From assembly GCF_023028105.1 (NCBI RefSeq), contig NZ_CP095491.1, positions 1,922,001 to 1,986,000 of the forward strand: DNA of 64,000 bases. The letters are read 5' to 3'. The DNA comes from Halosolutus gelatinilyticus. Lineage in GTDB: Archaea; Halobacteriota; Halobacteria; Halobacteriales; Natrialbaceae. Shown here piece after piece: positions 1 to 64,000 of this stretch (positions are counted from its first letter, which is position 1; every line of letters starts with the position of its first letter). The notes beneath the pieces were generated by a model. That model saw nothing but the letters and a program-made list of their open reading frames with translations, searched no databases and had not been told where the DNA came from. A program made the translations under genes and the position numbers.

Positions 1-717
1 GACTTCGCCGAGGACTGTCGCGATCGCGGGTTCGGCGGGTTCAAGATCCACGGCTGGGGCGGCGGCGACGAGGCCCGCGACCTGACGCGAGAGATCGAGG
101 CCGTCCACGCCGTCGGCGAGCGGGTCGGCGACGAGATGGACCTGATGCACGATCCGGCCTGTGAACTCGAGACGTTCGCCGACGCCCTCGAACTCGGTCG
201 CGCGCTGGATGCGGAAGGGTTCTTCTGGTACGAGGACCCGTTCCGCGACGGCGGGATTTCCCAGCACGCCCACCGGAAGCTCGCCCGGAAACTCGACACG
301 CCGATCCTCCAGACGGAACACGTGCGCGGACTCGAGAGTAAATCGGACTTCGCCGCCAACGACGCCACGGACTTCCTGCGCGCCGACCCCGAGTACGACG
401 CCGGCATCACGGGAGCGATCAAGGTGGCGCGGATGGCCGAGGCCTTCGGCCTCGACGTGGAGTTCCACGCGCCCGGTCCCGCACAGCGCCACTGCATCGC
501 GGCGTGTCGAAACTCCAACTACTACGAGCTGGCGCTCGTCCATCCGAAGTGTCAGAACACCCAACCGCCCGTCTACCGGGGCGACTACTCCGACATGATG
601 AGTGCCGTCGACGAGGACGGAACTGTCTCGGTCCCCGACGGCCCCGGCCTGGGTGTCGAGTACGACTGGGACTACATCGAGGAGAACACGACCGGAAGCG
701 TCCACGTCTACGAGTAA
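1..717 (+). CDS. Sugar-acid dehydratase, enolase/mandelate-racemase superfamily (XacD-like), 3' part
   Basis: The frame is open from base 1, so the start lies outside the window; 238 residues of the C-terminal TIM-barrel part are present. Visible superfamily landmarks are GFKIHGW (base region), MHDP, the metal ligand in WYEDPF, ILQTEH, and FHAPGP near the end. In this subgroup of haloarchaeal and Sulfolobus enzymes the reaction is dehydration of gluconate, xylonate or arabinonate to the 2-keto-3-deoxy acid. The next gene is a 2,5-dioxovalerate dehydrogenase-like ALDH and a xylose dehydrogenase is encoded nearby, so xylonate dehydratase is the most likely role (inference). Gluconate dehydratase is the main alternative. 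The protein is cytosolic with a halophile-type acidic composition. Confidence 0.8.
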   Translation, partial: DFAEDCRDRGFGGFKIHGWGGGDEARDLTREIEAVHAVGERVGDEMDLMHDPACELETFADALELGRALDAEGFFWYEDPFRDGGISQHAHRKLARKLDTPILQTEHVRGLESKSDFAANDATDFLRADPEYDAGITGAIKVARMAEAFGLDVEFHAPGPAQRHCIAACRNSNYYELALVHPKCQNTQPPVYRGDYSDMMSAVDEDGTVSVPDGPGLGVEYDWDYIEENTTGSVHVYE

Positions 718-898
718 CCGGCGCGACCGCCGACCGGCGATCGACGATCGCGCTGATTTTGCGGACCATCGAAGTGAGCGTCCCCAGTACGGTCCGGGCG
801 AGTTCGGCGACGGCGACCGTTCGATCCGCGGATCGGTTCCGCGACGGAAACTTCGGAACGGCAAGAATTATGGGCGGACGGGACGACGGCTACACTGT

Positions 899-2338
899 AT
901 GTCCGACCAGCGGTTGAACTTCATTGGCGGCGAGTGGACCGAATCGCAGACCGGAGAGACGTTCGAGACGATCGACCCCGCGAATCCCGGGGAGGTCATC
1001 GCGACCTACCCGCGGTCCAACGCTGAGGACACCGAACGGGCCATCGAGGCGGCCGCCGAGGCCAGCGACGAGTGGGCCGCGACGCCCGGCCCCGAGCGCG
1101 GTCGCGTCCTCACGAAGACCGGCTCCCTGCTTGATCAGCGCGCGGACGAGCTGACCGAACTGCTCGTCCGCGAGGAGGGCAAGACCCGAAGCGAGGCCGG
1201 CGGCGAGGTACAACGGGCCATCGACATCTTCCACTACTACGGCTCGAAGGCCAGCGACCTCGGCGGCACGGTCAAAAGCTCCAGCGCCCGCGACACGAAC
1301 CTCTACACGAAAACCGAACCCCTCGGCGTCGCCGGCCTGATCACGCCGTGGAACTACCCGATCGCCATCCCGGCCTGGAAGATCGCACCGGCCCTGGCCG
1401 CCGGCAACGCGGTCGTCATCAAGCCCGCCTCGCTCGCGCCCGGCGTCGTCCACGAGATCGCCGACGCGCTCGCGGAGGCCGGCCTCCCCGACGGCGTCTG
1501 CAACGTCGTCACAGGTCCCGGCAGCGAGGTCGGCAGCACCATCGCGGGCCACGAGGACGTCGACGCCGTCTCCTTCACCGGCAGCACCGCGGTCGGCAAC
1601 ACCGTCTACGACACCGCGACCGAGGACGGCAAGCGCGTCCAGCTCGAGATGGGCGGGAAGAACCCGACGGTCGTCGGCGCCAGTGCGGACGTCGAGGAGG
1701 CGGCCGACATCGTCGCCAACGGCGCCTTCGGCGTGACCGGCCAGGCCTGTACCGCCTGCTCCCGAGCCATCGTCCACGAGGAACTTTACGAGGAGTTCGT
1801 CGACGCCGTCGTCGATCGGGCCGCGGCCATCGAGCACGGCCACGGCCTCGACGATCCGGACATGGGCCCCCACGTCAGCGAGTCCGAGCTCGAGAGCACG
1901 CTGGAGTACGTCGGAATCGCCGAGGACGAGGGCGCTACCCTCGAACACGGCGGATCCGCGCTCGATCGAGAGGGGTACTTCGTCGAGCCCACGGTCTTCT
2001 CGGACGTCGACCCCGAGATGACCCTCGCGCAGGAGGAAGTCTTCGGGCCGGTGCTCGCCGTCATCCCCGTTAGCGACTTCGACGAGGGCGTCCGCGTCGC
2101 CAACGACGTCGATTACGGGCTCTCGGCCAGCGTCGTCACGGACGACCACACCGAGGCCAACCGCTTCGTCGAGGAGATCGAAGCCGGCGTCGTGAAGGTC
2201 AACGAGAAGACGACCGGGCTCGAACTCCACGTCCCCTTCGGCGGGATGAAGGCCTCCTCGAGCGAGACCTACCGCGAGCAGGGCGACGCGGCCCTCGACT
2301 TCTACACGATCAGCAAGACGGTCTACGACAACTACTGA
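899..2338 (+). CDS. Aldehyde dehydrogenase, probable 2,5-dioxovalerate (alpha-ketoglutarate semialdehyde) dehydrogenase
   Basis: A 479-residue ALDH-superfamily enzyme of normal length. Landmarks in order: TPWNYPIAIP, the KPAS cofactor segment, the FTGSTAVG NAD(P)-binding turn, ELGG-like LEMGGKNP with the general-base Glu, the catalytic Cys in GQACTACSR, and EEVFGPV. The C-terminal segment KTTGLELHVPFGGMK resembles ketoglutarate semialdehyde dehydrogenases, which make the last step of the oxidative pentose pathway (2-oxoglutarate formation). The ATG at 899 was chosen because the conserved FIGGEW strand begins nine residues later and the frame upstream is arginine-rich, shadow-like sequence. 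It lies 181 nt after the sugar-acid dehydratase on the same strand, which fits a xac-type pathway. The exact aldehyde substrate is inferred. Confidence 0.82.
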   Translation: MSDQRLNFIGGEWTESQTGETFETIDPANPGEVIATYPRSNAEDTERAIEAAAEASDEWAATPGPERGRVLTKTGSLLDQRADELTELLVREEGKTRSEAGGEVQRAIDIFHYYGSKASDLGGTVKSSSARDTNLYTKTEPLGVAGLITPWNYPIAIPAWKIAPALAAGNAVVIKPASLAPGVVHEIADALAEAGLPDGVCNVVTGPGSEVGSTIAGHEDVDAVSFTGSTAVGNTVYDTATEDGKRVQLEMGGKNPTVVGASADVEEAADIVANGAFGVTGQACTACSRAIVHEELYEEFVDAVVDRAAAIEHGHGLDDPDMGPHVSESELESTLEYVGIAEDEGATLEHGGSALDREGYFVEPTVFSDVDPEMTLAQEEVFGPVLAVIPVSDFDEGVRVANDVDYGLSASVVTDDHTEANRFVEEIEAGVVKVNEKTTGLELHVPFGGMKASSSETYREQGDAALDFYTISKTVYDNY

Positions 2339-2457
2339 CGGCCCGACGGCCCCGGAGACGGGAACCGATCGACGCCGATTTTCGGACGCCGAACCGACCG
2401 TGCCCGACGAGCCGCCAGTCCGAATCATTAAGATGTTGGATTGAGAGGGTCACGGTG

Positions 2458-4791
2458 ATGCAAACCAGTCCGGACCGCGGCGTCGTCGGGACGTCCGCCG
2501 AGCGCCGCGTCGAGGGGCTCCTCGACGAGATGACGATCGAGGAGAAGGTCGCACAGCTCGGTTCGGTGAACGCCGACAAACTCCTGGACGACGACGGCGA
2601 ACTCGACGAAGAGGCCGTGAGGGCCCACCTCTCCACGGGGATCGGCCATCTGACCCGGATCGGCGGCGAAGGGGGCCTCTCTCCGCGGGAGGCGGCCGAA
2701 CGGATCAACGAACTCCAGTCGTTCCTCGCGACGGAGACGCGTCTCGGGATCCCCGCGATCCCGCACGAGGAGTGTCTCAGCGGCTACATGGGTCCGGAGG
2801 GGACGACGTTCCCGCAGATGATCGGGATGGCGAGCACGTGGTCGCCCGACCTCCTCGCGGCGGTCACTGGCACCGTTCGCGACCAGCTCGAGGCCATCGG
2901 AACCGCGCACGCGCTTTCCCCGGTCCTCGACGTCGCTCGCGACCTCCGGTGGGGACGCGTCGAGGAGACGTTCGGCGAGGACCCCTACCTGGTCGCGGCG
3001 ATGGCGTGCAGCTACGTCGAGGGGCTCCAGGGGGACGGCGACGGCGTCTCGGCGACGCTCAAGCACTTCGTCGGCCACGGCGCCGGCGAGGGCGGGAAGA
3101 ACCGCAGTTCCGTCAACCTCGGCCGACGAGAGCTCCGCGAGACTCACATGTTCCCCTTCGAGGCGGCCGTCCGAACGGCGAACGCCGAGTCGGTCATGAA
3201 CGCCTATCACGACGTCGACGGGGTCCCGTGCGCCAGCGACGAGTGGCTCCTGACCGACGTACTCCGCGGCGAATGGGGGTTCGACGGGACCGTCGTCTCG
3301 GACTACTACAGCGTCGAGTTCCTCCGAAGCGAACACGGCGTCGCCGCGGACGAGCGGGAGGCGGGCGTCGCGGCCGTCGAAGCCGGGATCGACGTCGAAC
3401 TTCCCTCCACCGACTGCTACGGCGACCATCTCGCCGAGGCCGTCGCGGACGGAGAACTCGCCGAGGAGACGATCGACGAGGCGGTTCGCCGCGTCCTCCG
3501 CGCGAAGGCCCGGAAGGGCCTCCTCGACGACTCGACGGTCGATCCCGACGCGGCGACGGCCCCGTTCGGAACCGACGAGGCGAGGGAACTCGCTGAACGC
3601 GCCGCCCGCGAATCGATGACGCTGCTGAAAAACGACGATGAGCTACTCCCACTCGTCGGCGAGGAGACGGACGTGGTCGCGGTGATCGGTCCGAAAGCCG
3701 ACGACGCCCAGGAACTCATGGGCGACTACGCCTACCCCGCCCACTACCCCGAGGAGGAGGTCGAACTCGACGCGACGACGCCGCTCGACGCCGTCCGCGA
3801 GCGGGCCGACGAGTACGGATTCGACGTGCGCTACGAACGGGGGTGTACGACGACCGGACCCGAGACGGACGGATTCGACGCGGCCGCGGGCGCCGCCGCG
3901 GACGCCGACGTCGCGATCGCGTTCGTCGGCGCTCGCTCTGCGGTCGACTTCTCGGATTCCGACAAGGAGCGGATCAACAAGCCGAGCGTCGCCACCAGCG
4001 GCGAGGGCTGTGACGTGGTCGACCTCGGTCTCCCCGGCGTCCAGCGCGACCTCGTCGAGCGACTCCACGAGACCGGGACTCCGGTCGCGGTCGTCGTCGT
4101 GAGCGGAAAACCCCACTCGATCGAGTGGATCGCGGAGGAAGTCCCGGCCGTCGTGCAGGCGTGGCTCCCCGGCGAACGCGGCGGCGAGGGCGTCGCCGCC
4201 GTTCTGTTCGGCGAACACAACCCCGCCGGCCACCTCCCCGTCTCCGTCCCGCGCACCGTCGGCCAGCTTCCGATCCACTACAATCGGAAACCCAACACCG
4301 CGAACGAGGAGTACGTCTACACCGAAAGCGACCCGCTCTACCCCTTCGGCCACGGACTGAGCTACACCGAGTTCGAGTACGGCGACCTCTCGCTGTCGAC
4401 CGAGGAACTTCCCCCCGCCGGCGCGATCGCTGCGACGGTCACCGTCGAAAACGTCGGCGACGTCGCGGGTACCGACGTCGTCCAGCTGTACGCGAGCGCC
4501 GAGAATCCCGACCTGGCGCGGCCGGTTCAGGAACTCGTCGGGTTCGAACGCGTCTCCCTCGAGCCGGGCGAGGCGAAGCGCGTCACGTTCGAGGTAGACG
4601 CCTCGCAACTGGCCTACCACGACCGGAACGTCGACCTGGTCGTGGAGGAGGGCCCCTACGAGTTTCGGATCGGCCGCTCGGCCGCCGACGTGGTCTCGAC
4701 CGCGTCCGTCGAGGTGACCGGAACGAAAACGGTGCCGAGCACCGGTCGAACGTACTTCGCGGAGACGGACGTCGAGTATACCGACCCATGA
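2458..4791 (+). CDS. GH3 glycoside hydrolase, probable beta-xylosidase/beta-glucosidase
   Basis: A 777-residue family GH3 enzyme with the usual layout: N-terminal TIM barrel, alpha/beta sandwich from about residue 390, and a C-terminal fibronectin-III-like domain (about 650-760). Landmarks are RWGRVEETFGEDP, KHFVGHGAGEGG, the catalytic nucleophile Asp282 in VVSDYYS, and PFGHGLSYT before the FnIII domain. The KHFVGH...GGKN and SDYYSV forms resemble bacterial xylosidase/arabinosidase-type GH3 proteins more than cellobiases (recollection, not a search). No signal peptide is visible, so it should act on imported oligosaccharides in the cytosol. A GTG directly precedes the chosen ATG. The stop overlaps the next start (ATGA). 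Xylobiose/xylo-oligomer hydrolysis is inferred from neighbours such as GH67. Confidence 0.85.
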   Translation: MQTSPDRGVVGTSAERRVEGLLDEMTIEEKVAQLGSVNADKLLDDDGELDEEAVRAHLSTGIGHLTRIGGEGGLSPREAAERINELQSFLATETRLGIPAIPHEECLSGYMGPEGTTFPQMIGMASTWSPDLLAAVTGTVRDQLEAIGTAHALSPVLDVARDLRWGRVEETFGEDPYLVAAMACSYVEGLQGDGDGVSATLKHFVGHGAGEGGKNRSSVNLGRRELRETHMFPFEAAVRTANAESVMNAYHDVDGVPCASDEWLLTDVLRGEWGFDGTVVSDYYSVEFLRSEHGVAADEREAGVAAVEAGIDVELPSTDCYGDHLAEAVADGELAEETIDEAVRRVLRAKARKGLLDDSTVDPDAATAPFGTDEARELAERAARESMTLLKNDDELLPLVGEETDVVAVIGPKADDAQELMGDYAYPAHYPEEEVELDATTPLDAVRERADEYGFDVRYERGCTTTGPETDGFDAAAGAAADADVAIAFVGARSAVDFSDSDKERINKPSVATSGEGCDVVDLGLPGVQRDLVERLHETGTPVAVVVVSGKPHSIEWIAEEVPAVVQAWLPGERGGEGVAAVLFGEHNPAGHLPVSVPRTVGQLPIHYNRKPNTANEEYVYTESDPLYPFGHGLSYTEFEYGDLSLSTEELPPAGAIAATVTVENVGDVAGTDVVQLYASAENPDLARPVQELVGFERVSLEPGEAKRVTFEVDASQLAYHDRNVDLVVEEGPYEFRIGRSAADVVSTASVEVTGTKTVPSTGRTYFAETDVEYTDP

Positions 4792-5696
4792 CGACGGATT
4801 CACCGGAGCCGCTCGACGGAGTCGCCCCCGAGTCGGTGTCGCCCGGCGACGTCGACGACGCGGAGATCCGCGCCGCCCTTTCCTCGTCGAACCCGCTGGT
4901 CCGGCAGCGAGGCGCGGCGGTCTGTGAAACGCTCGCCGCGGAGGCCGTCGACGCCGTGCGTCCGTTCTTCGACGACATCGCCTCGCTCGCCGCCGACGAC
5001 AGCATCGCGGTCGTGTTGCGCGCGATCGCCGTCCTCCAGACCGTCGCCGAGCGCGACCCGGGAGCGCTCGAGGGGCGGCTGGAGGGGCTCGTCGACGCGG
5101 TCGAAACCGACATCGCGGACGTGCAACTGACCGGTGCGCGCGCGCTCGGAACGATCGTCGTGGCCCGCCCCGCGCTCGTCGCGCCGCACGCGCGGCGGTT
5201 GATCGCGGCGGTTCGAGCCACCGAACTCGATCCGGACGTGTCCGACTTCGGCGACGTGGTGGACGACGAGGTGACCCGGCGCACCCTCCAAGACCACGAG
5301 GAAGAAGAGCGCACCCGGTGGATCGCCGGCCGTCGGACGCTGGTCAACGTTGTCGTCGCCGTCGCCGAAGCGGCGCCGCGGTCGACGGCCGACGCCGTCC
5401 CGGACCTCGTGGCGCTGCTGGACGACGCGGACCCGATCGTTACCGGCGGTGCCGTCGACGCCCTCGGCGAACTGGCGGCGACGAACCCGGACGCCGTCGC
5501 CCCGGCGCGGGATCCCCTGATCGACTGTCTCGACCACGATCAGGTCGTCGTTCGTGCGCGTGCGATTCGTGCGCTCGGCCACCTCGGGGACGACGCGGCC
5601 GTGTCGAAACTGCGGGCGGTAGCCGCGGCTGACCCGAACGGGGACGTCCGGGAACTCGCGAGCGACACCGCGGACTTTCTGGCGGACGCGTCGTAG
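4788..5696 (+). CDS. HEAT-repeat protein
   Basis: A 302-residue acidic protein built of repeating helical hairpins: 'NPLVRQRGAAVCETLA', 'DPIVTGGAVDALGELA' and 'VVVRARAIRALGHLGD' are typical HEAT/PBS-lyase-like units. The start ATG overlaps the GH3 stop by 4 nt (ATGA), so the two are probably co-transcribed and translationally coupled. HEAT proteins of this type usually act as protein-interaction scaffolds or lyase-like chaperones; no catalytic motif is visible. A role in the xylan operon is unknown and coupling could be incidental. Confidence 0.75.
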   Translation: MTTDSPEPLDGVAPESVSPGDVDDAEIRAALSSSNPLVRQRGAAVCETLAAEAVDAVRPFFDDIASLAADDSIAVVLRAIAVLQTVAERDPGALEGRLEGLVDAVETDIADVQLTGARALGTIVVARPALVAPHARRLIAAVRATELDPDVSDFGDVVDDEVTRRTLQDHEEEERTRWIAGRRTLVNVVVAVAEAAPRSTADAVPDLVALLDDADPIVTGGAVDALGELAATNPDAVAPARDPLIDCLDHDQVVVRARAIRALGHLGDDAAVSKLRAVAAADPNGDVRELASDTADFLADAS

Positions 5697-5751
5697 TTCG
5701 ACGCGCGGCCCCTCGATCGCTTCGTCGCGCGATTCGACGCAGAGAGCGGGG

Positions 5752-5985
5752 TCAGTCGTCCATCTCGCGTTTCGTGGTGTACCAGTACAGCGCGCTGAAC
5801 GTGACGAACCCGACGGCCACTAGCACGACGTCGATGACGAGGATCGGAAACGCCTTGTCGCCGGGTTCGACGAACGGGATCGCGAGCGCGAGCATGAGCC
5901 CCGACGCGATCAGCAGGGCGAGAACGACCTTCATCTGCTCGCGCTGTGCGGCGACGAGGTCGAGCAGCGCGGACGTTTTCGACAT
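5752..5985 (-). CDS. Small two-helix membrane protein
   Basis: A 77-residue protein with two hydrophobic segments (about residues 19-40 and 46-66), a charged N-terminus and a KREMDD tail. The architecture matches small uncharacterised haloarchaeal membrane proteins. It lies convergent with the HEAT gene and just downstream of the GH67 gene on the same strand, 130 nt away. I do not recognise a function. Confidence 0.6.
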   Translation of the reverse strand: MSKTSALLDLVAAQREQMKVVLALLIASGLMLALAIPFVEPGDKAFPILVIDVVLVAVGFVTFSALYWYTTKREMDD

Positions 5986-6115
5986 GGTGTGTGGGTGGTG
6001 AACGCACCTGAAAAATCTACCGGTGGATCGACTGCCGTGACCGACGACGGTCCCGTCGGCTGCTTTCTCGGCGGTGGACGAGAGGTATCGGATCGGTTCG
6101 TCGGGACGGCCGACG

Positions 6116-8185
6116 CTACTTCTCTTGCACGCGCCCGCGCTCGTCAGGAATGCCGGAGCGGTCTCGGAAGTACGCGGTGAGCACGTCGCGCCACCGCTCG
6201 GCCTGCGCGACCTGCTCGTCGAACCGATCGGCGACGTGGCGGTACCGCCGCTCGTCCACGCACCCTTCGAGGCTGCGCCAGCGGTCGCGGAGCCGTTCGA
6301 CCTCCTCGACGCCCGCGAAGCAGTTGTCGTAGAGCCGCTGGATCACGGTCGTCCCGTCAGCGAGTTCGTGATCCCAGGGGAGGTGGTGGAAGAAGAGGAG
6401 GAGTTCCTCGGGACACGTCTCGACGGCGCCGTAGCGCTCGGCGATCGGGTCGGGGTACTGGGCGACGTAGCCGCTCCCGCTCTCGGTCCGATCGACGCCG
6501 ATCCCGTCCTCGCTCGCGCCGTGGTAGCCGGGCCACTCCTCGGGCGACGGGTAGTAGTGGTTCTCGAGGTACTCCTCGCCGTTGTGCATCATGTGCATCA
6601 GGCCGAGGCCGCCGGTCTGGTAGTCGATACAGGCCGTCCACGAGTCGCGGAGGATCTCCACGACCGTCTCGACGACGGTCTCGTCCGCGCCGAACGTCTG
6701 CCGGACCCACTCGTCGGTGATCGTCTCGGCCGACAGGTCGGGGTCCCAGGCCGTCCGCCCGAAGGCGTAGAGGTTTGCCTGGGCGAGGTAGTGGCCGGTC
6801 CAGTTGTAGTCCTCGCCGACGTTGCCGACGCCGACGACGCCCTGTCCCGGGCCGCGCAGGAGGGACTTCACCGGCGTCCCCTCGCCGTCGGCGCGGGTGT
6901 CGAACTCGAGGGTCTCCTTCCACATCGGGAGGTGGTAGGTCGCGTGGACGCCCTGGCCCGTGTACTCCTGGGCGAGCTGGAGCTCGAGTCCGAGGTTCGT
7001 CTCCGGCATCGCGCCGAACAGCGTCGACGCGGGCTCGCGGGGCTGGAAGTCGATCGGGCCGTTCTTGATCTGGACGGTGACGTTGTCGGCGAAGTCGCCG
7101 TCCAGCGGTTCGAACGTGTCGTAGGCCTGTACCGCCCGGTCCTCGTGGGTGCCGTAGACGAACGCCCGCCACCAGACGCGGCCGCCGTGGGGCTCGAGCG
7201 CCGCCGCGATCGCGTTCGCGCCGTCTACGTGATCCCGGTCGTAGTCGTAGGGCCCGGGCTGGCCCTCCGAGTCGGCCTTGACGAGGAAGCCGCCGAAGTC
7301 CGGCACGAGGTCGTAGATCTCGTCGGCCTTCCGCCGCCACCACGCTTTGACGCCCTCGTCGAGCGGGTCGGCGGTGTCGAGGTCGCCGACCAGCATCGGC
7401 GACGCGAAGTTGACCGAGAGGTACGTCCGGATCCCGTACCGCCGGAACAGCGACGCGAGCCCGGTGAAGTCCTCGAGCCGCCGTGACTCGAGCAGTTGCC
7501 ACCCCTCGAAGGCGTCGAACGCGCCGTTCGCGCTCTCGCGGGGCGGCTTCGTCGTGTTGACGTTGTTGAGGACGATCCCGTCGATTCCGACCGAGGCCAG
7601 CAGCCGGGCGTAAGCCTCGTACCGCGGCCGGAGATCGGGCAGTCGCTCCCAGTCGAAGATCGACTCGCCGCCGTAGCCGCGCTCGACCGATCGGCGGAAG
7701 GGCGTATCCCACTGGTTGAGCAGCCGGTTCTCGTACGTCGGCTCCTCGCGGACGTCGAGGTCGTCGATCGGTTCGCCGAGGGCCAGTAGTCGGAGGAGGT
7801 GGAACGTCCCGTACACCAGGCCCCGATCGGTGGCGGCGGTCACGACGAGACAGTCCGCGTCGTTCCAGGTGACCGACCGGAGGAGGTAGCCGCCGTCCGC
7901 GAGGTCAGCGACGTCGTCGACCGGCACCGACTCGGCGATCATCGCCATGTCGTCCGGCGTGCCGACGGCCAGGAACCCGTCGACCGTCGTCGGCGGGTGC
8001 TGCCAGAGGTGCGGGTCCACCCCCAGCAGGCCGGGCAGCGCCCGCCGGAGTTCGTCCCGGACCGCGGCGCACTCGGGGGCCTTCTCGGCCACGTACGCGT
8101 GTCTACACCGCCGCCGGTACGAGGCGCGCCGATCGTCGTTCGCAACGCGCTCGTACCGAAGCCAGCAGTCGTCGTACTGATTCAT
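6116..8185 (-). CDS. aguA: GH67 alpha-glucuronidase
   Basis: A 689-residue protein of the normal length for GH67. It shows the family signature NGPIDFQPREP...FGAMPETN...QLAQEYTGQ. By alignment from memory with Cellvibrio GlcA67A, the paired catalytic carboxylates are Asp379 and Glu407 (the same 28-residue spacing as D365/E393), and the proton donor is probably Glu307 in KADSEGQPG. GH67 enzymes release 4-O-methyl-D-glucuronic acid from the non-reducing end of aldouronic acids, usually inside the cell after import. No signal peptide is present. The ATG at 8185 (MNQYDD) was chosen because sequence upstream in frame is shadow-like; a TATA-like TTTTA lies about 30 nt upstream. The gene is divergent from the ABC importer that probably supplies its substrate. 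Confidence 0.9.
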   Translation of the reverse strand: MNQYDDCWLRYERVANDDRRASYRRRCRHAYVAEKAPECAAVRDELRRALPGLLGVDPHLWQHPPTTVDGFLAVGTPDDMAMIAESVPVDDVADLADGGYLLRSVTWNDADCLVVTAATDRGLVYGTFHLLRLLALGEPIDDLDVREEPTYENRLLNQWDTPFRRSVERGYGGESIFDWERLPDLRPRYEAYARLLASVGIDGIVLNNVNTTKPPRESANGAFDAFEGWQLLESRRLEDFTGLASLFRRYGIRTYLSVNFASPMLVGDLDTADPLDEGVKAWWRRKADEIYDLVPDFGGFLVKADSEGQPGPYDYDRDHVDGANAIAAALEPHGGRVWWRAFVYGTHEDRAVQAYDTFEPLDGDFADNVTVQIKNGPIDFQPREPASTLFGAMPETNLGLELQLAQEYTGQGVHATYHLPMWKETLEFDTRADGEGTPVKSLLRGPGQGVVGVGNVGEDYNWTGHYLAQANLYAFGRTAWDPDLSAETITDEWVRQTFGADETVVETVVEILRDSWTACIDYQTGGLGLMHMMHNGEEYLENHYYPSPEEWPGYHGASEDGIGVDRTESGSGYVAQYPDPIAERYGAVETCPEELLLFFHHLPWDHELADGTTVIQRLYDNCFAGVEEVERLRDRWRSLEGCVDERRYRHVADRFDEQVAQAERWRDVLTAYFRDRSGIPDERGRVQEK

Positions 8186-8355
8186 CGAGATTCGATCGAG
8201 TCGTCGGCGGCGATCGGTAAAACGATAATGGTCGATCGCGCTCGGATCGGTCGGACCGGGGACCGACCAGGGTGCCGATAGTCGGTATTGTGCCACGTCG
8301 TCGCCTGTACCGCGCGTCGGCGGGACATCCGTCACTGAGATCACACATCATAATA

Positions 8356-8362
8356 TTTATTA
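8356..8362 (+). promoter_or_regulatory. TATA-like box of the importer operon
   Basis: TTTATTA is centred about 30 nt before the ATG at 8389 in an AT-rich patch within very GC-rich DNA. This spacing is the normal archaeal arrangement for a leaderless transcript. Confidence 0.55.
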
Positions 8363-8388
8363 CCAACTATGATTATCTATCCCATGTC

Positions 8389-10116
8389 ATGGTATCTGAT
8401 AGCAGTCCGTGCGACTACAGCGATGTGCTCAGTCGCCGGGAGATGCTGACGGTGGCGGGTGTGTCCGGTGTCGCGGCCCTGGCCGGCTGTGCCGGCGGCA
8501 GCGAATCGGGTGGGGCGACCTACGTCAACGCGTACACCGGGAATCCGGCCGACCTTCACTTCAACACGTCGGCGATCCAGAACTACGCGTGGCCCGCGGG
8601 CCGAGCGGTGTTCGCGCCGTTCATGAAGTACTCGTTCACGACGAAGGAGTTCCTGTACGGGGCGCTCGACGATCTTCAGGTCGACGGCGAGGAAGTCACG
8701 CTCACCTTCCGCGACGATCTGACGTGGGACGACGGGGACGAGTGGACGACAGATGACTTGGACGTCCAACTTCAACTGGCCGAGATGACCGGCAGTTCGC
8801 TGTGGGGGTATCTCGACGACTACGAGATCGTCGACAAGAAGACCGCCCGCCTGCACCTCTCCGGGCCGACGAACTCACAGATCATCAAGTTCGAACTCAC
8901 GAACTTCTTCGTGGACACGAAGATGGATACCCACGAGCAGTGGCTCGACAAGGACGTATCGGAGTTCCTCCGGTGGGCGTGGGAGGATCCCGTCGCCAGC
9001 GGGATGTTCTCGTTCGTGAGCAAGGACCAACAGGCGTTCGAGTTCGAGCCGAACCCGGAGTTCTACAACGCCGACAACGTCAACATAGAGACGCTCCTGA
9101 TCGAGAGCTACGGGGGGAACACCGCGCAGCACCAGGCGCTGATGACGGGGACGGAAATCGACGCGTCGACGAGCCTGTTCGCACCGCCGGACATCGTCGA
9201 ACAGTTCCCGGACCACGTCGTCGAGGTCGGGATCCCAGCCAAGTGGGGGTACGGCATCGTGTTCAACCACGACGATCCCCACTTCGGGCAGCGTGAGGTG
9301 CGACAGGCGGTCGCACACGTCATCAACCGTCAGAACCTCGTCGACAACGCCGGCAAACGGTCGAAGTTCGTGACCCCGACGCCCTGCGGCATCGCGCCGC
9401 ACGATCAGGAGTACTGGCTCGACGACTGGATGGACGACTTCGAGACCTACGGCGCCGACGCCAGTCAGACGGAGGAGGCGGCCGAACTGCTCGAGTCGGT
9501 CGGCTACTCCAGGGAGAACGGCACCTGGCAGGACGGCGACGGGAACACGATCGGCGGGGAGTACTACTCGCCCGCGGGCTGGACGGACTGGACGACGATG
9601 ACCAATACCGTTCGCGACCAGCTGAACGAGTTCGGGTTCGACTTCTCGGTCAGCACGAAGCCGACGAACGACTGGTTCAGTCACTACTCCGACAGCAACT
9701 TCGCGATGGGGAGTCTCTACTGGTTGCCCGGCGGCTCGCGGTCGTCGTTCCCGTACTTCCCGCTTCGCTACCAGCTGTGGGAGGAAGAGATCGGCGGCGG
9801 CCACAATTACCGAGAGAAGGCCCAGTCTGAACAGACGATCCCCGACAGGGACGGTGGGGAGATGACGCTCACCCCGCTCGACGTGGTCGACGAAATCGCG
9901 CGCCAACCCGACGACGATGCGGCGCGGCCGTACGTCCAGCAGGCGGCCTGGCACAACCACATCGAACTGCCGTTCCTCGGGCTCGTCTCCAAGTACGAGC
10001 AGTCCTGGTTGACGAACGACGAGTGGACGGTCGCCGCCGAGGACAGCCCCAACCGACAGGTGAAGTGGCCGCAGTTCTGGTGGGCCCACGAGGGCGAATT
10101 ACAGTACGACGGATAG
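8389..10116 (+). CDS. ABC transporter substrate-binding lipoprotein (SBP family 5, Opp/Dpp type)
   Basis: 575 residues. The N-terminus carries a twin-arginine motif (SRREMLTVAG) followed by a hydrophobic stretch and the lipobox LAGC, so it is a Tat-exported lipoprotein anchored outside the membrane. The body has the family-5 hallmarks (FRDDLTWDDG, REVRQAVAHVINR). Family-5 proteins bind peptides, nickel or, in many hemicellulose degraders, oligosaccharides. Because the operon sits between alpha-glucuronidase and xylose dehydrogenase genes, xylo-oligosaccharide or aldouronic acid binding is the best guess. The ATG at 8389 was chosen for the Tat signal just downstream and the TATA box upstream. 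The permease gene follows after 33 nt. Confidence 0.85.
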   Translation: MVSDSSPCDYSDVLSRREMLTVAGVSGVAALAGCAGGSESGGATYVNAYTGNPADLHFNTSAIQNYAWPAGRAVFAPFMKYSFTTKEFLYGALDDLQVDGEEVTLTFRDDLTWDDGDEWTTDDLDVQLQLAEMTGSSLWGYLDDYEIVDKKTARLHLSGPTNSQIIKFELTNFFVDTKMDTHEQWLDKDVSEFLRWAWEDPVASGMFSFVSKDQQAFEFEPNPEFYNADNVNIETLLIESYGGNTAQHQALMTGTEIDASTSLFAPPDIVEQFPDHVVEVGIPAKWGYGIVFNHDDPHFGQREVRQAVAHVINRQNLVDNAGKRSKFVTPTPCGIAPHDQEYWLDDWMDDFETYGADASQTEEAAELLESVGYSRENGTWQDGDGNTIGGEYYSPAGWTDWTTMTNTVRDQLNEFGFDFSVSTKPTNDWFSHYSDSNFAMGSLYWLPGGSRSSFPYFPLRYQLWEEEIGGGHNYREKAQSEQTIPDRDGGEMTLTPLDVVDEIARQPDDDAARPYVQQAAWHNHIELPFLGLVSKYEQSWLTNDEWTVAAEDSPNRQVKWPQFWWAHEGELQYDG

Positions 10117-10149
10117 GCTCGCGACACGAGTGTTCCTCCATCACCATAC

Positions 10150-11145
10150 ATGAATTATTACCTCAAACGGACGCTACAAATCCCGGCGACTATCTTCGCG
10201 GTGGCGACGCTCACCTTCGGCCTGATCCGACTGCTTCCGGGCGGCCCGTTCACGCAGTTGCGACTCGAGCTGCTCCGACAGGGCATCCCGGCCGAGCAGG
10301 TCGATGCACGCATCGAAGCGCTGCAGAACATCAGGCCGGACGCGCCGCTCTGGCAGCAGTACATCGACTACATGATCGGCGTCGTCCAGTTGGATTTCGG
10401 TCAGTCGATCTCGCTCAACGAACCCGTCATCGACGTGCTGGCTCGAGCGCTCCCCTGGACCGTCTTTCTCGTCGTGACGTCCACGGTGTTGATGTTCGTC
10501 ATCGGCGTGGCGATCGGCGCGCTTCAGGCGTACTGGGAGGGATCGCGATTCGATCGGATCACCTCGGGCGGCTCGATCTTCCTGATGGCGGTGCCGTACT
10601 ACATCTTCGCGGTGATCTTCCTGTTCGTGCTGGGGTACAACTGGCTGTTCCCGACCGGCAACGCCGTCGCTCGGGGCGTCGACGCCTCGCTCAGCCTCGC
10701 GTACGTCTCGAGCGTGCTCCACCACGCGGCGTTGCCGATCCTGGCGTTCACGCTCGGCGGGATCGGTTCGACGGCGCTCAACATGCGCGGGAACGGGATC
10801 CAGGTGCTCGGCGCGGAGTACGTCGAGGTCGCCAGACTACGCGGGCTCTCGAACGGGCGCATCGCCACCCGGTACGTCGCCAAGAACGCCATCCTTCCGA
10901 TGTACACGGGGTTGCTCCTGTTGATCGGGTTCCGGCTGGGCGGCACCGTCGTGCTCGAGGAGATCTTCTCGTACCCCGGGCTCGGATACTACATGATCAA
11001 GGCGGTGCACGCGAACGACTACCCGCTGATGATGGGGTGTTTCCTCGTCATCACGATGACGCTCGTCGTCGGGGTCTACATCGCCGACCTGACGTACGGA
11101 CTGATCGATCCGCGCATCAGCGCGGGGGGGTCGGATGAGTACTGA
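10150..11145 (+). CDS. ABC transporter permease (DppB/OppB type)
   Basis: 331 residues with the DppB pattern: one N-terminal membrane helix (ATIFAVATLTFGLIRLLPGG), an extracytoplasmic segment, then five more helices. The EAA-type loop that docks the ATPase is visible as YVEVARLRGLSNGRIATRYVAKNAILP. It is the second gene of the importer operon; its last 11 bases overlap the next permease. It should form a heterodimeric channel with that partner. Confidence 0.88.
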   Translation: MNYYLKRTLQIPATIFAVATLTFGLIRLLPGGPFTQLRLELLRQGIPAEQVDARIEALQNIRPDAPLWQQYIDYMIGVVQLDFGQSISLNEPVIDVLARALPWTVFLVVTSTVLMFVIGVAIGALQAYWEGSRFDRITSGGSIFLMAVPYYIFAVIFLFVLGYNWLFPTGNAVARGVDASLSLAYVSSVLHHAALPILAFTLGGIGSTALNMRGNGIQVLGAEYVEVARLRGLSNGRIATRYVAKNAILPMYTGLLLLIGFRLGGTVVLEEIFSYPGLGYYMIKAVHANDYPLMMGCFLVITMTLVVGVYIADLTYGLIDPRISAGGSDEY

Positions 11146-12151
11146 ACCGGACTCCGCCGAGGGGATCGACTGGCGCTCGGAGACGTCGAACGTCGAGATG
11201 AGTCGCCGCGATCGGCTGAACGAACTGTACGAGCAGAAGATCCGCGTTCCCGCCCTCGTCGCGTGGTCGGACGGACGGACCCGTGTGGGTATCCTCATAC
11301 TGAGCGTCTACCTCTTCATGGCGCTGGTAGACGTACTCGGCCTCTGGCGCGACGCCAGCACGAACCAGGCGGAGGTGGCTCTCCTCCAGCCGTTCGAGAA
11401 CATGCAGTATCCGCTCGGGACGACCAGGTCGGGCGTCGATCTGCTGGCCCTGATCATCGATTCGACCCCGTTCATCCTGCTGATGGTGCTCGCGGGCGGG
11501 GTGTGGGCGACCGCCCTCGCAGTCGCGGTCGGCACCGTCTCGGGATACAAGGGCGGCACGGTCGACGCCGTCATCACGGCGATCTCGGACTTCTTCATGG
11601 CGATTCCGGGCCTGCCGCTCGTCATCGTCCTGGCGATCGCGCTCAGCCCGGAGAACCCGATCATGCTCGGCGTCGTCCTGACGATCAACTACTGGGCCGG
11701 GCTCGGCCGCTCGATACGGTCGCAGGTCCTCTCGATACGGGAGGCGAGCTACGTCGAGGCGTCCCGAACGATGGGAACGAGCACGCCCCGAATAATCGTC
11801 AAGGACGTGCTGCCGAATCTCATGCCGTACGTGATGGTCAACTTCGTGCTCGCCGCACGGTACACGATCTTCGCGTCCGTCGGGCTGTACTTCATCGGCG
11901 TCCTGCCGCACTCGGGACAGAACTGGGGCGTCACGCTGAACAACGCGTACAATCAGGGCGGTCTGTTCTCCACGCAGGCGCTCCACTGGCTCCTCGTCCC
12001 GATCGTCGCCATCGTCGGGCTGGCCTTCGGACTCATCCTGTTGAGTCAGGGAATGGACCGGATCTTCAACCCGCGGGTTCGAACCCGCCTCACCGGCGAG
12101 TCCGAATCGATCGCCGAGGAAGAGGACGCGACGACCACGGAGATGATATAA
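11135..12151 (+). CDS. ABC transporter permease (DppC/OppC type)
   Basis: 338 residues. The charged N-terminus is followed by a first membrane helix (VGILILSVYLFMALVDVLGL), a DppC-like extracytoplasmic part containing PLGTTRSGVDLL, and five further helices. The EAA loop reads YVEASRTMGTSTPRIIVKDVLPNLMP. The start overlaps the upstream permease, and the stop TAA shares one base with the ATG of the ATPase gene, so the operon is tightly coupled. It is the DppC-like partner of the preceding DppB-like protein. Confidence 0.88.
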   Translation: MSTEPDSAEGIDWRSETSNVEMSRRDRLNELYEQKIRVPALVAWSDGRTRVGILILSVYLFMALVDVLGLWRDASTNQAEVALLQPFENMQYPLGTTRSGVDLLALIIDSTPFILLMVLAGGVWATALAVAVGTVSGYKGGTVDAVITAISDFFMAIPGLPLVIVLAIALSPENPIMLGVVLTINYWAGLGRSIRSQVLSIREASYVEASRTMGTSTPRIIVKDVLPNLMPYVMVNFVLAARYTIFASVGLYFIGVLPHSGQNWGVTLNNAYNQGGLFSTQALHWLLVPIVAIVGLAFGLILLSQGMDRIFNPRVRTRLTGESESIAEEEDATTTEMI

Positions 12152-14373
12152 TGGCTACCGATAGCGCACCCAGCGATCGAATCGAATCGCAGGAGACCGT
12201 CGAGGACCCCGTCTTCGAGATTCGCAACACGAGCGTCACCTACAACGACGGCGAGACGCGCGTTCTCGAGGACGTCAACGTCAACATCGAGCGCCACGAG
12301 GTCCTCGGCATCGTCGGCGAGAGCGGGAGCGGGAAGTCGATGTTCGCCTCCGCGCTGCTCGACGCCGTTCCCGACCCCGGCGTCCTCACCGGAGACATCC
12401 GGTACCACCCGCCGGACGGGGCGCCGATCGACCTGCTGGAACTGAGCGACGAGGAGCTCCGCCGGTTCCGCTGGGAGGAGGTGTCGATGGTGTTCCAGGG
12501 CGCGATGAGCTCGTTCAACCCGACGATGAAGATCGGTGCCCACTTCGAGGAGACGCTCAAGGCCCACGACAAGCGCGTCTCGGAGGGGCTCGAGTTCGCC
12601 CGCGAACTCTTAGAGAACCTCTACCTCGAACCGGAGCGGGTGCTCGACGCGTACCCCCACGAACTGTCGGGCGGGATGCAACAGCGGGCGCTGATCGCGT
12701 TGAGCCTGGTCCTGGACCCGGAGGTCCTGGTGATGGACGAACCGACGGCCGCGCTCGACCTGCTGATGCAGCGGTCGATCCTGATGCTGCTCGACGAACT
12801 GCAACGCGAGTACGACCTGACGATCGTCTTCATCACCCACGACCTGCCGCTGGTCGCGTCGCTCGCCGATCGGATGGCCATCATCTACGCGTTCCAATTC
12901 GCCGAGATCGGGCCGCGCGACGAGATCATCGGGAACTCGGCCCATCCCTACACCCGGAAGCTGTTGAACGCGACGCCGAACGTCGACGCGCCGCTTTCGG
13001 AGATGCAGCCGATCGAAGGCGAGGGTCCCGCGCCGGTGAGCGTTCCGACCGGCTGCCGGTTCGAACCGCGGTGTCCGCTCGCGACCGAAGCGTGCCGGAC
13101 GACCGATCCGCCGCTAGCCGCGGTCGGCCGGGACCGCACCACGCACCGGGCCGCGTGCCACCATTGGGAGACCGCCCGCGAGGAGATCCGGCTCAACTTC
13201 GGCGAGACGAGCGACGACGTCGAGCGCGTCTCCCCCGCCGATCCGTCGAATTCGACGGCGGGCACGCGGGTCGAGCGGACGAGCGAGCCGCCGCTTCTGT
13301 CGCTCGACGACGTCGAGGTCCACTTCACCGAGGAGCAGGGATTGATCGAACGGTTCACCGCGGACCCGACGGTCGTCCGCGCGGTCGACGGCATCTCGCT
13401 CGACATCCACGAGCAGGATCTGGTCTGCCTCCTCGGCGAGAGCGGCTGCGGCAAGACGACGCTCGGGAAGACGCTGATCGGACTCCAGCGGCCGACCGGC
13501 GGCTCGATCGAGTATCGTGGCCAGGACATCTGGGAGGCGAAAGACAGCGGCGGCGAAATACCGTACGACGAGATCCGGTCGGCGCTGCAGATCATCCATC
13601 AGGATCCAGGGAGCGCGCTCAACCCCAACCGACGCATCGCCGACATCCTCTCGGAGTCGCTCAGGCACACCCACCCGAACATCGGCCAGAACGAGCGCCG
13701 GCGGCGGATGCACTCCTTGCTCGAACGGATCGGCATGGCTCCGGCGGAGGAGTTCCTCGATCGGTACCCCCACCAGCTCTCGGGCGGCGAGCAACAGCGC
13801 GTCGCGCTCGCCCGCGCCCTGCTGATGAATCCGGACGCGATCCTCGCCGACGAGGCCATCAGCGCGGTCGACGTCTCGTTGCGCATCGAGATCATGGACC
13901 TGATGTTGGAACTCCAGTCGGAGTTCGAAACCTCGTTCCTCTTCGTCTCCCACGACCTCTCGAACGCGCGCTACTTCGCCGAGCACGGCGACGGGCGCAT
14001 CGCCGTCATGTACTTAGGCGAGATCGTGGAGATCGGCTCCGCCGAGCGCCTCATCCACGATCCCCGCCACCCGTACACCGAGGTGCTCCGGTGGGCGACG
14101 CCCGATCTGGACCTCGATTCGATGGAGGCAGGCGACCCGCCGCTCAGAGAGGTCGACGTTCCTGACCCGGTCGATCCACCGTCCGGGTGCCGGTTCCACA
14201 CGCGCTGTCCCGTCGCCCGCGAGGCGTGTCGCGAACAGCACCCGGCGCTCCGGGAGATCGACGGCGGTGACGGGAAAGCCGCGTGCTTCCGCGAGGATCC
14301 GGCGCACGAGTACTGGGACAGCGAACCGCTAGAGGGCGCCGTCGAACGGCCCGAAGAGCTCGAACGGAACTGA
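12151..14373 (+). CDS. Fused double ATP-binding protein of the importer (DppD-DppF type)
   Basis: 740 residues carrying two complete ABC ATPases. Domain 1 (about 15-320) has Walker A GESGSGKS, signature LSGGMQQR and Walker B VLVMDEP. Domain 2 (about 370-720) has GESGCGKTT, LSGGEQQR and AILADEA. Each domain ends with the Cys-containing oligopeptide_C region (GCRFEPRCP; GCRFHTRCP) found in Opp/Dpp ATPases, where it can carry an iron-sulfur cluster. Most Opp/Dpp systems use two separate subunits, so this fusion is a variant. In domain 2 Walker B ends DEA rather than DEP. It energises import by the two permeases encoded just upstream. Confidence 0.88.
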   Translation: MATDSAPSDRIESQETVEDPVFEIRNTSVTYNDGETRVLEDVNVNIERHEVLGIVGESGSGKSMFASALLDAVPDPGVLTGDIRYHPPDGAPIDLLELSDEELRRFRWEEVSMVFQGAMSSFNPTMKIGAHFEETLKAHDKRVSEGLEFARELLENLYLEPERVLDAYPHELSGGMQQRALIALSLVLDPEVLVMDEPTAALDLLMQRSILMLLDELQREYDLTIVFITHDLPLVASLADRMAIIYAFQFAEIGPRDEIIGNSAHPYTRKLLNATPNVDAPLSEMQPIEGEGPAPVSVPTGCRFEPRCPLATEACRTTDPPLAAVGRDRTTHRAACHHWETAREEIRLNFGETSDDVERVSPADPSNSTAGTRVERTSEPPLLSLDDVEVHFTEEQGLIERFTADPTVVRAVDGISLDIHEQDLVCLLGESGCGKTTLGKTLIGLQRPTGGSIEYRGQDIWEAKDSGGEIPYDEIRSALQIIHQDPGSALNPNRRIADILSESLRHTHPNIGQNERRRRMHSLLERIGMAPAEEFLDRYPHQLSGGEQQRVALARALLMNPDAILADEAISAVDVSLRIEIMDLMLELQSEFETSFLFVSHDLSNARYFAEHGDGRIAVMYLGEIVEIGSAERLIHDPRHPYTEVLRWATPDLDLDSMEAGDPPLREVDVPDPVDPPSGCRFHTRCPVAREACREQHPALREIDGGDGKAACFREDPAHEYWDSEPLEGAVERPEELERN

Positions 14374-14470
14374 CCCGCACCGTCCGTTTTCGCGGTCGAT
14401 CGTCGCCCCACGGTTTTCGACCCCGGAATCGACGACAGCGTTATTATCCGAGCGACTGTACTCCGGATCG

Positions 14471-14836
14471 ATGACACGATACACGCCGGAGTGCGCGAAC
14501 GGGACGCTCGTTCTCGTCGGCGAGGACGATCGGATCGAGATCGGCGCCGTCGACGACGTCGTGGCTGCGATCGGGGACGAGACGCACTCGATCGAGTACG
14601 ACCGGGACCAGCGGCGGCAGCCGTGGCTGGACGCCGACGACGGGGTGCTCGAGATCGACGTCCGCGAGGCGGTGACGACGCTTCCTCACACCGAAAAGCT
14701 GGTTTCGGAGCTTCGCGAGTACGACATGGACACGGATCGGTACGGGCTCCCCAGGCGGACCGTCGAGTTCGCCGATCGGTTCGTCGACATCCTCGAACGG
14801 CAGGGGACATCCGCGCCGGCCGACGCCGAGCGGTAG
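14471..14836 (+). CDS. Hypothetical haloarchaeal protein
   Basis: 121 acidic residues with no membrane segment or known motif. The ATG at 14471 is preceded at about -27 to -30 by a TATA-like GTTATTATC, supporting a separate leaderless transcript rather than extension of the ABC operon 97 nt upstream. I do not recognise the family. Confidence 0.65.
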   Translation: MTRYTPECANGTLVLVGEDDRIEIGAVDDVVAAIGDETHSIEYDRDQRRQPWLDADDGVLEIDVREAVTTLPHTEKLVSELREYDMDTDRYGLPRRTVEFADRFVDILERQGTSAPADAER

Positions 14837-15002
14837 CGATCGCCGTCGCGGTTCGACCGACTCGGCCGGTTCGCCGATCCGATCGGGGATCGCACCGGAC
14901 CACGCTCGACGATGACGTGGGCCGGCCGCGATCGATCCGAGAACGCCCGCCGACTCGCCCGGACGCCTGCCAGCTGGTATCGTCACGCACGGCTATCGAT
15001 CA

Positions 15003-15031
15003 CTTTTTATCAGGCGAAGAAATAGTTCGCC
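15003..15031 (+). promoter_or_regulatory. xdh promoter: TATA-like box plus inverted repeat
   Basis: CTTTTTAT (about 15002-15010) is a TATA-like box 27 nt before the ATG at 15034. Immediately downstream, at 15013-15031, lies a perfect inverted repeat GGCGAA-N7-TTCGCC. It would cover the transcription start region, the expected place for a repressor operator. The binding protein is unknown; the nearby IclR regulator is one candidate. Confidence 0.45.
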
Positions 15032-15033
15032 GC

Positions 15034-16110
15034 ATGTTCGACTGGATCGATACGTACGACGACAGGACCTGGCAAACCACCGAGGAGGGGACCGTCAGCT
15101 ACGCCCTGATCGGCCTGGGCTGGTGGACGATCGACGTCGCGCTCCCGGCGATCAACGCCTCGGACCTCGGGGAGGTGACGGTTCTGGTCAGCAGTTCGGC
15201 CGAGAAGGCCGAGCGCATAGCCGAGGAACACGGCGTCGCCCGCGGAATCGGCTACGACGAGTTTCACGAGGGCGCCGCGAGTGACCAGTACGACGCCGTC
15301 TACATCGGGACGCCGAACGCCTTCCACCTCGAGTACACCGAGACCGCGGCCGAACTGGACAAGGCCGTTCTCTGCGAGAAGCCGATGGAGAGGACCGTCG
15401 AACGCGCCGAAACGCTCGTCGAGACGTGCGAAGCGGCCGACGTCCCGTTGATGATCGCTTACCGGATGCACACCGATCCGGCGATCCAGCGAGCGCGCGA
15501 GCTGATCGCCGACGGCTTCCTCGGCGAGCCGGTCTCGGTCTACGGGCACAACAGCCAGCCGCTCCTCGAGATGATTCCCGATCCGAACCAGTGGCGTCTC
15601 GATCCCGATCGAACCGGCTACGGCACGTCGGTGATGGATCTAGGGATCTACTCGATTAACACGGCGCGGTTCCTCCTCCGGCGCGAACCCGTGACCGTCC
15701 ACTCGAACATGGTCTCGAACCACGAGGCGTTCGCCGACGTCCCCGACGAGTGTGCGTCTTCGGTGTTCCGCTTCGAGGACGGCGTCCAGATGGTCTCGAC
15801 ATCCAGCCAGAACGCCCACAACGACACGCACCTCAAGATCACGGGCACGGAGGGGCAGATTGATCTCCGGCCGGCGTTCCACGGGGAGTGTTCGCTACAC
15901 CTGTCGCGGGGCGACGTCTCGGTGACGGTCGAGCACGAGTCGTTCGACGCCGAAGCGGAGATGAGGGAGGAGTTCGACTACTTCGCGGATCGGCTCCTCG
16001 GCGGCGGCGAGATCTACCCCGACGGACGCCACGGCATTCGGGACATGCGGATCATCGAAGCCGTTCACGAGTCCGCCGAGCGGGGAGAGCCGGTCTCGAT
16101 CGAGGAGTGA
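15034..16110 (+). CDS. xdh: D-xylose 1-dehydrogenase (NADP+), Gfo/Idh/MocA family
   Basis: 358 residues. The Rossmann start is YALIGLGWWTIDVALPAI, followed by TPNAFHL, the family's catalytic-region motif EKP in VLCEKPMERT, and a C-terminal sheet domain with YRMHTDPAIQRA and SVMDLGIYSINTARFLL. From memory it is strongly similar along its length to the haloarchaeal xylose dehydrogenase that oxidises xylose to xylonolactone (GVGWW, LCEKPME, AYRMHTEP, SQNAHLDSH segments in the Haloferax enzyme). That family makes the first step of the oxidative xylose pathway whose later enzymes are encoded at the left of the window. The ATG at 15034 fits the TATA box spacing. Confidence 0.85.
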   Translation: MFDWIDTYDDRTWQTTEEGTVSYALIGLGWWTIDVALPAINASDLGEVTVLVSSSAEKAERIAEEHGVARGIGYDEFHEGAASDQYDAVYIGTPNAFHLEYTETAAELDKAVLCEKPMERTVERAETLVETCEAADVPLMIAYRMHTDPAIQRARELIADGFLGEPVSVYGHNSQPLLEMIPDPNQWRLDPDRTGYGTSVMDLGIYSINTARFLLRREPVTVHSNMVSNHEAFADVPDECASSVFRFEDGVQMVSTSSQNAHNDTHLKITGTEGQIDLRPAFHGECSLHLSRGDVSVTVEHESFDAEAEMREEFDYFADRLLGGGEIYPDGRHGIRDMRIIEAVHESAERGEPVSIEE

Positions 16111-16226
16111 TCGCGACGGCGCCGACAGCGGGTGCATTCCGCCGGAGCACCGTCGCTGCGCCGCCGCTCGGAGCGACGATGTACCAACGGGCCGGTGCGA
16201 TCATCGTGCACGTACTACACATGGTA

Positions 16227-16241
16227 TTCTGTATTAGAGAA
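16227..16241. promoter_or_regulatory. Palindromic site, copy 1 (TTCTGTATTAGAGAA)
   Basis: Matches the perfect palindrome at 16588-16602 at 13 of 15 positions. It lies about 120 nt after the xdh stop. It is a probable regulator-binding site by repetition and symmetry; the cognate protein is inferred to be the adjacent IclR regulator. Confidence 0.4.
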
Positions 16242-16567
16242 CGCCGTTCAGCACTGATCGATGCCATTTCCGAATACGTGACCGGCGTCGGCAGAACGGA
16301 CTGTTTTCGTTTTCGAACGCGCGCGCGGCGCGAGGTTCCGACGACCCCCTTCTCTCCGGCGATTCTGCCCGCGGATTCGTCGGATCTCGGCCTTACACCC
16401 ATACAGCTGTAAAGACGATCGGCTGTCAAGTTCCGGTTCCGCCGTCGTCGCGCGCGGAACACGTACGCCTCGGTACGCCGACGGAAAGCGCCCCGTTCGG
16501 TTGCGCTGCGGCGTCGAACGCTCGATGGCGTTGTCCTGTGGGCGGCGATCCACACAGGTACCGTTAA

Positions 16568-16602
16568 TCCTGTAACACAGAACAACATTCTGTATAACAG
16601 AA
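16568..16602. promoter_or_regulatory. Two tandem palindromic sites spaced 20 bp
   Basis: Copy 2 is TCCTGTAACACAGAA (16568-16582) and copy 3 is TTCTGTATAACAGAA (16588-16602), the latter a perfect 6-bp inverted repeat around a 3-bp centre. They match at 12 of 15 positions and start exactly 20 bp apart, about two helical turns, so two dimers could bind on one DNA face. A weaker copy (TTCTGTCCCAGCGAA) lies at 16747-16761. Confidence 0.5.
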
Positions 16603-16815
16603 CAAAGATGCGTCAGTAGTGTCCTTCGCGGTAGCTTCGGTGTTAGATCCCAACCCCGAACCGTCGATCGGTTCTCGCTTTTGCGGCCCGTTTTCGACGG
16701 TTTTTGCGAGAAAAGCCGGACGATCGTTCTGCATCGATCGGCGTTATTCTGTCCCAGCGAACGCAATTCCCTCGATCAGAACAAGTTATATGTGACCCCG
16801 CGCCAAACGCGGCGT

Positions 16816-17577
16816 ATGGCAGACCCGAAATACCCCGTGCGAACCATCGGCCGGACGTTCGAGATCCTCGAGGTCATCCGGGAACTCGACGGGGCCGGCG
16901 TCTCGGAGATCGCGGCCCGCGTCGATATCGGAAAGAGCGCCGTCCACAACCATCTGACGACGCTAGAGACCTACGAGTACGTCGACAAGGACGGCGACGA
17001 GTACCACATCGGCCTGTCGTTTCTCGGACTCGGCGCGTACGCGCGAAACCGGACGCCGATCTACGACACCGCCCAGTCACAGGTCGACGATCTCGCCGAC
17101 GAAACGGGCGAGCTGGCGAACTTGCTCGTCGAGAAGAACGGCGAAGGGATATACCTCTATCAGGCGAAAGGGGAAAACGCGGTCGAACTCGACACGCACG
17201 AGGGGAAACGCGTTCGGCTGCACTGTACGGCGCTCGGCAAAGCGATTCTCGCGTTCCGCTCGGAGGCGGAGGTCGACGAGATCGTCTCCGAGCACGGTCT
17301 GCCGGCGCTTACCAGCCAGACGATCACCGACCGCGACGCGTTCGACGCCGAACTCGAGGAGATTCGCGAGCAACGGTACGCGATCGATCGGGAGGAACGG
17401 CTCAACGGGCTCCGGTGCATCGCGGCGCCGATCACCGACGATTCGGACCGGAGCGTCGCCGCTATCAGCGTCGCCTGTCCGGTCCATCGGGTCGGCGACG
17501 AACGGTTCTACGAGGAGCTTCCGGAGGCGGTGCTGGGCGCGGCGAACGTGATCGAACTCGAGTACAACTACTCCTGA
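16816..17577 (+). CDS. IclR-family transcriptional regulator (XacR-like)
   Basis: 253 residues. The N-terminal winged helix reads RTIGRTFEILEVIRELDGAGVSEIAARVDIGKSAVHNHLTTL (broken here only by reading), typical of IclR DNA-binding domains. The C-terminal effector domain contains LHCTALGKAILAF and the late segment IAAPITD...AAISVACPVHR. IclR regulators with this context control pentose genes in haloarchaea (XacR activates xac genes in Haloferax). The gene follows xdh after a 705-bp region with repeated palindromes that could be its own operators. The ATG at 16816 agrees with a TATA-like box at about -30. Effector and targets are inferred. Confidence 0.85.
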   Translation: MADPKYPVRTIGRTFEILEVIRELDGAGVSEIAARVDIGKSAVHNHLTTLETYEYVDKDGDEYHIGLSFLGLGAYARNRTPIYDTAQSQVDDLADETGELANLLVEKNGEGIYLYQAKGENAVELDTHEGKRVRLHCTALGKAILAFRSEAEVDEIVSEHGLPALTSQTITDRDAFDAELEEIREQRYAIDREERLNGLRCIAAPITDDSDRSVAAISVACPVHRVGDERFYEELPEAVLGAANVIELEYNYS

Positions 17578-18361
17578 GCGGCCGGGCGCCGTCGCGCCGA
17601 CGGAAATATTCGGGTCTCCGACGGGGGCGATTTCCATCCGATCGCCGACGCACGCGTTCCGATACCCGTTTCGGGCGCGCTGCTGTCGGTTGGTGCCGCC
17701 GATATCGAACGAGTGATGGAGATTCTTCTCAGAATTTTAGCATAGATCCAAAATGGTACGTTCGTCGTTCTGAATTCTAGAATAGGCGTTCGATACCGCT
17801 TCTTCTCCCGTGCCGTTCGCCGCGATAGCCGTCGCCGTCGCGACGGTGCGCGGCGATCGGTCTGCGGCGTCGACGAGAAACGCGGCGTCTTCGCCGTCGC
17901 GGTTTTCCGGCGTTCGTCGGAGCAACCGCCAATGAGCCGGGCTCGCGTCGGACCCTGGCTGACGCGGAGACGCTCATTCGGATTCGGGCCGACTGCCTTC
18001 ACCGGCCCGCCGATCGCGACGGTCGCCGATCGGCGGGGAACCGGATCGCAATCTTGCCGAACATGGTCGGACTCGCCGAGCTGTCGTCGGCACGCTGTCG
18101 GTCGGCCGCTCGCGTCCGATTCGGCAGATCGGTCCTGACCGAGGTCGATCCCTCCAGTGCAGAACAATATCTAGAAACCGATGCTTCGTCAAAACAGTAG
18201 AAACTAAGACGTAACGATTCGCGCGGCATCCGCTCGTGCTCCGCAACGGAACTCGTCGAGATCGTCCCTCGCGGATTTCCCGCCGAAAACCCGCGACGGC
18301 GATCGCCGACCGGAGGGCCGATCGCGCGTGATTGCGTACGGACCGATCCCATCATCGGAAT
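17578..18361. other. 784-bp region without a supported gene
   Basis: Reading frames here look like GC-driven shadows. An AT-rich patch at 17710-17790 contains TTCTGAATTCTAGAA (17768-17782), matching the IclR-region palindrome at 11 of 15 positions, and TTCTCAGAA at about 17722. A further CAGAACAATATCTAGAAAC lies near 18160. These may be stray operators or the remains of a lost regulated gene. Confidence 0.4.
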
Positions 18362-18670
18362 TCACGCCCTCGTGAGGGCGTAGAGGACCGCGATCACGCC
18401 GCCGAGGTGCGCGAGCGTTACGAGGAGGAGGATCTCCGCGTCGGTCGCCGTCGTGAGACGAAGCAACGCGCCGTTCACCGCGACGGGGATTGCGGTGAGA
18501 AGGAGAATTCCGACGGCGAGATACAGCATCGGAGGACTTCGGTTGCGCCGGTAACCCCGGTAGGCGAGCCCGGCGACGAGGAGCCCGACGACCGCGGTCG
18601 CTCCCGCCGAGATCGCTATCAGTTCACCGCCGGTAGTAGCGGTCCAGAGCAGGTGGGGTGCGGGTATCAT
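18362..18670 (-). CDS. Small membrane protein, third gene of a three-gene operon
   Basis: 102 residues with three predicted membrane helices and the cytoplasmic loop YRGYRRNRSPPMLYLAVG. The same loop pattern (IRGYRRNRDPARLYLAIG) occurs in the gene just upstream, so the two are paralogues, probably from tandem duplication. Its ATG overlaps the upstream stop by 4 nt. Function unknown. Confidence 0.75.
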   Translation of the reverse strand: MIPAPHLLWTATTGGELIAISAGATAVVGLLVAGLAYRGYRRNRSPPMLYLAVGILLLTAIPVAVNGALLRLTTATDAEILLLVTLAHLGGVIAVLYALTRA

Positions 18671-19059
18671 GAGGACTCCTCCGAGCGTTCCGCGTCGGGA
18701 TTCCGGTCACCGCGCCGTTTCGAGCGCGGGCGCCGCCCGGGTCTCGAGGCGCCGTAGATGGCGTACAGCATCGCCGCCAGTCCGACCAGTTTGCTTGCGT
18801 TCGCAACCGCCGATCGGATCCCGGGCGGAGAACCGAGGTTCGTGAGGACGAACTGGAGGACGATCGGGCCGGTCGTGAGAAGCACCAGGCCGATCGCGAG
18901 GTACAGGCGAGCGGGGTCTCGATTCCGTCGGTAGCCGCGGATCACGAGAGAGGCGACGATCAGCGACAGGACGGCGGTGACGAGTAATCCGAGCAGCGTG
19001 AGTACGACGACGATTGGCGACCCGCCGGACGTCGTCTGAAGGTTGGTAAGCGTGAGCAT
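18667..19059 (-). CDS. Small membrane protein, paralogue of the next gene
   Basis: 130 residues: about three membrane helices, the RGYRRNRDPARLYLAIG loop, and a basic-then-acidic tail (GRRPRSKRRGDRNPDAERSEESS). Start ATG at 19059 lies one base from the stop of the upstream HTH gene and its own stop overlaps the next start, so these three genes form an operon. Function unknown; control by the HTH protein is likely from context. Confidence 0.75.
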   Translation of the reverse strand: MLTLTNLQTTSGGSPIVVVLTLLGLLVTAVLSLIVASLVIRGYRRNRDPARLYLAIGLVLLTTGPIVLQFVLTNLGSPPGIRSAVANASKLVGLAAMLYAIYGASRPGRRPRSKRRGDRNPDAERSEESS

Positions 19060-19060
19060 G

Positions 19061-19426
19061 TTATCGGAGCCCCTCGAAGAGGTCGGTGAACCGGTCGGCC
19101 GCGTTTTCCTCCCGGTAGGCGATGTCCAGTTTGAACTCGCCGTCTTCCAGTTCGATTTCGATTCGGTCGAGTCGCGCCGTGTACGTGCTGTAGTGGTGTC
19201 CGTCCCTGTCGAGCTGGAGACGTTCTTCCAGGAGCTCGTACTCCTGCAGCCGTTCGATCCGGCGGTAGATCGTAGAGACGGACGCGTCGCAGGCCTCGCT
19301 GAGCTCGGGTGCGGACAGCTCCTGATCGCTCGTCTGAACGAGTATCGCGTGCGCGTACTCGTCCTCGAGAAGCCCGCCGATCGCCCGAACGTCGCTTCCC
19401 TCGCTCTCGTCGTCCCCATCGCTCAT
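19061..19426 (-). CDS. Winged-helix transcriptional regulator (ArsR-like, haloarchaeal)
   Basis: 121 residues. An acidic N-terminus precedes a winged helix: LSAPELSEACDASVSTIYRRIERLQEYELLEE, with recognition helix VSTIYRRIERL and a wing (LQLDRDGHHYSTY). The C-terminal half (RLDRIEIELEDGEFKLDIAY) is typical of haloarchaeal HTH proteins found beside small membrane proteins. It is the first gene of a three-gene operon with two paralogous membrane proteins and probably regulates it. Effector unknown. Confidence 0.8.
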   Translation of the reverse strand: MSDGDDESEGSDVRAIGGLLEDEYAHAILVQTSDQELSAPELSEACDASVSTIYRRIERLQEYELLEERLQLDRDGHHYSTYTARLDRIEIELEDGEFKLDIAYREENAADRFTDLFEGLR

Positions 19427-19759
19427 CCGTATCGACTACTGTAACGTCCGCGCGAGGGGAGATCCCAACCCGATCGATACGACTCGTCCTCTCATCCGTT
19501 TGCTAGGCGTGGGCGCGGGAGCGACATAAAGGAGCGGACACGGTCGCTCGCTCGGCGACCGTGGCCTGCGGGTTAACAGGGTCCCGTAAGCGATCGGTTG
19601 ATTGCGACGCGAACGGACGCGCTGGGCTCCGGATTCAAAACCGTTCGTACCAGTTCTGATCGTTCCGATACAAGTCGACGAACCTGGAGATTCCCTCTCG
19701 GATCCCGTTGCCGGCTCGTCCCCAGCACTCGTTCGCCGGATCGAGCACCGGACTCCGTT
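19427..19759. other. 333-bp region without a supported gene
   Basis: Intergenic between the HTH operon promoter (right-to-left) and the end of the epimerase gene. I see no RNA gene, repeat or convincing reading frame. Confidence 0.5.
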
Positions 19760-21001
19760 TCAGCGGTCGTCGCCGTCGATCCGGTTCGCGTTCGAGACGG
19801 CGTCGGCGGACCGCCAGCTCTCGTACCACGCGCTCACCGGGTGGTAATCCGGCTCGACCCCCGGCGGATCGGGCGCGATCGGTTCGTTCCCGTCCTGGGG
19901 AGACGTTCGCTTTTCGTACCAGAGGCCGGCGGGGCCGTGGTACCGTTCGGCGCGCGAGACGAATCGGCGGTGTCGCGAGCGGAACCGATCGCTCGCGGCC
20001 GTGTCCCCGCGGACGGTCGCTCGTTCGGCCAGCGCCGCCGCCGCGCCGATCGCCTCGGCGAGCGCCCACCCGTATCGGTCGGGAACGATGGGATCCCCGC
20101 CCGCGTCGACGGTGTACGCGAACCCGTCTCCCGTCCACCCGAGGTCGATCGCCGCGTCGAACAGCTCGACGGCTCGCGCGTACCACTCCCGGTCGGCTTC
20201 CCCGGATTCGGCGCCGTCGTAGCGATCCAGCAGGGCGAGGAATTTGGCCCACTCGGCGTGGTGACCCGGCTGGTACCCCGGCGGACGGAACTGGTGGCGG
20301 GGCCGGTCCTCGTTGTACTCGAAGTCGTGTTCCCAGTCCGCGGCGTAGTGTTCCCAGAGCAGCCCGTCGGTTTCCGCCGCGAGATCGACGGTGAGGCGGG
20401 TCGCGATCGTCCGCGCCAGCTCGAGAAACCGCGCCTCGCCGGTCGCCTCGTAGGCCGCGAGGTACGCCTCGCAGGCGTGCATGTTCGCGTTCTGCCCGCG
20501 GTAGGGCTCCCGCTCCGTCCAGTCGGGATCGCAGTCGCTCCGGAGCAGGCCCGTCTCGTCGCGGAACCGGCGATCGAGCAGATCGGCCGCGTCGCGCAGC
20601 GCGGATTCGGCGCCGTCGATCCCGGCCGCCGTCGCCCGCGCGTACGCGAGGAGGACGAACGCGTGGCCGTACGCCGATCGCGTTCGATCGATCGGATCGC
20701 CGCGCTGGTCGACGACGAGGCGGTACCCCTCACCGTCGGCCGCTCGGTGGGCGTCCCGGAGGAACGCGAGCCCGTGTTCGGCGGCGTCGAGACACCAGTC
20801 GGGGCCGTCGACCGTCGCGCCGACGGCGAAGTTCGCGATCGATCGGCAGGTCGCCACCAGGTGTCGGCGATCGTCCGTGTACGGCTCGCTCGTCGCCGGG
20901 TGGAGCAGGCGGAATCCGCGGTCGGCCAGCGCATCGGGATACTGGAGTCTGAGGGTCGCGAGCAGCCGCGATCGGTAGGCGTCCGGTGAGTGCTCGTCCA
21001 T
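19760..21001 (-). CDS. N-acylglucosamine 2-epimerase (AGE) family sugar epimerase/isomerase
   Basis: 413 residues forming the (alpha/alpha)6 barrel of the AGE family. The conserved His positions appear as GQNANMHACEAYLAA, QPGHHAEWAKFLALL and PDYHPVSAWY. Family members interconvert GlcNAc/ManNAc, mannose/fructose, cellobiose/Glc-Man or act on sulfoquinovose-derived sugars; the sequence alone does not say which. ATG at 21001 (MDEHSPD) was chosen because the frame upstream is shadow-like. It is monocistronic and 18 kb from the xylan genes, so a link with hemicellulose is only possible, not shown. Confidence 0.8.
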   Translation of the reverse strand: MDEHSPDAYRSRLLATLRLQYPDALADRGFRLLHPATSEPYTDDRRHLVATCRSIANFAVGATVDGPDWCLDAAEHGLAFLRDAHRAADGEGYRLVVDQRGDPIDRTRSAYGHAFVLLAYARATAAGIDGAESALRDAADLLDRRFRDETGLLRSDCDPDWTEREPYRGQNANMHACEAYLAAYEATGEARFLELARTIATRLTVDLAAETDGLLWEHYAADWEHDFEYNEDRPRHQFRPPGYQPGHHAEWAKFLALLDRYDGAESGEADREWYARAVELFDAAIDLGWTGDGFAYTVDAGGDPIVPDRYGWALAEAIGAAAALAERATVRGDTAASDRFRSRHRRFVSRAERYHGPAGLWYEKRTSPQDGNEPIAPDPPGVEPDYHPVSAWYESWRSADAVSNANRIDGDDR

Positions 21002-21114
21002 GGGCGAATCTGGGGCCGGCGTCACTTGGCTGCGTTGAAGTGGGCGCCGAGCCGTTCGGCCCGCTCTCGGTTCGCGTCGAGTCCGAATCGTCGATCCGGC
21101 GTCGGCGGGGCGGA

Positions 21115-21471
21115 TCAGGTTTCGGCCGCGATCCAGGCGCGGAACCGCTCGGCCGCGACTTCGGCGACCGCCGCGGCGATGCGTGACGGCGAGCCGGAGA
21201 GGTCCCAGACGTACTCTCCGGTGCGGGTGACGGCGACCCACTCGACGTATCCGTTCCGATCGAGTTCCACGAGGAGGGCTTCGAAGACGCCGTCGTCGAG
21301 GGACACGCCGAGCGAGCGCTCGATAGCCGCGGCGAGTTGGGACGTCGTGGCGACGACGCGTCGATCGAAGTCGGTAGTCGGCTCCGCGTCAGCGGCGGTA
21401 TCGGTCTCGGCGGCGGCCGGAAGCGCGGTCGGCGAGGGCGGTGCGAGTGGAGACGGCGGTCGATCGGGCAT
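21115..21471 (-). CDS. Hypothetical protein
   Basis: 118 residues. A Pro/Ala-rich, probably disordered N-terminal third (PPSPLAPPSPTALPAAAE) is followed by a compact helical/strand domain (VVATTSQLAAAIERSLGVSLDDGVFEALLVELDRNGYVEW), reminiscent of a winged helix but without a clear match. An upstream GTG at 21480 is an alternative start. It lies 113 nt upstream of the epimerase gene on the same strand. Confidence 0.55.
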   Translation of the reverse strand: MPDRPPSPLAPPSPTALPAAAETDTAADAEPTTDFDRRVVATTSQLAAAIERSLGVSLDDGVFEALLVELDRNGYVEWVAVTRTGEYVWDLSGSPSRIAAAVAEVAAERFRAWIAAET

Positions 21472-21761
21472 GACTGTCACGCTGGCTCTGTCGCTGGCCG
21501 TTGTAAATTTGGTGGTACTCGCCGAGAAGGAGCGGAGAGACCGTCAGGCGGGTTCGACGGGCACGGATCACAACGGGGTGCCGTGCAGCGAGATCCGATC
21601 GGGGCCGTATCGGCTACTCGGCCGACACGTGCGACCGGACGTCCCGCGCTGCTCTCGTCGGCGTTCGTCGCGCCGGCGGATTCGGGCACCGCCTTCGGCG
21701 CGATCGGGTCGCACGATCGGACGTCGTGCGGCGCCGGCGCTCCGAGGGGTCAAACGGTTCG

Positions 21762-22040
21762 TTACAGGTCGTCGAGGTACTGTTCTTCCCACTCTCGACG
21801 CTGTTCGATCGACTGACGCCCGCTGTCGCTGATTGCGTAGTAGTTCGTCCGTCGATCGAGTTGTCCCTTCTCGACCAGCTCCTTGTTGACGAGCGTGTCG
21901 AGGTTGGGGTACAGTCGACCGTGATTGATGTCACTTGTGTAATACGATTCGATCTCTTCTTTCACGTCTTGGCCGGATGGCTGATCGGCCCCGGCGATGA
22001 CGTACAGGAGATCTCGCTGAAACCCGGTCAGATCGTCCAT
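21762..22040 (-). CDS. PadR-family transcriptional regulator
   Basis: 92 residues: a minimal PadR winged helix of the haloarchaeal type. FQRDLLYVIAGADQPSGQDVKEEIESYY is followed by the recognition helix/wing region HGRLYPNLDTLVNKELVEKGQLDRRTNYYAISDSG. Short PadR proteins of this form are common haloarchaeal regulators, some acting in oxidative stress. Target genes are not evident from the context. Confidence 0.88.
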   Translation of the reverse strand: MDDLTGFQRDLLYVIAGADQPSGQDVKEEIESYYTSDINHGRLYPNLDTLVNKELVEKGQLDRRTNYYAISDSGRQSIEQRREWEEQYLDDL

Positions 22041-22396
22041 GTTTCACCCATGCGTTCACACCAGTAGACTGACTGTTTGTTATCAATACCGTATCGGCGG
22101 GTTTGATACTGGTTTCGAGGCGTTCATCGGCGAAACGTCGGGTATCGCAGCCCCTATGGATCGTAGTACTCGATTACGGCCGCTGCCGAACACGGCGACG
22201 TTCCCTCCGATTTTCGCATCCTCGCCCGTACGAGACCATCGTGTAGTCGCGTTAGCGTCCGGTGACCGTAGATAATGGTGACGATATACCGATCGCAGGA
22301 ATTCGGCGACTGTCGCCGCCGTACGTGTCACCGGCCGATGAATTACCGAAAAGTGATAATCGAAACTGAACCCGGTACCGAACGTGAGAAGCCGTT
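22041..22396. other. 356-bp region without a supported gene
   Basis: Lies upstream of the PadR gene and downstream of the cold-shock gene. AT-rich stretches near 22070-22100 and 22340-22370 are plausible promoter and terminator DNA; no gene, RNA or repeat was recognised. Confidence 0.45.
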
Positions 22397-22591
22397 TTAC
22401 AGGCGGTTGACGTTGGTGGCGCGGGGGCCCTTGGGGGCCTGTTCGATGTCGAATTCGATCTCTGTGCCTTCTTCGAGGTCCGGACCGCCAACGTCTTCCA
22501 TGTGGAAGAATACGTCATCGTCCGCGTCGTCCGTCGAAATGAAACCGTAACCGCCTGTGTCGTTGAAGAAATCAACGTTGCCTTTCGCCAT
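22397..22591 (-). CDS. Cold-shock domain protein (CspA family)
   Basis: 64 residues covering one complete cold-shock OB fold. RNP1-like GGYGFISTDD and RNP2-like DVFFHMEDV are present, with the typical ending GPRATNVNRL. Acts as a single-stranded nucleic acid (RNA) chaperone. Compared with bacterial CspA the protein is acidic, as in other haloarchaeal versions. Confidence 0.93.
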   Translation of the reverse strand: MAKGNVDFFNDTGGYGFISTDDADDDVFFHMEDVGGPDLEEGTEIEFDIEQAPKGPRATNVNRL

Positions 22592-23127
22592 TGCAAGTGA
22601 ACGAACTTCCGCGACACGTATAACAGTTGTGTTATAGTTTTCATCTCGAAACGGAAATAATACCTGAGGAAACCGACCTTCTACCGGTTGATTCTCAAAA
22701 CGTCGCTCGGATCGGTACTTCTATCGCGGCGATAATACGGCGATCACGGCGCCGAAATGTCTCGAACCTGACCGACTCGAAACCGACGAAACGGACCGTT
22801 CGATCGCTGTGCGGGTGACGCGGCGGCCCGATCGGTCTCGGTGACAGCGCCGGTGAACGACCGTGGCCCGCCAGTCACTGACTGCCCGTTCGTCCAGATC
22901 ACGCCGGCTCGATTCCGAGCGGGTCGGATCCGAGCGCCGTCGGTTCGCGCCGATTTTCCGCCGGTCAGCGTCGATCGAGACCGACCGCAGTCGACCGCGG
23001 TCGGAGTCGACCGCGACCGGCCGTCCCTCTCGATCACCCTCGAAGAATCGGACGAGAATCGGTACCGCACACCGTGATCACCCGCGAATAGCACCGCTTA
23101 GGTGGATCCGCCGAATAGATCGGTCCC
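22592..23127. other. 536-bp region without a supported gene
   Basis: AT-rich near the cspA start (promoter), then GC-rich. Short TCGACCG/CGGTCGA-type direct repeats occur around 22970-23020. No convincing reading frame or RNA was seen. Confidence 0.45.
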
Positions 23128-23844
23128 ATGACACAGCATCGCGCTACGCCCACCGTCGCGCAGGTCACGTTGATCGGGTTCTTCGTGGCGGCGCTGGTGA
23201 CGGCGCAATTGACTGCATCGAAGGTGCTCGCGTTCGAACTCCCCGTCGCGCTCCCGATCGCGGGCGCGGAACTCGTGCTGCCGGGGGCGGCGCTGGCCTA
23301 CGCGCTCACGTTCCTCGCGAGCGACTGTTACACCGAGTTGTACGGCAAGCGGGCGGCCCAGATCGTCGTCAACGTCGGCTTCGTGCTGAACTTCGTCGTC
23401 CTGGCGCTCGTCTGGTCAACGATCGCCGCGCCGGCGGCCGATCCCGACGTCGCAGCCGAGTTCGCCACGGTGCTCGGAGCGTCGACGAACATCGTCGTCG
23501 GCAGTCTGCTGGCGTACGTCGTCAGCCAGAACTGGGACGTCTTCGTCTTCCACCGCATTCGCGACCGCACCGGCGCCGAGAAACTCTGGCTCCGGAACAT
23601 CGGCTCTACGGCGAGCAGCCAGGCGATCGACACCATCATCTTCGTCGCGATCGGGTTCGCCGTCGCGCCGGCGGTCCTCGGGGTCGGCGACGTGCTCCCG
23701 GTCCCCGTTCTCCTCTCGCTGATCGTTGGCCAGTACCTGTTGAAACTCGCGATCGCCGTGCTCGACACGCCGGTCGTCTACGCCGTCGTCGCGCTCGTCC
23801 GATCGCGACGCGCGGCCGCGGGCGAGGACCGGGCGGCAGCCTGA
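23128..23844 (+). CDS. VUT-family transporter (queuosine/archaeosine precursor transporter, YhhQ-like)
   Basis: 238 residues with about six membrane helices. Family landmarks are ASKVLAFE near the first helix, FLASDCYTELYGKRAAQIVVNVGF after helix three, and the late WLRNIGSTASSQAIDTIIF segment. YhhQ/VUT proteins are vitamin-uptake-type transporters; in bacteria YhhQ salvages 7-cyano/7-aminomethyl-7-deazaguanine, and in archaea this would feed archaeosine synthesis. The substrate is inferred from the family. Confidence 0.87.
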   Translation: MTQHRATPTVAQVTLIGFFVAALVTAQLTASKVLAFELPVALPIAGAELVLPGAALAYALTFLASDCYTELYGKRAAQIVVNVGFVLNFVVLALVWSTIAAPAADPDVAAEFATVLGASTNIVVGSLLAYVVSQNWDVFVFHRIRDRTGAEKLWLRNIGSTASSQAIDTIIFVAIGFAVAPAVLGVGDVLPVPVLLSLIVGQYLLKLAIAVLDTPVVYAVVALVRSRRAAAGEDRAAA

Positions 23845-24187
23845 CCGGATCGCAGACGTTACGACCTGTTTATACGATCGTCGGATAGGGTCCTCGGCCT
23901 CACCCGCCGCCTTCGCGACCTCCTCCATGAGCGCGGGTCGCTGCTGCTCCGGCTCGTCGTCGACGACGCGGCGCACCTGCTCCAGAACGGACACGTCGGG
24001 CTTCGGTGGCGGTCGGGAGAAGCGCGGCCGAGAGAACGGGCCGAAACGGACGTCTACTACCTGCTCGCCGACGCTCTGCTCTGTGACGCGGCTGACGTAT
24101 GCGGGGAGCTTCTCGGCGACTTCGAGTGAAGCCGGCGGCGCCGATCGAAACGGGGAGCGTTTTGTGGGTCGCTCGCGAGGTGCGCCC
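23845..24187. other. 343-bp region with strand-ambiguous coding-like sequence
   Basis: Between two forward genes. The minus strand reads an acidic halophile-like stretch (VAEKLPAYVSRVTEQSVGEQ to EEVAKAAGEAEDPIRRSYK) but runs on without a stop into antisense of the VUT gene. The plus strand continues in frame after the VUT stop to 24129 but has no start codon. Neither can be called a gene; it may be a decayed small gene. Confidence 0.3.
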
Positions 24188-25279
24188 ATGGACGAACGCG
24201 TACGCGAGCACGCGGAAGTGCTGGTCGACTGGAGCGCGCGGGTCGAAGCGGGCGACGACGTCATCCTCGTCGTCGGTCCCGAGGCGCACGATCTCGCCGT
24301 CGCGGTCGCCGAGAAACTCGGCGAGCGCGGTGCGAACCTGCTGACGATGTACGGCTCGGGAGAGATCACGCGCGCGTACCTCCGCACCCACGACGGCGAT
24401 TTCGACGAGAACCCGGACTTCGAGCGCGCGCTGTACGAGCGGGCCGACGTCGTCCTCTCGATCGGCGGCGGGCGAAACACCAGCGCGATGGCGGACGTTC
24501 CGGGCGAGACCCGGCAGGCCTACGACGGCGCCCGAACCGAAATCCACGAGGCCCGCTTCGACACCCGCTGGGTCTCGACGGTCCATCCGACGCGATCGCT
24601 CGCCCAGCAGGCGAACATGGCCTACGAGGAGTACCGGGAGTTCGCCTACGACGCCATCCTGCGGGACTGGGAGGCGCTGGCCGAGGAGATGGCGCAGCTC
24701 AAGGACCTGCTCGACGACGGCGAGGAGGTGCGACTCGTCGCCGACGGGACCGACCTCCGGATGCGGATCGACGATCGGACCGGGGTCAACAGCGCGGCGT
24801 CGGTCGCCTACGGCTCGCACAACCTGCCGAGCGGCGAGGTCTTCACCGCGCCGTACGCCACCGAAGGAGCGGTCACGTTCGACGTCCCCATGACGCTCCG
24901 CGGGACGCCGGTCCGGAACGTTCGCCTCGAGTTCGAGGACGGCGAGGTCGTCGACTACGTGGCCGAGCAGGGCGAGTCCGTCATCGGAGCGATCCTCGAC
25001 ACCGACGAGGGCGCTCGCCGCCTGGGCGAACTCGGGATCGGCATGAATCGTGGAATCGATCGATACACCGACAACATCCTCTTCGACGAGAAGATGGGCG
25101 ACACGGTTCACCTCGCTGTCGGGCGAGCGTACGACGCGTGTCTCCCCGAGGGCGAGACGGGCAACGAGTCGGCGGTTCACACCGACATGATCCTCGACGT
25201 CAGCGAGGACGCTCGCCTCGAGATCGACGACAAAGTCGTCCAGCGAAACGGCCGGTTCCGGTGGGAAGACGGGTTCTGA
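24188..25279 (+). CDS. Aminopeptidase, peptidase family M29
   Basis: 363 residues, normal for M29. The dinuclear metal site is visible as NLPSGEVFTAPY, GELGIGMN, FDEKMGDTVHLAVG and SAVHTDMI, which carry the conserved Glu, Glu, Glu/His and His/Asp ligands. M29 enzymes are broad-specificity cytosolic aminopeptidases that remove N-terminal residues. The ATG at 24188 was chosen because the family N-terminus (VREHAEVLVDWS) starts directly after it; the longer frame upstream is low-complexity shadow. Confidence 0.9.
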   Translation: MDERVREHAEVLVDWSARVEAGDDVILVVGPEAHDLAVAVAEKLGERGANLLTMYGSGEITRAYLRTHDGDFDENPDFERALYERADVVLSIGGGRNTSAMADVPGETRQAYDGARTEIHEARFDTRWVSTVHPTRSLAQQANMAYEEYREFAYDAILRDWEALAEEMAQLKDLLDDGEEVRLVADGTDLRMRIDDRTGVNSAASVAYGSHNLPSGEVFTAPYATEGAVTFDVPMTLRGTPVRNVRLEFEDGEVVDYVAEQGESVIGAILDTDEGARRLGELGIGMNRGIDRYTDNILFDEKMGDTVHLAVGRAYDACLPEGETGNESAVHTDMILDVSEDARLEIDDKVVQRNGRFRWEDGF

Positions 25280-25961
25280 TCGGAACGAAACCGACTGTTC
25301 GTTCGTCGGTTCTCACTGTGAGCTGCGTCGCGCGGGACGGAGTTCTCGTGGACGTGCTACACCGGTTCCGGCGCGAGGAGGGCAATCGATCGTCGCACTC
25401 GCACTGGAGCTCCTCGTCCCGATCCCGAAGAGCTGCTGTTTCGCAAGGGGCTCGCGGTACTCATCGACAGTATCGGCCCCATCGGGTATCTCTTCGTCTC
25501 GTCGATCGCCGCGTCCATCTGCTCGTCCTCGCCGTTGTGGGGACCGAAACGATCGGAGCGCGATCGATCCGGGCATCGAGCCCGTTCTTCGGGGGATCGA
25601 TCGTCCGTTTCCAGGCGATTCTGGACGCGGTGGCACGGTCCGAACGCGCCGCCCGTGGCACTCGAGCCGTCGTCTCGAAGGTCCGCGGTTAGAGACCGCC
25701 GTCCCGGAATAAACGGGTCGTTACCCGCGTTAGCTCCGATTTTCGATCGGACCAGTCTATCGAAGTGACTGTATAATAATAGGCTATCTCGCCCTCCGTT
25801 CGTGTACCGCCGTGACCGGTGGCGGCGAATAACCGGTCCGAGGCGATTCGCTGCTCATCGCCTCGTTCCCCGCTCGGCAGTTGTCTGCCCGCCCGGCCGG
25901 AGGCGGTACATATCCGGCGATCACCGTTTCCCTTTATCCCCGTCGACCCGAAACGACGACC
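25280..25961. other. 682-bp region, possibly containing a decayed gene
   Basis: No intact gene is supported. One plus-strand frame around 25418-25530 reads a protein-like hydrophobic segment (PEELLFRKGLAVLIDSIGPI then GYLFVSSIAASI) without start or continuation, suggesting a remnant. TATA-like CTTTATC at about 25931 belongs to the DUF309 gene (ATG 25962). Confidence 0.35.
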
Positions 25962-26576
25962 ATGCGCGATCGGCTTCGGGCAGGTATCGCCATCTATAAC
26001 GAGGGGTACTACCACGCCGCCCACGACGCCTGGGAGGATCGCTGGCTCGACCTCGAGTCCGGGACCGACGACGAACGGCTCCTCCACGGACTGATCCAGT
26101 TCACCGCCGCCGTCTACCACGCCCGCAATCGCAACTGGACGGGAGCGATCGGCCTCGCGAACAGCGGGCTGGACTACCTCGACGGCCTTCCCGACGGCTA
26201 CCGCGACGTTCGACTCCAACCGGTCCGATCGTACCTCGCGATTCTCGCGTCCGATCCCGAGATCATCGAACGGCGCCCGCCGGTCCCGATCGATCACGAG
26301 ACCGATACGCCCGGCCTCGCCGATCTCGAATTCGAACCGACGACGATCGCCGCGATCGTCCTCGCCGAGGAGCTGGGCTTCGACGAGGAACCGATCGAAC
26401 GGGCGCGGACCTACGCGGAGACGGATCTCGCGGCGGGTGAAGACGACAGCCAATTCATCTCACTGCTGTTCGATTTCGTTCGCGAAGCGGAGCACCGTGG
26501 AATCGTCTCCCAGCGGCTGAGCGAACACGTCGAACGACGGCGGACCCGCGAGTCGGACGTCGAGGGGCTCTTCTAA
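25962..26576 (+). CDS. DUF309 domain protein
   Basis: 204 residues. The DUF309 signature is clear at the N-terminus: YNEGYYHAAHDAWEDRW followed by LLHGLIQFTAAVYHARNRNW and an amphipathic helix. DUF309 folds as a small helical bundle with conserved Glu/His/Trp; its biochemical role is not known. The start is supported by a TATA-like box at about -30. Convergent with the azf gene. Confidence 0.87.
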   Translation: MRDRLRAGIAIYNEGYYHAAHDAWEDRWLDLESGTDDERLLHGLIQFTAAVYHARNRNWTGAIGLANSGLDYLDGLPDGYRDVRLQPVRSYLAILASDPEIIERRPPVPIDHETDTPGLADLEFEPTTIAAIVLAEELGFDEEPIERARTYAETDLAAGEDDSQFISLLFDFVREAEHRGIVSQRLSEHVERRRTRESDVEGLF

Positions 26577-26619
26577 CAGCTCGCGGCGTTCACACGGATC
26601 GTCGACGTGCCGGACGGCC

Positions 26620-27363
26620 TCACTCGTGGTGGGCGGAGTTGTCCTGCGGGTCGTAACCGAGCACCTCGCGCGCTCGATCGATCGAGTAGTACTTGCGATC
26701 GTTGTCGGAGATGCCGTAGACGATCTCGTAGCCGTAGTCGGCGCGGATGCAGCGATCGAAGAGGTGGGCACAGTCGCGGTAGGAGAGCCACATCGCCTGT
26801 CCGCGCTCGTAGTCGATCGGCGGGTGGCCCTTGGTGAGGTTCCCGATACGAACGCAGACAACGGAGAGTCCGTGCTCGTCGTGGTAATATCGGCCGAGCG
26901 ATTCGCCGGCGGCCTTCGAGACGCCGTAGAGGTTGCCGGGGCGCGGCAACTCGGTGCCGTCGAGCAGGTAGTCGTGGTCCGGCCGGTACATGTCGGGCGT
27001 GCGCTCGTCGGTCTCGTAGGCGCCGACGGCGTGGTTCGACGAGGCGAAGACGACCTTCTCGACGCCGGCCTCGACGGCGGCCTCGAAGACGGTCTGGGTG
27101 CCGTCGATGTTGTTCGTCAGCACGCTGTCCCACGGCGCCTCGGGGCGCGGATCGCCCGCGAGGTGGATTACGACGTCGGCGCCCTCCATCGCTTCTCGGA
27201 CGGCGTTTTCGTTGGTGACGTCCGCGACGACGAACTCGCCCGGGTGATCGTCCGTCGGCGGGTCGCGATCCATCAATCGCCACTCGTGCTCGTCGGCGAG
27301 ACCACCGAGGATCGCTTCCCCGACACGCCCCGCAGCCCCCGTGAGCAAGACCGACTGTGCCAT
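26620..27363 (-). CDS. azf: Glucose-6-phosphate dehydrogenase (NAD+), archaeal extended-SDR type
   Basis: 247 residues of an extended short-chain dehydrogenase. The Rossmann motif is LLTGAAGRVGEAIL, the active-site pair is Tyr/Lys in LYGVSKAAGE, and NAVxxAMEGADVVIHLAGDP is typical. From memory it agrees closely with the Haloferax Azf enzyme, including APWDSVLTNNIDGTQ, SSNHAVGAYET, ERGQAMWLSYRD and YGISDNDRKYYSIDRA. The C-terminus is about 15 residues shorter. Azf catalyses NAD-dependent oxidation of glucose 6-phosphate in the haloarchaeal oxidative pentose phosphate pathway. ATG at 27363 immediately precedes the Rossmann fold. Confidence 0.88.
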   Translation of the reverse strand: MAQSVLLTGAAGRVGEAILGGLADEHEWRLMDRDPPTDDHPGEFVVADVTNENAVREAMEGADVVIHLAGDPRPEAPWDSVLTNNIDGTQTVFEAAVEAGVEKVVFASSNHAVGAYETDERTPDMYRPDHDYLLDGTELPRPGNLYGVSKAAGESLGRYYHDEHGLSVVCVRIGNLTKGHPPIDYERGQAMWLSYRDCAHLFDRCIRADYGYEIVYGISDNDRKYYSIDRAREVLGYDPQDNSAHHE

Positions 27364-27529
27364 TCGTTCGGGGGGACGGCAAGCGTCGATAAGTAACGTG
27401 CGATTCCGCGGCGGTACGGTCGTCGCTCTCACGGCGCGGGCCCATCGCCAGTGGGTCCGATCCTGCGTTCGCGCTCGGATCGCGGCCCGTATCGGAACCC
27501 CCTTCCCGCCGTCGCGCGTGTGCTCGCCT

Positions 27530-27907
27530 ATGGGTACCGACGCGACCCCGACCGACGCCGAAGCGGCCTGTTTCGAGGCCGGCATCAAGTTCGGCTCGCT
27601 GTACCACCAGTTCGCCGGCGCGCCGATCTCACCCGATAGCGCCCCGAGTCTCGCCCGCGCCATGGAGGAGTCGATCGAGAACCAGCCCCACTGCACCGCG
27701 GTAACCGTCGACGTCGACACCGAGGCGTTGGCGTCGGCGGTCGCGTCCTCGAGCGCCGACTACACCGAACTGACGGGGCGGTTCCTCGAGGTCGAGATCG
27801 TGATCGACTACGAGGATCGGGAGGTCGTCGCGCGCATGGAGATGGAGGACGGCTACCCGCTGATGCGACTCGCGTCCGTTCGAGACGTTCGTCGGGACGG
27901 GGCCTGA
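27530..27907 (+). CDS. mptD: Archaeal dihydroneopterin aldolase (MptD family, former DUF372)
   Basis: 125 residues. The family signature ACFEAGIKFGSLYHQFAGAP and AMEESIENQPHC are both present, with TGRFLEVEIVIDYE and MEDGYPLMRL at the end. MptD converts dihydroneopterin to 6-hydroxymethyl-dihydropterin and glycolaldehyde in the archaeal tetrahydrofolate/methanopterin branch. ATG at 27530 was chosen over the longer arginine-rich extension. Divergent from azf. Confidence 0.87.
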   Translation: MGTDATPTDAEAACFEAGIKFGSLYHQFAGAPISPDSAPSLARAMEESIENQPHCTAVTVDVDTEALASAVASSSADYTELTGRFLEVEIVIDYEDREVVARMEMEDGYPLMRLASVRDVRRDGA

Positions 27908-27979
27908 CGGGCGCCCGAAACCGACTCCCCGTTCGCGTTTCGTCCCGCCGCCAGGCGTCGATCGAGGCGGTCGGCTGCC

Positions 27980-28132
27980 CTACTCGTTCGCGCGCTCGCT
28001 CGCCACCGCTGTCTGGACTCCGAAGTCATACCCGCCGCCGTCATCGTCGCCGTCGTCTTCCGGGCCGCTACAACCGGCGAGAGCCGCCGTTGCGATCGCC
28101 GTGGACGCGACGAGGAATCGCCTCCGATCCAT
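27980..28132 (-). CDS. Very small Tat lipoprotein
   Basis: 50 residues: MDRRRFLVAS (twin-arginine), a short hydrophobic core and the lipobox LAGC, then SGPEDDGDDDGGG and a short tail. This is a full Tat-lipoprotein signal with only about 28 residues after the lipidated Cys. It could be a genuine tiny surface lipoprotein or a truncated gene; DNA downstream shows no continuation. Confidence 0.6.
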   Translation of the reverse strand: MDRRRFLVASTAIATAALAGCSGPEDDGDDDGGGYDFGVQTAVASERANE

Positions 28133-28304
28133 AGTGGCATTTGGTAACGCACTACGATAAACGTCCGGCGAACCGGCTCCTCCGGTCTCGACGACGTTCC
28201 TTTCGAAACGCCGCTGTCGTTCGACCGATACCGATCCGCTTCCGACCGATTTCACTTTCACTTTCGGGCTACCTTTTAACCTCGGCCCCCGTGAAGGTAA
28301 TATC

Positions 28305-28781
28305 ATGAGTCAAGCGACGCTCGGCGACGACGATGAACTGTTCGGCGAAGCAGCCTCCGAGATGCGCGAGGATGTCGAATCCTCGCTCGCAGACGCGTGG
28401 GCGGAACTCCCGGCTGCGGACGATGTCTGGGAAACCGACGCGGACAACGTTCTCGGCGCTCTCAACGGCCTGAAAACATCGCTCGAGGTCGGCGACGCCG
28501 AGGCCCACCTCCGGGACGCCAAGAAGTGGTTCACGATGGGCCAGCGGGCCGACGCCTTCGACGACGCCGACGATCTCGAAGCCGAGCTCGCGGACCTCGA
28601 AGATGCGATCGAGGACGTCGCCGAGGCCAGCGAGCAGGTTGCCGATCTGACGTCGACGATCCCGGCGCTCCGGAGCGCGCTCGAAAACGCCGGTCCCGCA
28701 GACGAGGCAGACGAGGAAGACGAGGAGGCGGAGGACGCCGACGCAGATGCCGACGAGGCGGAAGAAGCGGAAGCGGAGTAA
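28305..28781 (+). CDS. DUF5790 family protein
   Basis: 158 residues, extremely acidic, with a helical N-terminal domain (DDELFGEAASEMREDVESSL, DNVLGALNGLKTSLEVGDAE, DAKKWFTMGQRADAF) and a coiled Asp/Glu/Ala tail. This is a haloarchaea-specific family, soluble and of unknown function. The start lies directly after an AT-rich patch (CTTTTAACC) that can serve as TATA box. Confidence 0.85.
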   Translation: MSQATLGDDDELFGEAASEMREDVESSLADAWAELPAADDVWETDADNVLGALNGLKTSLEVGDAEAHLRDAKKWFTMGQRADAFDDADDLEAELADLEDAIEDVAEASEQVADLTSTIPALRSALENAGPADEADEEDEEAEDADADADEAEEAEAE

Positions 28782-28923
28782 CTCCCGCTCGTCCCGACTC
28801 GCGCAGGTTACCGGCGCTCGTCCCCCGTCGATTGATGCTCGATCGCGTCACTAGCGGCGATAGCTGTGCCGGTCGGTCGACTCGCCGCTTTCGCGACCCG
28901 ATCGCCGGTCGACCACTGCGCGG

Positions 28924-29661
28924 CTACCGCCGATCGGGTCGCGAGACGTCTCGCTCGGCGACCGCGTCGAGGAGCCGAACCAGCGCGTCCGCCGCGAGGT
29001 CGAGCAGCTCCTCGCCCCGTCGCTCGTCGCCGTCGGCCGGATCGCCGACGACGCCGTTCTCCGTGAACTCCGCCGCATCGTAGGCCAGGTTGACGTAACT
29101 CGTCCACTCGCCCCAGCCGTCGGCTCGCCCCGCTCGCGCATCCGCCACGCGGTCTTCGCGGACGATGTCGGGGTCGACGTGGCGCAGTAGCGCGGTCTCG
29201 AGCGGGCCGCCGTGGCCCATCTCGGCCGAGTGGTCGCCGACGGCCTCGAACCACGTGAACGGGACCGCGTAGGCCTCGCCCGACCGGGTGAGTCGACCGC
29301 CGACCTCGCGCAGGGCGTCGACGTTCCCGCCGTGCCCGTTCACGAGCACGACCCGATCGAGACCGTGGTGGGCGAGGCTCGCGACCGCCTCGCGGACGTA
29401 GCGCCGGAACGTCTCCGCGGAAACCCACATCGTCCCGGGGAACTGGCGGTGTTCCTCGGCGACGCCGATCGGGATCGCCGGCGCGCGGACGACTTCGCGA
29501 TCGGTTCGATCGACGGCCGCGTCGGCGACCGCCTCGGCGGCGATCACGTCGGTCCCGAGCGGAGCGTGGGGGCCGTGCTGTTCCGTGCTGCCGACGGGGA
29601 CCACCGCGAGATCGGTCTCGACGTCGCGTACCTCGGTCCACGTCGCGTCGGAGAGGTTCAT
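28924..29661 (-). CDS. Creatininase-family amidohydrolase (ArfB-like)
   Basis: 245 residues. Metal ligands of the creatininase fold are visible in VPVGSTEQHGPHAPLGTD (Glu/His/Asp) and VNGHGGNVDAL, with MGHGGPLETAL further on. Archaeal members include ArfB, which hydrolyses the formamide of FAPy in riboflavin and F420 synthesis; other members are mycofactocin-linked or creatininases. ArfB is the most likely role in a haloarchaeon but is inferred. An ATG at 29688 nine codons upstream is an alternative start. Confidence 0.78.
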   Translation of the reverse strand: MNLSDATWTEVRDVETDLAVVPVGSTEQHGPHAPLGTDVIAAEAVADAAVDRTDREVVRAPAIPIGVAEEHRQFPGTMWVSAETFRRYVREAVASLAHHGLDRVVLVNGHGGNVDALREVGGRLTRSGEAYAVPFTWFEAVGDHSAEMGHGGPLETALLRHVDPDIVREDRVADARAGRADGWGEWTSYVNLAYDAAEFTENGVVGDPADGDERRGEELLDLAADALVRLLDAVAERDVSRPDRR

Positions 29662-29784
29662 GCACGAGTACTCCAACCCGGCGATCATGAAACCCGCGGT
29701 GGCGAGTCGTCCTCGAGCCGCGATCGCGGCGCACCCTGCGTGTTCGTGCAGGCTCGTTATTCCACATCCCGTGGAACGACGCGT

Positions 29785-31113
29785 GTGTATCGCGATGGGA
29801 GCCTGCTCGAAGGGATCCGGGCACCCGTTCCGGAGTGGTTCGCGGTGGTCGCCGCGATCGTGACACAGTTAGGCGACGTCTGGTTCGTTTTGCTGCTCGG
29901 ATTCGGCGCGGCGGTGGCGACCGCGCGTCGATTTCGCGGCGACGCGACCGCGCTCGGTCGACCGCGCGGGCCGTGGCACCTCGGCGTCATCCTCGGCGGA
30001 ATACTGCTGACGACCGCCCTGAAGTACTACTTCGAGTTGCCTCGACCCGACGTGGCGACGATCGAACCCGGGTTCCTCCCGACGTGGGTCGCTTCCACTT
30101 ACGGATCGGTCGCGACGGCGAGCGGCTACGGTTTCCCGAGCGGGCACGCGGTCGCCGCGACCGTCGCTTACGGCCTGTTCGCCCTGTCGATCGATCGCGG
30201 GACGCGACGGCTCCGGGTCGCGGTCGCCGGCCTCGTCGTCGCCGCCGTCTCGCTCACTCGGCTCGTCCTCGGCGTCCACTACCCGCTCGACGTCGTCGCG
30301 GGGATCGCCATCGGCGGCTGCTACCTCGCCGCGACGTGGTGGTTGCTCGCTCGTTCGCCGGTCGATCGGACGATCACCGCATTCGCGATCGTGCTGGGGC
30401 TGACCGTCCCAGCGGTGGCCGGCAACAGCCCGATCGAGCGGGTCGCGCTGATCGCCGCGCTCGCGGGCGGCGTCCTCGCGACCTGGCCGCTCGGCGCTTC
30501 GAGAGCGGGGCTCGATATCGGGTCGGCGGCCGCCGATCGCGCTCGCTCGGGAGCGACGATCGTCGGGGCCGCCACCGTCGTCGCGGTCGTCGCCGTCGCG
30601 GCTCAACCGGAATTGGTCGTCTCGGCGGCACTCCTCGGTGCGCTGGCGGCCCTCCCGTCGATCCTCGTCGCACGACGGGCGAGCGACGGTCGACGCATCG
30701 ATCGTCGCCCGACGGCCACGGCGAACGCAGGCCGAATCCGTATCCGGCGCGGTGACGATGCTAGTCATATGCCCGACGACAGTCGCGAACTCGGCGTCGA
30801 ACTCGGCGACGTGCAGGACGATCTCAAGAACGAGGACTATCCGATCAGCCACGACGACCTCATCGACGAGTACGGCGACCAAACCGTCGAGATGAGCGGA
30901 GAAACGACGACGCTGGGAGAACTCATCGGGCCGCTCGGCGAGGACGAGTACGCCGACTACGGCGAAGTCGAGAGCGCGATCATGAACATGGTCGGCGACG
31001 AGGCGATCGGACGGAAAAACTACAGCGACCGGACGCCGCCGGCCTCCGGCGAGCAGCGACAGGACGAGGGCGCTCCCGGACAGGAGGGCCAGCAGGAACA
31101 GGAATCGTTCTGA
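29785..31113 (+). CDS. PAP2-family phosphatase, open in frame into a DUF5789 domain
   Basis: The first ~328 residues are a PAP2 membrane phosphatase with six or more helices and the three phosphatase motifs: KYYFELPRP, SGHAVA (in GFPSGHAVAATVA) and a motif-3 SLTRLVLGVHYPLDV. These enzymes dephosphorylate lipid or isoprenoid phosphates at the membrane. The GTG at 29785 is chosen since VYRDGSLLEGIRAPVPEWF matches the usual N-terminus. There is no stop codon before 31113: the frame runs through an arginine-rich linker straight into a complete DUF5789 protein (30769 onward). Either a real 442-residue fusion or loss of the PAP2 stop with separate initiation at 30769. Confidence 0.75.
   Translation: MYRDGSLLEGIRAPVPEWFAVVAAIVTQLGDVWFVLLLGFGAAVATARRFRGDATALGRPRGPWHLGVILGGILLTTALKYYFELPRPDVATIEPGFLPTWVASTYGSVATASGYGFPSGHAVAATVAYGLFALSIDRGTRRLRVAVAGLVVAAVSLTRLVLGVHYPLDVVAGIAIGGCYLAATWWLLARSPVDRTITAFAIVLGLTVPAVAGNSPIERVALIAALAGGVLATWPLGASRAGLDIGSAAADRARSGATIVGAATVVAVVAVAAQPELVVSAALLGALAALPSILVARRASDGRRIDRRPTATANAGRIRIRRGDDASHMPDDSRELGVELGDVQDDLKNEDYPISHDDLIDEYGDQTVEMSGETTTLGELIGPLGEDEYADYGEVESAIMNMVGDEAIGRKNYSDRTPPASGEQRQDEGAPGQEGQQEQESF
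30769..31113 (+). CDS. DUF5789 family protein (in frame with the preceding PAP2 gene)
   Basis: From the ATG at 30769 the frame encodes 114 acidic residues beginning MPDDSRELGVELGDVQDDL and containing DDLIDEYGDQTVEMSGETTT, the pattern of small haloarchaeal DUF5789 proteins, ending in a Gln/Glu-rich tail. These are normally free-standing, so independent translation from this ATG is likely even though the upstream frame is open. Function unknown. Confidence 0.7.
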   Translation: MPDDSRELGVELGDVQDDLKNEDYPISHDDLIDEYGDQTVEMSGETTTLGELIGPLGEDEYADYGEVESAIMNMVGDEAIGRKNYSDRTPPASGEQRQDEGAPGQEGQQEQESF

Positions 31114-31162
31114 GCGCGGACGGCGCTCGTTTCGATCGATTGTTTTGGCGGGCTGTGGACAC

Positions 31163-33175
31163 TCAGTCGTCGTCACCGACGTCCGCGTCGATTTCCGTAC
31201 GCGCCTGTCGCCGCTGCGCCCGTTCGATGAACTCCTGTGGGAGTTCGTCGATCTCGCCCGCCTGGACGCCCCAGAGGTGGGAGTAGAGCCCGCCGTTCGC
31301 CAGCAGTTCGTCGTGCGTGCCGCGCTCGACGATTTCGCCGCCCTCGAGAACGAGGATGGTATCTGCGTCCTTGATCGTCGATAGCCGGTGAGCGATCGCG
31401 AACGTCGTCCGATCGGCCGCGAGGTCGTCGATCGAGCGCTGGATGAGCATCTCGGTCTCGGTGTCGACGTCGCTGGTCGCCTCGTCCAGTACGAGAACCT
31501 CGGGATCCTTGAGGATCGCGCGGGCGATCGAGATGCGCTGGCGCTGTCCGCCCGAGAGCTTGACGCCGCGTTCGCCGACCTCGGTGTCGTACCCCTCCGG
31601 AAGGTTCTCGATGAACTCGTGGGCTTCGGCCATCTTCGCGGCCTCGATCACCTCCTCGCGGTCGGCGTCGAAGCTCCCGTACCTGATGTTCTCCTCGACG
31701 GTGCCGTAGAAGAGAAACGTATCCTGGCCCACGTAGCCGATCGCCTGCCGGAGACTCGGCAGCGTCACGTCCCGGATATCCTGTCCGTCGATCCGGATCG
31801 CGCCCTCGTCGACGTCGTACAGCCGCAACAGAAGCTTCAGTACCGTCGACTTTCCGGCGCCCGTGGGGCCGACGAGCGCGAGCGTCTCGCCGCCCTCGAC
31901 GGTGACGTCGATCCCCTCGACGATCACCTCCGTCTCGTCTCCCGAGTCGCGTTGCTCCTCGGTCGATTGATCCGAGGCGCCACGCGACTCGCTGTCGTAG
32001 CTGAAGGTGACGTCGTCGTACTCGACGCGACCCGCCGTGATCTCGAGGTCGGCCGCGTCGGGACCCTCCGCGATCCGGGCCGGTTCGTCCATCAGCCCGA
32101 ACGTCCGGGCGCTCGACGCGCGGGCGCGCTGGTACATGTTGACGATCTGCCCGAACTGGGCCATCGGCCAGATGAACCGCTGGGTGAGCAGGATGAACGT
32201 GACGAACTCGCCGAGCACCAGCGGCTCGGTGAAGATCCACGGCGCCTGTCCTTCGGCCGAAAGCACCCACAGCCCGCCGATGAGAAACGTGGCGACGAAG
32301 CCGATCCCCGCGAGGACCCGCAGTCCGGGGAAGAACTTGATCCGGGTCTCGATGGCGTCCCAGTTGGCGTCGAAGTAGTCCCTGGAGACGTCCTCGACGC
32401 GATCGGATTCGTAGGATTCCGTGTTGCTCGACTTGATGACCGTGATCCCGCCGAGATTGTTCTCCAGCCGGGAGTTGACCCTGCCGACCGTCGACCGCAC
32501 CTCGGCGTACTTCGGCTGGATGATCCTGATGAAGTAGTACGTAAAGAGCGCGATCAACGGCACGGGCAGCAGCGCCACGAGCGCGAGCTGCCAGTTGTAG
32601 TAAAAGAGGACGCCGGCGATGCCGACGACCATGACGACCAGCCGGAACAGAGAGTTCATCCCGTCGTTGAGAAAGCGCTCCAGCCGGTTGACGTCGTTCG
32701 AGAGGATCGACATCATCTCGCCGGTCTGCTTGTCGGCAAAGAAGTCCATGTTCAGCCGCTGCATCTTGTCGTACGTGTCGGTGCGGATGTCGTGCTGGAT
32801 GTTCTGCGCGAAAGCGTTGAACCCCCAGTTTCGCACCCAGTGGAACAGCGCGGCGCCGAAGAACGCGCCCGCGATCAGGCCGACGGTAAGGAGGAGTTGC
32901 CCCTCCTCGTTCCCGGGAATGTACTCCGTCGGGACGAACCAGATGTCAGTGAACTCCTTCCCGTTCTCCGCCTTGAAGATCGCGTCGACGGCGAAGCCGA
33001 GCAGGATCGGCGGGACGAGATCCAACAAGCGTGCGAAGATACTCGCGACGATACCGACGGTCGCCGGACCCAGGTAGTTTCGCCCGTACTCGAAAAACAG
33101 CCGCTTCATCGGGTTCTCGACCTGCTCGCGCTGCTCCTCGAACGGATCGTCCTCGTCCCAGTCGACGCCGCTCAT
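31163..33175 (-). CDS. ABC exporter (fused membrane and ATPase domains, MsbA/multidrug type)
   Basis: 670 residues: a six-helix type IV transmembrane domain (about 30-340), then an ATPase with Walker A GPTGAGKST, Q-loop GYVGQDTFLF, signature KLSGGQRQR, Walker B VLVLDEATSDVD and the H-loop in AIAHRLSTI. It should work as a homodimer exporting lipids or hydrophobic compounds; the substrate is not evident. An acidic insert (SDQSTEEQRDSGDETE) precedes Walker A, a typical halophile insertion. ATG at 33175 (MSGVDWDEDD) was chosen; upstream frame is shadow. Confidence 0.88.
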   Translation of the reverse strand: MSGVDWDEDDPFEEQREQVENPMKRLFFEYGRNYLGPATVGIVASIFARLLDLVPPILLGFAVDAIFKAENGKEFTDIWFVPTEYIPGNEEGQLLLTVGLIAGAFFGAALFHWVRNWGFNAFAQNIQHDIRTDTYDKMQRLNMDFFADKQTGEMMSILSNDVNRLERFLNDGMNSLFRLVVMVVGIAGVLFYYNWQLALVALLPVPLIALFTYYFIRIIQPKYAEVRSTVGRVNSRLENNLGGITVIKSSNTESYESDRVEDVSRDYFDANWDAIETRIKFFPGLRVLAGIGFVATFLIGGLWVLSAEGQAPWIFTEPLVLGEFVTFILLTQRFIWPMAQFGQIVNMYQRARASSARTFGLMDEPARIAEGPDAADLEITAGRVEYDDVTFSYDSESRGASDQSTEEQRDSGDETEVIVEGIDVTVEGGETLALVGPTGAGKSTVLKLLLRLYDVDEGAIRIDGQDIRDVTLPSLRQAIGYVGQDTFLFYGTVEENIRYGSFDADREEVIEAAKMAEAHEFIENLPEGYDTEVGERGVKLSGGQRQRISIARAILKDPEVLVLDEATSDVDTETEMLIQRSIDDLAADRTTFAIAHRLSTIKDADTILVLEGGEIVERGTHDELLANGGLYSHLWGVQAGEIDELPQEFIERAQRRQARTEIDADVGDDD

Positions 33176-33212
33176 TATCCTCGCTTCAGAGGTCCCCGCC
33201 AATAAGGGTTTG

Positions 33213-33827
33213 CTACGAACCGAAATACGGCCGCGCCGCGATCGATCGAGAGTCGACGGCGACCGCCGAATCGCCGGTCGTCGCCTCCGCTTGCGCGTCC
33301 CCTTCGACGATCGTTCCGATCGCCATCTCGTTCGAGTCGAGGTCGATCTCGACCTCGTCGCCCGCCTCGATACCGGTCTCGTTGGCGTAGCCTCGCGGCA
33401 CTTCGAGGACCCACTTTCCGCGGCCGGGGTACCGGAGGTCGTTACCGTCCTCGCCCTCTTCCGGCGCCCGGGCGTGATGGATCGTGGTGATCTCCCCGTC
33501 GGCGTCAATGAAGACGATGTCGATGTCGAAGTCCATCTTCCGCATGACGTAGGTGTGTTCCGCCTCCTCGTCGTGGACGAACAGCATCCCGGTGCCGTTC
33601 TCGAGGGAGTCGTGATCGCTCAACCCGGTGTACCGTTCCCGCGCGGTGTCCGCGACTTCGACCTCGACGACCGCTTTGGGCTCGTCGTCTTCGTCACCGG
33701 TGACGCGGACCTCGCCCTCGTCCGCGGTCCACGGCGCGGCGAGGACGTCGAATTCGACGAGCCCGACGAGGACGATCGACACGACGGCGATCGCGAGGAG
33801 TCCCTTCCAGACGCGGGGGGCGACCAT
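33213..33827 (-). CDS. DUF192 family membrane-anchored protein
   Basis: 204 residues. One N-terminal membrane helix (GLLAIAVVSIVLVGLVEF) anchors an extracytoplasmic DUF192 domain: VADTARERYTGLSDHDSL, GMLFVHDEEAEHTYVMRKM, DIVFIDADGEI and the late WVLEVPRGYA. DUF192 proteins are widespread and uncharacterised. A GTG three codons upstream (33836) is an alternative start. Located 37 nt upstream of the ABC exporter on the same strand; co-transcription is plausible. Confidence 0.85.
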   Translation of the reverse strand: MVAPRVWKGLLAIAVVSIVLVGLVEFDVLAAPWTADEGEVRVTGDEDDEPKAVVEVEVADTARERYTGLSDHDSLENGTGMLFVHDEEAEHTYVMRKMDFDIDIVFIDADGEITTIHHARAPEEGEDGNDLRYPGRGKWVLEVPRGYANETGIEAGDEVEIDLDSNEMAIGTIVEGDAQAEATTGDSAVAVDSRSIAARPYFGS

Positions 33828-33889
33828 GATCGTCACCTGCCACCCGAGAAAGTAAAGGTTATTCGGACGGAGCCTCTCCTGTCGGTTGC

Positions 33890-33963
33890 GGGCTCGTGGT
33901 CTAGTTGGTCATGACGCGGCCTTTACAAGGCCGAGGTCGGTGGTTCGAACCCGCCCGAGCCCA
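33890..33963 (+). tRNA. tRNA-Val (UAC)
   Basis: A 74-nt cloverleaf. Acceptor GGGCTCG pairs with CGAGCCC, anticodon stem CGGCC/GGCCG encloses loop TTTACAA (anticodon TAC), and the T arm has GGTTCGAACCC. CCA is not encoded after the discriminator A. Its 3' end is repeated twice downstream. Confidence 0.95.
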
Positions 33964-33996
33964 TTTCTCTGGCGAACAACGGTGAGCCAGAGAAAT
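33963..33996 (+). terminator. Perfect hairpin directly after tRNA-Val
   Basis: ATTTCTCTGGC (33963-33973) and GCCAGAGAAAT (33986-33996) form an 11-bp perfect inverted repeat around a 12-nt loop, starting at the tRNA discriminator base. It may act in termination/processing or be an arm of an attachment site. A degenerate version follows the second tRNA 3'-end copy at about 34063-34099. Confidence 0.45.
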
Positions 33997-34040
33997 GTAT
34001 ACGAGGGGGGTTCTAATCAGGGAGCAGCGTTGCTGCGACC

Positions 34041-34069
34041 GTGGTTCGAACCCGCCCGAGCCCATTTCT
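34041..34069 (+). repeat. Second copy of the tRNA-Val 3' end
   Basis: 29 bases identical to 33940-33968 (T-arm, acceptor 3' strand, discriminator and five flanking bases), starting 101 bp downstream. There is no 5' tRNA half. Such fragments are typical attachment-site remnants of tRNA-targeting integrases. Confidence 0.75.
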
Positions 34070-34162
34070 GTCGCGAGCAACTCCGCGAGCGCCAGGACTG
34101 TACGTGAGGGCGGTTCGAACGAGAGAAGTCGCAGCGCGAACGGAGTGAGCGATCGCCTTCGC

Positions 34163-34186
34163 GTGGTTCGAACCCACCCGAGTCCC
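34163..34186 (+). repeat. Third, diverged copy of the tRNA-Val 3' end
   Basis: GTGGTTCGAACCCACCCGAG plus TCCC matches the tRNA 3' end with about three substitutions, 122 bp after the second copy. Together the copies form a tandem ladder behind tRNA-Val. Confidence 0.6.
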
Positions 34187-34330
34187 TGCGGTTCGGCATC
34201 GTCGATACGATCGCTAGAACGAGTTCGAACGCCGATCGACGCGATCGCGCTAGCGCCGGAGTGCGCGCGAATCGACCGTTCAATTCGGCGGCGTCCGCGA
34301 CCGATCCGGCGGCGTCAGATCGACTGCGAG
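34187..34330. other. Intergenic DNA after the tRNA-Val repeats
   Basis: The whole 33964-34330 interval (367 bp) holds no gene; beyond the hairpin and the two tRNA 3'-end copies nothing else was recognised, and no integrase gene remains. Confidence 0.5.
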
Positions 34331-34597
34331 TCAGTCATCGTCGTCCGTCCGGCCTCGGTCGCTCGATCGGCGATCGGTTCGAAAGGTGATCGTCACGCCG
34401 CGGTCGAACTCGATTTCGCTCAGTTCGACGCCGAAGGCGACGAGCAGGAGGACGGTAGCGCACACGAACACGGTCGTCGGCTGGCCGTCCATCCAAACGA
34501 CGAACGCCGCGAAGGCGACCGTCAGGAGGGCAAAGAGCGTGCGCGTGATCGCGTTCCATCCATCGATCGGGGTGGTGTCGGTGTCGGTCGAATCCAT
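34331..34597 (-). CDS. Small membrane protein
   Basis: 88 residues with two predicted membrane helices (ITRTLFALLTVAFAAFVVWM and TTVFVCATVLLLVAFGV) between a Thr/Asp-rich N-terminus and a charged C-terminal tail ending in DDDD. Function unknown. ATG at 34597 preferred over the longer frame, which begins with shadow-like sequence. Confidence 0.65.
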   Translation of the reverse strand: MDSTDTDTTPIDGWNAITRTLFALLTVAFAAFVVWMDGQPTTVFVCATVLLLVAFGVELSEIEFDRGVTITFRTDRRSSDRGRTDDDD

Positions 34598-34973
34598 GTG
34601 TTTCTCGAAGTGTCGAACGGTCGGTGGCTCGGTTCGAAGGCGGTGTGGGGTCCGCGGGCAACGGCCGGTTATGGCTCGAGCGGCTGCAATCGCCGTCGCG
34701 GACGGGACTCGATCGTATGTCGTCTCGTCTGAAAACTCCGGCCGCCCGGTTTCCGAAATTACCGATGATCGATACGAGGACGAATTCGCGCGCATTAGTG
34801 CCGCTCGAACGGGAATTTCGCTTCCGGTTGCGTTGCCGAAACCGGTCGCTCCGGGGTGTCGGAATCGCGGTCAATTCCGGCCGGGTTCGGCGAGGCGATC
34901 CTCGATCGACGGTGCACGCAGTCGAGTATTGTATTGCGGAGAAGGGGCGGGGACCGATGCGAGCCTCGAGACG
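34598..34973. other. 376-bp region without a supported gene
   Basis: Between two minus-strand genes. Frames on either strand look like shadows (Arg/Ser/Pro-rich). AT-richer DNA around 34790-34830 may be promoter sequence. Confidence 0.4.
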
Positions 34974-35420
34974 TCAGTGTTTGAGCCGCGCGACGTTCTC
35001 TCGGATCTGGCCGAGAAGCCCTTCGTCGGACTCGGCCTCGAGCGCGGCGTGGAGCGTCGAGTTCTCCGGTTCGTCCTTGACGACGATGCGCAGATACGGC
35101 TCGAGTTGCTTGAAGTTGTCTGCGAGTACGACGGTGTGGTTCTCTTCGTCGTGGTCGACGACGCCCGCATCGGCCAGTTTCGGCACATGGCACTGGACCG
35201 AGGAAACGTACACGCTTTTGTACTCGTTTTTCGCGACCTCGTCCGGCGGGACGTCGTGTTCCCAGCCGGCGACCTGCTCGGCGACCTTCGAGAGCTCGAT
35301 CGGGCCGTCCTGGCCGCGAAGGGCGTAGAGGAGGTACCGCCGGCGGCGGTTGGCGAGGAGCTCCAGGATGGTGTCGGCAGAGAGTTCAGTCTCTCCCTGG
35401 CTCGAGGTAAGGGCTTCCAT
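34974..35420 (-). CDS. Winged-helix regulator, DUF7344-type (haloarchaeal ArsR-like)
   Basis: 148 residues. The motif LSADTILELLANRRRRYLLYALRGQ opens a winged helix typical of the large haloarchaeal DUF7344/ArsR-like group, followed by YKSVYVSSVQCHVPKLADAGVVDHDEENHTVVLA (helix-turn-helix plus wing). The last third (LEPYLRIVVKDEP) is helical. These are presumed transcription factors or nucleoid-type proteins. It is the last core gene before the tRNA-Phe island boundary. Confidence 0.83.
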   Translation of the reverse strand: MEALTSSQGETELSADTILELLANRRRRYLLYALRGQDGPIELSKVAEQVAGWEHDVPPDEVAKNEYKSVYVSSVQCHVPKLADAGVVDHDEENHTVVLADNFKQLEPYLRIVVKDEPENSTLHAALEAESDEGLLGQIRENVARLKH

Positions 35421-35642
35421 AACATGATGTTACCCTCCGGCGCGGAAAAGCGTGTCTTGAATATCCGAAATTCCAACAGTCGGGGTCAGGGGGACCCAAC
35501 TGCGATCGTATCCTCGCCATTACTGTTCCAGCGGCGGACTACTCGATCGCACGCCGACCTTGCGGCCGTCGCGTCATCCTGCTGTCGTCCGGCGATCGCG
35601 ATTCGAAATCCTTTTTTATATCATGCCCGGAGATGAAGGTGA

Positions 35643-35716
35643 GCCGCCTTAGCTCAGACTGGGAGAGCACTCGACTGAAGATCGAGCTGTCCCCGGTTCA
35701 AATCCGGGAGGCGGCA
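35643..35716 (+). tRNA. tRNA-Phe (GAA)
   Basis: A 74-nt cloverleaf: acceptor GCCGCCT/AGGCGGC, anticodon stem CTCGA/TCGAG with loop CTGAAGA (anticodon GAA), T arm CCGGTTCAAATCCGG. Discriminator A, no encoded CCA. A TATA-like TTTTTTATATC lies about 25 nt upstream. The composition and gene type change abruptly right after its 3' end. Confidence 0.96.
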
Positions 35717-35839
35717 TTATACTCACAGTTCAAATGCCTGCGGAGCTGTGTGCGTAGCAATCACGATTCTGTGGAGGCCACAGATTCCTTCTGAATCAAT
35801 AGAATATCCGACTCCTCTACACAGGCTTCAGATCCATCC

Positions 35840-36010
35840 TTAGATTTCTTGTCCTATATTTTCGAAGACACCGTGCCATCGCCCGGGCATATCGTCGGTG
35901 TCGTACGCGCCCTCATTTGCCAATCTCAGGAACCGGATTGCTTCGTTGTCGGTGAGGTTGTCCAGATCAAGGTCAGCTACTACTCGTTCGCGCGCGTCTT
36001 TGGTGCTCAT
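35840..36010 (-). CDS. Small acidic hypothetical protein
   Basis: 56 residues: MSTKDARERVVADLDLDNLT followed by DNEAIRFLRLANEGAYDTDDMPGRWHG. Predicted mostly helical, soluble. The ATG at 36010 gives a halophile-like composition while the frame upstream does not. First possible gene of the island; function unknown. Confidence 0.5.
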   Translation of the reverse strand: MSTKDARERVVADLDLDNLTDNEAIRFLRLANEGAYDTDDMPGRWHGVFENIGQEI

Positions 36011-36380
36011 CACCCGCTCACGTTGGATAGCTGAATGAAAATGGAACCAGAACATGAAGCTCCCTTCCGATGGAATTGTTGGCGGGTGCCCGGGATTAAG
36101 TCGGTCGGAGATAACCGGGAGTGCTGAGAGTGTTGGGAGGGCCGTCAGGAACGAACGTCGGAACATGTGTCGACACGCACCTATGGTCATAAAAATCCTC
36201 TTCCGAGCAGCGCAGATGGGACTGCACAAGCCGACGAACCGAGATCAACGGTAGGAGGTCCGAAGAACCAGTAAGAACAATCGTTTGAAGGCGAAACGGA
36301 GGGGCGAATGTTGCGACGGTTCCACTCCTTCAGCGGATTATAGAACAGGGACTAAATTTCGTCGTTGCAATTTAGGAGCC
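36011..36380. other. 370-bp AT-richer region without a supported gene
   Basis: Divergent promoter space between the small acidic gene and the ADP-ribosylglycohydrolase. A GGAG four bases before the ATG at 36381 could be a ribosome-binding site. No repeat or RNA recognised. Confidence 0.4.
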
Positions 36381-37304
36381 ATGGTTACTTCAGAGGTGGC
36401 TACTGGCGTTTTGCTTGGTCTCGCCTGTGGCGATGCCTTGGGTCGTCCCGTGGAATTCCGCTCCGCAGGGGAGATCGCTGATCAGCATGGAACCGTGACG
36501 GAGATGCTCGGACATGGCACGCACAGGCAACCCGCGGGAACCGTCACTGACGACACCGACCTCGCGCTGTGCATCGCACGGAGCCTCGTTGAGCAGGGAG
36601 GCTTCAACGGGAATGATATCGCCGATCGATTCCACGAGTGGCACGAGGGCGATCCGTTCGACATCGGGCTGATGACCGCCGATGCCATCCGCGAGTACGC
36701 GAACGGAACATCCTGGCGAGACGCCGGACGCGAGGTCTGGCAACACCGCGCCGAAGGATCGAACGCCGGCAACGGCAGCGTGATGCGGTGTGCACCGCAC
36801 GCGATTGCCTTCGCCGATGACTCCGACGCGCTCGTGCAGGTGAGTCGGCTGTCCTCGGCGATTACGCACTACGATCCGCGATGTACCTACGGGTGCACCG
36901 TGCTGAATTGTACGATCGCCGGGTACCTTCGGGGCGACGACGATCCGCTTACGGACGCACTCGACCGCGTCGAACGAGACGCGCCGGACGAACTCGTCGA
37001 GACGCTGCGACTGATACCGGATCACGTCGATGAGAGCCAGTTACCAAACAGCGGCTACGTTGTCCACACGCTACAGACGGCGCTGTACGACGCGCTGACA
37101 GCCGACAGTGCGGAGGACGCCATCGTGACCGCAGTCAACCGTGGCGGCGACACAGACACTATCGGGGCCGTCACGGGCGCGCTCGCCGGCGCACGCTTCG
37201 GGAGCGAATCACTTCCTGACCGGTGGCTCACCACCATCGACTCTCGTGAGGATCTCGAACTCCTTGCGCAAGCACTGGCAACGACAGATATCGACCCGTC
37301 GTGA
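36381..37304 (+). CDS. ADP-ribosylglycohydrolase (DraG/ARH family)
   Basis: 307 residues. Two-metal ARH fold motifs are present: GLACGDALGRPVEF near the N-terminus, the metal-binding TDDTDLALCIA, GNGSVMRCAP, and the C-terminal NRGGDTDTIGAVTGALAGA. These enzymes remove ADP-ribose from proteins or nucleic acids, or hydrolyse ADP-ribose derivatives. In an accessory island it could protect from, or reverse, ADP-ribosylation toxins, but no ADP-ribosyltransferase is encoded nearby. ATG at 36381 starts right at the family's N-terminal helix. Confidence 0.87.
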   Translation: MVTSEVATGVLLGLACGDALGRPVEFRSAGEIADQHGTVTEMLGHGTHRQPAGTVTDDTDLALCIARSLVEQGGFNGNDIADRFHEWHEGDPFDIGLMTADAIREYANGTSWRDAGREVWQHRAEGSNAGNGSVMRCAPHAIAFADDSDALVQVSRLSSAITHYDPRCTYGCTVLNCTIAGYLRGDDDPLTDALDRVERDAPDELVETLRLIPDHVDESQLPNSGYVVHTLQTALYDALTADSAEDAIVTAVNRGGDTDTIGAVTGALAGARFGSESLPDRWLTTIDSREDLELLAQALATTDIDPS

Positions 37305-37488
37305 CCGCCGCTCAACATTCACAGCATAGAGTCAATCCGGCAGAGCCTAACTTCCGGGATCCAACAGAGTACGGTGCGGAGGACAATGATTTCGCTCGGA
37401 ACGGTATCTCTTAGCCGATCGATCCATAATCAATTTCCGCCGGGTGGCGATAGCTATTGGGCGTTTACCATATCGACTTGTACTGGGA

Positions 37489-37511
37489 CACGGGGGGTGT
37501 CCGCAATTATC
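37489..37511 (-). repeat. 21-bp motif, left copy (inverted relative to 61569)
   Basis: On the minus strand this reads TAATTGCGGACACCCCCCGT followed by G. It matches the copy at 61569-61589 at 19 of 21 positions but in opposite orientation, so the two flank the Argonaute/nuclease module as inverted repeats. Confidence 0.55.
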
Positions 37512-37576
37512 TGGCGTATTAGGCCCTAATACCAGCGTATTTTGGAGGTGGAGGTGATTATTCACACACCACTTCA

Positions 37577-37978
37577 TCAGTCCAGATCTTGCACCCCTGT
37601 CGAATTATCCTCACCGAAGTCGGCTCCTTCTGATCGGGTCGGTTCGCGCTGCCGTTCATCGTAGGCTTCGTGCCATTTCTCGATCACGGGCCGGCTTCCA
37701 GCCCCATGAGGCGTGCGTCGCTGTCGAACCTGTATCAACGCTGGCGTGTTCATCGCATCCCCTGAGACGACTGCTTGCCCAGGCTAACCCTGACAGCTCT
37801 CGGAGAACATCCTCGCCGTCGGCTTCGACGGATTTCTTAATCGCGTCCTGGTCGTTCGGGTTCTGAATCTGCATCGAAATCTGCGTCCCACACTGCGATA
37901 GTACGTCCTGATCAATCTTCGATGGCTGTTGACTGATAATCCCGAGCCCGAACCCGAACTTGCGGCCTTCAGACACAA
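37577..37978 (-). pseudogene. Remnant of a HerA-type ATPase (DUF87)
   Basis: The minus strand reads EGRKFGFGLGIISQQPSKID, then DQDVLSQCGTQISMQIQNPN and DQDAIKKSVEADGEDVLREL, the end of HerA/DUF87 DNA-translocase-like ATPases (QPS and arginine-finger region). At about 37790 the frame shifts; a second frame continues GDAMNTPALIQVRQR, HGAGSRPVIEKWHEAYDERQ and stops at 37577. The Walker A part is missing: an in-frame TAG lies just upstream and the AddA-like gene ends at 37985. So it is truncated at the N-terminus and frameshifted. Confidence 0.8.
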
Positions 37979-37984
37979 TCTATA

Positions 37985-40900
37985 CTACTCTTCGAATCCA
38001 GGCCCGACGGTGAATGATTCTGGTGCGCAGGGGAGTTGGTTGTGCTGACACCATTGACAGTGTTCGCCCGCAGTGTACTGACTGAACGAGAACTCCGCAA
38101 TACGGTTCATCGACTTCGTCACGCCGTCCCTGATCGCTTCGAGGTCGTCATCGCTGAATGTTCGGGATTCGACCTTTGGCCCGATGTCACCGACATAGGC
38201 GTATCCCGCGCGTGCAACAGGCTCATCGTAAAGGTCACGGCACGCTAAGAGGTAGATTGGGAGTTGCTTGTCGTCCTGTAGGTCGCGGTGGCGTTCGGTC
38301 GCCTTGTAGTCGATGACGACCAGTTCGTCGTCAGACGTCCGGTAGACGGCGTCAATGTAGCCGACGAGTTCGTGCCCATCGATTTCGAGTTCGAACTCTC
38401 GCTCTGCGTCGATGATCTCGTAACTGTGGAGATTCAACTCGAAGTACCGGTCAATGCACTGTTTTGCCGCCGGGAGCGCGTCGTCAGCGCGGCGCTGACT
38501 GGCGAGTCGCTCGCAGATTTCGTACCACTCCTCACTGCGTTCCACATTTTGATTCGCAGCTTGCTCCGCGGTGTCGTGGAACAATAACCCGATTGTACGT
38601 TGCGACACGCCATCCCCGGCGTCGCTTGTGGTCTCCTGGTAATCGGGGAACGCATTGATCACGTACTCCAAGTAGTGACTCCGCGGGCATTCTTCGTAGG
38701 CCGCCAGCGACGTGTAGCTGTGAGAGAGCGATGGCGAAGGTGTTGACGGGCCAGTCAGCGACGCAACCTGGAGTATCTCCCGCTCGGCTCTTGGTGAGAG
38801 ATTCCCGTCGAGAGTGGCCGTTGCAAGGTTTAGTACGCGGTCGCGCGCAACCCTAACCGCGAGCTCTTCCCCATCGTGCCTGACGGTACCACCGACATTT
38901 CCGACATTATCGCTGGCCAGCGAGTTAGTCCAGTCAACTGCCTCATCCGAGAGACACTCTTGAACATCCGTCCAGAGCGGGAGATGTCCTCGCTCTGGCT
39001 GCCATGGGATTCGAGATGGGAGAATTTCATCAACAATCTCTGAAACGGAGTCCTCGTCCTCAGCATCGTCGTCTTCCTCGCTGCCACCCTGCAGGACGAG
39101 GATGTCTTCGGCACGCGTGATCCCGACGTGGAACACACGGCGGGTCTCACGGGCATCACGCTCGATGAAATCCTCGGCGAACGCTGCTTCCGCGTCATCC
39201 GAGAGGCTGGTTTCGAGCGCGTCGTACGTACGTGAACTCGGGGCCCACTCGTCGGCCGTGACTTGCGGGATGAGGACGACCGGGAAGTCTAGGCCCTTGC
39301 TCTTGTGGATAGTCATCACGTTGACCGCGTCGTCGGCGACGTCCGGCTGACTCGTTGGGGAAGAGCCACTCTCGTCGAACAGGGAGTCGTAGTGTTCAAG
39401 CGAGTCGATGAACTCCGGGGTGAGCGGCGGTTGGACGGCGCTGTCCCCGTACTGTTCGATGACGTCCTCCAGCTGGGCGAGGTCTCGGCGCTCCTGTTCG
39501 CTGAGATACCACTCGATGTTTGTGAGTTCTGTGAGTTCGCGGTACAGATGACTGAGTGACGCAGAGTCGCGGAGTTCGAGTAGTTCCGTGGCGTGCTCGC
39601 GGGCTTCTGCGACGCGGTTAGGCTCCTCAAACTCGTCGAGCGGTGTCTCCCGGAGCGTATCCACGAGCGGGTCGTCGCCTGTATTAAGCGTGCGGAGGTC
39701 TGCGTCGCACAGACGGTACCGCATCAGGAGGACGCGATTCCAGCTCACCTCATCTTCCGGCCGTGCAAGCGCCTTCAGGTAGGCAGTGACGGTTCCGACG
39801 CCGACTGATTCCGTGGCCAAATCCCCAGCAACCTGGTACGGAATGCCAGCGTCTTCGAATTCCTCGATGACAGGTGTCGCGTGGGCGTTCTTCCGAACGA
39901 GTAACGCGATGTCGCCTGGATCGTACGCCTCATCGAGATTTTCTGCTGCACCGCTCAGTAAATTCTGTACGACGGTACGAAGTTGGGGTGCATCGTCCGA
40001 GTCGTCGTCTTCGTCCGGGAGTTCGATGGTAGCGACGGTGTCCCCGTCGTACGCGGGTTCGTCGACGCGAGTGAGTGTCTTGTGCCGTTCACGGTGGTCG
40101 AGTTTCTGAATTGCCTCGTTCGCCAGGTTGAGAATCGGCTGTCGGGAGCGGAAGTTCTCCTCCAGCGGTTCGTCCGTGAGCGCCGCGAAGGCTCGGTCGA
40201 GTTCGTCGGTAATGTTGGCGACGTTCGCGCCGCGCCATTCGTAGATCGCCTGATCGTCGTCCCCGACGACGAACAGATTATCGTCGGTGACGAGTGACGT
40301 GACGAGGTCGAACTGGAGGCGATCCGTGTCTTGGAACTCGTCGCAGAACACGTAGTCCCACCGCTCGGCGATTTCCTCGCCAACCGGAGAGTCCATCAGC
40401 GCAGCTGTCTCGACTACCAGGCCGTCGAAGTCGATGAGATTGCGCTCGTCCAGTTCTCGCTCGTACGCAGCGTACCCTGCGGTGAGATCTCGGGCAGTAA
40501 GACAGTCGGAAACGAACGAGTCGAGATGATCCGTGAGTTCGAGGTCCAGATCGTCCGGGATCCCTTTCGGGGCACCGCTTGCATACCCTCTGAACAGGTA
40601 CTTCGGGAGTTTGTACGCGTTGTCTGGCAGGTCACGCTCGCCATCTTCGTGGGCCTCGAACGCGGTTTCAAGCGCATCACACAGATCGACGAGCCGGCCG
40701 AGGAAGTCCCGGGCGCTAGCTTCGATCCCGATCGTTCCCAATGCGTCGCGTTCCGCGGTGAGTTCATCGCGCACATCGGGAAGTGAGTTCAGCACGCTTG
40801 ACACGGAACGGCCGCCGAGATGGTCGTTGGCAATCGTTTCGATGCGCTCCGGGAGGTCGGCGAGATCGTAGACGCGGTCGGCGGGCCCGAGGAACGCGTC

Positions 40901-41440
40901 GATGTCGTCTGGCGAGATGCCGCTACGCTTCATCGACCCGATGAAGTTGAGCAGCTTCGACGCGGCTCCGAACGCGTATCCGTCGCTGCCGTACACGTTG
41001 GGTTTGACTGACCGGTACTCAATGTCGTCGAGAACATCCAGCACAATAGCGTACTTCTCGGCGTCCGTGGCAACCTCGAAGTCCGGATCGATCCCGGCTT
41101 CATAGGCGTAGTCGGTGAGGATCTCGTTGCAGATCGAGTGGTACGTGTACGCGTCGATGTCGTACCCCGCTGTCCCGAGTTTTGCGTTGAGTTTCTCGCG
41201 CATCGAGTCCGCCGCGTTGTTCGTGAACGTCAACGCGAGAATCCGGTCCGGCGAGACGTCTTCCTCGTCGATGAGGTGCTCGATCTTCCGCACCATCGTG
41301 AACGTCTTGCCCGTGCCTGCGCCTGCGAGGACACGCATCGGGTACGCGTCTGAGTCGATAATTGACTCCTGTTGGGGCTCCGGTGAGACATCTGCTTCTG
41401 GCACCGGAAACCAGGACGGGTACTCGGCCTCGTCGCTCAT
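37985..41440 (-). CDS. UvrD/PcrA-like (AddA-type) helicase with C-terminal Cas4-like nuclease
   Basis: 1151 residues. The SF1A helicase has Q motif QQESII, Walker A GAGTGKT (40-46), motif Ia ALTFTNNAA, motif II VFCDEFQDTD, motif III VVGDDDQAIYEWRGA, motif V VMTIHKSKGLDFPVV and motif VI RRVFHVGITRAED. The last ~280 residues form a PD-(D/E)XK nuclease: SYTSLAAYEECP, GLLFHDTAEQA, GYIDAVYRTSDD then VVIDYKATE, QLPIYLLA, and CQWCQHNQLPC, which with the earlier Cys can hold a 4Fe-4S cluster as in AddB/Cas4. It is the last gene of the minus-strand operon, overlapping the nuclease gene by 4 nt. It should unwind and degrade DNA ends as part of an AddAB-like complex. Confidence 0.88.
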   Translation of the reverse strand: MSDEAEYPSWFPVPEADVSPEPQQESIIDSDAYPMRVLAGAGTGKTFTMVRKIEHLIDEEDVSPDRILALTFTNNAADSMREKLNAKLGTAGYDIDAYTYHSICNEILTDYAYEAGIDPDFEVATDAEKYAIVLDVLDDIEYRSVKPNVYGSDGYAFGAASKLLNFIGSMKRSGISPDDIDAFLGPADRVYDLADLPERIETIANDHLGGRSVSSVLNSLPDVRDELTAERDALGTIGIEASARDFLGRLVDLCDALETAFEAHEDGERDLPDNAYKLPKYLFRGYASGAPKGIPDDLDLELTDHLDSFVSDCLTARDLTAGYAAYERELDERNLIDFDGLVVETAALMDSPVGEEIAERWDYVFCDEFQDTDRLQFDLVTSLVTDDNLFVVGDDDQAIYEWRGANVANITDELDRAFAALTDEPLEENFRSRQPILNLANEAIQKLDHRERHKTLTRVDEPAYDGDTVATIELPDEDDDSDDAPQLRTVVQNLLSGAAENLDEAYDPGDIALLVRKNAHATPVIEEFEDAGIPYQVAGDLATESVGVGTVTAYLKALARPEDEVSWNRVLLMRYRLCDADLRTLNTGDDPLVDTLRETPLDEFEEPNRVAEAREHATELLELRDSASLSHLYRELTELTNIEWYLSEQERRDLAQLEDVIEQYGDSAVQPPLTPEFIDSLEHYDSLFDESGSSPTSQPDVADDAVNVMTIHKSKGLDFPVVLIPQVTADEWAPSSRTYDALETSLSDDAEAAFAEDFIERDARETRRVFHVGITRAEDILVLQGGSEEDDDAEDEDSVSEIVDEILPSRIPWQPERGHLPLWTDVQECLSDEAVDWTNSLASDNVGNVGGTVRHDGEELAVRVARDRVLNLATATLDGNLSPRAEREILQVASLTGPSTPSPSLSHSYTSLAAYEECPRSHYLEYVINAFPDYQETTSDAGDGVSQRTIGLLFHDTAEQAANQNVERSEEWYEICERLASQRRADDALPAAKQCIDRYFELNLHSYEIIDAEREFELEIDGHELVGYIDAVYRTSDDELVVIDYKATERHRDLQDDKQLPIYLLACRDLYDEPVARAGYAYVGDIGPKVESRTFSDDDLEAIRDGVTKSMNRIAEFSFSQYTAGEHCQWCQHNQLPCAPESFTVGPGFEE

Positions 41441-42339
41441 CGTTGCACCTCCGTGGACAGTCGGTCAGCACACATTTCTCGATAGTCGCAGTCCGGGCAC
41501 GCCTCCTCAGTGATAAGGTCGAGCAAGTCCGGTTCGTACGTCTCACCCGTGATGCCATCGTGGGCGTCCCGGATGAGCGCCCAGATCGTGTCGTAGTGGT
41601 CCTCGTATATTTCCGTGGTTTCCCGAGGCCAGCCACGCGCGGACACGTCGTATCCGCTTGGGGTGCTCTCGAACGACGTGCTGTTGAGGATCCCGTAGAA
41701 ACTGAACCGGACCTCCATCCCGTCCTCGTAGAACGGTTCGTTCTTCACGCCTTCGACGTATGTCGCTGTCTGGAACGCGTTCCGGACCCGCTTCGGTTCG
41801 TGGGCCTCCCCGTCGAGATGGTCGCCAAGGTACTCGGCCGTCCCCGACGAAAGAACCCCGTTCGTGTTCCGCTTGTAGTCGAAAATGTGGAGCCCGTCGT
41901 CAGTCCGGACGACGTTGTCAGCTTTCCCGTGGAGTTCTCGACCATCCACTTCGCACTCCACCCAACATTCCGTATCGACGGAGTAGCGAGCGTGCTCGAT
42001 CCCATCACCGCCTTCCGGATCGAAGAACGACGTGATGGCAGCGCGGTTCTCAGCTCGCTGGTACTCTTGATGCGCAGCAGATTCGTAGTCGTCCGGAGTA
42101 CTGTGTTCGTCCCACTTCGCATCGAAGACCTGCATCGCCCGGTTGTGTATTGTCTCCGGGCCGTCATCGCGGTCAGTCGCATTACACACCTCTTCGATAG
42201 TCTCGTGGTAGATCGTTCCTTGGTTGAGATACAGTTCTGTACGGTCCGGCGCGTTCACGTCCTGAGCGTAGCGGTAGTCGTACAGGCGCGGACACGTCGC
42301 GTAGTTCGCTAACCGCGACGGGGAGAGCGACGAACTCAT
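41437..42339 (-). CDS. Stand-alone Cas4/RecB-like Fe-S PD-(D/E)XK nuclease
   Basis: 300 residues. LSPSRLANYATCPRLYDYRY supplies the first cluster Cys, GTIYHETIEE the catalytic His, LHGKADNVVRTDDGLHIFDYKR the Asp...DYK active site, and QTATYVEG motif IV; the C-terminal CPDCDYREMC gives the other cluster cysteines. This is the arrangement of Cas4 and of the AddB nuclease domain. Its start and stop overlap both neighbours by 4 nt, so it is produced with the AddB-like and AddA-like subunits. It probably represents the nuclease part of AddB split off as its own gene (inference). Confidence 0.87.
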   Translation of the reverse strand: MSSSLSPSRLANYATCPRLYDYRYAQDVNAPDRTELYLNQGTIYHETIEEVCNATDRDDGPETIHNRAMQVFDAKWDEHSTPDDYESAAHQEYQRAENRAAITSFFDPEGGDGIEHARYSVDTECWVECEVDGRELHGKADNVVRTDDGLHIFDYKRNTNGVLSSGTAEYLGDHLDGEAHEPKRVRNAFQTATYVEGVKNEPFYEDGMEVRFSFYGILNSTSFESTPSGYDVSARGWPRETTEIYEDHYDTIWALIRDAHDGITGETYEPDLLDLITEEACPDCDYREMCADRLSTEVQR

Positions 42340-44384
42340 CGCCGCACCTCCCCGTTAGCAAATTCGACACGTGCACGCAACGCTTCCCGGAGCTCGTCCC
42401 CTCGGGAGCCGCTCTGTTCGAGTAGGTCCTGAATCTCACCGAGTTCCGCTTCGACCTCGTCGAGCGACACCGTCACGTCCTGACTGTTCGCGCGGCGCAC
42501 TTCCGCGAGTGCGTCGTCAACCCGCGACAGCAGGTACTTCTCCGCCGCTTGCTCACTCGTAATGTGTGGCTCATCGGCCTCGGTCACCCACGGAAGATCC
42601 TCATACGCCGCTGTGAGGAACCGCGACGCCTGCGCACGCTCTTCGAGCGCCGTGTCTTCGTACTCGTAGAGACAACAGTATAGTCGCTCCGCCGCCGCAC
42701 TCGCACCGACAGCCAACCGTCGCCGCGCGTGCTCCGTGTGGTACTGCGCGAACGGTCGTCCTGACGCTGTCGACATCGTCGGGAATGTCGCATCCACATC
42801 CGATCTATCGAGTTCAGTGACGCCAGGGTAGTCCGGCATTGACGCAACTCGCTCGGTTGGGAACAACCGTGTCAAGAACGGGTCACCTGGATACTCACTG
42901 TCGACGAGATTCACGAGAAACACCGCGCGGAAGGACTCGTTCTTAATCGCTTGCAAGTGATCAACGCGGACGCCGCCGTTGAGATCCGTCGCACTCGTCT
43001 GGTTTTGTTGCGGTGCGTACTCGTGGGCGCGTTCGAGCATCTCCTTGAAAGACTCCCACGTGGCATCCACGAATTCCGTATCTTCGAGGAACTCGGCCAT
43101 GCGGAACGCCCGCCGGACGTTCCCGAACTGCGCCCGTGCATCCAACGGGGCCGCCCGCTCCGCAATCCGCTCTTTTAGCCCGGAGTCTGTCGCCCACCAG
43201 CGGATCGCGTCTTCGAGGCTGTCCGTCTCGTTGACACGGTCTAAGCGCTCTGTATCGAGTTCTGGGCCGTGGTCTGGTACATCATCTTCGTCAACGGCGA
43301 GATACCGAACGGCCGCGAGGAGTTCCCGAATCGCGGGATCGTCACCGAACCCGGTGACGGTTGTCGATTCCGTTGGAATCCCGGTGCCTTCGAGCGCTTC
43401 GATAATGTCCGTAACAGCACTGCCGCTTTGCTTCGTGGCGACAGCGATGTCGTCGTACCTCCAGCCCGACTGCGCGACGATCTCTTCGATTTCGTTGGCA
43501 ATCTCGGCGAGTTGTTCGTCACTGGAGTCTGTAGCGAGAACGGAGACCGACCCGGCTCCCGAATCTTCCGGGACTGTTTCTTCGGCGAAATAGGATGCCG
43601 TCGCAGCAGGTCGCGTCGACGGTGTCCCCGATACCCCACGCCGGGACTCGCTGAACGAGACGTAGTCCGTGACTGGCCCTGCCTCAACCCACGTACGTCG
43701 TACACTCGCGTTCTCTTCGGTGATACAAACGAGCTCACAGTCCCCTGCGAGCGCGTCGAGATACGCGCGATCGAGCGGGAAGAACTCCTCAAACTCGACC
43801 GCGAGCACCGTATCGAAATCGACGACCTCGTCATGGGCATCCCCGGTGAGGACATCGAGCGCTTCCGAGATGAGTTGTCCGCGTTCCATGTGGCCGTGCT
43901 CGGCCAGCCACTCGTGGAACGCGTCAAGCGCAGCCGTGATATCACGGAGTTCTGGGGTTTCCCCGGGCGTGACCGTCTGCCAAGAGATTGTATCCATCAA
44001 GGCGTCGACGTCCTCGATGAACGACGGCTGTTCAGACGCCCGTCGGAGGTACTCCGTTTCCCACTCGTAGTCTGCGAGGAATCGGTGGAGGAGTTCTCGC
44101 CGTAGCGCGTCGGAGAGAATGACGCGGTCATCGGTCTGATTGAGGACATCGGTCGCGTGCACGACGAGCGACGTTACGTACGGCGTCGCCGCGCCCGGCA
44201 GTTCCGCACCTAACGTCTCACGGAACGTGTCCGTACTTGTTGGCGACCCTGTTAGAACGAGAATATCATCGGGGTCTTCGGAAGCAAGGATATCACGGTA
44301 CTGCTCGGCTATAGCTGACTGAACGTTCTCGGTTCCAAATGGAACAGTTAGTAGTGTCCCGTCGAAGGACGAACGCCGAGTCAC
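42336..44384 (-). CDS. Inactive UvrD-like helicase subunit (AddB/RecC-like)
   Basis: 682 residues. The N-terminus (LLTVPFGTENVQSAIAEQY) sits where AddB/helicases have Walker A but lacks GKT. Helicase-fold remnants remain: VDFDTVLAVEFEEFFPLDRAYLDALAG (motif II region), DDIAVATKQ, and VRVDHLQAIKNESFRAVFLVNLVDSEYPGDP (motif V-like). This is the pattern of AddB/RecC structural subunits that recognise DNA ends or sequence signals. There is no nuclease domain; the gene downstream encodes one. First gene of a three-gene overlapping set, separated by 198 nt from the PLD-ATPase gene. Identification by domain pattern, moderately sure. Confidence 0.75.
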   Translation of the reverse strand: MTRRSSFDGTLLTVPFGTENVQSAIAEQYRDILASEDPDDILVLTGSPTSTDTFRETLGAELPGAATPYVTSLVVHATDVLNQTDDRVILSDALRRELLHRFLADYEWETEYLRRASEQPSFIEDVDALMDTISWQTVTPGETPELRDITAALDAFHEWLAEHGHMERGQLISEALDVLTGDAHDEVVDFDTVLAVEFEEFFPLDRAYLDALAGDCELVCITEENASVRRTWVEAGPVTDYVSFSESRRGVSGTPSTRPAATASYFAEETVPEDSGAGSVSVLATDSSDEQLAEIANEIEEIVAQSGWRYDDIAVATKQSGSAVTDIIEALEGTGIPTESTTVTGFGDDPAIRELLAAVRYLAVDEDDVPDHGPELDTERLDRVNETDSLEDAIRWWATDSGLKERIAERAAPLDARAQFGNVRRAFRMAEFLEDTEFVDATWESFKEMLERAHEYAPQQNQTSATDLNGGVRVDHLQAIKNESFRAVFLVNLVDSEYPGDPFLTRLFPTERVASMPDYPGVTELDRSDVDATFPTMSTASGRPFAQYHTEHARRRLAVGASAAAERLYCCLYEYEDTALEERAQASRFLTAAYEDLPWVTEADEPHITSEQAAEKYLLSRVDDALAEVRRANSQDVTVSLDEVEAELGEIQDLLEQSGSRGDELREALRARVEFANGEVRR

Positions 44385-44427
44385 ACTGACCTCCGCCAGA
44401 AATGTGACCTAATCGCTTGGGAAAAGA

Positions 44428-44538
44428 TTGTAATGTCCTCGTATGGATCCATTACAAACTGGGACATACCCTGCTACCAAAAAACTAGTACAATCAGGTG
44501 ACAGTCAACATATAGCGCCAACGTGCCCCCATATATGT
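44428..44538. promoter_or_regulatory. Two inverted repeats in the AddB-like promoter region
   Basis: TTGTAATG (44428-44435) and CATTACAA (44450-44457) form a perfect 8-bp inverted repeat 44-73 nt upstream of the AddB-like start. ACATATA (44508-44514) and TATATGT (44532-44538) form another, 45-75 nt beyond the stop of the PLD-ATPase gene. The first could be an operator of the addAB-like set, the second a termination-associated hairpin. Confidence 0.35.
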
Positions 44539-44582
44539 CAGAAACGAATCAGCGTAGCCTCTGGCGAAGAGTAGGATGTTGT

Positions 44583-46700
44583 TTAAGTACGGATTACGCT
44601 AGTGAGTCGAGACAGAACACCATTGGAACTAGCAGACATTGAATCGGACCGTGCCTTTTTGATAACGTCGGGCTCATCTATCCAGTTCTTGAACCTGTTT
44701 GCGCTTTCAAACTGGACTGCCGGCCCGTAAATGCCCGCGCGGATGTGTGCTGGCGTAGCTTTCTGGAATTCCCAGCATTGCTGCTGGTCCAGATTCGCTG
44801 AGAAATCAGCGACGATCCGTCCGTCGTCTTTGAAATCGAGTTCACACAGCCCGTCGGACAGCGCACTGATCCATTTCCGACGGCCCGGATCGTGCTCCTG
44901 CTCGGCGGGTGTCTCCAGGGGCACGTACTCCGGCGGTTCCTTCTCGGCATACGCGTACAGCTCCGCAAACACGTCCCGAGCATCCGCGAGCCGGTCCGAC
45001 TGGTCTGGGAGCGAGATTTCCCGCTGCAAGAACAAATGAGCGAACCATGGGAACAGGTTACAGCTGTCCGCCCGGCCCGCGATCTGCGCGGCCGCTTCCC
45101 GTTCGTCTTTCTCCAGTTCGGAGAAGTTGACGTTGAAATCCAGCGTCTTCATGCGAGTGCGGAGTTCGGATTTTGGCTTCGTCGAGTCGTTCGAGGAAAA
45201 GATGAACGTCGGCATCTGGATGGAACCGTCCCACTTCCCCTCCCAGTACGACTTGATGATGTCCCGGTCGATTTTCGACTTCGCCACGTCGTCAACGATA
45301 TACGGGAAAACAGTGTCCGACGCACGAGCGCGCTCGATGTTGTTTTTGACGAAGTCGTCGCCGGTCGTGACCTCCTGTACGTACCCGTTCGAGATGAGCC
45401 GCGCCCCGAACCGCAGGAACATGCCTTTCCCGCTGTCGTTGTCGCCATGAAGGAACAGGAACGGCAGGTCCTTGTCCAGCTCTGCAGATTCGTATTCGGC
45501 GTAGTGATGTGCGCAGTAGTTAGCGAACGGAGCCCAGCAGAAGTAAATAACTCCCTCGTAGAAGTGCGCCCGCGTTTCCTTCGTCGTTCGCGTCTCTCCG
45601 AACTCGCCGACAGTTTCGACGTACTGCTCGATCAGGGCGAGTGCGTCAGCGACTTCCTGCGGATCGTCCGGGAGGGGAGCCGATAATTCGAGGACGGAGT
45701 CGTCAACCCGCAGCCCCACCGTGTTCTCCTCCCTGTCGACGTTGAGGTCGGGGTATCCGGTGAAGGTCTCTTTGTACCGTGCGATACCGGCTGGCGTCGC
45801 TACGATTTCACCGTCGTTGATCCGGATGTTATTGGCGGACAGCGTGTCGTCTAAATTCGAGATAGCGTCTTCGAGGCCCTGCGGGGAGAGACGGACACGC
45901 TTGTCCGGACTGATCTCGGTCGGATCCGTGTCCGTATCTTCGGCGGCGAACACCGCCTTCTCTGCTTCTTCGGCGTCGGTGACGACGTTGTACGTGTTGA
46001 CTTGGTCGTCGTCAACTGCTTCGTCGAGCCGTGCGTTTAGCTCGGCGACGGGGTCGTCACTGAACTCGTCGCCACCCAGCCAGATGTCGTAGATCTTCGC
46101 CTCTTCTTCTGCCGTTTCGGCGTCCTCGATTTCCTCGGTGAGGTTCTCCATGAACGGCGTCGCGTAGTCCTTGTGGAACGCGTAGAGCCGTTCGAACCAC
46201 TCGTCGACGGGTGTGTCCCCGTCGGTACGCCAGGCCATGTTGACGTTGGTTTGTTTGCTCCCTTGCCAGGCCTGCTTGGAGAGGTTTGCCGACCCACAGA
46301 TGAGTGTGCGAGATCCGTCCTGGTTCTCGACGATGTAGAGCTTCGTGTGGAGGAGGACACGGGCGGAATCGACGGTGTGGATGAGGAGATCACCGTCTCG
46401 TCGCAGTGATTCCAGTTGCGCGGCGATTTTCTTCGCGTTGTTCGTGTTCTTCAGCGACCGCCGATAGTCGTCGTGCTGGTTGTCCCCAACGATAACCTCC
46501 AAGGAGTCCACTGAGAGGTCCCGGTTCTGAAACATCTTGTAGATAAATGCGGGGGACTGACTGTACGTGACGCAGTAGACATGCTGGGCGTCACCGAAGT
46601 AGTTCAGAAAGCTGTCCCATGATTTGTCGGCAGCCATCTCCAGGTCGGCGGTGCTGCCGTCATCGAACTCGACTGTTGCTTCGAATGCTGTCTTGGTCAT
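44583..46700 (-). CDS. PLD-family nuclease fused to an SF3-like ATPase
   Basis: 705 residues. The N-terminal domain carries one HKD half-motif, LLHTKLYIVENQDGSR then LICGSANLS (His118, Lys120, Ser/Asn at 137-139), as in Nuc/BfiI-type phosphodiesterases that dimerise to form one active site. The C-terminal half has a P-loop FLFLHGDNDSGKG (419-426, unusual Gly after Lys), an acidic Walker B-like YIVDDV (468-473), sensor-like FIFSSND and ELRTRMK, resembling superfamily 3/D5-type viral and plasmid helicases. It lies 63 nt after the Argonaute gene on the same strand. A single-strand or guide-directed DNA nuclease coupled to a ring ATPase is plausible; activity is inferred. Confidence 0.8.
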   Translation of the reverse strand: MTKTAFEATVEFDDGSTADLEMAADKSWDSFLNYFGDAQHVYCVTYSQSPAFIYKMFQNRDLSVDSLEVIVGDNQHDDYRRSLKNTNNAKKIAAQLESLRRDGDLLIHTVDSARVLLHTKLYIVENQDGSRTLICGSANLSKQAWQGSKQTNVNMAWRTDGDTPVDEWFERLYAFHKDYATPFMENLTEEIEDAETAEEEAKIYDIWLGGDEFSDDPVAELNARLDEAVDDDQVNTYNVVTDAEEAEKAVFAAEDTDTDPTEISPDKRVRLSPQGLEDAISNLDDTLSANNIRINDGEIVATPAGIARYKETFTGYPDLNVDREENTVGLRVDDSVLELSAPLPDDPQEVADALALIEQYVETVGEFGETRTTKETRAHFYEGVIYFCWAPFANYCAHHYAEYESAELDKDLPFLFLHGDNDSGKGMFLRFGARLISNGYVQEVTTGDDFVKNNIERARASDTVFPYIVDDVAKSKIDRDIIKSYWEGKWDGSIQMPTFIFSSNDSTKPKSELRTRMKTLDFNVNFSELEKDEREAAAQIAGRADSCNLFPWFAHLFLQREISLPDQSDRLADARDVFAELYAYAEKEPPEYVPLETPAEQEHDPGRRKWISALSDGLCELDFKDDGRIVADFSANLDQQQCWEFQKATPAHIRAGIYGPAVQFESANRFKNWIDEPDVIKKARSDSMSASSNGVLSRLTSVIRT

Positions 46701-46763
46701 GCGAGGGTCACCGGTGTGTTGACGGGTACGTGGGTGGTTGCATGGGTCTGTGCTGGCGCATGG

Positions 46764-49433
46764 TCAGATGTACGGGACGCCGCGGATGACGCTGCCTTTG
46801 GTGAGGTAGCCCTTCATGGCGAAGTCGGCGCACTTGTCGGCGTAGTACGTGGTGATGGGGAGGCGGGTGGACCGGCTCAGCGAACCGACGTGTGCTTCCG
46901 ACAGCCAGTAGGTTTGCTCCGCGAGCGTGTCGAGGTCTGTCGACCCGTGGCGTTTCACGATCTGTAGCGGCCGCGGCGTGCCAGGGCTGCCCTCCTTTCC
47001 GCCGGTCGTGGTCAGGTAGGAGTGGTCGCCGTTGTGGACGTGGAAGGCGATGCCTTTTTCTGCGATATCGAACCGCGAGTTCGATTCGTCGTACGCGGCG
47101 ATGCGGGGGTTCCCGGATTTCCGGATCTCGACGAGGTCGAACCGTTGGATGAGATCGCGGGCTTTGTCGAGACGCTTGATGAGGTTCTCGACGTCAAGGT
47201 AGAACTTCCCGTCACGATGGATGACTACGTGCCGCGGTGGCCGGCCTTCCTCTTCGGCGAAGATTTCGAGGACGTGTTTGATGACGTTCGCCACGTCGTC
47301 CTCGTCGAATGTCTCGCCAGCCTGCTTCGTCACGGCTTCTGACGCGAGGATCGTTCCGTCGGCCATGATGACGTTCGCGGCCGCACCGAGGTGTTGCTTG
47401 GTCGCGTGGTCGTACGTCACGTCGAGCCCGACGAACGCGTCGACGTCCCCGGGAACGTCGTCGATACGCCACGGCACGCCGCCCGCTTTCCCGATGAGGG
47501 ACGAGCAGATGTTTCCGCGGTAGTTGTCGTTGCCGAGATTGTCGATGGAGATCATCTGACTCGGCACGCCGAGTTGTCCGAGACGCCGCTTGAACTCCGG
47601 ATACGGATCGTCGTAGTCCGCTCCTGCAGCCTCGTCAGCATCCGGCACGACGATCAGCGCCGCATCGTAGTCACTCGCTTTCTGCGCGTGTTGGGAGTAG
47701 TGGAACTCCGAGCCGAGTTCGTAGGTCTCCTGATCGAACGCCGTTGGACCCGCATCGTAGTCTGCGAGCTTGTTGAGCAGCGTGAGCACGTACGGCCGTG
47801 CGTCGTCCTCCTCATCTTCCGGGTACAGCGCGATGATGTCGAACGATTCAGGAGCCTTGTACACGCCGTATCCCTTCCGTTCCAGCCCACCGGCACCGTA
47901 GAACCCGGTCTGTCCACCCCCGAATCGAAGATTCGGTCGGTTCCGTATCTGGTGTTCTCGGTACCCGGCGTTCGTTGGCTGGGGGACAGGGTCGAAGCCA
48001 AAGTACGGCGTCGGGCCGAGTAAATCCATGAACGACGTGACGACGTTAAACCGCTCCTCGGGCTTCATCCGGCTCTCGTTGTGGATGACCTCCAGGAACG
48101 TGTCATCGACACGGCCCAACTGGTCGAATGTTGGGATGACCTTACAGTATTCCAAGAGCTGCGGGAAGATCGAATCCTCGCCGCTCCCGTACTGCAGATC
48201 GGCGATAATCGGATTACCGGCCCGCATCGAGTTGATGACGTCCTGCTCGACGTGCTTCTCGTGGTACTCCGACATCGGGACGCCCGGCCCGTCCAGCACA
48301 TCGTCGTAGTCCATATCGATGACTTCCTTGACCGTTGCCGTGCGAGCACTGTCGTACAGATCAGTGTCGTGCTCAACGCTCACCTCGGCAATGTCATGGC
48401 CGCGCTGCACCCAATCGGCGGCTGAGAACGTCGATTCCAGATGGTACGCGACGTTCACGCCACAAATCACGGTCCCGTCAGCATCAACACGAATCCGGCA
48501 CTTGTACTTCCGATAGGCTTCGAACAACCCACTGTTCGCGGTTCGCTGCGGGGTTGGCTCGATGATCGAATCGATCCCCGACACCTCGAAGCGGCCAGCG
48601 ACAGCTCGCTTCACGTCCTGCTTGACGAACTCTTGGAGCGGGCCGTCGTCCGTGTACGAGCGCGCCTCCAGGGTCGTCTTGTCTTGGTGGACGGGTTCGA
48701 TAGTGTACCCGTGGAGCGATATCGTGCTGTGGAGCTTTTCGGTAGCGTAGATGCGCCGACGGGACGCATCTGCTGTCGTGACCGGGTTGTTGCTCCGTGA
48801 CTGGTAGTAGTTCGCTGCTTTCGCCGTGAACCCCTCAATCCCGTTCGTGAAGTCATCCGGGTCGATCCCGCCGCTCCCGGTTGCGCGGAGTTCATATTCG
48901 TGGACGGTGAGTTCCGCGAGGTTTCCGAGTTCGAACTGCAGCAGGTAGTTCCCTTCCGACAACGGGTGTTGGTGTAGCAGTTCACCGCCACCATCTGCCG
49001 TCGGCCGTGGCTCGCTCGTCACCTCACTCCCCCGAACGAACTCCGACTCGTCACTTGGATCCCCCTCCGTTGAAGATTCACTAACGTCACTCTCGGAGGA
49101 CTGCGCAGCCGATGTGTTCTCCGCCCCGCTGTTCTCGGCTGCAGCAGGTGGCTCGTCGAGCGGCGTGACGATCAGGTCATACCCCGGGTTGAGTTGCATC
49201 TCTCCGCGGTACTCGTTCCCGACCACGTTCTCCAGTACGTACCAGCGCCCGACCTTCCACTCGAAATCTGCAATCTCGTTATTGTGGAACACGGTCAACT
49301 CCACTGGCGTCCCTTCAACGTCCGCCAACTGAACTTTCCGAGCGATGGCGTCGTGATCCCACTCGTCAGTCCCTGTGACGCGCAGTGAGATATCGATCTG
49401 TTCCCCATCCTCGATGTCGGCCTTCACTGCCAT
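46764..49433 (-). CDS. Prokaryotic Argonaute, long type, NgAgo-like, catalytically intact
   Basis: 889 residues. Residues ~1-95 look like an OB fold (ISLRVTGTDEW, VELTVFHNNEIADF, WYVLENVVGNEYRGEMQL), then an acidic Ser/Glu linker (~95-140), N/PAZ region, MID and PIWI. The PIWI tetrad is complete: Asp671 (VGLDVTYD), Glu707 (AGETFD), Asp741 (IHRDGKF) and Asp866 (YYADKCA); spacing 707-741-866 equals that of Natronobacterium NgAgo as remembered. MID shows K, Q, K of the 5'-phosphate pocket (YPEFK, PSQM, IGKAGG). A DNA- or RNA-guided nuclease is expected. A TATA-like TTTATT lies about 27-30 nt upstream. First gene of the minus-strand operon leading into the PLD-ATPase and AddAB-like genes. Confidence 0.93.
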   Translation of the reverse strand: MAVKADIEDGEQIDISLRVTGTDEWDHDAIARKVQLADVEGTPVELTVFHNNEIADFEWKVGRWYVLENVVGNEYRGEMQLNPGYDLIVTPLDEPPAAAENSGAENTSAAQSSESDVSESSTEGDPSDESEFVRGSEVTSEPRPTADGGGELLHQHPLSEGNYLLQFELGNLAELTVHEYELRATGSGGIDPDDFTNGIEGFTAKAANYYQSRSNNPVTTADASRRRIYATEKLHSTISLHGYTIEPVHQDKTTLEARSYTDDGPLQEFVKQDVKRAVAGRFEVSGIDSIIEPTPQRTANSGLFEAYRKYKCRIRVDADGTVICGVNVAYHLESTFSAADWVQRGHDIAEVSVEHDTDLYDSARTATVKEVIDMDYDDVLDGPGVPMSEYHEKHVEQDVINSMRAGNPIIADLQYGSGEDSIFPQLLEYCKVIPTFDQLGRVDDTFLEVIHNESRMKPEERFNVVTSFMDLLGPTPYFGFDPVPQPTNAGYREHQIRNRPNLRFGGGQTGFYGAGGLERKGYGVYKAPESFDIIALYPEDEEDDARPYVLTLLNKLADYDAGPTAFDQETYELGSEFHYSQHAQKASDYDAALIVVPDADEAAGADYDDPYPEFKRRLGQLGVPSQMISIDNLGNDNYRGNICSSLIGKAGGVPWRIDDVPGDVDAFVGLDVTYDHATKQHLGAAANVIMADGTILASEAVTKQAGETFDEDDVANVIKHVLEIFAEEEGRPPRHVVIHRDGKFYLDVENLIKRLDKARDLIQRFDLVEIRKSGNPRIAAYDESNSRFDIAEKGIAFHVHNGDHSYLTTTGGKEGSPGTPRPLQIVKRHGSTDLDTLAEQTYWLSEAHVGSLSRSTRLPITTYYADKCADFAMKGYLTKGSVIRGVPYI

Positions 49434-49690
49434 CTACACCGACCAACGGACTCCCCGAATAAATAGATTACCACTAGGCGAATCTAAAACACGAAAACTG
49501 AGTTTTAGAGGAAACACAACATCATAATCCTACTGTATGCGGTTCGGGGACGCTTCGGAGACAGCACCGGACCCCAACAAGGTTGTGAATCGCCCTCACA
49601 AACCGCGGCGAACAGCTATTTTCTGATAGAGTTGAAAATAGGGACATCTGGATGCGCGAATATTTGTACTAGCGCAGAATAATCATCGCT
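49434..49690. promoter_or_regulatory. Divergent promoter region of the Argonaute and AAA ATPase genes
   Basis: 257 bp, AT-rich. On the minus strand CTATTTATTC at about 49458-49467 is a TATA-like box for the Argonaute gene. TCTAAAAC (49483-49490) and GTTTTAGA (49502-49509) form a perfect 8-bp inverted repeat, with a nested AAAACT-G-AGTTTT. This is a probable operator for a regulator controlling one or both directions. AATATTTG near 49660 may serve the plus-strand gene. Confidence 0.5.
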
Positions 49691-51370
49691 ATGCTCGGGA
49701 CAGGGAGCGCAGAAGAGTTCATCGACGACGCCGAACACCACAACCAGTGGTGGAGTGACGGCAGTTCCCCAGAACTATCGCAGGCCACAGACCTCACCCC
49801 TCGCTCTGATTTCCACCGCGTCCTCAAGAGAACCAACACCCACTACACTGACAACGTCGAGAGTCTCGTCTACGCAATTCACGGCCAAACGGGGATCGGC
49901 AAAACCACGCTTCTTCACCAACTCGTCGGAGCCCTCCTCGACACAACTGAATTCCCACAACAAAACAAAGACCTCGAACTCACCTCCGCATTCTCCCCCA
50001 GACAAGTCCTCTACATCCCCTTGGAAGACTCTCTGTATCAGCTGGAACGCCCAGGCAACGACATCAAACGCCTCAACCAAGTCATCGACTACTTCCAGAC
50101 CCACGTCGCACCCCGCCAAGGACAGAAATTCATCCTCCTTGACGACGTCCAAGCCCTCGATCTCGACGAGAACCGCAAAGCAGAGCTACTCGACCTTCTC
50201 GACGACAATACGTACGTATTCCTAACCGGCAACGTCCGCGCACAGGTCTCCCTCTCAAACGTCGAAACCGCCGACACCGTCGATGAATTCGAAGGCCCAT
50301 GGCCCATCCTCCCGATGAAATTCATCGACACCGTCCAAACCGGCGAAGGTCTAGGTGTCGAATTCAATGAGGCATTCCGAACCCAACTCGAACAATTCCA
50401 ATCACCCGACTTAGACGGCCCATCGCCGATCAAAACAATTCGAACCGGGCTTTCCGGAACGAATTCGGAGACCAGTCTCGACACAGCTGTTGAAACACTC
50501 TCGGAACTCTGCTTCGATATCTTCGATGCAGACGACCGAAACAACCTCCACGATGCCGCGCGAGCATACCTCCGAACAGGCGGGACCCTCCACCAGACAG
50601 ACGTCCCCTCGATCCGGAACGACCTCTCAAAATCTCACTTCCTCCTCTTCCTCTACAAAGAACTCGCCAAGCACCGATCCATCCAACAACCCGAAAACCT
50701 CCACCGACTCAGCGCCATCGCTGCCACCAACGCCGGTGAAGAACTCCAGTACACTGAACTCAGCGACCAGATCGGCGTCGATAGGCGAACCGTCGACAAC
50801 TACCTCGACGTGCTCGACGAAGGCATCGCCGTCACCGAATCCCACGACTACTCCCTCCGACGCTACCGTCGTACCCGCTTGTACCTCCGCAACCCACGCC
50901 ACCTCGTCCTCCTCTCCCAACGCCAGGAACACCACGGCTTCGAGGCGTACGAACGACAAGACACGCTCAACCACGAATTCGAACACAAACTCGCCCGCAC
51001 CGTCGCCTTCGACCATGCCAAACGCCTCGCCTTCACCGTCGGAGCATACGACGTCGAATACACCGAAACCGAATCCGGCCTCGTCGACTACATCCTCCAA
51101 CGCAACGGACACGTCCTCCCCTTCATCCTCTCCTACCACCCATACACTGGCAACGCCGAAACAATCACCGAAGAATTCACCCCTGAATCCGGCCAGCACA
51201 CCAAATCCGACAGTGAAGAGCTACAGGAGTTAGACTACCAGGCACCGTACCGGTTCGTCATTACCGACAGTCTACCAAAGAGCGTCGTTGAGAGCGAGTC
51301 ACTCGTTATGCAGGGGGACGAAGCAAGAATTTGTTATCTTCCATTCTGGCTGTTTCTCTTGATTTGCTAA
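49691..51370 (+). CDS. AAA ATPase with winged helix and C-terminal nuclease-like domain (DUF4143-related)
   Basis: 559 residues. Walker A is GQTGIGKTTLL and Walker B KFILLDDVQAL (about residues 59 and 151). After the ATPase comes a winged helix (LSDQIGVDRRTVDNYLDVLDEGIAV), then LYLRNPRHLVLL...FEHKLARTVAFDHA...TESGLVDYIL, the order found in archaeal/bacterial DUF4143 ATPases where the end is a PD-(D/E)XK-like fold. The usual E-x-K is not clear, so the nuclease part may be inactive. Divergent from Argonaute and followed by the GHKL-DUF3883 gene. Possibly a sensor or loader; function unknown. Confidence 0.72.
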   Translation: MLGTGSAEEFIDDAEHHNQWWSDGSSPELSQATDLTPRSDFHRVLKRTNTHYTDNVESLVYAIHGQTGIGKTTLLHQLVGALLDTTEFPQQNKDLELTSAFSPRQVLYIPLEDSLYQLERPGNDIKRLNQVIDYFQTHVAPRQGQKFILLDDVQALDLDENRKAELLDLLDDNTYVFLTGNVRAQVSLSNVETADTVDEFEGPWPILPMKFIDTVQTGEGLGVEFNEAFRTQLEQFQSPDLDGPSPIKTIRTGLSGTNSETSLDTAVETLSELCFDIFDADDRNNLHDAARAYLRTGGTLHQTDVPSIRNDLSKSHFLLFLYKELAKHRSIQQPENLHRLSAIAATNAGEELQYTELSDQIGVDRRTVDNYLDVLDEGIAVTESHDYSLRRYRRTRLYLRNPRHLVLLSQRQEHHGFEAYERQDTLNHEFEHKLARTVAFDHAKRLAFTVGAYDVEYTETESGLVDYILQRNGHVLPFILSYHPYTGNAETITEEFTPESGQHTKSDSEELQELDYQAPYRFVITDSLPKSVVESESLVMQGDEARICYLPFWLFLLIC

Positions 51371-51441
51371 GCAGATTCCAAGGTTGCCATAATTCGATGA
51401 ATTCTGGTCCTCTGCCACTCTCACAACACCACATCCCTGAG

Positions 51442-51449
51442 TTATATAT
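51442..51449 (+). promoter_or_regulatory. TATA box of the GHKL-DUF3883 gene
   Basis: TTATATAT lies 27 nt (centre) before the ATG at 51472, the correct archaeal spacing for a leaderless transcript, and favours 51472 (or 51466) over earlier in-frame starts. Confidence 0.6.
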
Positions 51450-51471
51450 CTCTGACTCGACACCAATGTGT

Positions 51472-54400
51472 ATGAACGGTTCCGGGCCGGCCTCTATCTC
51501 GGATATTCAACGCCGGCACGTCGACACCTACGAGAGTAATCCGGATCGAATTGAGGCTGACGCGGGTACTGAACGTCAGGACCGCGCTGACTATGAGGGT
51601 CGGTTCGTCTTTGAGTTGCTACAGAACGCCGTCGACGAGATGGACGACACCGACGAACCACGGGTACGGTTTGAACTCACGGAGGACAGGCTCCTCGTTG
51701 CGAACAACGGTACGGCGTTCTCCTTCAAGGACCTTTACGCACTGACGCTCACGACCCGGACGACGAAAGCTGGCGAGACGACTATCGGCCACAAGGGCCG
51801 CGGGTTCACGTCCGTTCTCGGCGTCACGGACAACCCGAGTGTATACTCAGAGAACGTCCAGGCACAGTTCAACCGAGAGACGACAGCTGCTCTACTGAAT
51901 GACAACGATGATATTTCGGCTGAACGGGACGACGCACTCGTCGCTGAGCAAGTTCCCTTACTTTGCCTTCCGCACGAGACAACGACCCCGTCCCGCGTCC
52001 ACGAACTTCTGAACGACGGATTTACAACCGTATTCGAACTCCCACTTCGAGACCCTGCACGGCACCATGAATCGATCCGTGCGAAGCTTGACGGACTTGA
52101 CGCGAACACGGTCGCGCTGCTCCCACAACTTCAGAAGATCGAGATCAGTTCTTCGGAACAGGAGTGGGAATGGGGAATTGCTCGACACGATATGACTGCC
52201 TGTGACGCGACCCTCATCGAACTCTCCACAGACACAATGGACGGCCCAGGGGGTACACGCACAGAGTGGTTCTGCCTGTTCGAACGGACTGATCTTGACC
52301 GAGAACAGATATCGAACCACGCGGATCTGACCCAACCAGAGGTTGATGCGATGGGCGAATTGAGCGTTGGCATTGCGTTCACTGCGACACCCGTAGACTC
52401 CCCGCCTTCCCTTCGCCCAAAGGATTGGAAACTCACGCCCGTGTACGGTGACACTGACGACCAACCACCGTACCTCCACGTCTTCCTCCCAACGAAAGAA
52501 CGCAGTCCAATCCCTGCGCTCGTGACAGGGACCTTCCAGTCAGACACGTCCCGCCGAAACCTCACACTCAATTACGATGACTCGCGCGGGTACGACGGCC
52601 AGTTCAACGCCCTCCTGTTTACGGCAGTCGGCGAGCTCCTCGCAGATCGTGTCATTTCGTTTGTTGACCAGTCCGCGACATCGGCGGGGGACCTCCTTAG
52701 CACGCTGGACCCGTCGCTAGGGCAACGCCGCGACTGGTCGTTCGCCCAGGGAACAGTCGAGGACTGTCTCTTCGACGCGATCAAGACTGGACTCACGTCC
52801 GTCAAGTTCCTACCGAGCGCGCTCTCTGACCGGTGTGTCGCCATCGATGACAGCACAGTACCTCCAACGTCCGCACAACTCCCGGACTTAGGCGCAGACT
52901 TCGTGTCACTCCTCCAGTCGGGCGACAGTCAAGTTGACGACCAGCCGCTAGTCCCGACAACAGAACTATCGACCCACCAGCACGCCCAGACGCTAGTTGC
53001 CTATGGTGCATCACAGTACGACGCGCCGTCGATACCTGGAGCCCTCGCTGCTGTTTCTGTGAATCCTCCTCTCCGCGTCGTCGACGAGCGTGAATTCGGC
53101 CGAACTCCACCGGATGACGACGAGCCGTGCCGCCTCACAGTCGATCCGGTCCTTGAGTATCTCGTTCGTCTGCGGAAGACGCTGGAGAGCGACGAGGACC
53201 GTTCAGCCCTTGACGAAGCGTGCCGCCGACACGACGTGTTCCCCGTCGAGATCGTAACCGGCCCAGGGGAAACGAAGTACGCGATACGCGGTTCAAACGA
53301 GACCGGCACGATCTTCATGCCACCCGAGGGCGACATTACAGCGGACACCCTCCCGACGCTCGAATTTCTTCCGCGTGAACTGTACCACGGCACAAACGCC
53401 GACCGCTCGGCACCGCTTCGGGACGACGTACTCCCGGCGAACTTCGACGCCGACGTTCAGGCGATCTGGGACATCAACGACTACCTGTTCTCACAAGTGT
53501 TCGACACCGCGATCAGCCCACATCTCCCTGGACCGAACTCACCGAACGCGGACCCGTCTGTCCTCGCGTCCAGCTCAGTACTACGAACGATCCGTGAGAT
53601 GACGGACGTCCAGTCACCTGAAAACGACCGCAGTCCCGACTCACCGCTCCTCTACCAGTCCGCCAAGAAGCCATTCTCGGCGCTCGCACAACTGCCCGTC
53701 CCAACACAGCCAACAGAGGGCGACACAGTCGAATGGCATCCCGCACACCGCGTGTACTTCAGCTCCGCTTGGCAAACCACGCTTGACCGCCCAGAAGACG
53801 CTCACATCGAACCGTTCCTCAACGCTGTCGCCGCCAAAACTGATTCCGAACGGTTCGATCCGAAGTTCCTGGCTCCACCTACGTGGTTCACTACTGACGA
53901 TGACGAACATTGCTCAGAGACGCTCGAAGCGTGGACAGCATTCTTCTCGTGGCTCAGTGTGTTCGAACACCTCCGTCCGCTCCCGCTGTTCGCACCAGGT
54001 GAACAGCAGACGTATCGACAGACGCAAGGCCTTAGCCGACCGTCGAACTCAACGGTTACAGCGTCCGAGGATCTCCGAACGGACGGTACTAACACCGTCG
54101 ATCATCGGTACACCGGACTCACCGACGCAGAGTGGCAAGCATACCGCGACCACCTCGCGGGCGCGGTAACCCCAGAGATCCCTGACCCAGAGGAACAGTA
54201 CCTGTTCCAAGTGAATTCCCTAGAGTACGCGTCGGAAATCCTCTCGGCCGCAAACCAATCGGAAGCTGTGGGAAGCCGTCTCCTCACGCACCTCACGCGG
54301 TGGTGGGATAATGGTCTCTCCGCGCGGCGACACGCGACTGTCGCGCAATTCACCAACGAACGGTGGCGCGGCAGTAACGTCAGCTACGTGTTCAACGACG

Positions 54401-56487
54401 ACGAGCAAGAGACACTTGGCTGGAACCTGTGGGTGTGGCAGCTCCGGCAAGCACGTTGGGTTCCGACAGCGTTCGATGCCGCGCGCCCCACAGCCTCATG
54501 GAGTCTACCACGCAACGACCGTGACCGCTTCAGCCTCAACGTGAACGGAGTGCGGCCCTTGCTGCCGTTCGTAGACGTGGACTTTCCAACCAGAGAAAGC
54601 GAAACGACCGTCAGCTTCGAAGAACTCACCGACACACTCGGTATCGGAGTGCGGCTAGAGCAAGGCACGTTCTCGCCACAGGACGCCGAACGCGTGGTCA
54701 GTCGTATGGGGGAGTTACTCGCGTGGACCGATGACGAACTCGCCCAGTACAGCAGTGCTGTCGAACTACTCTACACACGCGTCGCTGAACTCCTCCCGGG
54801 ACTAACGCGCGGCAACCAGATCACTGGCGAGTGGGATCCCGAACAAAGCGGGCTTGCGGACGCACTCGTCCTCTGCCGGGTTAACGATGAGTACGCCCTC
54901 AAACGCGCGGGCGATACCTACTTCATCCGGTCACGGAGCAGTCGTGACCGCTACGGAAATCTCGGTGTTCCACTCCTTGCAATGTTCAAACCGGAAGCCG
55001 TCAGTCTCGGCGAGTACTGCGGTGCGACCGACCTGCGAACCGCTGTCGAGAAACAGCCCGGATACGGCGATGATCGTTCTCTTCCGATATCAATCTCTGG
55101 CTTCGAAATCGACACCGCGTGGCTTCAAACAGTCCTCGCCGCGCTTGTCCTCCGACTCCGAACGAATCGACCGTCATCCGCGCTCGTCGACCAAGACACA
55201 ACCCGAACCCAGGCATTCTTCGAGAACATCGTGTTCGTCACCGACCTCGATCTCAACATCACACTCACCGACGGCAGCTGGAACCGCAATCTCGACCCGA
55301 AACCGCAACCGTACCATATTGAACGCGACGGCGACATGATTGACGCGATCCTCATCGACGTGACGCTCAACCGAGAGGCTTTCGTCGACGCACTCACAGG
55401 GGCGTATACCGACCGGCTCGATGTCCCACAATACTACGAGGCTGTCAACAACCTCGTGGACTACGCGTTCGGGAACGCAACGCCAGCTACCGCGTTACAC
55501 GAGCGACTCCGAACCGTCGGGAGCGAAGTCCCGAACGGCCAGATTGAGGCGACTCGGGTCACGCTCTTCGAAAGCACCACCGAGGACTCACCAACCGGAG
55601 ACAGCGATGCCGATCACCCACCAACGCCTGAACCAGATCGTGACGGGGTGTTCGATCCCAACCGAAACACGCACTCCGCGGCAAGCAATGGCGGATCGCA
55701 ATCATCTACTGGCACGACTGGAACCAGCGCACACTCTTCGCGCATCCCCAGTATCGACGCAGTCACTCGGATCGGCGACCGGAAAATCGCCGAATCGCTC
55801 CGGAACGCCGACGTATCCACAGAGCCAATCAACAACGGCGGTCGCCAGCCCTCGGGGAACGATCGTTCCGCGTCCAATAGGCAAAACGGTGGAGGTGGTG
55901 GGGCGTCCCAAGAGTATCGTGACGAGATCGACGCGTTCGGCATGGATGTTACGCTAGACGCCGAGCGGATCCGGCTTGGAGAGGCCAATGAACCAAATTC
56001 GGAAGCGAAGGTCTTCGATGTCCATACGCCAGAAGAGTACGGGAAGCAACGTGAAAACTCGGATCTCCTCGAACGCGCTATCCATCGGTTCGCAGAGCGA
56101 CGCGGTCTTTCTGCCGCAGAAAATCCGCTTGACCGCGACTGGCCCGGATTCGACGTCTTGACGATTCGAACCGATGACGACGGCCCGGTGATTGACCGCT
56201 GTATCGAACTCAAAACGTCCGGCCAGAACACGAGGAAGCCGTCCCTCTCGTGGAACGAATGGAAAGCCGCAGGCGGGCCGCTCAGCGAGCACTACTACCT
56301 CTACGTAGCCCGGAACATTCGACTCGGCAACAGCGGCGATGCAGAACTCCTCGAAATACCACAACCGTTCGACCGGTTACGGAACCGGCAACGCAAAACA
56401 CGCGATCGGAACGTCCAGGTAGATCTCCGCAGCTTCGACTTTGACGACGATCCAATCATCGAACGCCCCATCGAGTGGGAGGAATAA
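51472..56487 (+). CDS. Giant GHKL-ATPase (sacsin/HSP90-like N-terminus) with C-terminal DUF3883 nuclease-like domain
   Basis: 1671 residues. The N-terminal ATPase of the GHKL type has N-box FVFELLQNAVDE, G1 LLVANNGTAFSF (NNG for DNG) and G2 IGHKGRGFTSVLGVT, most like sacsin/HSP90-type domains. A ~1100-residue middle has no domain I recognise. After a disordered Ser/Gly/Asn-rich linker (~1380-1480) comes a DUF3883 fold: LERAIHRFAERRGLS, WPGFDVLTIR, IDRCIELKTSG, SWNEWKAAG and EHYYLYVARNI. That is a PD-(D/E)XK-like arrangement with the ExK in IELK. Similar ATPase-DUF3883 proteins are common in defence islands (general knowledge). It could be a stand-alone effector or partner of the preceding AAA ATPase. 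Confidence 0.82.
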   Translation: MNGSGPASISDIQRRHVDTYESNPDRIEADAGTERQDRADYEGRFVFELLQNAVDEMDDTDEPRVRFELTEDRLLVANNGTAFSFKDLYALTLTTRTTKAGETTIGHKGRGFTSVLGVTDNPSVYSENVQAQFNRETTAALLNDNDDISAERDDALVAEQVPLLCLPHETTTPSRVHELLNDGFTTVFELPLRDPARHHESIRAKLDGLDANTVALLPQLQKIEISSSEQEWEWGIARHDMTACDATLIELSTDTMDGPGGTRTEWFCLFERTDLDREQISNHADLTQPEVDAMGELSVGIAFTATPVDSPPSLRPKDWKLTPVYGDTDDQPPYLHVFLPTKERSPIPALVTGTFQSDTSRRNLTLNYDDSRGYDGQFNALLFTAVGELLADRVISFVDQSATSAGDLLSTLDPSLGQRRDWSFAQGTVEDCLFDAIKTGLTSVKFLPSALSDRCVAIDDSTVPPTSAQLPDLGADFVSLLQSGDSQVDDQPLVPTTELSTHQHAQTLVAYGASQYDAPSIPGALAAVSVNPPLRVVDEREFGRTPPDDDEPCRLTVDPVLEYLVRLRKTLESDEDRSALDEACRRHDVFPVEIVTGPGETKYAIRGSNETGTIFMPPEGDITADTLPTLEFLPRELYHGTNADRSAPLRDDVLPANFDADVQAIWDINDYLFSQVFDTAISPHLPGPNSPNADPSVLASSSVLRTIREMTDVQSPENDRSPDSPLLYQSAKKPFSALAQLPVPTQPTEGDTVEWHPAHRVYFSSAWQTTLDRPEDAHIEPFLNAVAAKTDSERFDPKFLAPPTWFTTDDDEHCSETLEAWTAFFSWLSVFEHLRPLPLFAPGEQQTYRQTQGLSRPSNSTVTASEDLRTDGTNTVDHRYTGLTDAEWQAYRDHLAGAVTPEIPDPEEQYLFQVNSLEYASEILSAANQSEAVGSRLLTHLTRWWDNGLSARRHATVAQFTNERWRGSNVSYVFNDDEQETLGWNLWVWQLRQARWVPTAFDAARPTASWSLPRNDRDRFSLNVNGVRPLLPFVDVDFPTRESETTVSFEELTDTLGIGVRLEQGTFSPQDAERVVSRMGELLAWTDDELAQYSSAVELLYTRVAELLPGLTRGNQITGEWDPEQSGLADALVLCRVNDEYALKRAGDTYFIRSRSSRDRYGNLGVPLLAMFKPEAVSLGEYCGATDLRTAVEKQPGYGDDRSLPISISGFEIDTAWLQTVLAALVLRLRTNRPSSALVDQDTTRTQAFFENIVFVTDLDLNITLTDGSWNRNLDPKPQPYHIERDGDMIDAILIDVTLNREAFVDALTGAYTDRLDVPQYYEAVNNLVDYAFGNATPATALHERLRTVGSEVPNGQIEATRVTLFESTTEDSPTGDSDADHPPTPEPDRDGVFDPNRNTHSAASNGGSQSSTGTTGTSAHSSRIPSIDAVTRIGDRKIAESLRNADVSTEPINNGGRQPSGNDRSASNRQNGGGGGASQEYRDEIDAFGMDVTLDAERIRLGEANEPNSEAKVFDVHTPEEYGKQRENSDLLERAIHRFAERRGLSAAENPLDRDWPGFDVLTIRTDDDGPVIDRCIELKTSGQNTRKPSLSWNEWKAAGGPLSEHYYLYVARNIRLGNSGDAELLEIPQPFDRLRNRQRKTRDRNVQVDLRSFDFDDDPIIERPIEWEE

Positions 56488-56567
56488 CCGACTACTCCTG
56501 TGCGAGTCGTTGAGCTGCGGCCGCTAGTCACGCCACCGGAAATCTGCCGTCTCAGTCGAAAGCGGCC

Positions 56568-59500
56568 TCAGTCCGCATTCTCACTCGGATCAGGGTTTGT
56601 CGAAATCCGATCGAGAAGTCTGTCTGCGGCCGTTGCTGCTGTGGTAGGTTCCAGCCCGTGCTGACAGTAAGTGTCGACCACCGCTGACCGGATTTGTTCG
56701 TCTGGTCGCGTCGGCTGCGGGTCAAGGTACTCCTCTTGCCGGAGGTAATCTCGGAGATCCTCGATTTTATTCTGGCGAAAGTGGGAGACATCAGGTAGCC
56801 GGTCAAGAATCTCTTCTGGATCGCCGTCGACACGGTCCGCGATCTCACTCACCTCGTCGATGAATTTTGTGGTGACTGCGTCGGTGGCTTCTAACACGTC
56901 GCGGTCAACCGCCTTCCCGCGCCCAACAGTATACGCCTCGACGAACGCTTCTAGTGCCGCACCGTGCCGTCGGACCTGCTCTCGGGACGGTTCCGACAGG
57001 AGCCCATCGACGGCACCGACCTCTAGTAACGCTCGGAGGTTCCCCCAGCGTTCGATACCGGCTGTCCGGAGTCGGTACAGTACTTCGGGGTCTTCGGTCA
57101 CGTACCAGAGCGGTGCCGACGCAGCGCCCTGTCGCGGGTCGAACGTCGGCACTTCCAGTCGCTCACGGTATGACCGGTGATCCGCGCCGTCCGGAGCTGG
57201 TATGTCGATTGCACCGGCAGTCTCAATTGCTGGCGGTTCCGCGACGGGGTCGTGCCCGTCGCTCGGCGTCAACTGCTGGAGACTGTACTCGACATCTGAC
57301 TCATCAAGACGAGTCTCCCACCGTGCGCGTTCGTCGTGCCGCGCCGTGAAGTAGAACACTTGCCGGCCTGCCCGGGCCAGGTCAATCACGCTGTCAAGGA
57401 CAGTTTCAGCTCGTCGGTCGTCGAACGGTGCCAACGTCTCGTCAAGCAACAACGGTGGTGCAGTCTCCTGCTCTCTATGTTCGACGAAAGCCACCCGAAC
57501 TGCGAGTAGCACCTGCACGCGCGTCCCACTCGACAAATCGTTCAGGTCAACCCGCCGCTGTTCACCCGTATCGTACGCCCTGAACGTACCGTCATCCAGT
57601 CTGAGCTCGAACTGCCCATCAGTAATCCGCCGCAGGAGATCGTCCGCCCGCTGAAAGACCGGCTCCTGGTTGCTGCTAATCGTCTCTTCTTCGAGGAACT
57701 CAAGCAGTGTATCCGTCACCGCGTCAGCTACGTCCGCTTCGAGCGCCTCTTCAAGAGCCCGCAAAGCCTCATCTTGTTCTTGAACTGCGGCCTCAATATC
57801 CATCGATGCCTTCGCATCCTCGATTTCCTTCTCCAGCGCCGTCTTCTCCTCCAACAGCTCGTCGTAGCGGCCCGCAACCTTCCGCTTCTCGCCTAATTCA
57901 TTTTCTAAGTCGTCCAGATCTCGCTCTTCGATCGCTTCGTCGTAGTCGTCGAAGGCACGAAGGTCCTCCCGCCGATTCCGGAGGGTTGTTTCAGCTTCGT
58001 CTTTTGCCTCGACGGCTGCCTTGTACTCTGCGTATTGCTCAGAAAGTACTTCAAGACGGTCTCGGTCGCCAGGCTCCAAGCCACGTTCGGTGAACAGTGA
58101 CTCTCGTTCAGATCTGTACTGTTCAAGATCGGTACGGGCCTGCGCGACCCCTCCATCAACCTCTGCGAGCCGTTGCGTCGCAGCCTCGTAGTCGCGTTGC
58201 CGCTGTTCGAGACTCCCGATGGCGGCTGTTGCGTCGGTACTCGTCTCAACTACGTATGGGTACGTCTCGGTCGTGAACGGTTCGATCGTCTCGCAGAACT
58301 GCTCATGGGATGTCTCAACCTGGGTCTTGGCTTCCCGCAGGGCCGCCTGTTTCCCGGTGACAGTTTCGTCAGCAGCCTGCCAACGCTCGACACGCTCGAC
58401 CGTCACCGCCAGTTCAATGTCGTCATCAACCTCAGTGTCAAACCGGTCCTGAAGCCGCTGTCGGGCCGTCTCCAGTTCATCCTTGACGTCCTCGATATCA
58501 AACTGCGCGCGGATCTCATCCCGTTTATTGGCCTCCTGCTTGTCGAGTTCAACGGCACTCAAACGCACACGAAGAGCGGCGACACGGTCTCTGACCGCGT
58601 CAGCTTCCCACGAATCCGGTTCCTCCAACCCAGTCTGCCGGAACGTCTCTGCGTGCGTCGTCCTCGCAGTGTCCGTACTGCCCTCCTCGCCCCTCGCGGT
58701 GATCGCTGCGTACCCAGCGAGCGCGAGACCAAGTACCGTCAGAACAATCCCTGCTGGATTCACCGTCAGCGCAATCACGACACCTGAGAGCGCCGTCAGC
58801 ACCCCAGCCACGACAGCCGCTGCAACGGGGCGTCGATTCCGCTGGTTGTCACTGTCTTGTTCTGCCGGGGCTGCAAGCCAGTTCTCAAGGGCATTCCGCC
58901 CACTCTCAAGCGTTTCACGATCCCTCCGCTCCTTCGATTCGTCGCCGAGCCACTCGTCAACGGCGGCTTCGACCTGCTGCTTACCTTCAACTTCAGCCAC
59001 CTTGCTGACGAACGACCGGAGTTCAACTAAATCGTCTGTGCTGATCTCCCGGAGCGCCTCATCGTCAAGATCAAGCGAAATCTTCTCCCGTACCTCGTCG
59101 CGCTCAGCTTTTGCCTCCGCTACGTCTCGCTCCAAGCGATCGCGCTCGTCTTCAGCGTCATCGAGCTCATCCCGATACCCCCGAAGGGCCTGTAGCACCT
59201 CATCGGTGACCCCGTCCTCAGGGAGTTCCGTAGCTGCGAGTTTCTCAGCAGCCTCACGGTACTTCGTGGCCACCTCTCGCTCCTCACCCATCTGGGTGTC
59301 GACCTGCTCCTCAAGTTTGTCGACCTCATCCAGTTCAGCACCATTGAAAGCCGCCAATTCGTTCGGGAACGACGCTACCTCCTTCTGTTTCTGATCGTAG
59401 GCGTCTTGCGCCTTCCTGTACTCGACCGCCGTCTCAAGCAGGTCGACGCGCTCTCTCGCGGCGTCAGCATCTGCCAGTTCTTCTTTGAGTTTGCTGAGCT

Positions 59501-60125
59501 CTGCTCGTTCCGCCGCGAGATCCGGGGCCTCGCGCCGCAACTTCTCGACGTTTTCGACAGCCGCCGCTGCATCCTTCGTCTCGCTAATCCCTCGTGTGGC
59601 GGGGCTGGCCCCGTTAACCAGACCGAACTTGTCGCGGACTGCGTCAATGTTGAACCCGCCAGTCGACTCGCGTTGAATGACGCTTGCGAATTCGCCGTCG
59701 TCCGTTTCCTCCTGTAGCATATCGTGCAGCGACAATGCGTACCGACGACCACCATCGAGCGACGGCACCGGGATCGCGTCCGCGGGTGCGCCGTCACGAA
59801 AGTCCTCACTCACACCTCCGTGCAGCTCGATCCGCCGCGACTCTCCATCGTACGTCAGGTCAGTCCGAACCGTCGCCGAGGCCGGCGCTTCATCGGGCCA
59901 CAACGACCAACGGATCGCCTCCGCGAGCGTCGATTTCCCAGCCGCATTCGCACCGTATACAACGTTAACTCCCGACGAAAACTCTTCGAGCGTAAACCCT
60001 GCCGTCTCGAACCCCGGCGCGCGGTCAAGTGTCACGGCGTCAACGGTAACAGGCGTCTCTCGACCGTCCGCCGTCTCACGACTCGTCTCGGACAGGTCGG
60101 CGTCAGTCGGGGCTGGCTCACTCAT
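56568..60125 (-). CDS. YhaN/Rad50-SbcC-like ATPase with coiled coils and membrane segment
   Basis: 1185 residues. Walker A GANAAGKS (58-65) opens an SMC/Rad50-type head; long charged coiled coils follow (about 180-420 and 500-830), interrupted by a strongly hydrophobic double segment at about 433-478 (PVAAAVVAGVLTALSGVVIA, ILTVLGLALAGYAAI). The distal head half has signature LNDLSSGTRVQVLLA and Walker B PLLLDETLAPFDD. The membrane-like interruption is the feature of Bacillus YhaN rather than SbcC/Rad50. The C-terminal ~230 residues after the head contain helix-hairpin-like segments (IERWGNLRALLEVGAVDGLL). Overlaps the Mre11/YhaO-like gene by 4 nt. Likely a nuclease-ATPase pair acting on DNA ends. 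Confidence 0.85.
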   Translation of the reverse strand: MSEPAPTDADLSETSRETADGRETPVTVDAVTLDRAPGFETAGFTLEEFSSGVNVVYGANAAGKSTLAEAIRWSLWPDEAPASATVRTDLTYDGESRRIELHGGVSEDFRDGAPADAIPVPSLDGGRRYALSLHDMLQEETDDGEFASVIQRESTGGFNIDAVRDKFGLVNGASPATRGISETKDAAAAVENVEKLRREAPDLAAERAELSKLKEELADADAARERVDLLETAVEYRKAQDAYDQKQKEVASFPNELAAFNGAELDEVDKLEEQVDTQMGEEREVATKYREAAEKLAATELPEDGVTDEVLQALRGYRDELDDAEDERDRLERDVAEAKAERDEVREKISLDLDDEALREISTDDLVELRSFVSKVAEVEGKQQVEAAVDEWLGDESKERRDRETLESGRNALENWLAAPAEQDSDNQRNRRPVAAAVVAGVLTALSGVVIALTVNPAGIVLTVLGLALAGYAAITARGEEGSTDTARTTHAETFRQTGLEEPDSWEADAVRDRVAALRVRLSAVELDKQEANKRDEIRAQFDIEDVKDELETARQRLQDRFDTEVDDDIELAVTVERVERWQAADETVTGKQAALREAKTQVETSHEQFCETIEPFTTETYPYVVETSTDATAAIGSLEQRQRDYEAATQRLAEVDGGVAQARTDLEQYRSERESLFTERGLEPGDRDRLEVLSEQYAEYKAAVEAKDEAETTLRNRREDLRAFDDYDEAIEERDLDDLENELGEKRKVAGRYDELLEEKTALEKEIEDAKASMDIEAAVQEQDEALRALEEALEADVADAVTDTLLEFLEEETISSNQEPVFQRADDLLRRITDGQFELRLDDGTFRAYDTGEQRRVDLNDLSSGTRVQVLLAVRVAFVEHREQETAPPLLLDETLAPFDDRRAETVLDSVIDLARAGRQVFYFTARHDERARWETRLDESDVEYSLQQLTPSDGHDPVAEPPAIETAGAIDIPAPDGADHRSYRERLEVPTFDPRQGAASAPLWYVTEDPEVLYRLRTAGIERWGNLRALLEVGAVDGLLSEPSREQVRRHGAALEAFVEAYTVGRGKAVDRDVLEATDAVTTKFIDEVSEIADRVDGDPEEILDRLPDVSHFRQNKIEDLRDYLRQEEYLDPQPTRPDEQIRSAVVDTYCQHGLEPTTAATAADRLLDRISTNPDPSENAD

Positions 60126-61405
60126 CGCCCATCACCCCCTTGTTGCTCACTGAACGCTTCGACGAGCTGCCGCGCCTGCTGGCGAACTACATCCTTCGTT
60201 TCCGTTTCCGTCGGCCGCGCGTACGTCTCATCCTGGCTCTTCAACTCCCGATACGCATTGGAATCGTGCGTCTCGCGGACACGCCTGTGTGCGGCCTCAA
60301 TAACGGCCCGGTAAGGGTCCAAGGGTTCGTCACCATCGAGTGCCCGCAGCAACCCGGCCACGTACCCGATCGGATCATTCTCACCGGCACGTTCAGCGAG
60401 ATCGATCGCGGGTTTCGTATCAATCGCAACATCGATCACCCGTATTGTGATCCCGCCATCCGTGCGCTCGATCTGTTTAAGTTCGGCACGTCGGCTGCGC
60501 AAGTCAGTGTGTTCGTCTGTCCGCCCTTCGATTACGAGACTGACCGCAAGCAACTCCGTCTCGGTGCCACACTCCGTAACTACCTCACGCAACTGCTCAT
60601 GCGTAGCATCAACGATATCGTGAAACCCTTGCTCGGGCGTCGTTGAGACAGTAACCGCTTCGTATTGCAGTGTTGCCGTCTCAAGCGGCTCCGTCGTAAC
60701 TGTCCCGTCACTCTCGACCGAGAGAACCCACGCACCGTGACTGGCCGTCTCGCTCGGATCCAACGGTTGCAAGGACCCCGGATACAAGACTGGCGGGTTC
60801 TCGTGACGTGTCCCCGGGACGTGAAGGTGACCAAGCACCCATGCCGCGTGCCCACTCGTCGCCAAGTCATCCACGGCGACCGGGGCGTACCGGTCCTCTT
60901 CACTCACGTCTCCGTGCACGACGCCGAGACGCGGAACACCGTCGTCGCGTAGGTCGTACTTGGCTACGGGACTCTCGTGATAGTACCTGCTCGGGAACGA
61001 CCAGCCATCAACATGGAGGCACGCCTCACCGTCGGTGTCAGTAAGGACTGTTCGCTCCCACGTCCCGTCCCGACCAAGCAACTGGAGGTGATCGATTGCG
61101 TCGGCCAGGTCTGGCAGTACGTCTGCATCGTGATTTCCGGCCACAGCAACGAGCGGAATACCGGCCTCCGCCAGCGTAGTAGCCGCAGATTCAACCGCAC
61201 CGAACGCCTCAGCGTACCTATTTTCGCTGTCGACGAGATCACCCGCAACGACAACCGCGTCCACTCCCCGAGTAACAGCTGCTTCCGCGAGATCAGCCCA
61301 GATCGTCCGGGGAGAGAAGTCGGCTGCAGCGAATTTGTCGGGAAGTCGACTCGGACGACGCCCAATATGAATATCCGCTGTACACAGAACCTCCATTGCT
61401 GCCAT
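60122..61405 (-). CDS. YhaO/Mre11-SbcD-like exonuclease (metallophosphoesterase)
   Basis: 427 residues. All calcineurin-like phosphoesterase motifs are present: TADIHIGRRP, VVAGDLVDSEN, VAGNHDAD, VVHGDVS and LGHLHVPGT. The N-terminal half is catalytic; the C-terminal half (helical, Glu/Arg-rich) would bind the coiled-coil base of the partner. MEV at 61396 is an alternative start. A TATA-like TTTATG lies about 28 nt upstream. First gene of a two-gene operon with the YhaN/Rad50-like ATPase. Confidence 0.88.
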   Translation of the reverse strand: MAAMEVLCTADIHIGRRPSRLPDKFAAADFSPRTIWADLAEAAVTRGVDAVVVAGDLVDSENRYAEAFGAVESAATTLAEAGIPLVAVAGNHDADVLPDLADAIDHLQLLGRDGTWERTVLTDTDGEACLHVDGWSFPSRYYHESPVAKYDLRDDGVPRLGVVHGDVSEEDRYAPVAVDDLATSGHAAWVLGHLHVPGTRHENPPVLYPGSLQPLDPSETASHGAWVLSVESDGTVTTEPLETATLQYEAVTVSTTPEQGFHDIVDATHEQLREVVTECGTETELLAVSLVIEGRTDEHTDLRSRRAELKQIERTDGGITIRVIDVAIDTKPAIDLAERAGENDPIGYVAGLLRALDGDEPLDPYRAVIEAAHRRVRETHDSNAYRELKSQDETYARPTETETKDVVRQQARQLVEAFSEQQGGDGR

Positions 61406-61568
61406 CTGATAAGCAACTCGAAGCTATTGACATAAACCCGGTGGTTAGATTGTGAGGCTGATAGTTCTTAGTGATGATATCTGATAAGCGAATTCGTGAT
61501 GAACGGGTTGGACTACCGCTGGTATTCCAGATACATAGACTCTTCTGCCATCACAAAAATTTTGACAG
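61406..61568. other. Intergenic DNA right of the nuclease module
   Basis: AT-rich promoter DNA for the YhaO-like gene (minus strand). The 61406-61698 interval (293 bp) has no supported gene; it carries the two motif copies listed next and a strong TATA-rich stretch (TTATAAAATATATTATATAAA, about 61661-61682). Confidence 0.45.
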
Positions 61569-61589
61569 TAATTCCGGACACACCCCGTG
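61569..61589 (+). repeat. 21-bp motif, right copy 1
   Basis: Reads TAATTCCGGACACACCCCGT then G. It matches the left copy (37489-37511, opposite strand) at 19 of 21 positions and the next copy at 18 of 20. Confidence 0.55.
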
Positions 61590-61633
61590 ACCCCATCAAG
61601 GAATACCACTTGAACGCGGCTGCAACCGGTGAA

Positions 61634-61653
61634 TAATTCCGGACACCTCCCGT
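61634..61653 (+). repeat. 21-bp motif, right copy 2
   Basis: Reads TAATTCCGGACACCTCCCGT, 65 bp after copy 1 in the same orientation, directly upstream of a very AT-rich TATA stretch. It could be a terminal-repeat relic or a regulatory box for the next gene. Confidence 0.5.
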
Positions 61654-61698
61654 CCACACTTGTTATAAAATATATTATATAAAGTCGGAATAGTACAA

Positions 61699-62031
61699 GT
61701 GACCTCAGGAGCGCCCACCGACAGACAAAATTACACGGTTTCGATCCAATTTGAATCCCCTCCGTGTAAAGAAAGGCCAGCGATGAAGTGTCGTCGCATC
61801 CGTTCAGACGACGCGCTTGTTCAGTTCGTGAACCGGTTGCATGTCCAGTACGGACTGCTAGCTGTAGCAGTGACGATGCTGGGCGCATTATTCATGTTCC
61901 CGTTCACTCTCTTCTTGGCGTATGAAATTCCGGTCCCTGTAATTGGGATAGATAATTTCCTAATCGGCGGTGTACTCCTGATCATTGTCGGGTATGCGCT
62001 TCTCTTTCTTGCGCTAGTGGTAGGGGCTTGA
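61699..62031 (+). CDS. Small membrane protein
   Basis: 110 residues from GTG 61699, or 82 from ATG 61783. Two membrane helices are clear (LLAVAVTMLGALFMFPFTLFLAYEI and FLIGGVLLIIVGYALLFLALVVG, read in parts). The TATA-like ATATAAA at about 61675-61681 favours transcription from around 61700, so the GTG start is possible. Function unknown; island gene with low GC. Confidence 0.55.
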   Translation: MTSGAPTDRQNYTVSIQFESPPCKERPAMKCRRIRSDDALVQFVNRLHVQYGLLAVAVTMLGALFMFPFTLFLAYEIPVPVIGIDNFLIGGVLLIIVGYALLFLALVVGA

Positions 62032-62157
62032 GACCATGTTTCCTGAGAACATTCGATACTGTATGTGGCGGTGACGTCAACGGCTACCTCAACTGGGTTC
62101 GGCTGGCTTAAACCCGAAATCCCGGCTTTCAGGACTAGCGGGCACTGTTTTTGGGAC

Positions 62158-62370
62158 TTACTTTGCCAGCCCTTTTTCCTGGAGAGTACGCAGACATTGT
62201 ACCGCCTTGTCGACGTCACATGTGAACCGGTTCTTCTCTTCGTCGCCGACCTTCAGTATTACTTCGCAGCTTTGGTCTCCATCCTCATGAGATTCGTTGA
62301 GCAGATCCATCTCGAATTTCTCTACCGCATTAATCGTAAGCTGGAAAGTTGGCTCCGAGTCTTCACTCAT
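62158..62370 (-). CDS. Small acidic hypothetical protein
   Basis: 70 residues beginning MSEDSEPTFQLTINAVEKFE, with a beta-rich pattern (SCEVILKVGDEEKNRFTCDV) and a helical end. GTG 12 nt upstream is an alternative start. Soluble; no family recognised. It ends 60 nt before the next minus-strand gene's region begins and may be co-transcribed with it. Confidence 0.5.
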   Translation of the reverse strand: MSEDSEPTFQLTINAVEKFEMDLLNESHEDGDQSCEVILKVGDEEKNRFTCDVDKAVQCLRTLQEKGLAK

Positions 62371-62430
62371 ATCGTCACCCACTGTGGTGGTTCGGTTAAA
62401 TGCAGGCGTAATAAGATCGACCGGTCGCGC

Positions 62431-62742
62431 TTAGCTATCTTGGAACGGTGACTCATCGCATTCCGGATTGATGCAGCAATACTCCAACCCGAGCTTCCCG
62501 CAGCTTTCGCACGTAGCCCAATTCTCCTCGGCAAACTGGAACGCTTCTGCAATTCGTTCCCTCTCTTCCTGCTCCTCCAGTTGTTGCTGCTGCCATTCGA
62601 GGTTGGCAGCATCTTCAAGAAGCTGTTCTTCACGCCGCATTAATTCATCTTCCGCCTCTAACCGCGTCAATTCATCCTGTCTCAGGTCACCTCGCACGTT
62701 CATGAGTTCAGCATCACAAGCCCCAGTAAATCGATTTCCCAT
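62431..62742 (-). CDS. Coiled-coil protein with C-terminal zinc-ribbon-like motif
   Basis: 103 residues. A long Glu/Gln-rich helix (ELTRLEAEDELMRREEQLLE, LEWQQQQLEEQEERERIAEA) is followed by CESCGKLGLEYCCINPEC, a CxxC...CCxxxxxC zinc-binding pattern. A TATA-like TATTATAG lies upstream at about 62750. Small Zn/coiled-coil proteins of this kind occur on haloarchaeal mobile elements; function unknown. Confidence 0.62.
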   Translation of the reverse strand: MGNRFTGACDAELMNVRGDLRQDELTRLEAEDELMRREEQLLEDAANLEWQQQQLEEQEERERIAEAFQFAEENWATCESCGKLGLEYCCINPECDESPFQDS

Positions 62743-62827
62743 GCTATATTATAGCACACAAGAGGCAATAAATCTAGGCTAAAGTGGTATCCAAGAGTGA
62801 ACCAAGATCTGGATACATTCGGAGGGT

Positions 62828-63271
62828 TCAATCGTTGAGGTGTTTGCCAACGAACCTGAAGAACTCCTCAGTGTCAGCGTAGTCACTGTATCTGCCGATG
62901 TTCTGGCGGTAATAACCAAAGTTGGGAGCCGTCACAAATGTCAGTTCTTCCTTCACTTCGAATGCTCCAGCATCATTCCCGGTTTGAGTCGACAAGGAAA
63001 GCCCGAACTCATCGTTGAAATACTGGATAGGCTTTGAACCGCAGATCAGCACGACCTCTGGTTCCAAGTATTCGATCTCGCCTCAGAGATATTCCATACA
63101 GCGTTGACGTGCCTCAGCCTCGGCACCCTCGAAAGGATCGTTTCCCACGTTAGAGCACTTCTTCTGGTTTGTGAGATAGATCTCTTCGGATTGGACATTG
63201 CCGTATTCGATCAATTCGTCGATGAACCCGCTGATCGTCCAGTTGTGACTCAAAGCCTTGCTCCCGGTCAT
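62828..63271 (-). pseudogene. Uracil-DNA-glycosylase-like gene, N-truncated with internal stop
   Basis: One minus-strand frame reads EEIYLTNQKKCSNVGNDPFE, AEAEARQRCMEYL, then TGA (63083-63085), then GEIEYLEPEVVLICGSKPIQ and continues to a stop at 62828. The pattern (YLTNxxKC, ...EIEYLEPEVVLICGS) is that of family 4/5-like UDG-superfamily proteins between the middle and the end. The N-terminal GEAPG-type motif is absent, so the gene is both truncated and interrupted. Residues after the stop remain well-formed, suggesting recent decay. A restart at Met 63067 could give a 79-residue fragment. Confidence 0.65.
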
Positions 63272-63392
63272 ACCATCACTAATCAGAAGCGAACAATATC
63301 AATCTGAGCCATCAACAAACGCATCCAGTCCCCAGCTGTAATACCAATACAGAAATATCTATTCCACTGCAGTATGAAGCGGGCTCTATCTC

Positions 63393-64000
63393 ATGAGCGG
63401 TATTTCATCTGAATTCGAGAACCAGCTCTCTAAGGTTCAAAGTCTATGCGAGGAACACAATGTCCCCGTAAGAAATCTTCGCAGATACGAATTTGTACCT
63501 GATGAGTTAGAGGAGGAGCATCAGATTCTGAAGGAGTTAGCTGAGAAGGACGAAGAAGTACACCATATCTTGGGGAACGAAATAGTGAGAGGGGTTTCAC
63601 TTGACCCAGACCGGGTACAGAAATTTTACCGTTGGGATATAGCGGTCGAACGCAGAGACGATATAGTTCCCGAGACATATCCAGAGGTGCTCGAAGAAGA
63701 GGACCAGAACCTAATCGAAGTACCTTCTAATGCTAATTTCAATAAGGATGGCTTTGAATACCAAGACCACTACCTGATCTTCGCTGCACCGATCGTCTCG
63801 AATTTTCACTTTACAACTTATCTTTTGAACAACAATCACGAAGACGTACAGCTGAAAATGCTGTTCTCTTTGGACCAGCTTGGGTTACCAGAAACGACTC
63901 GGCAAATGCTTCTCTTCGAACATTGGGATGGTCCAGAGTCGCTTCAAAGAATAAGAGAATCCGATGGGATAACCCATGTTTCATCGCACGGCGGTCAGAC
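63393..64000 (+). CDS. Hypothetical protein, 3' end outside the window
   Basis: The ATG at 63393 opens a frame with no stop to the window edge (202 codons). The protein starts MSGISSEFENQLSKVQSLCE and is charged and mostly helical, with a beta-rich part later (YQDHYLIFAAPIVSNFHFTT). Codon use is AT-rich, unlike the core genome. I do not recognise the family. Confidence 0.65.
   Translation, partial: MSGISSEFENQLSKVQSLCEEHNVPVRNLRRYEFVPDELEEEHQILKELAEKDEEVHHILGNEIVRGVSLDPDRVQKFYRWDIAVERRDDIVPETYPEVLEEEDQNLIEVPSNANFNKDGFEYQDHYLIFAAPIVSNFHFTTYLLNNNHEDVQLKMLFSLDQLGLPETTRQMLLFEHWDGPESLQRIRESDGITHVSSHGGQ

Follow-up and report, generated by a model that had tools for sequence, protein, structure and literature searches.

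A haloarchaeal Argonaute-associated PLD nuclease of the AgaP family with a putative D5/SF3-like ATPase half, encoded in a conserved operon

What does a protein do that joins a PLD nuclease half-site to a P-loop ATPase and is encoded beside an Argonaute gene: does it run along DNA as a processive nuclease, or does the ATPase serve another purpose? The question is raised by a locus of Halosolutus gelatinilyticus, contained in a stretch of 64,000 nucleotides (NZ_CP095491.1, positions 1,922,001 to 1,986,000; hereafter, the window). A preliminary description had identified there a single HKD half-site fused to an SF3-like ATPase, had called the combination uncommon and its P-loop unusual, and had proposed a processive DNA-loading nuclease, perhaps derived from a replication helicase. 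The protein is real and its anatomy was read correctly: the open reading frame is exact, the PLDc_2 domain and the motifs are borne out, and His118 (in HTK, 118-120) and Lys425 (in GDNDSGKG, 419-426) are rightly numbered. It belongs, however, to a known family; its ATPase half appears to have escaped notice, and it sits in an operon that is conserved (Table 1).

Table 1. Features of the AgaP locus, with positions in the window and residue numbers of the corresponding protein.
Feature	Position	Strand	Remarks
AddA-like UvrD helicase with C-terminal PD-(D/E)XK nuclease	37985..41440	-	UvrD 1.3e-60, PDDEXK_1 2.7e-27
PD-(D/E)XK (Cas4-like) nuclease	41437..42339	-	PDDEXK_1 4.5e-21
AddB-like protein, specialised paralogue	42336..44384	-	
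AgaP-family protein, 705 aa: PLD nuclease domain and D5/SF3-like AAA+ ATPase	44583..46700	-	
AgaP C-terminal region, residues 611-685, a mix of helix and strand, perhaps a winged helix	44646..44870	-	Secondary structure only
AAA+ ATPase domain, residues 346-610	44871..45665	-	AlphaFold2 models, fold matches, HHalign to D5 set
Candidate arginine finger RTRMK, residues 514-518	45147..45161	-	R516 and K518 67/67; aligns to D5 arginine pair
Motif C / sensor 1 FSSND, residues 501-505	45186..45200	-	N504 67/67
Walker B end IVDD, residues 468-471	45288..45299	-	D471 67/67; D470 clade I only, 33/33
Walker A GDNDSGKG, residues 419-426	45423..45446	-	G419, G424, K425 invariant
AgaP middle region, residues 191-345	45666..46130	-	Partly disordered at 240-265 (model)
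PLD domain, residues 1-190	46131..46700	-	PLDc_2; fold matches Nuc, NgoAVII, SauUSI, PLD3
GSxN motif GSANLS, residues 136-141 (G136, S137, N139)	46278..46295	-	S137 and N139 invariant; G136 66/67
HxK motif H118-T-K120	46341..46349	-	Invariant in 67 homologues
Long pAgo, 889 aa	46764..49433	-	Tetrad D671, E707, D741, D866 intact
Divergent DUF4143-type AAA ATPase, conserved next to such loci	49691..51370	+	18/67 loci

Haloarchaeal Argonaute-associated PLD proteins have been described as AgaP, and the pair as the APAP system (PMC11442185). NpAgaP alone is toxic, its toxicity depends on the PLD residues H105 and K107 and is suppressed by Argonaute; plasmid restriction needs NpAgaP, extrachromosomal DNA is preferred, and the protein functions in a heterologous host supplied only with ago and agaP (PMC11442185). 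Among the homologues collected here, L056_7 (717 aa, NC_019963.1) matches every published residue number (H105, K107, E112, G119, S120, D122, G157, S158, N160), which identifies it as NpAgaP of Natrinema pellirubrum. A tblastn comparison of the window protein with L056_7 gave 31% identity over 99% of the length (E 2e-87), and by this alignment it is a full-length homologue of NpAgaP, a member of a known family and no orphan. The two, 31-33% identical, share the PLD active-site residues, the Argonaute neighbour and the ATPase half, whose Walker A reads GESNGGKGTF in NpAgaP. As expected of an AgaP, the gene with the N-terminal PLD domain adjoins that of a long-A pAgo with an intact DEDX tetrad, which lies upstream on the same strand at a distance of 63 bp. 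The catalytic motif of AgaP was presented as HxK(x)49GSxN (PMC11442185); the window protein lacks this split of about 50 residues, since HxK and GSxN are separated by 15 residues in it and in most homologues, and by 47-74 (49 in NpAgaP) only in the NpAgaP subclade. The split thus appears from the alignment to be an insertion of one subclade and no family trait, so that the window protein is named an AgaP homologue without it.

The family is found in 27 of the 125 genomes of the host's family, an Argonaute of this kind in 16, and the two are adjacent in nine. A quick tree with several long branches separates clade I (33 members), with 19 of the 20 Argonaute-linked loci, from clade II (34 members), which is mostly Argonaute-free and comprises 13 of the 14 loci with NurA/HerA only. 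The combination is therefore uncommon only in part, the pairing of Argonaute and PLD protein being the published APAP (PMC11442185), a system to which the preliminary description did not refer. The main text of that paper makes no mention of an ATPase in its account of AgaP, and this half of the family appears, as far as that text goes, to have been previously unremarked.

In the PLD half, PLDc_2 scores above the Pfam gathering threshold at residues 67-171 (E 8.4e-7) and is matched by 48/48 aligned homologues. An AlphaFold2 model of the whole protein, computed from the 48-sequence alignment (mean pLDDT 82.8), retrieved PLD nucleases at residues 1-190 and MCM/D5 AAA+ chains at 306-609; the first half matched Nuc (1byr), NgoAVII (4rct) and SauUSI (7clg), in agreement with the PLD fold that had been anticipated, and the HxK and GSxN residues lie within it, HxK being present once. 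The Asp of HxK(x)4D is absent, being replaced by Glu (E125) in most of clade I and by Val in clade II; since the equivalent E112A mutant of NpAgaP remained toxic (PMC11442185), this is not decisive for PLD membership. Residues of both halves (H118, K120, S137, N139, G419, G424, K425, D471, N504, R516 and K518) are invariant across 67 homologues, and the median dN/dS is 0.03 in either half (nine orthologues, median dS 0.33-0.40); the motif pattern is thus not a product of chance, as judged from these comparisons, and both halves are evidently under strong purifying selection.

For the ATPase half, none of the Pfam, NCBIfam and PHROG models gave a match; with AgaP, a PDB sequence search returned a weak NgoAVII hit alone (E 0.025) and a PHROGs search nothing useful. 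Modelled separately, this half reached a pLDDT of 89.4 and a pTM of 0.90, and its top Foldseek matches, at a modest E of ~0.006, were vaccinia D5, the NrS-1 C-terminal region and the SaPI5 primase-helicase; among viral models, phage primase, SF3 and D5 proteins dominated the matches of the window AgaP. VIA-align favoured SCCmec Cch (Z 12.8, rmsd 4.4, 251 residues aligned), followed by MCM (Z ~10), papillomavirus E1 and D5 (both Z 8.6) and BrxL (Z 8.4), so that D5 ranks first by Foldseek, whereas Cch and MCM have Z scores equal to or above that of D5. HHalign against 18 haloarchaeal DUF5906/D5-type proteins gave 66% probability over 108 columns, the alignment staying in register between Walker A and the arginine finger; the controls gave 46% for Rad50, over 16 columns only, 35% for HerA, 4% for MCM, 1% for DUF4143 and less than 1% for AddA and SF2. 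Models and profiles therefore support, with moderate confidence, a D5/SF3-like AAA+ ATPase, as had been proposed, and the D5-type similarity in profile and fold makes the suggested derivation from a replication helicase plausible. Membership of the MCM proteins was considered and set aside, the HHalign match being limited to Walker A, yet, given the VIA-align values of MCM and BrxL, the ATPase half may be MCM-like in its ancestry instead. A viral origin of the whole AgaP is unsupported: a search of viral contigs and phage records retrieved no relatives, and, within a phylum-wide sample, the ATPase half was found solely inside the host's order.

Comparison with D5-type SF3 primase-helicases (vaccinia D5, SaPI5, phage primases) indicates what has been kept and what has been lost. 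The AAA+ fold is shared, as is the succession of motifs: Walker A, Walker B, the sensor Asn, then the arginine finger. The invariant Walker A contains a GKG that is not as unusual as first thought, since it is also present in 4 of the 18 haloarchaeal D5-type helicases. The acidic pair of Walker B is present in the window protein and throughout clade I; in clade II the first Asp is lost in 34/34 members and the second retained. N504 and R516 align with their D5 counterparts. The SF3 motif-B′ hairpin, instead, is about 11 residues shorter and devoid of its conserved Lys in all 67 homologues; Walker B and the sensor Asn are 31-35 residues apart, compared to 43-45 in the D5 set, and in 50/67 homologues the loop expected to carry the hairpin Lys contains no basic residue. 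AgaP also differs by the absence of a primase domain and by the PLD fusion. Owing to the hairpin, the ATPase is described here as SF3/D5-derived and is not filed as an SF3 helicase; a processive motor or canonical SF3 translocase is doubtful on the same ground, which tells against the processive DNA-loading nuclease first imagined. Finally, the residue following the Walker A Lys is Gly or Asp, never Ser/Thr, and ATP hydrolysis is accordingly uncertain from the sequence.

The gene does not stand alone. The order Argonaute, AgaP, AddB-like, Cas4-like and AddA-like is kept in nine loci of other organisms and genera, with AgaP 93-96% identical, and the divergent DUF4143 ATPase accompanies these sister loci. 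In one of the nine (L086) an overlapping ORF hides the Cas4-like frame; a further locus, L094, keeps this arrangement, but its AgaP frame is shortened. A second AddB copy in the host genome shares 37% identity with the AddB-like protein, and some AddB-like homologue is found in 109/125 genomes of the host's family. The AddB, Cas4-like and AddA genes are additional to the published APAP (PMC11442185). About 198 bp separate AgaP and the AddB-like gene in the window (44385-44582), against about 5 bp in the sister operons, and the AgaP C-terminus differs there too; the segment was considered as a repeated mobile element, but it is single-copy in the genome. Residues 6-87 of the Argonaute give a weak replication-factor-A-like match. 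A sacsin/HSP90-like ATPase of 1718 aa (51331-56487), whose C-terminus weakly matches NO VEIN and which is matched by PADLOC TmtA models, also adjoins several sister operons.

The domain make-up, the family assignment, the conserved motifs, the lost hairpin and the conserved operon are established here; on them a mechanism may be built, to which we assign an even chance: AgaP would act as effector nuclease in an APAP-type haloarchaeal defence locus built around a long-A Argonaute, equipped with a helicase-derived, ATP-dependent module for DNA engagement, while its neighbours provide the helicase power. The PLD half, a single half-site, would pair with that of a second copy to cut DNA. The ATPase half would represent a D5-type SF3 replication helicase after loss of the pre-sensor-1 hairpin for DNA translocation; it may engage DNA or form a ring in an ATP-dependent manner, for instance where extrachromosomal DNA is melted or being replicated, and this engagement or assembly could bring the PLD half-sites together. 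Argonaute would gate the nuclease; without it AgaP is toxic (PMC11442185). The AddA, AddB and Cas4-like proteins would supply unwinding and resection, and could also supply guides to Argonaute. We infer the ATPase role, the oligomer, the resection and the guide supply. An operon-encoded AddAB-like partner of Argonaute is plausible, since in E. coli RecBCD processes the DNA once pAgo has cut it (PMC10164581); NpAgaP does not require a dedicated AddAB module, as ago and agaP suffice in the heterologous host (PMC11442185). Published work on AgaP leaves to be explained how plasmid and chromosome are discriminated and how Argonaute restrains the nuclease: the apparently unnoticed ATPase half, with its plausible origin in a replication helicase, would offer a testable handle on both, and the operon's own AddAB-like machine a way to probe whether some Argonautes carry a dedicated partner for resection or guide supply.

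Among the alternatives, the one that fares best, although we consider it rather improbable, regards the ATPase half as a catalytically weak sensor of the invader's replication intermediates that tethers the PLD nuclease to them. Such a role as binders has been put forward for D5-type SF3 domains that are inactive and occur in other defence systems as fusions to HerA/FtsK (PMC10853773), and it would agree with the unusual Gly or Asp that follows the Walker A Lys, the loss in clade II of the first Walker B Asp, the missing motif-B′ hairpin and the preference for extrachromosomal DNA published for APAP. Use of ATP is nevertheless argued by the conservation of K425, N504 and R516 in all homologues and of D470-D471 in clade I, at least for the Argonaute-linked clade.

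A nuclease-helicase acting processively, in which the SF3 ring translocates and the PLD half cuts en route, as in SauUSI, is unlikely. SauUSI, a PLD nuclease with an SF2 motor, is indeed the top whole-chain Foldseek match, and the ATPase motifs A, B and C are conserved in clade I; the shortened hairpin without Lys in every homologue argues against translocation, and many loci encode separate helicases beside the AgaP gene. SauUSI and NgoAVII, ATP-dependent PLD restriction endonucleases, resemble AgaP in coupling PLD to an ATPase and provide its nearest whole-chain and PLD folds; their ATPases are SF2 helicase motors, whereas that of AgaP is AAA+/SF3-like. In NgoAVII the SF2 motor is a separate protein. 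Haloarchaeal PLD-helicase fusions are also known: PbeA of the antiviral DndCDEA-PbeABCD system is one, but its helicase half is of SF2 type and its context is phosphorothioation (PMC6459918).

Most AgaP family members lack an adjacent Argonaute, and gating by Argonaute thus cannot be the whole story. Other neighbourhoods contain Mre11-Rad50-NurA-HerA, or AddAB with SF2 helicases and an RNase H-like protein; an AgaP homologue lies within 20 kb in 9 of 13 genomes with a NurA cluster, Mre11 and Rad50 directly follow Argonaute-AgaP in L098, Pif1 and RecQ flank AgaP in L112, and AddAB adjoins it in the absence of Argonaute in L101 and L107. That AgaP belongs primarily to a DNA-end-resection complex (AddAB or Mre11-Rad50-NurA-HerA), with a secondary link to Argonaute, is what these loci would favour, but it is very improbable, considering that in 29/67 loci no scored partner lies within ~10 kb, that the studied AgaP acts with Argonaute alone added to the host (PMC11442185), and that many loci are general defence islands in which neighbourhood may be coincidental. 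Going beyond the effector nuclease proposed for the window, we tentatively advance, as a possibility that falls well short of an even chance, that AgaPs form a distinct class of ATP-gated PLD nucleases, in which a D5-type SF3 motor was turned into a switch sensing replicating extrachromosomal DNA, and which would be shared by Argonaute-dependent and Argonaute-independent haloarchaeal modules, each with its own resection machine.

Some loci differ in composition. In L077, L078 and L079 a different Argonaute shares its operon with an RNase H-like protein and an MrfA-like SF2 helicase; Mre11-Rad50-NurA-HerA lies downstream of this operon, and an AgaP homologue belongs to the island as well. The AddB-Cas4-like-AddA cassette can move on its own, since L150 (genome G122) carries it but no AgaP, close to a transposase-like gene and a PIWI fragment. 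Near-identical AgaP homologues without Argonaute occur in a common gene order in several genera (L100, L103, L105, L106 and L109), and that of L105 lies beside a phage-type integrase; the shared order across genera, together with this integrase, suggests that loci of this type are a mobile element.
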